Part shown: positions 1 to 22,089 of the stretch, piece after piece | Position numbering within the stretch: position 1 is the first letter of the stretch | Layout of the letters: every line of letters starts with the position of its first letter | The notes under the pieces: model-generated | Told to the model about the DNA's origin: nothing | The model's database searches: none | Seen by the model: only the letters and a program-made list of their open reading frames with translations | Position numbers and translations under genes: made by a program | Assembly (NCBI GenBank): GCA_016202645.1 | Contig: JACQOF010000072.1 | Coordinates: forward strand, 1 to 22,089 | Length of the DNA stretch: 22,089 bases | Reading direction: 5' to 3' | DNA from: a bacterium | GTDB taxonomy: Bacteria > Lindowbacteria > 2-12-FULL-62-27

Positions 1-114
1 CGGCACAAGCATGCGGAGGGGACAGGGATGGATAGTCCCCGGAGCAGTGCCGCGCGCAACCAAGGATGGTGAGCACGGCACAAGCATGCGGAGGGGACAG
101 GGATGGATAGTCCC
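1..114. repeat. R1 repeat, two copies with 75-bp period
   Basis: A 39-bp block starting CGGCACAAGC and ending GATAGTCCC occurs at 1-39 and again, identical, at 76-114; the 36 bp between complete a 75-bp period. Each block holds a small inverted repeat, GGGGAC and GTCCCC around an 11-nt loop. The spacer contains a mini-hairpin at 59-70 (ACCA-AGGA-TGGT). The same unit with the same 75-bp period recurs at 2332-2424, so this is a dispersed family. It opens reading frames on the plus strand, but I regard these as non-coding. Confidence 0.85.
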
Positions 115-125
115 TTGCAAAGCCC

Positions 126-204
126 GTCACCCCCGCGAAAGCGGGGGTCCAGACGCCGTTTCCGACTTGGCTGCCGACTGGATTCCCGCTTTCGCGGGAA
201 TGAC
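126..204. repeat. Inverted pair of REP-like GAAA hairpins
   Basis: Two palindromes face each other. The first, 130-147, is CCCCCGC-GAAA-GCGGGGG on the plus strand. The second, 182-201, is ATTCCCGC-TTTC-GCGGGAAT, which gives a GAAA tetraloop on the minus strand. The element begins GTCA and ends TGAC. It resembles the BIME-like arrangement of REP sequences. It lies just past the stop of the ClC gene, so the minus-strand hairpin could act as a weak terminator or mRNA end, although no T-run follows. Confidence 0.85.
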
Positions 205-233
205 GATTGTAAAGAGACTTCGGTGACACCACA

Positions 234-2030
234 CTAATGCATCTCCCTCAAAATCTCCCTCTCATAAGCCACCAGCACGTCATCGCTCCGCAAAATCCCC
301 ACGCAAGTTTTTCGATCCGTTCCGGACAGTACCGGCAGGACGTGAAGGGGCTGGGATTCAAGGCGGACCAGTGCGTCGAATAGACTCATGTCCGGGGTCG
401 CGTGGATTTCGGCGCGCCGCCGGACGTCGGAGGCCACCAGGTTGTGGATGAATTCCCGGTCGAGCAGGATTTCCCGAATGTCGTCGAGACTGACCATTCC
501 CATAAAATCGCCGGCCGGATCGACCACCGGAAGATCGTTCAGGTTTTTGTCACGCATGAGTTCCAGGACTTCCGGCAGAGGCGTCTGGTCGTGAATTTTT
601 GGAGGATCGGTCAGCATCGCCTCCCGAACCGTCATGGCGGCAAGCCGCTCTCCGTCCGCCGAGAGATAGGGGGAGAGACCCTTGCGAGCGAGCGGCAGGG
701 TGTAGAGGGAATGGGGTTCGAGGCGATAGGAGACCAGAAGGCTGGTTGAAACAGCGGTCATCAGGGGAAGGATGATCTGGTAGCTGTCGGTCATTTCGAA
801 AATGATGATGACCGCCGTCATCGGCGCGCGCAGGCATCCGGCCACGGCCGCGGCCATGCCGACCAGCGCGTAGGCGCCGGCGTCCGGCGTCACGTTGGGC
901 ACGAGGCGGTGGGCGAGCAGCCCGAAGGCGGCGCCGAAGGAGGACCCCCAGAACAAGGTCGGAGCGAACACGCCGCCGGAGGACCCGGACCCCAAGGTGC
1001 AACTGGTGGCGAAGATTTTCACGAAGGCCAGCGCGAGCAGGAGAAGAAACGCGTTGAGCGTGAAATCGGCCTTGAGGGTGAGCGCCGCTTCGACCGCATG
1101 GTAATTGGATCCCAGGACCTGCGGAAACAGGATGCCAAGCGCTCCCACGGCCAGACCTCCCAGCCCCATCTTCGCGTAGTCGGACCAGTCTCGCCTCGTA
1201 AAGAATTGTTCCAGCGCGTCCATGGCGCGGATGAAGGCGAAGGACAGGACGCCGCAGCCACCGCCCAGCAGGAAATAAAACCCAAAATCATAAATGCTTT
1301 TGATGAAGTGGTGAACGGGTATCTCGAAGGCCGGATGATCGCCGAAATAGGCACGGCCCGCCACCGCGCCCGTGACCGACGCGATGAGGATGGGAAACAG
1401 ATTGAGGCTGGACCGGACAAGCAGGACTTCCACCGCGAAAATGACGCCGGCGATGGGGGCGTTGAAGGTTGTGGATATTCCGGCGGCCGCGCCGGCGGCG
1501 ACGATGGTCCGAAGCTGTTCCCGGCTGAAGCGGATTTTCTGGCCGATGGTCGACGCGATCGCCGCCCCGATCTGGATGATGGGTCCCTCACGGCCGGCGC
1601 TCCCGCCCGAGCCGATGCAGATCGAGGAAGCCAGAAGCTTGATCAGCGACAATCGTCCCCGCAGGCGGCCGCCGTTTACCGCCAGGGCCTCGAGAACCGG
1701 CGGCACCCCATGTCCGCGGGCTTCGCGGGCGCCGTAAATCAACAGCGGCGCAGCAACGACCGCGCCGATGGCCGGCAGGATCAGGATGCGCCACCAGGGC
1801 ACGCCGGCTTCCGCGAGGTTTATGCCCGTCCCGACGCCGAACGAAAGGCGCTGAATGAGATCGATCAGTTCCCGAAACGCGATATTGGCCAGACCAACCG
1901 CCGCCCCCGCCAGAACCGCCGCCACGATCATCCGCTTGGATCCAAGGGGAAAAACCCGGGGAAGGGGCGTGTTCAATGTCCACTTCATCTGAAAATCTTC
2001 AAACATATTCCGCACCGGCCGCGCAAGCAT
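234..2030 (-). CDS. ClC-family chloride channel/transporter with C-terminal CBS pair
   Basis: This membrane protein moves chloride or another anion. The 598-residue frame has the ClC core at about residues 35-450 and two CBS domains at about 465-595, which in this family bind adenine nucleotides. The gating glutamate is present in GREGP (E148). The central-anion motif is GHGVP (H107) where E. coli ClC-ec1 has GSGIP. The internal proton-path glutamate of ClC-ec1 (E203) aligns with V202 in the stretch FAVEV. Val at this site is typical of channel-type ClCs, so strict H+/Cl- exchange is doubtful. A tyrosine in HSLYTLP fits the inner-gate tyrosine. The longest frame is given, but its ATG at 2030 lies in an R1-like remnant with no ribosome site, so ATGs at 2006 or 1988 are at least as likely. 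The gene stands alone, divergent from the tRNAs. Confidence 0.93.
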   Translation of the reverse strand: MLARPVRNMFEDFQMKWTLNTPLPRVFPLGSKRMIVAAVLAGAAVGLANIAFRELIDLIQRLSFGVGTGINLAEAGVPWWRILILPAIGAVVAAPLLIYGAREARGHGVPPVLEALAVNGGRLRGRLSLIKLLASSICIGSGGSAGREGPIIQIGAAIASTIGQKIRFSREQLRTIVAAGAAAGISTTFNAPIAGVIFAVEVLLVRSSLNLFPILIASVTGAVAGRAYFGDHPAFEIPVHHFIKSIYDFGFYFLLGGGCGVLSFAFIRAMDALEQFFTRRDWSDYAKMGLGGLAVGALGILFPQVLGSNYHAVEAALTLKADFTLNAFLLLLALAFVKIFATSCTLGSGSSGGVFAPTLFWGSSFGAAFGLLAHRLVPNVTPDAGAYALVGMAAAVAGCLRAPMTAVIIIFEMTDSYQIILPLMTAVSTSLLVSYRLEPHSLYTLPLARKGLSPYLSADGERLAAMTVREAMLTDPPKIHDQTPLPEVLELMRDKNLNDLPVVDPAGDFMGMVSLDDIREILLDREFIHNLVASDVRRRAEIHATPDMSLFDALVRLESQPLHVLPVLSGTDRKTCVGILRSDDVLVAYEREILREMH

Positions 2031-2043
2031 GTGGAGGGGATTG
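2019..2043. repeat. Degenerate R1 fragment at the ClC gene start
   Basis: About 20 of 25 positions match the beginning of the R1 unit at 76-100, including the run CAAGCATG and the run GGAGGGGA. It covers the first possible ATG of the ClC gene, so the first few codons of that gene may be repeat-derived or not translated. Confidence 0.5.
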
Positions 2044-2082
2044 CCCAGCGGGATAAAATTTATTAGGCTGGGGGTTCCGGTT

Positions 2083-2155
2083 GCCGAGGTAGCTCAGTCG
2101 GTAGAGCAGCTCCATGGTAAGGAGCAGGTCGTCGGTTCAATTCCGATCCTCGGCT
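2083..2155 (+). tRNA. tRNA-Thr(GGT)
   Basis: This is a full cloverleaf. The acceptor stem is GCCGAGG with CCTCGGC, the D-stem is GCTC/GAGC, the anticodon stem is GCTCC/GGAGC around loop ATGGTAA (anticodon GGT, reading ACC and ACU), and the T-stem is GTCGG/CCGAT around TTCAATT. The discriminator base is T. No CCA is encoded. A run of nine T starts at the discriminator and probably helps end transcription. Confidence 0.95.
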
Positions 2156-2178
2156 TTTTTTTTGTATCTTGTGTAAAC

Positions 2179-2238
2179 CGCACCTGTTGTCGGCAGCTCC
2201 GCCATCCATGGCTTCGCTGAAACCCCGAAACAGGTGCG
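2179..2238. repeat. Inverted repeat between the two tRNAs
   Basis: The 10-bp arms CGCACCTGTT (2179-2188) and AACAGGTGCG (2229-2238) are perfect complements. The 40-nt loop contains the mini-hairpin GCCA-TCCA-TGGC at 2201-2212, related to others in this window. It could be a terminator of the Thr tRNA, a processing signal or a small mobile hairpin; the sequence does not decide. Confidence 0.7.
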
Positions 2239-2254
2239 AAAACATCCTGTTTTC

Positions 2255-2328
2255 GGCGGCGTACCCAAGAGGCCCAAGGGAGCGGTCTGCAAAACCGCGA
2301 TTCACCGGTTCAAATCCGGTCGCCGCCT
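2255..2328 (+). tRNA. tRNA-Cys(GCA)
   Basis: This is a full cloverleaf. The acceptor stem is GGCGGCG with CGCCGCC, the anticodon stem is GCGGT/ACCGC around loop CTGCAAA (anticodon GCA), and the T-arm is ACCGG-TTCAAAT-CCGGT. The discriminator is T, the usual identity base for bacterial tRNA-Cys. No complete CCA is encoded; the next bases are CATACAGG. An R1 array starts four bases after the tRNA ends. Confidence 0.95.
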
Positions 2329-2331
2329 CAT

Positions 2332-2424
2332 ACAGGGATGTATAGTCCCCGGAGCAGCGCCGCGCGCAACCATGGATGGTGAGCACGGCGCAAGATTGCG
2401 GAGGGGACAGGGATGTATAGTCCC
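2332..2424. repeat. R1 repeat array, second locus
   Basis: A truncated R1 unit (2332-2350) is followed by the spacer and a full unit (2386-2424). The core ACAGGGATG recurs at exactly 75 bp, the same period as at 1-114. The unit differs by a few bases: TGTATAG instead of TGGATAG, and AAGATTGCGG instead of AAGCATGCGG. The last copy sits in a perfect hairpin, ACAGGGA-TGTATAG-TCCCTGT (2407-2427). The spacer holds ACCA-TGGA-TGGT at 2369-2380. The left edge of the array abuts the 3' end of tRNA-Cys. Confidence 0.85.
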
Positions 2425-2440
2425 TGTTGCCTCAACCCAA

Positions 2441-2462
2441 GGTTTGCCATGGATGGCAAACC
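2441..2462. repeat. Mini-hairpin with TGGA loop
   Basis: A perfect 9-bp stem, GGTTTGCCA/TGGCAAACC, encloses TGGA. It shares the CCATGGATGG core with small hairpins at 2369-2380 and 20934-20945. No gene is nearby in this 245-bp stretch between tRNA-Cys and the cytochrome gene. Confidence 0.75.
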
Positions 2463-2496
2463 CTCCAACACAAGCAATAGGGACCTCCGGCCTTGA

Positions 2497-2528
2497 GTAT
2501 CGGAGAAACGGTGTATCGGAGTATCGGA
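2497..2528. repeat. Octamer tandem repeat GTATCGGA
   Basis: GTATCGGA occurs at 2497, 2513 and 2521. The intervening 8 bases (2505-2512) are a degenerate unit, so all four are in an 8-bp register. It is a short tandem array in non-coding DNA, similar in style to the heptamer arrays at 6549 and 17414. Confidence 0.7.
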
Positions 2529-2546
2529 GAGAATAAAGCAGACTGG

Positions 2547-2566
2547 ATTCCCGCTTTCGCGGGAAT
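2547..2566 (-). terminator. Solitary REP-like hairpin after the cytochrome gene
   Basis: On the minus strand this reads ATTCCCGC-GAAA-GCGGGAAT, a perfect 8-bp stem closed by a GNRA tetraloop, starting 7 bases past the octahaem cytochrome gene. It is the same hairpin as at 182-201, 11139-11158 and 11212-11231. As the first stable structure after a very long operon it could protect or end the mRNA 3' end. There is no U-run, so factor-independent termination is not shown. Confidence 0.5.
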
Positions 2567-2573
2567 GACGAAA

Positions 2574-5450
2574 CTACTTCAAAGTGAGAATGTGATCCCG
2601 TAGCGCGCGGATTTGTTTTGGGGCGCTGCCGTCCAGCATGTCGGGAATGGGGGACTGGCCTTCGGTGAAGTAGGTCGGCATGCGGGTGCCGGGCATGAGC
2701 TGGTTGGGGTCGGAGAGCCAGTCGAGGATCCAGTCCGGGTTGAGGCGGGATTTGGCCATGGCGAGGTCCGGCGCCAGGTCGCCGGCGGCGCGGCCTTCCG
2801 GTTTCTGCCCGCCCACCACGTGGCATTTCATGCACTGCAGTTTGTCGAACATCACACCGCCCGCGGCCGCGAGTTCGGCGTTCGGGCGGTGATGGTCTTT
2901 GGGGCGATACACCGTTTGCACGTCGTCCATGGCCTGGAAGTACGTGATGATCGCGGTGGCTTCCTCGTCCGTGAATCCGAACGTCGGCATCCGCACATTC
3001 AGCCACGGGCGGATCGTGCCTGGATTTTTTAGAAATTCGTAGAGCCAGTATCCCTGAACTTTTTTGCCTTCTCCCCACAAAATCGGCGGCGCCAGTCCCG
3101 CGTCCTCCGTATAATACGCCCGGATGACGCCGTCGTGGCCGTCCATGGTGTGACACCCGTAACAGTTCCGGTCGCGGACCATCCGGCGGCCCTTCTCAAC
3201 CAGTTCTTCCCGGGCGCTCAGATGGCGACGGCGTTCCGGCCGCACCTGGTCCTTGGTGAGGGACAGAATGTGAATGACGAGTTTTTCGATCTGGTCCTCC
3301 GTGAAATCGAACTGCGGCATGCGGAGCTTGTCGAGTCGGTCCTTGATTTTGCCGTGATCGAAGGCTCTCGGGTCGGCGAGTTTCCTCCCGAACCATGCGG
3401 TACGGGTATGCTCGATGTCGTGGACCCCGCCGAAATCCAGTTTGTCGAGGTCCTTGCTTCCCTCCTCGCTCAGCTCCGTTCCGATGGGATTGGTTTTCTC
3501 GAATCCGGAAATGTCATGGCATCCAAAACATCCGTAGTGGCCGATCAACTTCTGCCCGGCCGCCACCCATTTTTCCCGCGGTTGCATGTCCCGCAGTTTG
3601 TCCGTGATGGCCGTCGACGTCATTTTGGCCGACCATGCGTCCCGGAGGATCGCGTCGACTTCCGTCGATTCTCCCTGGGGCGCCGGCGCCGCGTCAAACT
3701 CGCGATTTTTCAGGCCGATGAGATACGCCGTCACGTCCGCGGCCTCGGTCTCTGTCAGCCGGAGGCTCGGCATTTTGGTGTGCTCAAAATAACGCGTTGG
3801 TTCCCGAAGCCATGTGTAGAGCCAGTTTCTCGATGTGATTTTACTGCCGAGACCAGCAAGGTCCGGCCCGAAGCGGTCTTTGTCGGCGATCAGGCCCGGC
3901 TCGCCGGGATTTTGCGTGAGGGTGTGACAGCCGCGGCACCCGACCGACTCGAATAGTTCCCGCCCGCGCGCCGAATCTCCGGCGCCCGGCGCGTCGTCAA
4001 ACCGGGTGTGAGGTTTGCCCTGGTCGTAGAGATAGGCCGTGATCGCTTCGATCTCCGCGTCACTGCGCCGGACGTCTTCGGGCGCCGATGTATTCGACAA
4101 ATCAAAAAATCTCGGCATCCGGGTGGTGGGCCGGAAGGCCTTGGGATTTTTCAGCCATTTCTTGACCCACGCAGGCGATACTTTTTCCTGCAAGTGCGTG
4201 AGGGGCGGCCCGGGTTTTCTCAGTTCCGTAAATCCGACCGTCTTGTGACAGCCGTAGCATCCGTAATCCTCAAAGATCCTGCGGCCGGCGTTCAGGGCGG
4301 GGGCTTCTGGAATTTCGACGACTCCCTGGTGGCATTTCAGGCAGGAGGCTTCGACCTGATCGCCCGGAAGCATCAGGTAATCCCAGAGAAAATCCGAGAG
4401 GTGTTCGTGGTCGAGAGGTTTCCAGTGATATTTCTTTTTCCAGACTTTCAGGTCTTCCTCCGTTTTGGGCGTGTGCCCGGCGTCGAGGAAACTCAGGGCC
4501 TGGCCCGCGCCGCCGTGGCAGGCCGAGCATCCGAACCGGTCGAGGGGGTGTTTGGATTTGGATCCGACGAAGAGGTCGAGCCGGGGATGCGCCCGGAACG
4601 GCTGTTTGACTTCGTCGAGGTCATACCCGGCCTTGACGATGTTTCCCTCCCCGTCCCGCGTACTTTCCTTTTCGATCCCGAGGTGGCAGGTGTGGCACCG
4701 GTCGACTTTTTCAACCACGAGAAAATTATAATCGTCGTGGAGGTCCGGGAGAGGGACTTGCTGGATCTTGTTGGTCGGCGCGACGAAGTCGAGAATGGGC
4801 GCGTTCAGGAGGAACTTGAGGGGGCTTGGCGACAGTTTTTCGATTTTGGCCTGCAGGAGATTCCGATCCTTGAGCGCCCGGTCCAGGGCTTTTTTGAGCT
4901 GGTCCCGCCGTTCGGTAAACGCGTTCGCCCGGGTCTCGATGTCCTTGATCGTTGCCTCCTCCCTCATGAGTTCCTGTTTGGCGTCGAGGTATGTTTTTTC
5001 GAGAAGATCAAACCGCTGTTTGGCCACGGGGTCCGGCCCGTGTTTGATGTGTTCCTCGTACTGGAAGCGTCCGGCGTCGAGTTCGGATTTGGCGAAAGCC
5101 ATCGTCGTTTTTTTCTTCTCGATCCGCGCCTGAGACCGGTTCCGTTCATCGAGGATTTTTTCGTGTTCCGCGCGGTTCTGTTTGAGGCTTGCTTCCTCGG
5201 TTTTCAGATCCTGTTTCAGCTGGTTGATCTTGTCCTGGTCCAGCGTGCTTTGCACAGCCACGAGTTCCGCCCGCGCGCGTTTGCGTTCCTCCTTCTCGAA
5301 CTGCCGCTGGTATCCCTTCCAGTCCCGGTCGTAATCGTCCCAGGACATCCAGAGGATCACCGCGAGCATGGCGACGGCGGACAGGAAAAACACTTTGTGG
5401 ACCGCGTCCATGTCCCTGAAATATTTATCCGCCGGCGGTTTCTGGGCCAT
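2574..5450 (-). CDS. Membrane-anchored octahaem cytochrome c of a Rieske/cytochrome b complex
   Basis: This is the probable electron acceptor subunit of the quinol-oxidising complex encoded just upstream. The 958 residues start with a short cytoplasmic tail and one membrane segment (about 17-36), then a long charged coiled coil (about 45-205). Eight CxxCH haem sites follow: CHTCH 252, CSACH 308, CLKCH 370, CYGCH 398, CRGCH 505, CFGCH 641, CYGCH 763 and CMKCH 873. The last five each head a class-I-like cytochrome c domain with a downstream MP axial-methionine motif (RMPRF, KMPSL, RMPQF, RMPTF, RMPTY). The first three lack this and are probably differently ligated. The gene starts 2 bp after the cytochrome b gene stop, with no clear ribosome site, which suggests translational coupling. 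Similar large multihaem subunits accompany Rieske/b complexes in several phyla. The coiled coil is unusual and has no known role. Confidence 0.92.
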   Translation of the reverse strand: MAQKPPADKYFRDMDAVHKVFFLSAVAMLAVILWMSWDDYDRDWKGYQRQFEKEERKRARAELVAVQSTLDQDKINQLKQDLKTEEASLKQNRAEHEKILDERNRSQARIEKKKTTMAFAKSELDAGRFQYEEHIKHGPDPVAKQRFDLLEKTYLDAKQELMREEATIKDIETRANAFTERRDQLKKALDRALKDRNLLQAKIEKLSPSPLKFLLNAPILDFVAPTNKIQQVPLPDLHDDYNFLVVEKVDRCHTCHLGIEKESTRDGEGNIVKAGYDLDEVKQPFRAHPRLDLFVGSKSKHPLDRFGCSACHGGAGQALSFLDAGHTPKTEEDLKVWKKKYHWKPLDHEHLSDFLWDYLMLPGDQVEASCLKCHQGVVEIPEAPALNAGRRIFEDYGCYGCHKTVGFTELRKPGPPLTHLQEKVSPAWVKKWLKNPKAFRPTTRMPRFFDLSNTSAPEDVRRSDAEIEAITAYLYDQGKPHTRFDDAPGAGDSARGRELFESVGCRGCHTLTQNPGEPGLIADKDRFGPDLAGLGSKITSRNWLYTWLREPTRYFEHTKMPSLRLTETEAADVTAYLIGLKNREFDAAPAPQGESTEVDAILRDAWSAKMTSTAITDKLRDMQPREKWVAAGQKLIGHYGCFGCHDISGFEKTNPIGTELSEEGSKDLDKLDFGGVHDIEHTRTAWFGRKLADPRAFDHGKIKDRLDKLRMPQFDFTEDQIEKLVIHILSLTKDQVRPERRRHLSAREELVEKGRRMVRDRNCYGCHTMDGHDGVIRAYYTEDAGLAPPILWGEGKKVQGYWLYEFLKNPGTIRPWLNVRMPTFGFTDEEATAIITYFQAMDDVQTVYRPKDHHRPNAELAAAGGVMFDKLQCMKCHVVGGQKPEGRAAGDLAPDLAMAKSRLNPDWILDWLSDPNQLMPGTRMPTYFTEGQSPIPDMLDGSAPKQIRALRDHILTLK

Positions 5451-5452
5451 GG

Positions 5453-6532
5453 TCAGATGTTGAAGAAGTACTCGGTGATGGCGACGAAGTATTTGAGGTT
5501 AAACATCCACCGGCAGACCATTTTGATCGGCAGGAGCATCATCATCAGGAAATGAAACATGAAAACGTTGTACCGGAGCAGACCCATCTTGGCGTAAAAG
5601 TTCTTGAGGACCGTTTTGGCCAGAAGGATTGGCAGGACGAACGTGTATCCGGCAATCAGCGCGAGGCCCCAGATTTCCCTCGGCAGCCAGTGGGACGGCA
5701 TGCCGGTTCCCAGAATCTTGATGTAGATGATCTCGCTCAAGTTGATGTTCACCAGCGGCTCGACTTTGTGAACGTCCCAGAATTCGTACGGCCCGAAAAA
5801 GTTCCAGTTGGGGCCGCGGAAGAACGTCCCGAGCATGATCAGGGTCACCCAGAGAAACAGAAACCCGAAAAGATAAACCGTAATCGCCATTCTGCGATGT
5901 TTCAGCGTGTAGTATCCGACGCCCCGCGGGTTGATGTCCATGTAGGGAATGCAGATGAGCCCCGTGATGATGAGGGTCGGAAAGACGACGCCGGCGAGCC
6001 ACGGGTCGAAGTAGACCAGCATTTCCTGCAGGCCCAGAAAATACCAGGGCGCTTTGGACGGATTGGGGGCTTTGAAGGGACTGGCGGGTTGTTCGAGAGG
6101 CGCCTTAAGTTCAATGGACCACACCGTGAGGAGGACGCCGACGATGACCGCCGCCAGAAATTCGATGTAGACGAGGTCCGGCCAGACAAAGATCGTTTCA
6201 TTCCCCTCTTTTTCCACGGGCGGCAGTCCCCGTTCGATGCGTTCGTCGTTGATCGCGGCCTGTCGAAGGGCCATCCAGACGCAGAAGCCCGAGAGAAAGA
6301 GCATCATCGTGATGGGGACGTTGTCGGGTTTGGCGACGATGTGGCGGAAATTGTTGTCGAGGAGAGACACCGCGTAGAATACCACCGCCGCCAGCAAGAT
6401 GCCGCCGGCCACTGCCGGTCTCGAAAGGAGCCTGTAGTAATGGAGGACCAGAAAGAACAGGACCGCCACGAGCGGCAGAAAGATCGTCGGCGCCGCGAGG
6501 GTGTTGATGAGGTGCTTGAGGGTCTCGATCAT
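5453..6532 (-). CDS. Cytochrome b C-terminal half (subunit IV-like) with extra membrane helices
   Basis: This 359-residue subunit corresponds to PetD/subunit IV plus additions, with about eight membrane segments. Three lie before the part that aligns to subunit IV (near residues 13-31, 38-58 and 75-93). It should form half of the quinol-oxidation (Qo) site with Rieske. The Qo motif, PEWY in standard cytochrome b, reads APWY here (residues 161-164, in KAPWYFLGLQE), so the proton-accepting glutamate is missing at that position; E170 lies a little downstream. VWPDLVY (116-122) fits the start of the subunit IV domain. The gene follows the b6 half after a 97-bp gap that contains a large hairpin. 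Its own ATG has no ribosome site right before it; a GAGGAG lies at 6626-6631, far upstream. Confidence 0.9.
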   Translation of the reverse strand: MIETLKHLINTLAAPTIFLPLVAVLFFLVLHYYRLLSRPAVAGGILLAAVVFYAVSLLDNNFRHIVAKPDNVPITMMLFLSGFCVWMALRQAAINDERIERGLPPVEKEGNETIFVWPDLVYIEFLAAVIVGVLLTVWSIELKAPLEQPASPFKAPNPSKAPWYFLGLQEMLVYFDPWLAGVVFPTLIITGLICIPYMDINPRGVGYYTLKHRRMAITVYLFGFLFLWVTLIMLGTFFRGPNWNFFGPYEFWDVHKVEPLVNINLSEIIYIKILGTGMPSHWLPREIWGLALIAGYTFVLPILLAKTVLKNFYAKMGLLRYNVFMFHFLMMMLLPIKMVCRWMFNLKYFVAITEYFFNI

Positions 6533-6548
6533 GGTCTAAAATTCGCCA

Positions 6549-6618
6549 TTGGCTATTGGCTGTTGGCTATTGGCTCAACAGAATTGTGTTTGGCCAACAG
6601 CCAACAGCCATCAGCCAA
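6549..6618. repeat. Heptamer-built inverted repeat in the cytochrome b intergenic gap
   Basis: The left arm is four head-to-tail heptamers: TTGGCTA, TTGGCTG, TTGGCTA, TTGGCTC (6549-6576). The right arm (6593-6618) is the inverted series GCCAACA, GCCAACA, GCCATCA, GCCAA. The 26-nt arms pair at about 23 positions around an 18-nt loop. In the mRNA this would be a long stem between the b6-like gene and the next cytochrome b gene. The rest of the 97-bp gap holds the ribosome-like GAGGAG (6626-6631). Confidence 0.85.
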
Positions 6619-6625
6619 AAGCGCA

Positions 6626-6631
6626 CTCCTC
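6626..6631 (-). promoter_or_regulatory. Shine-Dalgarno GAGGAG separated from its gene by a hairpin
   Basis: The minus strand reads ATGAGGAGTGCGC across the stop codon of the b6-like gene. GAGGAG is the best ribosome site for the following cytochrome b gene, but that ATG is 94 bases further on, past the hairpin. A 14-codon reading frame starting with ATG at 6611 and stopping at 6567 lies in between. Folding of the hairpin could bring the site closer to the ATG; this is inference. Confidence 0.45.
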
Positions 6632-7445
6632 ATAACGGCTTGGAAAACTCGTCCGTCGGAGCGGAAATGCCGCCGTCCTTGCGGACGCGCCAGAAATGCG
6701 CCGCCATCAGAGTCGCGGCGGCGAGGGGGATGAAGACGCAGTGCAGGACATAAAATCTGAGAAGCGTGGCTTCGCCGACGAACGGCCCGCCGAGGAGCAC
6801 AAATCTCGCGTCGTCCGTCGCGTGGATGAGAGGGACGTCCTCCATTCCGAAGAGGCCGGGATTCAGAAGTTTTGATCCGGGGCCTTCGTGCCCGACAAAG
6901 GGCGTCGCGCGGGCCATGTTGGACCCGACGGTGATGGCCCAGATGGCGAGCTGGTCCCACGGGAGGAGGTAGCCGGTAAACGAGAGCAGGAGCGTGAGCG
7001 TGAGAAGCACGACGCCGATCCCCCAGTTAAATTCGCGGGGCGGCTTGTAGGAACCGGTCAAAAATACCCGGAGCATGTGCAGCCACACCGTGATGACCAT
7101 GGCGTGCGCCGCCCAGCGGTGAAGTTCGCGCATGATGCCGAGGGGCACGTGTTCCCGGAGGGCGAGGATGTCGTTATAGGCGTATTCGCCGACCGGCCTG
7201 TAGTAGAACATGAGAAGAACCCCCGTTAGGGTTTCGACGAGAAAGAGAAAAAACGTCAAACCGCCCATGCACCAGGTGTACGAGAGTTTCAGGGAATGGG
7301 AGGGGACTTTCGTGGGGTGCAGGTGCAAAAAGACGTTGGACAGAATGATGAGCACCCGGTTCCGGCGTGTATCGGGATATCCGTGCCGGATGATCGATTT
7401 CCAGACCTGCGAGTCCGTCACATACTTGGAAATATTAGACCACAT
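6630..7445 (-). CDS. Cytochrome b6-like N-terminal half of cytochrome b
   Basis: This is the dihaem membrane core of a Rieske/cytochrome b complex, 271 residues. Haem ligands are H109 and H123 in the second core helix (13 residues between) and H235 and H250 in the fourth (14 between, the b6 spacing). C59 in TWCMGGLT aligns with the cytochrome b6 cysteine that binds haem c(i) covalently, and FYYRP follows as in b6. An insertion of roughly 40 residues precedes the fourth core helix (about 176-222). The start is well supported: AGGAGGGG ends six bases before the ATG, and that ribosome site overlaps the Rieske stop codon, so the two genes are coupled. It differs from mitochondrial-type cytochrome b in being split from its C-terminal half. 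Confidence 0.94.
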
Positions 7446-7457
7446 GCCGCACCCCTC

Positions 7458-8042
7458 CTAGACTCTCAAAAAGGCTTCCGGGTCGGACCATTGACCCAGT
7501 TCGTGCTGAAATTTTTTGGATTTATCCACGAGAATCTGCCCGTCCTCCGCGAGAACGATCCGGTACCGTTCCAATGGCCGGGGCGCGGGGCCTTCGAAAT
7601 TAACGCCCGTGACATAAAACCCGGATCCGTGGCACGGGCATTTGTATTTTTGTTCGGCCTCCAGCCAATTCGGCTGACAGCCGAGGTGGGTGCAGACGGT
7701 GGAGAGGGCGTAGAAGCCTTCCTCGTTTCGCACGATCCAGAATCCGAATTTGTCCTTGAAGCGGACGTCCACCAGTCCGACCTGGAATTCCTCCGGAAGA
7801 CCGACTTTGACGCTGGTGGGCGGGATAAAGAGGACATTGGGATACAGGAACCGGACCGTCAGGATTTTCATCATGCCGACGCCCGCGAGGAACGCCGCCC
7901 ATGCGCCGACGAGCCACTTGAAAAACCCTCGGCGGCTGGGGGCTTCGGCGTCTACCTTCGGGGCCGGCGCTGTCGCGACGACCGGCGATTCGCCCGGCGT
8001 GAGTGTTGTCGCCGGTTTGGATGGCTGATTCTGTTCCGTCAT
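7458..8042 (-). CDS. Rieske iron-sulfur protein of the cytochrome b complex
   Basis: The protein carries a [2Fe-2S] cluster that takes an electron from quinol at the Qo site. The 194 residues include a proline-rich start, a twin-arginine signal-anchor (SRRGFF, 36-41) followed by one membrane helix (43-60), and the cluster motifs CTHLGC (117-122) and CPCHGSGF (135-142). Ligands are C117, H119, C135 and H138; C122 and C137 form the usual disulfide. The ATG at 8042 is chosen because AAAGG precedes it by about seven bases and because the 25 extra residues of the longer frame look unrelated to the family. It sits 31 bp after the HEAT gene and is followed directly by the b6-like gene. Confidence 0.95.
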   Translation of the reverse strand: MTEQNQPSKPATTLTPGESPVVATAPAPKVDAEAPSRRGFFKWLVGAWAAFLAGVGMMKILTVRFLYPNVLFIPPTSVKVGLPEEFQVGLVDVRFKDKFGFWIVRNEEGFYALSTVCTHLGCQPNWLEAEQKYKCPCHGSGFYVTGVNFEGPAPRPLERYRIVLAEDGQILVDKSKKFQHELGQWSDPEAFLRV

Positions 8043-8073
8043 GATCGCCTTTCCCGCTTGATGAATGATGGCT

Positions 8074-8958
8074 TCAACGCGCCCGCTCCAGCGCCCCGCG
8101 CGCGGCCGCCTGGACATGTAAATTTGGGTCTTCGGCGGCCATCCGCCGGATTTTCTCTCGAAGGCTCTCGTCTTGAAACTGCGAGGCCGCCGCCAGCGCT
8201 ATCTTTAATATCTTTTCGACATTTGCCTCGTCAAGTGGAGGATTCTTTCCCAGTTCCGCCGTGAGGACCTCCCGGTCGAGCATCTGACCCAGGACCGGGA
8301 CCGCGGCCGGGTGGACGGATTCCGCGAGGCTCAAAGCGGCGTTCCATCGGACGTCGGAAACCGGATCATTGAGAAGAGGCGTGAGGGTGGATGCCAGTTC
8401 GGGATCGGATCGGAGAAACGGGCCGAAGAAATAAACAGCCGTTTTCCGGACTCCCGGGTCCCGGTCGTCAAGGGCCTCCGTGGCCGCCTCCAAGGCGCCC
8501 GCGGCTTTCATGTCCCGCAGGGCCAGCAGGGCGTAAATTTTCTCGGCGGCGTCGGCGCCCCGCACGATCTCTATGAGTTTGGGAACAGCCTCGGTGTGCC
8601 CCAGGCGGCCGAGGGTCAGGATCATATACTGGCGGATCTGTCCGGCGCCGGGCGAGCTCTGGTTCAGCATGCGTAAAATCTGCCGTCCGACCCCGGGTTT
8701 TTCCGATTCGTCGATCCGGCCGAGGTTGACCTGGTTGGCCAGCGCGAACGCCGCCTGCCACGCGCGGTGCGGGTTGCCGCTTTTGAGATCGTTCAGATAA
8801 TCCTGCGATGTTTTCCGTTCCGTCGTGAGGAAACTGAAACTGAGGTAGAGGCCGACGCAGAGCGCCACCACCAGCATCGGAAAAACAAACCACTGCAGTA
8901 AAATCCGCGGGCCGAATTTCGCCTCCTCCCCGCCATCCGGCGTCGGTTCCGGGTTCAT
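8074..8958 (-). CDS. Membrane-anchored HEAT-repeat protein between ccmB and Rieske
   Basis: The function is not known. The 294-residue protein has one N-terminal membrane segment (about 18-45), then a short linker and a helical-repeat domain. HEAT/PBS-lyase-like units are visible as recurring pieces such as GHTEAVPKLIEI, DRDPGVRKTAVYFFG and DPVSDVRWNAALSLAE. Such repeats usually bind other proteins. Its ATG overlaps the ccmB stop (ATGA), and Rieske follows after 31 bp, so it links the cytochrome-maturation and bc-complex parts of the operon. It may be an assembly factor or a structural subunit of the complex. It occupies the place where ccmC usually follows ccmB. The longer frame to 9243 is rejected because it runs through ccmB. 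Confidence 0.85.
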   Translation of the reverse strand: MNPEPTPDGGEEAKFGPRILLQWFVFPMLVVALCVGLYLSFSFLTTERKTSQDYLNDLKSGNPHRAWQAAFALANQVNLGRIDESEKPGVGRQILRMLNQSSPGAGQIRQYMILTLGRLGHTEAVPKLIEIVRGADAAEKIYALLALRDMKAAGALEAATEALDDRDPGVRKTAVYFFGPFLRSDPELASTLTPLLNDPVSDVRWNAALSLAESVHPAAVPVLGQMLDREVLTAELGKNPPLDEANVEKILKIALAAASQFQDESLREKIRRMAAEDPNLHVQAAARGALERAR

Positions 8959-9614
8959 GCGCGTCCCAGAAGTTTTCCGAAACTCAATGCCCCGACAACG
9001 GCGACCGCGATGTCCGTCGCGAGCAGGAGTTTCAGATAATGGACCATCGGCTCGCCCGCCCAGGCGAGACTCGATCCGATGGATGCCGCCGCCAGGACCG
9101 GCAGGGCCATCGGGAGAATGAGAATGGGGAGTCCCAAACTGGCGCCGACGCCTTTCCAGGCGAACGTGACCGTTCCAAAGAGCGTCATGAGACAGGCGAG
9201 CGCCGCGTTGGCCGTCAGGCACAGGCCCAGCGCCGAGGGCCATGCCGGCGCGAAGGGAAGATTAAAGAACAGGACCAGGAAGGGAAACAGGAAACACTGG
9301 ATCAGGCAGAGGATCGCAAATGCGGCCAGGCTTTTTCCGGCGAAGACCCGTTCCGGCGCGGCGGCCGACAGCGCCAGAAAATAGGGCGTTCCGGAACGTC
9401 GGTCCCTCGCGAGGCGCGCGTTTTCCGACAGAATACCCGCGAAGAAAGCGGAGACAAAGAATGCGGCGAACGAAATTTCCGGCAGGGCCGCCAGGTGCGC
9501 CGGAAACGCGAGGGCTTGAGTGAGGAGGACGAGGAACGCGAAGAGGAGTGACGTCACCCATGCGGAAGGGCTTCGCCATTCTATTTTAAATTCAGCGGCG
9601 GCGATTTCAGTCAT
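8955..9614 (-). CDS. ccmB: Haem exporter membrane subunit CcmB
   Basis: CcmB is the membrane partner of the CcmA ATPase in system I cytochrome c maturation. The 219-residue protein has about six membrane segments and the family's early motif region (SENARLARDRRSGT, near residue 63) followed by PERVFAGKSLA. The length is normal. Its ATG overlaps the ccmA stop (ATGA) and its stop overlaps the HEAT gene start (ATGA). The CcmAB pair is thought to drive release of haem-loaded CcmE from CcmC, yet no ccmC is in this window. Confidence 0.92.
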   Translation of the reverse strand: MTEIAAAEFKIEWRSPSAWVTSLLFAFLVLLTQALAFPAHLAALPEISFAAFFVSAFFAGILSENARLARDRRSGTPYFLALSAAAPERVFAGKSLAAFAILCLIQCFLFPFLVLFFNLPFAPAWPSALGLCLTANAALACLMTLFGTVTFAWKGVGASLGLPILILPMALPVLAAASIGSSLAWAGEPMVHYLKLLLATDIAVAVVGALSFGKLLGRA

Positions 9615-10234
9615 GACAGAAGTTTCCCGCCGCGCAGTTCCACCAAGATCGGCGAGATATCCGGCATAATTTTTCGGTCGTGCGAAGCGATCACGATCGC
9701 GCGGTCCGGGGACCTTAGGGCGCGGAGGATGGCCGAGAGAGTTTGGATGCCTTCCGGATCGACGTTTGAAAACGGCTCGTCCATCAGCAGGAGGCGGGGT
9801 CCGGGCAAAACGGCGCGTGCGAACGCGGCGCGTTGGATCTGTCCGCGCGACAGGGCGCTCACCCGTTTCGCGGCGTGCGGTCCGAGGCCCACCCGCTCGA
9901 CGGCCTCACGGGCCTGATCGGCGGGATCAGGCATGCCGCTAAGACGCGCGGCCAGTTCCAGGTTCTCAGTCACGGTGAGGTCTTCGTAGAGAAAAGGCTG
10001 ATGTGCGAGAAATCCGACGCTCGGCAGTTTGCCGTTTGCCGCGGAGACGCGCCCTGAAGTCGGGATGAGAAGCCCCGACATGGCCCAAAGGAGCGTGCTT
10101 TTGCCGGCGCCGTTTTCTCCGGCCAGAAGCGTGACGGACCCGGCCGACAGGACAAGATTGACATTATCGAGGGCGAGGGTTCTTCCGAACCGGACTGACA
10201 GGCCGTCGATTCGGAGGATGGGACCATCGGTCAT
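9611..10234 (-). CDS. ccmA: Haem exporter ATP-binding subunit CcmA
   Basis: This is an ABC ATPase of 207 residues, the usual CcmA length. It has Walker A GENGAGKST (about 39-47), a Q-loop in LAHQPFLYEDLT, the signature ALSRGQIQRAAFARA (LSRGQ, as is common in CcmA, rather than LSGGQ), Walker B LLLMDEP and the switch histidine in ASHDR. It lies between the signal-peptide/TM unknown and ccmB, joined to both by ATGA overlaps, which fixes its identity better than similarity alone. Confidence 0.94.
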   Translation of the reverse strand: MTDGPILRIDGLSVRFGRTLALDNVNLVLSAGSVTLLAGENGAGKSTLLWAMSGLLIPTSGRVSAANGKLPSVGFLAHQPFLYEDLTVTENLELAARLSGMPDPADQAREAVERVGLGPHAAKRVSALSRGQIQRAAFARAVLPGPRLLLMDEPFSNVDPEGIQTLSAILRALRSPDRAIVIASHDRKIMPDISPILVELRGGKLLS

Positions 10235-11118
10235 GGGCCAAGGCCGCGGAGGCGTTCCATGAGGGATTTCTTTTTCCGCTTGTAATAGTCCCCCGGTATT
10301 TCTTTTTTTTCGGCCGCTTCGTCGATCGCTTCGATCTCATCCATCAAAAACCGCCGGAACTCGGCCGTCGACGCCCGCCGTTTTTTGAGATTCAGACCGT
10401 ACGCGAAAATCAGGACGGCCAGGATCGCGCCGGCGATGGAGGGATACAAATACAACCGCGCTGCGGAACGGGCCGGGATTGGCGCGCCGCCGAGCGGTTG
10501 TCCGCTTTCCATGCCGGCTCCGTCCCGGCGTTCGGGCTGGCCGGCGAGTGCCTCGTGCGCTCCCTCGAATACAATGTCGATGGATTCTCCCGCCTTGAGG
10601 TCCCGTCCCAGAATCCGGTAGCCGTCGTCCGCCGGTTCGACCTCCAGCCGTCGGGACGTCACGTTCCGGACTTTTGGGGCGAACGCGGCCAGAAGAAACG
10701 TCGGAATCAGAACGTCTTTTTCAATCTTCACCGAATCGTCCGGCCCGGCCGGGATGACGTAGCCGAACGAAAACGTATTTTTTCCAGAGGCCAGCCGCCG
10801 CTTGATCAGGATGCGGCCGGCGGATATTTCCATTTCCTCGTCGCGCAGAGCGGGTGCCTGCTCCGCGCCCGGCATGATGGGCGGAACGGGCATGCCCCGG
10901 ACCCGTTCAGCGTTTTTCGGGATGGCCAGTTCGAACGGCGTCGAGTGTTCCGATTCAGCCAGAACGACAACGATCTCCTGAATGCCGCAGACGACCCGGC
11001 CTTCGTCGTGCCCGAATTCGAAAAAGAGATGGTTCTGGCGGATGTTAAGATCCGCCGCGCCGGTCGGGCCGGCCATGCCGAGGATCCACGTCGCTAGGAC
11101 GCACGCAAGCTGTTTCAT
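10231..11118 (-). CDS. Secreted, membrane-anchored protein of the ccm operon, unknown function
   Basis: I do not recognise a named family. The 295 residues show a signal peptide (1-21, cleavage likely near GAA), a periplasmic region of mostly beta character (22-215), one membrane helix (about 222-242), and a charged cytoplasmic tail. The tail (252-292, with EIEAIDEAAEKKEIPGDYYK) resembles the helical pair near the start of CcmI and similar proteins, where an acidic helix, a turn and an alternating Tyr/Arg/Lys helix are seen. It is coupled by ATGA overlaps to the ccmI-like gene before and ccmA after. A role in haem delivery or apocytochrome handling is inference from context. The single periplasmic cysteine, C44, is in RVVCGIQEI. 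Confidence 0.8.
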   Translation of the reverse strand: MKQLACVLATWILGMAGPTGAADLNIRQNHLFFEFGHDEGRVVCGIQEIVVVLAESEHSTPFELAIPKNAERVRGMPVPPIMPGAEQAPALRDEEMEISAGRILIKRRLASGKNTFSFGYVIPAGPDDSVKIEKDVLIPTFLLAAFAPKVRNVTSRRLEVEPADDGYRILGRDLKAGESIDIVFEGAHEALAGQPERRDGAGMESGQPLGGAPIPARSAARLYLYPSIAGAILAVLIFAYGLNLKKRRASTAEFRRFLMDEIEAIDEAAEKKEIPGDYYKRKKKSLMERLRGLGP

Positions 11119-11522
11119 TTGGGATTTTTCGAACCGTCATTCCCGCGAAAGCGGGAATCCAGTCTGCTTTGCAATGGGTCTGGATGCCCGCCGGAGTTTA
11201 CCACGTGCTGGATTCCCGCTTTCGCGGGAATGACAGACCTGAGGTTGGCATGATGACCTGAATCGTTATGATTTTTCAAGGATTCAGCGAGTTCCGAGAC
11301 GATCTGACCTCGGATTGAATCGTGGTCTTCCCGGGAGAGTTTTCCCGCCGCGAAATCAAAATCGAGTTCCCGGATGGCGACCGCGGAGCGTTCCGACTGC
11401 TCCGCCGATCCCTCCGTGCGTTCGCCGGCGTCGAGGCGCGGCAGATCAGCGCGAAAAGCCAGCAGGAGATACAGCAGGGACGCGGCGGTGGTCAGCGTCA
11501 AGATTACTTCGAGGAATTCCAT
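11115..11522 (-). CDS. Short CcmI-like membrane protein with a repeat-derived insertion
   Basis: The 135 residues contain one N-terminal membrane segment (5-23) and the CcmI-type motif RELDFDFAAGKLSREDHDSI (51-70), which in full-length CcmI precedes the TPR domain. No TPR is present. Residues 97-129 are encoded by a 99-bp REP pair (11136-11234) and include the tell-tale stretches VIPAKAGI and SRFRGND. Without it the protein would be about 102 residues. The stop still overlaps the next gene's ATG (ATGA). The start lies inside the end of the CcmH-like gene (19-bp overlap), with GAGGAG upstream; the longer frame to 11816 is a shadow of that gene. Confidence 0.8.
   Translation of the reverse strand: MEFLEVILTLTTAASLLYLLLAFRADLPRLDAGERTEGSAEQSERSAVAIRELDFDFAAGKLSREDHDSIRGQIVSELAESLKNHNDSGHHANLRSVIPAKAGIQHVVNSGGHPDPLQSRLDSRFRGNDGSKNPK
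11136..11234. repeat. Inverted pair of REP-like GAAA hairpins inside ccmI
   Basis: Two perfect 8-bp palindromes in opposite orientation, 11139-11158 and 11212-11231, each ATTCCCGC/GCGGGAAT around GAAA or TTTC. The element begins GTCA and ends TGAC, like the pair at 126-204, but the inner part is different (99 against 79 bp). Its edges fall exactly on codon boundaries of the ccmI-like gene. Confidence 0.9.
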
Positions 11523-11962
11523 TTGTTCAGCCACTCCTCCGCTTTTTTCAAGTCGGCCCCCAACGGTTTCGGCCGGGCGACCTCCGCAATCTGCGACCGC
11601 CGCCATCCCCGCGCAAGGGCCACGACGATCGCGGCGCCGGCCAGGACCGCCAAAGGCGGCAGGACGTAGGCCAGAAGGCCGAACCCCCGCGCCGGCGGCG
11701 ATGCCAGAACGGTCGGACCGTACTTCTCCACGAATTTCTCGCGGATCTGCGTCCGGGACAGACCGCCGGCCTGAAAGTCCGCGATCTCCTTGATGTAAAT
11801 CGCGGCGTCCGAACACTCGCAGACCTCAAGCGCCTTGCCGCACAAATCCGGGCAGGGACACATGAAATCGGATACCATATTCCCGTCGTCGGCCACGGAC
11901 GCGCCGGCAAGGCATATCCAAATGAGCAGGGCCATGAAACCAAATACAATCCGCAATTTCAT
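11504..11962 (-). CDS. CcmH-like protein with a five-cysteine motif
   Basis: CcmH reduces apocytochrome cysteines and helps present them for haem attachment. The 152 residues have a signal peptide (1-24), the cysteine region (33-50), a three-helix-like segment, and a C-terminal membrane helix (about 94-117) with a cytoplasmic tail. Later parts match the family: GGLSRTQIREKFVEKYGPTV and SPPARGFGLLAYVLP. Instead of one CxxC it shows C35, C37, C41, C48 and C50 (MCPCPDLCGKALEVCEC). I recall similar Cys-rich CcmH variants in other phyla, but the chemistry is not settled. The ATG at 11962 is chosen because it overlaps the ccmF stop (ATGA) and begins the signal peptide. Confidence 0.87.
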   Translation of the reverse strand: MKLRIVFGFMALLIWICLAGASVADDGNMVSDFMCPCPDLCGKALEVCECSDAAIYIKEIADFQAGGLSRTQIREKFVEKYGPTVLASPPARGFGLLAYVLPPLAVLAGAAIVVALARGWRRSQIAEVARPKPLGADLKKAEEWLNKWNSSK

Positions 11963-13905
11963 GACTTTCCAGGCCACAAACAGAGAACCGCGCCCGCGGC
12001 CAGAACGGCCCCCCCGAGCCAGACCCAGCTTACGAGGGGATTGACGTAGACATGTAAAATCGCCGCGCCCTCGGCGGTCCATCCCGCAAGGACCACGTAG
12101 AAATCGTAAAACACGCGCGAAATCAGGCCTGTCTCGGTATGGGGCTGTTCCGTTTTCTCATAGAGCCGCTTTTCGGCAAAGATCCGGCCGATATTTTTTT
12201 CGGCATCGAAAACATCCACTGTGGCCCGGACCCACGTCGCGTTCGGCAGGCGGCCTTCGGTGAGTCCCCGCATGATCAGGCGAAACCGTTCAATCCGCAT
12301 CTCCTGGCCGGGACCCAGTTCGGCTTCGCGATGGACCTGGTACGACGACGAAGCGATGATCCCGAGGGCGGTCACGGCCACGCCGGCGTGGATGATGTAC
12401 CCGCCGTAGCGCCTACGGTTTTTCCCCATGAGCCGGACCAGGGCCGGCAGGAAAGATTCCTTCGTGGACCTCTGCCGGGCCCGCGTGTCCCGGATGAATT
12501 CGAGAAGCAGGCACCCGAGAACGAACACCACCGACCCGATTCCCGCCAGCGCTTTGGGCTGATTCACTCCGCCGGCCCACAGGAGGCCGACAGCGAGGGC
12601 CGCGCCCAGGAGAGGCGCCAGGAAATTTTTCAGGAGCTGACCCGGCGACGATTTTCTCCATGCGATCGTCGGCCCGATACCCGTGAGAATGAGAAGCGCC
12701 AGAAAAAGCGGAATGGTGACTTGGTTGAAAAACTGCGGCCCCACGCTGATCCGGGTGCCCTTGACCATTTCGAAGAAGGTCGGAAACATCGTTCCGAAGA
12801 GGACCGCGAAGGCCAGGCCCAACAGGACCACGTTGTTGAATAGGAAAACCGCCTCCCGGGACAGAAAGGATTCGATCCGGTGTTCGGCCTTGAGCGCCGG
12901 GTATCGCCACACGATCAGCCCGAACGCGAAGACCGCCGTCAGGCCGATGAACGCGAGAAAAATCCCGCCCAGGAGCGGCTGACGCGCGAAAGAATGGACC
13001 GACGCCACCACGCCGCTGCGGGTCATGTAGGTGCCGAAGATCGTCAGGAGAAACGTGAGGGAGATGAGCGACATGTTCCAGATTTTGAGCATGCCCCGCC
13101 GTTCCTGGATCATGACCGAGTGCAAAAAGGCTGTGGCCGTCAGCCATGGAATGAAGCTCGCGTTTTCGACCGGGTCCCACGCCCAGTAACCACCCCAGCC
13201 CAGTTCGTCATAGGCCCAGCGCCCTCCAAGCATAATTCCGATCGCGAGGATCGTCCATGAGAAAATCGTCCACACCCGGCATTTTTTAATCCAAGCCGCG
13301 TCAAGCCGGCCCGTGATGAGCGCGCCCATGGCGCAGGCGAAGGGTACCGTCATCCCGACGAATCCCGTATAGAGCATGGGCGGGTGAATCGCCATCGCGG
13401 GGTGCTGGAGGAGCGGGTTGAGGCCGTTTCCGTCCGGCGGCGGCGAGTCGAGACGGGTGTAGGGGTCCGAGGCGACGTTTACGATGATGAGAAAAAAAAG
13501 CTGGACCGCGAGAAGAACAAATCCCGTCGCGTGAAAGTGAATGTCCCCCCGTTCGATCCGGTGGACCGCCATATAGGCGGACGAATAGACCGCCAGCACA
13601 AACAGCCAGAAGAGCTGGGAGCCCTCCTGGCCGGCCCAGAGAGCGGCGAGCCGGTATCCGGCGGGAAGATTGATGGAGGAATAGGACGCGACATAGCGGA
13701 TGGAAAAATCATTCACAAAAAACGCGTAGACGAGGATCCCGGTGGCCGCAAACACGAGAGTGCTCGACAGCATCAGGCTCCGGCGCTGAAACTCCAGGCA
13801 CGCCAGATTTTTTTTCCAGAGGCCAACCGCGCCGATCAGCGTTCCCAGCGCCGCCACGGCGAAATCAAAGCGCATGGCCCACTCGCCGAGGTAGGTCAGG
13901 CTCAT
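11959..13905 (-). CDS. ccmF: Cytochrome c haem lyase subunit CcmF
   Basis: CcmF takes haem from CcmE and, with CcmH, attaches it to CxxCH of apocytochromes. The 648-residue polytopic protein has the WWD domain (237-250, WGGYWAWDPVENAS) and flanking histidines such as H168 and H174 in QHPAMAIHPPMLY and one in FLHSVM, the expected haem ligands. Length and motifs are normal for CcmF. The ATG at 13905 is used because it overlaps the ccmE stop (ATGA) and begins with MSLTYLGEWA, which resembles other CcmF starts; the 15 extra residues of the longer frame belong to ccmE. It is followed by the CcmH-like gene with another ATGA overlap. Confidence 0.95.
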   Translation of the reverse strand: MSLTYLGEWAMRFDFAVAALGTLIGAVGLWKKNLACLEFQRRSLMLSSTLVFAATGILVYAFFVNDFSIRYVASYSSINLPAGYRLAALWAGQEGSQLFWLFVLAVYSSAYMAVHRIERGDIHFHATGFVLLAVQLFFLIIVNVASDPYTRLDSPPPDGNGLNPLLQHPAMAIHPPMLYTGFVGMTVPFACAMGALITGRLDAAWIKKCRVWTIFSWTILAIGIMLGGRWAYDELGWGGYWAWDPVENASFIPWLTATAFLHSVMIQERRGMLKIWNMSLISLTFLLTIFGTYMTRSGVVASVHSFARQPLLGGIFLAFIGLTAVFAFGLIVWRYPALKAEHRIESFLSREAVFLFNNVVLLGLAFAVLFGTMFPTFFEMVKGTRISVGPQFFNQVTIPLFLALLILTGIGPTIAWRKSSPGQLLKNFLAPLLGAALAVGLLWAGGVNQPKALAGIGSVVFVLGCLLLEFIRDTRARQRSTKESFLPALVRLMGKNRRRYGGYIIHAGVAVTALGIIASSSYQVHREAELGPGQEMRIERFRLIMRGLTEGRLPNATWVRATVDVFDAEKNIGRIFAEKRLYEKTEQPHTETGLISRVFYDFYVVLAGWTAEGAAILHVYVNPLVSWVWLGGAVLAAGAVLCLWPGKS

Positions 13906-14336
13906 TTCCGGGTTGGCTCGGCCAAACCCACTTCGTATTTGGACGGACACTTGGCCTGAAGAAGACTCGCGTGAAAAACACGGCCGGCGGCGTCGTAGGT
14001 TCCTTCAACCGCCGCCTGGGCGCCTTCCCGAAACGCGTCCGGCCGGACGCCCGTGTACTCGATCAGCACGGTCTCCGATGCCTCGTCGATCAGGCCGAAC
14101 CGGATCGACACGTCCCCCGGCCCGTCCAACTCGATCCCCCCGTAGGCGACCTTCCCCGCCACGCGGACCCTCCGGTCGGAAAGCTCGGGCAGTTCCCGGG
14201 CGTTCACATAGGGCAGCTGCGTGCCGCCAATGGATGAAATCACCAGATACAAAACAGCGCCGGCCGAGAGTGCAATCCACCCCCACACACGCCGCCCTGG
14301 TTTTCGCGGGGTTTCAGCGTTCACGGGGCCCATCAT
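13902..14336 (-). CDS. ccmE: Haem chaperone CcmE, cysteine (CxxxY) type
   Basis: CcmE carries haem covalently from CcmC to CcmF. The 144-residue protein has a short cytoplasmic start, one membrane anchor (18-35) and an OB-fold periplasmic domain with family pieces VRVAGKV, VLIEYTGVRPDAFREG and AVEGTYD. The haem-binding site, HxxxY in E. coli (H130), is CPSKY here: C130 and Y134. Natural CxxxY CcmE proteins are known from archaea and Desulfovibrio. This is the first gene of the long minus-strand run. Start is ATG 14336 or 14333; no strong ribosome site is seen. Upstream, TTGATC and TATGAT 16 bp apart (minus strand) might be a promoter, but it would leave almost no leader. Confidence 0.92.
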   Translation of the reverse strand: MMGPVNAETPRKPGRRVWGWIALSAGAVLYLVISSIGGTQLPYVNARELPELSDRRVRVAGKVAYGGIELDGPGDVSIRFGLIDEASETVLIEYTGVRPDAFREGAQAAVEGTYDAAGRVFHASLLQAKCPSKYEVGLAEPTRK

Positions 14337-14416
14337 ATCTTGGCAGGCACAAAGATCAAGGAAGGCGCCAGGCGTTCCCTTGTATTCGAAAAAGCCGTGG
14401 TGGTAAGGTTTGCGGC

Positions 14417-14839
14417 ATGCGATCGGGGCTATGGCTGGCGCTTTTGACGTCACTTCTTTGGGGCATTACGCCCCTCTTTGACAAACTCGGGTCGCTGAAG
14501 GCCTCGGCGGGGGCCATGATGGCCGTCCGGTTTACGACGACGTTTCTCTGCGTACTGCCGCTGTTTCTGATGCCCACCTACCGGGAAGAAATCCTGAATC
14601 TGGACGGCCGGACTCTTTTCTACATCGTCGCCGGCGCGGTTCTATCGGCGATTTTCGGGATCTTTCTATATTTTATGGCGCTGAAAAGAATGGACGCAAG
14701 CCAGGTGACGCCGATTGCGGCGACGTATCCGCTCGTGACGTTTGTCCTCTCCATCCTGATTCTCCAGGAACAATTTACCTGGTTCAAAATGCTGGGTACC
14801 CTCCTCGCCGTCGCCGGCGTCGTTCTCATCTGTATCTGA
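14417..14839 (+). CDS. Half-size EamA/DMT-superfamily membrane protein
   Basis: This 140-residue protein consists of one EamA domain with about five membrane helices, half of the usual ten-helix drug/metabolite transporters, so it probably works as a dimer. Family marks are LWGITPLFDKLG at the start, the middle AIFGIFLYFMALKRMDAS, and VTPIAATYPLVTFVLSILILQEQ near the end. The substrate is unknown. The ATG at 14417 follows AAGG at about eight bases; the much longer plus-strand frame upstream is a shadow of ccmE. It is divergent from the ccm run (80-bp gap) and convergent with the next gene, 3 bp apart. Confidence 0.88.
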   Translation: MRSGLWLALLTSLLWGITPLFDKLGSLKASAGAMMAVRFTTTFLCVLPLFLMPTYREEILNLDGRTLFYIVAGAVLSAIFGIFLYFMALKRMDASQVTPIAATYPLVTFVLSILILQEQFTWFKMLGTLLAVAGVVLICI

Positions 14840-14842
14840 CGG

Positions 14843-15874
14843 TCAGGCTGTCTCCACGCGGTCGGTCAGGCGCCGGACGGCGCCCAGGGCGATGGCCGCC
14901 AGGGGCATGGCCATGAGGAGGCCGAACACTCCGAAGAGTTCCGAGAAAGCCAGAAGCGCGATGACCGCCGCCAGCGGATGGATGCCGACAGCGCCGCCCA
15001 GAAGTTTGGGCGAGAGGTAAACGGCGTCGATGAATTGCACAAGGCCAAAAACGCCGGCCGTCAGCGCCGCGTGGAGGAACCCGCCGACCGCGTAAACCGA
15101 AACAGCCAGCGCCACCAAAAGTCCCAAGGCGACGCCCGCGTAGGGAATCAGCGACAGCACGCCCACCGCCAACCCGATCGTCAGGCCGTACGGAAGATCA
15201 ATGATCCAGAGCCCCGCCGCCGTCAGGATTCCGAGGGCGGCCGCGTAGATGATCTGGCCCCGAAAGAAAGCGCGGAGGATCGCCCCCGATTCGTCGAGGA
15301 ACATCTCGAAGTTCCGGACCGCCGCGTCCGTACAGCCGAATCTTCGGAGGATCTCCATCCCTCCCGGCCGGATTTTCTCGAAATCCAGCATCAAGAAAAC
15401 GAAGGATACCGCGAACAGGACGACCTGGCTGGCCGCGGCGGCCAGCCGGCCCAACATGCCGATGCCCGCGCCCAGTGCATGGGCTCCCCACGCGACCATT
15501 TTCCCGCCGTAAGTCGACACCAGTTCCGCCGCCTTTGCGCTCAAGTCTGGAGGCAGAAGGTTCATCCAGGATTCCAACGTCGCTTTAAAAGGCGCCGCAT
15601 GGCGCCGCACGGCCTCCGCCGCTCCGATCACTTCGGAAACCGCTTTCGGCGCCAGCCAGACCGCGCCAGCGCCCGCCAACCCAAGCCCCGCGGCAAGGAC
15701 AATGCCGACAGCCCATGACCTGCCGGTTTTTCTTGCCAGCGCCGCAAGGATCGGTTCGAGCATAAAGGCCGCCAGGAACGCGCAAATCAGCGGGGTGAAT
15801 ACGGAACGCGCGGCGTAGGCAATCACGAGCGCGGCCGCCGTGGAAATCAAAACCGCCGCAGATATCGGTCTCAC
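14843..15874 (-). CDS. AI-2E transporter family (PerM/YdiK-like) permease
   Basis: This 343-residue polytopic protein has the layout of the AI-2E transporter family: paired helices at the start (7-44), a soluble periplasmic helix region (about 85-140), and a C-terminal group of helices with the family patterns DLPYGLTIGLAVGVLSLIPYAG (broken: DLPYGLTIGL, then LSLIPYAG) and LSPKLLGGAVGIHPLAAVIA. Members export small molecules or act as Na+/H+ antiporters, and the true substrate here cannot be told. The GTG start overlaps the stop of the prenyltransferase gene (GTGA). Confidence 0.9.
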   Translation of the reverse strand: MRPISAAVLISTAAALVIAYAARSVFTPLICAFLAAFMLEPILAALARKTGRSWAVGIVLAAGLGLAGAGAVWLAPKAVSEVIGAAEAVRRHAAPFKATLESWMNLLPPDLSAKAAELVSTYGGKMVAWGAHALGAGIGMLGRLAAAASQVVLFAVSFVFLMLDFEKIRPGGMEILRRFGCTDAAVRNFEMFLDESGAILRAFFRGQIIYAAALGILTAAGLWIIDLPYGLTIGLAVGVLSLIPYAGVALGLLVALAVSVYAVGGFLHAALTAGVFGLVQFIDAVYLSPKLLGGAVGIHPLAAVIALLAFSELFGVFGLLMAMPLAAIALGAVRRLTDRVETA

Positions 15875-16740
15875 AGAATTCCCCGCGATAAAGACAAGTC
15901 CGCCGCGACCGCGGCGAGTTGAATCAGGGAGAGGGCCGGGTTCAGGCGGAAGACCGCCGTTTCAATCTTCCGGCGCCTAGCCAGCCGATGTTCCCAGAGA
16001 AGAATGCCGAGAATCACGATTTGAGCGCCGAGAAAAATCGCGCCGAGATTTGCCAGATAGCCGAAACTGAGAAACAGGAGAAATGCGGCGGCGTGGAAAA
16101 AAGCCGCCATGTTCATGGCCCGATCGGGGCCGAATCTTGCCGGCAGGGAAAACAGACCGGCGGCGCGGTCAAAATCCGCGTCAAGGCAGGCGTAAAAAAT
16201 ATCAAACCCGGCGACCCACAGGAGGACCCCCCCGGCGAGAACGGCCGTCGGGAGGCTCACCTGTCCCAGCACGGCGGCCTCCACGCCGAGAGGCGCCAGC
16301 GCGAGGGCTCCGCCCAGGACCACGTGAGACCAGGGAGTAAATCGTTTCGTGTAGGAATAGAACGCCAGATAAGCCAGCACCGCCGGAGCCATCAAGCCGC
16401 AGAAGAGGCTGAGGTTTGCGGCGGCGAAGAGAAACGCCAGGCCGCATCCGGCGGCGAATCTCCAGGCGGCTGCGAGTGAAATGGTTCCCGCCGGCAAATG
16501 CCGGTTTTGGGTCCGCGGATTTCGCGCGTCAAAATCCCGGTCGAGAATGCGGTTGACCGCCATCGCAAATCCCCGCGCCGCCGCGAAGGCCAGCAGGATC
16601 CATCCGAACTGGGTCCACGTCACCGGATGGCCGCGCCAGACGATGAGGACGGCGATCAGGCAGAACGGCAGAGCGAAGAGCGTGTGGCCGATCTTGATGA
16701 AATCGCCGTAGGCCGCGGCGCGGCAGGACAGGGAATTCAC
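15871..16740 (-). CDS. UbiA-family prenyltransferase, MqnP/UbiA-like
   Basis: This 289-residue membrane enzyme attaches a polyprenyl chain to an aromatic acid in quinone synthesis. The first Mg-prenyl-diphosphate motif is NRILDRDFDARNP (63-75) and the second is YACLDADFD (182-190). FIKIGHTLFALPF near the start and YTKRFTPWSHVVLG match the 4-hydroxybenzoate/MqnP branch, and DIFYACLDADFD is close to MqnP of the futalosine menaquinone route as I recall it. Menaquinone would suit the low-potential bc complex upstream, but ubiquinone or another quinone is not excluded. It starts with GTG, 4 bp after the RNase III stop; no good ribosome site is seen. Confidence 0.88.
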   Translation of the reverse strand: MNSLSCRAAAYGDFIKIGHTLFALPFCLIAVLIVWRGHPVTWTQFGWILLAFAAARGFAMAVNRILDRDFDARNPRTQNRHLPAGTISLAAAWRFAAGCGLAFLFAAANLSLFCGLMAPAVLAYLAFYSYTKRFTPWSHVVLGGALALAPLGVEAAVLGQVSLPTAVLAGGVLLWVAGFDIFYACLDADFDRAAGLFSLPARFGPDRAMNMAAFFHAAAFLLFLSFGYLANLGAIFLGAQIVILGILLWEHRLARRRKIETAVFRLNPALSLIQLAAVAADLSLSRGIL

Positions 16741-16744
16741 GGTG

Positions 16745-17410
16745 TCACGCGCTCAGAGATTCGATCGCGCTCTTGGCCGCCGCCGCCTCGGCCTCCCGCT
16801 TGCTCTTGCCGCTTCCCCGGCCCAGGACATGATCGTCCATCATCGCTTCGACAATGTACGTCGGCGCATGATCGGGCCCCGTCGTCTCGATCACCCGATA
16901 CGTCGGCGCCTGCTTGCGCTCCCGGAGCAGGAGCTCGTTCAGAGTCGCTTTGGGATTCTCGACGCCCTCCGCCATCGCGTGCGTCAGGAGAGACTCAAAA
17001 TGCCGCATCACGAATGCGGTGGCCGGCTCGATCCCGCCGTCGATGTAGATCGCCCCGATAACGGCTTCAATCACATTCGACAGGATGGTCGTTCCGTCCA
17101 GACTTGCCGCCGGGCCGACGCGAATGAACAGGTCCAGGTTCATCTGGCGCGCCACCTGGTCGCAGGCCGCGCGGCTCACCACCTGGCTCGTCCGTTTCGT
17201 GAGGTCTCCAGCCTCGAGGGCCAGGTCGCGGTAGAATTTGGAGCTGACCACGAGTCCCAGGACGGCGTCACCCAGAAATTCGAGGCGCTCGTAATCGCCG
17301 CAGTGCGGATCGATCGACCGGTAGGACCTGTGGGTAACCGCCGTGAGCAAGAGGTCCGGCTGTTGGAAGGAGTAGCCGGTCCTGTCCTGGAGCTGGTCGA
17401 GAGACGTCAA
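16745..17410 (-). CDS. rnc: Ribonuclease III
   Basis: This enzyme cuts double-stranded RNA in rRNA and mRNA processing. The 221 residues include the catalytic signature ERLEFLGDAVL (41-51; E41, E44, D48) and E115 in NVIEAVIGAIY, then a dsRNA-binding domain (about 153-220) ending GKSKREAEAAAAKSAIESL. The best-fitting start is TTG at 17410, since no ATG lies nearby and the N-terminus then matches family length. The heptamer repeat just upstream may have replaced the original ribosome site. It follows fabF, the usual acpP-fabF-rnc order. Confidence 0.93.
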   Translation of the reverse strand: MTSLDQLQDRTGYSFQQPDLLLTAVTHRSYRSIDPHCGDYERLEFLGDAVLGLVVSSKFYRDLALEAGDLTKRTSQVVSRAACDQVARQMNLDLFIRVGPAASLDGTTILSNVIEAVIGAIYIDGGIEPATAFVMRHFESLLTHAMAEGVENPKATLNELLLRERKQAPTYRVIETTGPDHAPTYIVEAMMDDHVLGRGSGKSKREAEAAAAKSAIESLSA

Positions 17411-17413
17411 GGT

Positions 17414-17448
17414 GATTTCGGATTGCGGATTTCGGATTGCGGATTGTT
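17414..17448. repeat. Heptamer tandem repeat (GATTNCG)
   Basis: Five head-to-tail heptamers: GATTTCG, GATTGCG, GATTTCG, GATTGCG, GATTGTT. The end pairs with AATCCGCGAT (17452-17461) to give a small hairpin. It fills the 52-bp gap between the fabF stop and the RNase III start. Confidence 0.85.
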
Positions 17449-17462
17449 TTTAATCCGCGATC

Positions 17463-18716
17463 TCACTGGAATCGTTTCAAAATGAGGCAGCCGTTTTGGC
17501 CGCCGAACCCGAAGGCGTTATTCAAAGCGACCCGGATTTTAGCCTCGCGGGCCTGATTGGGGATGATGTCCAGGTCGCAGTCCGGGTCCGGTGTGACGTA
17601 ATTGGAAGTCGGCGGCAGGATATTGTGCTGAAACGCGAAAGCGCAGGCGACGCTTTCGACCGCCCCGGCCGCTCCGAGCAGATGCCCGGTGGTCGATTTG
17701 GTGGAGCTGACGGCCAGTTTCCGCGCGTGATCTCCAAAGAGGGTTTTAATCGCGAGCGTTTCAGCCTTGTCGTTGAATCGAGTCGACGTCCCGTGCGCGT
17801 TGACGTAATCGACGTCCCCCGGATTCAGTCCGGCGTCGGCGATGGCCATCGCCATCGCCTGGCGCGCGCCGCGGCCGGTCGGTTCCGGCTCCGTGATGTG
17901 ATAAGCGTCCGCCGACAGGCCGTACCCGGCGACTTCCGCGTATATTTTCGCGCCGCGCTTTTGGGCGCGCGTCAGTTCCTCCACCACCACGATTCCCGCG
18001 CCTTCTCCCATGACAAACCCATCCCGGTCGAGGTCAAAGGGCCGGGACGCGCGCGTGGGATCGTCGTTTCGCCGGGACAGGGCCTTCATGCTGCAAAACC
18101 CGCCGAACCCGAGGGGCGTAACGGCCGCTTCCGTTCCGCCGGCGACCATCACGTCCGCCGCTCCGCGCTGGATGATTTTCATCGCGTCGCCGATGGCGTG
18201 TGTTCCCGTCGCGCAGGCGGTGACTTGGCTCAGGTTCGGCCCGCAAAACCCGTGGCGGATCGCGACTTCGCCGCTGGCCATGTTCACAATCAGTTTGGGA
18301 ATCAAAAACGCCGAGACTTTCGGATTCTCGGCGTTGAGGTCCAGCGCACGCGCCTCGGTTTCCAGAGTTTGGATCCCGCCGATTCCGGAACCGATCACAA
18401 CGCCGATCCGCGAGGGGTCCGCGCCCTCCGCCGTCAGACCGCTGTCGGCGATCGCCTCTTTGGCGGCGATCAGCGCCAGCTGAACGAAACGGTCCAGCCG
18501 TTTGATTTCCTTGGTTGAAAAATGCTCGGTGGGAACGTAACCCGTGACCTCGCAGGCGAATGTTGTGGGAAACCGGCTGGCGTCGAAGCCCTCGACTTTG
18601 CGGGCCGCGCTTTTGCCGTGCAGGATCGCGTCCCAGAAGACGCCGGCGCCGATGCCGTTCGGCGAAATCACGCCGACGCCCGTGATGACCACCCGCCTGG
18701 AGTTGTTCGGGGACAT
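17463..18716 (-). CDS. fabF: 3-oxoacyl-ACP synthase II (FabF)
   Basis: This condensing enzyme extends acyl-ACP with malonyl-ACP in fatty acid synthesis. The 417-residue thiolase-fold protein has the catalytic cysteine in TACATGTH (C168), histidines in VNAHGTST (H308) and STTGHLLGA (H345), and the lysine K340 in SSTKSTTGH. The length is normal. The ATG at 18716 is used (MSPNNSRRVVITG); a TTG three codons upstream is possible, and neither has a clear ribosome site. It lies between acpP and rnc. Confidence 0.95.
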   Translation of the reverse strand: MSPNNSRRVVITGVGVISPNGIGAGVFWDAILHGKSAARKVEGFDASRFPTTFACEVTGYVPTEHFSTKEIKRLDRFVQLALIAAKEAIADSGLTAEGADPSRIGVVIGSGIGGIQTLETEARALDLNAENPKVSAFLIPKLIVNMASGEVAIRHGFCGPNLSQVTACATGTHAIGDAMKIIQRGAADVMVAGGTEAAVTPLGFGGFCSMKALSRRNDDPTRASRPFDLDRDGFVMGEGAGIVVVEELTRAQKRGAKIYAEVAGYGLSADAYHITEPEPTGRGARQAMAMAIADAGLNPGDVDYVNAHGTSTRFNDKAETLAIKTLFGDHARKLAVSSTKSTTGHLLGAAGAVESVACAFAFQHNILPPTSNYVTPDPDCDLDIIPNQAREAKIRVALNNAFGFGGQNGCLILKRFQ

Positions 18717-18755
18717 GTTTTTCAAGGACCGTGAAGCCCGGCGCGCCGGCCGATG

Positions 18756-18995
18756 CTATTCCTTGACGGCTTTTTGCACGTGCTCGATCGCCTGCTTGAC
18801 CGTCGTGATCTTCTCCGCCTCTTCGTCCGGGATGCTGATGCCGAATTCCTGCTCGAAGGCCATCACCAGTTCCGCCGTGTCCAGAGAGTCGGCGCCCAGA
18901 TCGTCGATGAAGGAAGCGCCGTCCTTGACTTCCTCCTCGGTCACGCCCAGCTGATCGATGATGATTTCCCTAACCCGTTCCTCAATATTCGCCAT
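18756..18995 (-). CDS. acpP: Acyl carrier protein
   Basis: A small acidic 79-residue carrier that holds growing fatty acids on a phosphopantetheine arm. The arm attaches to S37 in GADSLD (DSL motif). Composition and four-helix pattern match AcpP. The start is strongly supported by AAGGAGG six bases before the ATG. It sits between fabG and fabF as in many bacteria. Confidence 0.97.
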
Positions 18996-19016
18996 GAAAC
19001 CCTCCTTAGCGTCTGT

Positions 19017-19039
19017 TCTCAGCCTGCTGAAAGCTGAGA
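19017..19039. other. Small hairpin between fabG and acpP
   Basis: A perfect 7-bp stem TCTCAGC/GCTGAGA around a 9-nt loop in the 52-bp gap after the fabG stop and before the acpP ribosome site. It could slow or attenuate read-through or guard the fabG mRNA end; no T-run follows. Confidence 0.5.
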
Positions 19040-19047
19040 GCTATTAA

Positions 19048-19779
19048 TCACATCGCCATGCCGCCGTCAATACGGATGATCTCGCCGGTGATGTATCCGG
19101 CGGATTCGGAACACAAAAACGCCGCAATCGCCGCGACTTCCTCCGGCCGGGCAAACCGCCCGAGCGGGGTCTTGCGGTTGACCTCCTCCCGAAGGTCCTC
19201 CGCGAGGTTGGCCGTCATGTCCGTTTCGATGAATCCGGGAGCCACGCCGTTGACGGTGACGGACCGCCGCGCGAATTCCTGGGCGCAGGATTTCGTGAAT
19301 CCAAACAGCCCCGCCTTCGAGGCCGCATAGTTGGCCTGGCCGGCGTTGCCCGTGAGGCCCACCACGGACCCGACATTGACGATCCGGCCCCAGCGGGCCT
19401 TCAGCATCGCCGGCGCGAATGCCTTGGTCGTCAGAAACGCGCCGACAAGATTCGTCCGCAGGACCGACTCGAAATCCTCGGTCTTCATCCGGATGATGAG
19501 CCCGTCCCGCGTCACCCCGGCGTTGTTCACCAGGATTTCCGCCGGCCCAAAAGCTTCCGTGATTTTTTTCTGCGCGGCCTGGACTTCCTCCTCCCGGCCC
19601 ACATCGCATCCCACCGCGATCGCCGCCCCGCCGGCCGCCGAAATATCGCCCGCCACGGCTTCAATCTTTTCCAGACGCCGGCCCAACAGCGCCACCCGGC
19701 AACCATCCGCCGCCAGGCGCCGCGCCGCCGCCGCGCCAATTCCGCTCCCCGCTCCAGTGACCACCGCGATTTTTGACAT
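19048..19779 (-). CDS. fabG: 3-oxoacyl-ACP reductase (FabG)
   Basis: An NADPH-dependent short-chain dehydrogenase that reduces 3-oxoacyl-ACP in fatty acid synthesis. The 243 residues have the cofactor motif TGAGSGIG (8-15), NNAG (85-88), N110, S138 and the YxxxK pair Y151/K155 in ANYAASKAG, and the PGFIETDM substrate loop. The ATG at 19779 gives the typical FabG start; the longer GTG frame adds six residues without support. First of the fabG-acpP-fabF-rnc block. Confidence 0.95.
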   Translation of the reverse strand: MSKIAVVTGAGSGIGAAAARRLAADGCRVALLGRRLEKIEAVAGDISAAGGAAIAVGCDVGREEEVQAAQKKITEAFGPAEILVNNAGVTRDGLIIRMKTEDFESVLRTNLVGAFLTTKAFAPAMLKARWGRIVNVGSVVGLTGNAGQANYAASKAGLFGFTKSCAQEFARRSVTVNGVAPGFIETDMTANLAEDLREEVNRKTPLGRFARPEEVAAIAAFLCSESAGYITGEIIRIDGGMAM

Positions 19780-19832
19780 TACCCCGGAAGCTACCACGGC
19801 GCCGGGCCAGACTCAACACATGACCCCGGGAC

Positions 19833-20342
19833 TTACAGACGATCCCTTCGCGCAATGAGTTCGCGGATGTACTTGATGTCCTCCACGTCCTTGGGCGTCA
19901 GGCGGATCCTCTTGGTTTTCTCGAGGCATTCGAGGCTCGGCACGAACAGCTCCGTTCCGTCCTCCAGCCGGATCACCTGCCGGGTGGCCCACATCTCATC
20001 GAAGGTGACCGTCCCGCCGGATTTGAGGCTGTAGCCTTTCGCCCGGAAAATGTCCATCTTTTCGCCGCCGGCGTAGACCGATAGTTTGCAGCTCTTGGAG
20101 GGGTCATCCGTGCCGAAAGGGATGACCTCCAGGTCGAGCCGGTCACAAAGATCTAGAAACAGGCGAAAATTTTTCTTCTCATAGGAAATAAAAAAGTCAT
20201 AATCGACCGTCTGAACGGGCGCCCCATGGAACACCAGTGCCCTGCGCCCGATCAGCAGATACTTGATCCCGGACGCGTTGAGGGTCTGGATAAATTTCAA
20301 TGGGTTAAACGGCTGATATCTTTCCACGGCGCACCTGGGCAT
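19833..20342 (-). CDS. Nucleotidyltransferase-fold protein (DUF6036-like), partner of the HTH gene
   Basis: A 169-residue protein of the minimal nucleotidyltransferase type. The motif is IGRRALVFHGAPVQTVDYDF (31-50), with D47 and D49 as the metal-binding pair; the usual G-G/S pair is G-R here (GRRA). D97 in GGEKMDIFR may be the third Asp. A basic C-terminus follows (KTKRIRLTPKDVEDIKYI). It overlaps the HTH gene by 38 bp, so the two are translated together. Such pairs suggest a toxin-antitoxin-like or tRNA/protein-modifying role, but no HEPN partner is present and the job is unknown. Start could be TTG 20345 instead. Confidence 0.8.
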   Translation of the reverse strand: MPRCAVERYQPFNPLKFIQTLNASGIKYLLIGRRALVFHGAPVQTVDYDFFISYEKKNFRLFLDLCDRLDLEVIPFGTDDPSKSCKLSVYAGGEKMDIFRAKGYSLKSGGTVTFDEMWATRQVIRLEDGTELFVPSLECLEKTKRIRLTPKDVEDIKYIRELIARRDRL

Positions 20343-20706
20343 CAAACCGATTTGTCTGTTCGATCGCCGCCAACCGCTGGCCCGGCGTCAAAGCGGCAAA
20401 CCATGCGATATTCTCCCGAATGGTCTCCTTCTCCTCCGGCGTGGTGACGATGTCGTTGGGGAGGCGGTGACGGCGGCAGAGTTCCCCCATTTCCCGGTCC
20501 TTCCTCGGCCGGCCGGGACGGTAGGTTTTGACGACCAGCGCGAAGACCTCCGCCTCGATCCGGGGGATCAGCCAGTCGCGGCCGGCGCGGATCACCCTCA
20601 GGCGTCCCTGCCGGCAGTACCGGCGGACGAGGGTCTCATCGATCTTCAACAGTTTGGCCGCGGCCCGCACGGTCAGGAGCCCGTCCGACGACGTCCGCTC
20701 ATCCAT
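20305..20706 (-). CDS. Excisionase-type helix-turn-helix protein
   Basis: A 133-residue DNA-binding protein. The N-terminal MerR/excisionase-like HTH runs from about 10 to 50 (LTVRAAAKLLKIDETLVRRY, then GRLRVIRAGRDWLIPRIE). The C-terminal part (90-133, ENIAWFAALTPGQRLAAIEQ) is helical and of unknown role. It probably represses its own promoter, given repeated sites just upstream (20712-20739). It is upstream of and overlaps the nucleotidyltransferase gene. It could also be a mobile-element excisionase; the stable two-gene arrangement argues for a regulator. Confidence 0.82.
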   Translation of the reverse strand: MDERTSSDGLLTVRAAAKLLKIDETLVRRYCRQGRLRVIRAGRDWLIPRIEAEVFALVVKTYRPGRPRKDREMGELCRRHRLPNDIVTTPEEKETIRENIAWFAALTPGQRLAAIEQTNRFDAQVRRGKISAV

Positions 20707-20711
20707 GGAAT

Positions 20712-20739
20712 ATTTGTCCTATATACGAGACAATTTGTC
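20712..20739 (-). promoter_or_regulatory. Putative operator: two GACAAAT sites, 21 bp apart
   Basis: The minus strand reads GACAAAT, 14 bases including TATATAG, then GACAAAT again, ending 5 bases before the HTH gene's ATG. The 21-bp period is two helical turns, so two protomers would bind the same face. The upstream copy is part of TTGACA and of GACAA-A-TTGTC. A standard -10 at 16-18 bp is not present, so the exact promoter is uncertain. Confidence 0.5.
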
Positions 20740-20815
20740 AACAAAATAAATTTGGAAGGGACAAGGGGTCATCCATGAAACACGGCGGTCATGGTTTTTA
20801 TCGGCGTGTATTTTT

Positions 20816-20923
20816 GCAAACAGCGTGCCGGCGCGCAGCGACGGCGCGCCGTTTGCTCCTCGAATGCGGCCGGCGATGGCGAGCGGTCCGGATATTCGCC
20901 GCGCGGGACACGATGCCCCGCGC
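20816..20923. repeat. Two GC-rich hairpins in the palindrome-dense element
   Basis: The first has CGGCGCGC (20829-20836) and GCGCGCCG (20844-20851), with outer GCAAAC/GTTTGC pairing (20816-20856) around a bulge. The second has GCGCGGG (20901-20907) and CCCGCGC (20917-20923) with a 9-nt loop. Confidence 0.75.
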
Positions 20924-20933
20924 CCAAGCCTGT

Positions 20934-20945
20934 GCCATGGATGGC
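20934..20945. repeat. Mini-hairpin GCCA-TGGA-TGGC
   Basis: Same CCATGGATGG core as at 2369-2380 and 2441-2462, with matching outer pair G-C. It lies inside the palindrome-dense element. Confidence 0.75.
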
Positions 20946-20954
20946 CGCACCCAA

Positions 20955-21007
20955 AAACGGTTTGTCGGCGTGAGTCCGCCTTAGGCGGACGCCGGGAAAC
21001 ACCGTTT
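20955..21007. repeat. Nested hairpin around GTCCGCC-TTA-GGCGGAC
   Basis: The inner perfect stem is 20974-20990. CGGC (20966-20969) and GCCG (20991-20994) extend it past a 4-nt bulge, and AAACGGT (20955-20961) with ACCGTTT (21001-21007) close the outside. Total arm pairing is about 18 bp. Confidence 0.8.
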
Positions 21008-21052
21008 CCCGCACGCCGCTTGATGCAAAACCGTTGCGAGGGGCACAGACGA

Positions 21053-21078
21053 GCGCGGATAATCGCGATTATCCGCGC
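21053..21078. repeat. Perfect 26-bp palindrome
   Basis: The sequence reads the same on both strands with no loop: half-site GCGCGGATAATCG, centre CGCG. Such uninterrupted symmetry suits a dimeric DNA-binding protein or a cruciform better than an RNA hairpin. Confidence 0.9.
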
Positions 21079-21116
21079 GGCTGAAATTCACAACCCCGTG
21101 CGGCGGCTCAGGCCCG

Positions 21117-21182
21117 CGATGACACGGATGTCATCGTACTCGGAGGCAGGGATTGTGTGGCACAGGACGTGCCACACCTGCC
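21117..21182. repeat. Two further perfect hairpins
   Basis: CGATGACA-CGGA-TGTCATCG occupies 21117-21136 (8-bp stem). GTGTGGCAC-AGGAC-GTGCCACAC occupies 21155-21177 (9-bp stem); GGCAG (21145-21149) and CTGCC (21178-21182) extend it past a 5-nt bulge. Confidence 0.85.
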
Positions 21183-21341
21183 GGAGAGTGCAAGGTCGGC
21201 ACGTCGGAGCGGCGGACGAGCGACGTGTCCCCCAGGTGTCAGGACACGGCGCGGAAGGACGCCGCGCTCTACGTCCAGGGCGGTCAGGCTGCTTGGATTC
21301 TTTGGCTTTGGAATTTCACTCTCGGCGCGAATGTTACAGTG

Positions 21342-21641
21342 TTACGGAATGACCCCTTTTCGCTTCTGTTTATCGGCGGAGATCCCGTTGAGCCACCGGA
21401 CGCCGGAGTTGAACGACGCGGTGTTATCCCGGCCAAAATGACGCATTACCTTCAGAATCTCAATCCCGTCCCGGACACGGCCATTCCAGCTTCCGTCGGC
21501 GCGCTGTTGAGAAACAATCCAATCCAGTCCACCGGAGACCTCCACAGCCCCCGCGGACAAGCTCCCCGCATGGACGCAGATGAACACCCCCATGGCCGTT
21601 AAGAAATTCTTCGTGGCGCACCTCAGTGTCTTATATTCCAT
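21342..21641 (-). pseudogene. Truncated secreted prenyltransferase/squalene-cyclase-repeat protein
   Basis: The first 94 or so residues look real: a signal peptide (1-32, hydrophobic FLTAMGVFICVHAGSLSAGA) and one alpha-toroid repeat with GLDWIVSQQRADGSW (a QxxDGSW motif) and SGVRWLNGI. Proteins of this type normally have many such repeats and several hundred residues. The frame ends in KGVIP, encoded by the terminal repeat of the palindrome-dense element, so the rest has been lost. I do not see the missing part on the other side of the element. Probably not functional. The start (ATG 21641) has only a weak ribosome site. Confidence 0.6.
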
Positions 21642-21823
21642 ATCCCCAGTACCTCGATCCAGTATTCATGATCATTTTTTATACTTACAAATGGTATTAT
21701 TGGCGTTGCATCGCCACCGACCCTGAGTACTCCGGATACATTAGGTCCATCTTCTGCGGAAACAAAGAAAATACGCGAGGCGAGTTTGTCGATCTTCTTT
21801 TCGAGACTTACAGTTTTGGTCAT
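21623..21823 (-). CDS. Small hypothetical protein, doubtful
   Basis: A 66-residue frame (MTKTVSLEKKIDKLASRIFF at the start) that overlaps the truncated gene by 19 bp. It has no recognisable domain and no ribosome site, and its base composition is lower in GC than the fab and ccm genes. It may be a piece of a decayed gene. Confidence 0.3.
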   Translation of the reverse strand: MTKTVSLEKKIDKLASRIFFVSAEDGPNVSGVLRVGGDATPIIPFVSIKNDHEYWIEVLGIWNIRH

Positions 21824-21965
21824 AATGGGCAGTTACATCTTGTACATCGACTGGGCACCCACGACGACCAAAGCCACCACGAACTTCCGAGTATTTTAAT
21901 GTCTCTCCTTAAAATGGGATGCCCACACGAAGGACAGCAAAATTTGGATGAGTAAAAACCACTAA
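21824..21965. other. Gene debris, no intact gene
   Basis: AAGGAGAG on the minus strand (21903-21910) looks like a ribosome site, but no usual start codon follows. About 24 bases downstream, minus strand, a GTG at 21880 begins VVALVVVGAQSMYKM and stops at 21833, like a broken signal peptide. I read this as the decayed start of a secreted protein gene, and nothing more can be supported. Confidence 0.3.
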
Positions 21966-22089
21966 GAGCGTGTAACAAAATGAAAAAATCTGTTATGGTT
22001 CTGGTTCGAAGGGGTGGAGATAGGGAGGGAGACAGATATGGGGAAACCGATATTGGACGATCGTCTATGGGAGAAGATCGCCCCCTTGC
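21966..22089 (+). mobile_element. Left end of an IS5-family insertion sequence
   Basis: The terminal repeat probably starts GAGCGTGTAACAAAA at 21966. It is directly preceded by CTAA, which fits the YTAR target of the IS5 group. A 72-bp leader precedes the transposase gene. The right end is outside the window. Confidence 0.65.
22038..22089 (+). CDS. IS5-family transposase, N-terminal fragment (window edge)
   Basis: Only 17 codons are visible: MGKPILDDRLWEKIAPL. The pattern of a short basic start, LxDxxWEKIAPL, is the normal beginning of IS5/IS4-type transposases. A GGGAGG ribosome site lies nine bases before the ATG. The catalytic DDE domain would be beyond the window. Confidence 0.75.
   Translation, partial: MGKPILDDRLWEKIAPL

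Follow-up and report, generated by a model that had tools for sequence, protein, structure and literature searches.

A probable System I* cytochrome c maturation operon joined to a bc-type complex operon in Candidatus Lindowbacteria

What kind of cytochrome c maturation (Ccm) machinery is encoded by an operon in which CcmE has a Cys where the haem-binding His is expected, CcmH is rich in Cys, ccmC and ccmG are absent, and two uncharacterized membrane proteins stand among the core genes? The operon lies on the minus strand of a 22,089-nucleotide stretch of Candidatus Lindowbacteria DNA, here called the window, in the order ccmE-F-H-I-X-A-B-HEAT-Rieske-cytochrome b, followed by a gene for a c-type cytochrome; X and HEAT denote the two uncharacterized proteins. 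A sequence-only reading had taken this arrangement for a variant Ccm system in which the two proteins stand in the place of the absent components. We assign a probability of about 0.8 to another interpretation, namely that the locus joins a System I* cytochrome c maturation operon to that of a bc-type complex. It is of the known System I* kind, in a poorly known phylum, and not a new kind of system.

We compared three Lindowbacteria genomes of the same family, the window's own (G000) and two sister genomes (G001 and G002), and found that the order from ccmE to cytochrome b is kept in all three. The genomes belong to three genera, so identical gene order across them can be neither coincidence nor faulty assembly. 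The ATGA coupling that the sequence-only reading had stressed was confirmed, with overlaps of this type at the junctions ccmE-F, F-H, X-A, A-B and B-HEAT. That reading did not list a short CcmI-like ORF (11115-11522), which encodes a TM segment with cytoplasmic helices and matches an HMM of CcmI-like tails (E 2e-9), with no Pfam and no TPR match. The window also holds five copies of a dispersed inverted-repeat element (TCCCGCGAAAGCGGGAATCCAG), among them those at 11141-11229, 131-199 and 2543-2564; the CcmI-like ORF, which ends in SRFRGNDGSKNPK, owes its final ~40 codons to one repeat pair. The remaining core genes were readily assigned. ccmF (11959-13905; PF16327, E 6e-67; PF01578, E 4e-33) encodes the haem lyase, in which neither the WWD motif nor the conserved His varies among the three Lindowbacteria genomes; a search for CcmF in viral contigs found none. 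ccmA (9611-10234) encodes an ABC ATPase that matches PF00005 and also TIGR01189, the latter at E 2e-32 and below its cut-off, and ccmB (8955-9614) matches PF03379 (E 3e-16).

The gene for the haem chaperone CcmE occupies 13902-14336 (PF03100, E 5e-19). Residue 130 is its only Cys and is followed by Tyr at 134, so that the protein carries the CxxxY motif C130-P-S-K-Y134 (13935-13949), as the sequence-only reading had correctly recognized. The surrounding KCPSKYEV is identical in both sister genomes, and the HxxxY motif of canonical System I is replaced, with Cys occupying the His column. Neither a His-type CcmE nor any second CcmE was found elsewhere in the window's genome, which is an assembly of 146 contigs; because this assembly is 82% complete, absences from it are weak evidence. 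Across the domain, PF03100 matches at or above its cut-off were spread over 125 of 386 genomes. Typing of the His column in 113 genomes gave 89 with Cys (C-type) and 24 with His (H-type), so C-type CcmE is not rare, nor is it restricted to archaea and Desulfovibrio. The H-type proteins form a single clade in the CcmE tree (support 100/98). The CxxxY variant was named System I* in a 2011 review, which gives CPSKY as its majority motif (PMC3601427). By analogy with Desulfovibrio work covered in the same review, we infer that haem would be bound covalently to Cys130.

Neither ccmC nor ccmG is present in the window's operon, as the sequence-only reading had stated. A genome search with PF01578 returned four places, corresponding to CcmF, a CcmC on another contig (C145), a CcsA (C98) and a HemX-like protein beside hemA. 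The C145 protein matches TIGR01191 with E 2e-29, below the model's cut-off, shares 30-38% identity with CcmC from ccm operons elsewhere and retains both the WWxW region and the conserved His. Its gene sits between pheT and an inositol-phosphatase-like gene, and occupies the same place in G001; in G002, ccmC is present in two pieces. The description 'no ccmC' is thus true of the operon only, and CcmA, CcmB and CcmC, which belong to System I*, are all encoded, with ccmC unlinked. We accordingly rejected HEAT or X as a replacement for ccmC. Inspection by eye of the surroundings of ccmC revealed no obvious CcmD. DsbD and several thioredoxins are present in the genome; of the Redoxin matches, the one that was scanned is TlpA/ResA-like and reached 43 bits against the DsbE/CcmG model TIGR00385, for which the cut-off is 123. 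The same genome carries a System II pair on contig C98 (L011:1991-3567, plus strand), consisting of a ResB-like CcsB (PF05140) and a CcsA (TIGR03144, E 4e-70). The pair lies near hydrogenase-like genes, and the organism thus carries both maturation systems.

The HEAT protein (P0008; 8074-8958; PF13646) is real and conserved, but its assignment to the Ccm machinery was not supported. Patterns of its conserved peptides matched in Lindowbacteria only. Homologues were nevertheless found directly upstream of Rieske-cytochrome b genes in G175 (E 3e-34; 28% identity over 286 residues, including the TM segment), G028 (E 1e-28; 22% identity) and G188 (E 5e-11), and these three genomes gave no CcmE or CcmH match. 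To judge from these homologues, the HEAT protein belongs with the Rieske-cytochrome b pair of the bc-type complex and not with Ccm, and it probably helps to assemble or stabilize that complex. The HEAT gene thus accompanies the genes of the bc-type complex, and its overlap with ccmB marks the place where two operons meet. The literature we searched on HEAT proteins with Rieske proteins, mostly non-subscription, held nothing relevant. The bc-type complex itself (2574-8042) comprises a Rieske iron-sulphur protein (7458-8042; PF00355), a cytochrome b split into an N-terminal part (6630-7445; PF00033, PF13631) and a C-terminal part (5453-6532; PF00032), and a 958-aa c-type cytochrome subunit with eight CxxCH motifs (2574-5450; PF00034). 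The best NCBIfam model for the cytochrome b is ExtP of the selenite/tellurite operon, at 274 bits with a cut-off of 290. The adjacent eight-CxxCH cytochrome is likely the obvious client of the ccm operon.

System I* was reportedly described in 2006 as having no CcmH, and the sequence-only reading had built on the premise that CxxxY systems lack it. This premise was not upheld, as roughly a third of the bacteria that have this CcmE also have CcmH, whose absence is therefore not characteristic (PMC3601427); we dropped absence of CcmH as a mark of System I* for this reason. In archaea, CcmH is nearly absent (PMC4429474; PMC9084895). The window's ccmH (11504-11962) exceeds the PF03918 gathering score of 25 with 40 bits (E 3e-10), and its AF2 model (pLDDT 86.6) matches the solved CcmH structure 2HL7 with Z 6.7 over 66 aligned residues (rmsd 3.9). 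In place of LRCxxC it reads FMCPCPDLCG...CEC. The five Cys noted earlier (C35, C37, C41, C48 and C50) are there, forming a CxCxxxCxxxxxxCxC cluster (11813-11860) that is invariant across the three Lindowbacteria genomes; a further Cys, C17, lies in the signal anchor.

To place this protein among other CcmH proteins, we sorted CcmH by simple motif patterns in genomes with both ccmE and ccmH, counting each combination of taxonomic family and class once. H-type CcmE was partnered by an LRCxxC CcmH in 15 of 15 family entries, and C-type CcmE in 1 of 46; the sole exception, G058, also carries a Cys-rich CcmH. The other C-type entries were Cys-rich (24), SPxCPG (8), APCCW (8), MCxxC (4) and unclassified (1, G087). 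The association of CcmH class with CcmE type has a Fisher p of 2e-13, a descriptive value only, as it takes related lineages as independent. As H-type CcmE is one clade, the coupling reflects few evolutionary events, and both this coupling and that of X described below may stem from one old split rather than from functional dependence. In a 27-row alignment of Cys-rich CcmH, with rows picked for belonging to that class, four Cys are invariant and the fifth is nearly so. The window's spacing, CxCxxxCxxxLxxCxC, recurs in G007/G294, G058 and G119. By these alignments the multi-Cys CcmH is a broad class. Its pairing with C-type CcmE, singled out earlier as a combination worth describing, does join the two in many lineages, but C-type CcmE with CcmH had been published by 2011. 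That CcmH classes follow CcmE type is undescribed as far as the accessible literature shows; a search of mostly non-subscription literature for Cys-rich CcmH gave nothing relevant.

Several further CcmH variants came to light. Two families combine C-type CcmE with a near-classical CcmH of the form L[ML]CPVC[EA]GxxVA[ED]S (L149, L150, L155 and L158-L160, in G213, G342, G072, G077, G219 and G348), and these are possible intermediates between the CcmH kinds. G109 encodes a second CcmH-like Cys-rich protein (FMCSCGTCTEALSTCEC) near its ccm genes (L084:1970-2575). In G133, G248, G375 and G346 (L198, L204, L205 and L179), long open frames of 844-1007 aa carry the CcmH domain at their C-terminus; here CcmH is probably fused to a further Ccm protein, CcmF for instance.

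Protein X (P0005; 10231-11118) has no family in Pfam or NCBIfam. Its AF2 model (pLDDT 88) shows a periplasmic beta domain (residues 24-186), a low-confidence linker, and a TM segment with helices (224-292); the charges flanking the TM segment place the CcmI-like tail in the cytoplasm. Neither a single-sequence contig search nor an X profile run against 386 genomes found X outside Lindowbacteria. A 46-residue match was seen in G100, a genome that later yielded an X-family member, and weak matches in ccm loci lay just downstream of ccmH/ccmI. The wider family was found after iterative searching of about 100 ccm neighbourhoods. An HMM built without Lindowbacteria sequences matched X and its two orthologues with E 1e-12, the value for X, to 1e-21 over the beta domain and tail (positions 108-365), and hhalign gave 99.1% over 234 columns between X and the unnamed ccm-operon family. 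These two tests are not wholly independent, because the seeds came through weak X matches; the other family members were found without use of X. Profile comparison places X, though divergent, in a widespread and unnamed family of ccm-operon membrane proteins; its identity to members outside Lindowbacteria is about 12-20%. A CarboxypepD_reg-like domain (PF13620) is present in 9 of 17 relatives and missing from the N-terminus of X. In G185, one family member (L097:6070-7842; a 591-aa frame with two HMM matches) has an apparently duplicated beta domain.

We next asked how this family is distributed. Counting as strong the matches with E below 1e-20, plus the three Lindowbacteria, a scan of 356 genomes found members in 41 of 115 genomes with CcmE and in 1 of 241 without. 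Strong members occurred in 37 of 83 genomes typed C and in 0 of 24 typed H, or by taxonomic family in 29 of 67 and 0 of 15 (p 8e-4, with no correction for phylogeny); more than half of the C-type genomes thus have no X. Among H-type genomes, G152 has a short X relative in its ccm locus, and weaker matches lie elsewhere in G081, G222 and G351. The sequence-only reading had suggested looking for co-occurrence of the two partner genes and the Cys-rich CcmH with CxxxY CcmE. Such a link was found in C-type loci for the Cys-rich CcmH and for the X family, but not for HEAT, which goes with Rieske-cytochrome b. Neither of the two findings that the reading itself had named as refuting it turned up in the strict sense: the window's genome yielded no His-type CcmE, and the H-type genomes yielded no strong X-family member, the relative in G152 being short. 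Protein X, CcmI-like tail included, is real and conserved, and its family is linked to C-type CcmE, but it does not stand in for ccmC. The family is undescribed as far as the accessible literature shows, and is worth naming.

The holding of apocytochrome is ascribed in proteobacteria to the TPR domain of CcmI. From its architecture and co-occurrence, X may dock on CcmF/CcmH through its CcmI-like helices while the beta domain holds the apocytochrome, a role that we propose tentatively. The resemblance of the modelled beta domain to ribophorin I and to the N-domain of M1 aminopeptidases (Z 10-12) would indicate fold, not function. We also considered X as a replacement for the TPR part of CcmI. 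Because short CcmI ORFs occur with H-type CcmE too, CcmI length fails to separate the CcmE types, and this idea was kept as a guess at mechanism only. More broadly, it is possible but doubtful that the X family represents an unrecognized subunit of the System I* synthase, in which a tail-tethered beta domain would present apocytochrome to CcmF and the multi-Cys CcmH would be matched to Cys-bound haem.

Other explanations of the locus must be set against these readings. A new, streamlined Ccm variant, having lost ccmC and ccmG and recruited HEAT and the TM protein to the machinery in their stead, would fit the ATGA overlaps that tie ccmB to HEAT and X to ccmA as well as the gene order conserved in three genomes. 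We consider it very improbable, since ccmC is present in the genome and in both sisters, HEAT homologues accompany Rieske-cytochrome b where CcmE is absent, and ordinary C-type operons such as L105 contain ccmC together with an X relative. The operon might instead be specialized for a few cytochromes, for instance the eight-CxxCH subunit, with CcsBA maturing the bulk. The CcsB and CcsA genes on contig C98 and the joining of the ccm and bc operons speak for such a division of labour, which nevertheless seems unlikely to us given that CcsBA lies near hydrogenase-like genes rather than adjoining c-type cytochromes and that a clear System II match was found in G000 and G001 only.

Two further alternatives concern single proteins. 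X could be no maturation factor at all, serving the bc-type complex or another cytochrome and sitting in ccm operons by co-regulation. Although the two operons are joined in Lindowbacteria, other lineages have X right after ccmH/ccmI with no bc genes, CcmE is present in 41 of the 42 genomes that gave strong X matches, and the X tail resembles CcmI, all of which makes this quite unlikely. For CcmH, the extra Cys could bind a metal (zinc or iron-sulphur) in a structural or regulatory role instead of serving as a thiol relay. The CxC...C...CxC arrangement of four invariant and one near-invariant Cys in 27 sequences does resemble metal-binding clusters, but the cluster sits at the position of the redox motif of classical CcmH. 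Moreover, the SPxCPG, APCCW and MCxxC proteins of other C-type partners have just two Cys, so a metal site would answer no general need; we regard it as rather unlikely.

In System I, CcmC and CcmAB load haem on CcmE, which delivers it to CcmF, while the CxxCH motif is kept in its reduced form by CcmH and a thioredoxin (PMC3601427, PMC3884852). Transferred to a System I* operon joined to bc genes, this scheme would have the unlinked CcmC, with CcmAB, load haem covalently onto Cys130 of CcmE, which would pass it to CcmF. CcmH, supplied by DsbD and a TlpA/ResA-like thioredoxin, would keep the apocytochrome CxxCH reduced, its extra Cys perhaps serving as an additional thiol pair or as a relay. 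X would be docked on CcmF/CcmH by its cytoplasmic helices, with the periplasmic beta domain holding the apocytochrome, and the c-type subunit of the bc-type complex would be matured by the adjoining ccm operon.

Most of what is known of System I comes from E. coli and Rhodobacter, where CcmE binds haem through His and CcmH carries LRCxxC. Across our lineage-spread sample this His version is one clade and a minority; the Cys type is commoner, is accompanied by CcmH classes of its own and often goes with an unnamed membrane protein. Should X and the Cys-rich CcmH turn out to be necessary, the breaking of the Cys-haem bond and the handing on of haem would become testable with named parts. If our reading of the X family is true, System I would consist of two mechanistically distinct halves, the less studied of which would be the more widespread across lineages.

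How, then, does the locus compare with known systems? The Rieske-cytochrome b operons of G175, G028 and G188 likewise have the gene of a TM-anchored HEAT protein of the same architecture directly upstream, but those genomes have no CcmE match and no ccm genes upstream. The predicted fold of X is alike to that of the M1 aminopeptidase N-domain and ribophorin I (OST1), with VIA Z 10-12 over ~150 residues (rmsd 3-4), although identity is 8-16% and X has no catalytic domain. The unnamed ccm-operon family agrees with X in beta domain, TM segment, tail and place beside ccmH/ccmI, and differs in the CarboxypepD_reg-like domain often found at its N-terminus. Canonical System I of E. coli and Rhodobacter shares the core proteins, the WWD of CcmF and the CcmH family and fold (2HL7/2KW0); unlike it, the window has Cys for His in CcmE, no LRCxxC, a short CcmI-like ORF without TPR match, and X. 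With System I* of archaea, Desulfovibrio and other bacteria, the locus has in common a CPSKY CcmE, CcmF, CcmA, CcmB and CcmC, and no classical CcmG was found; to this known system, the window adds a five-Cys CcmH and protein X, with ccmC unlinked.
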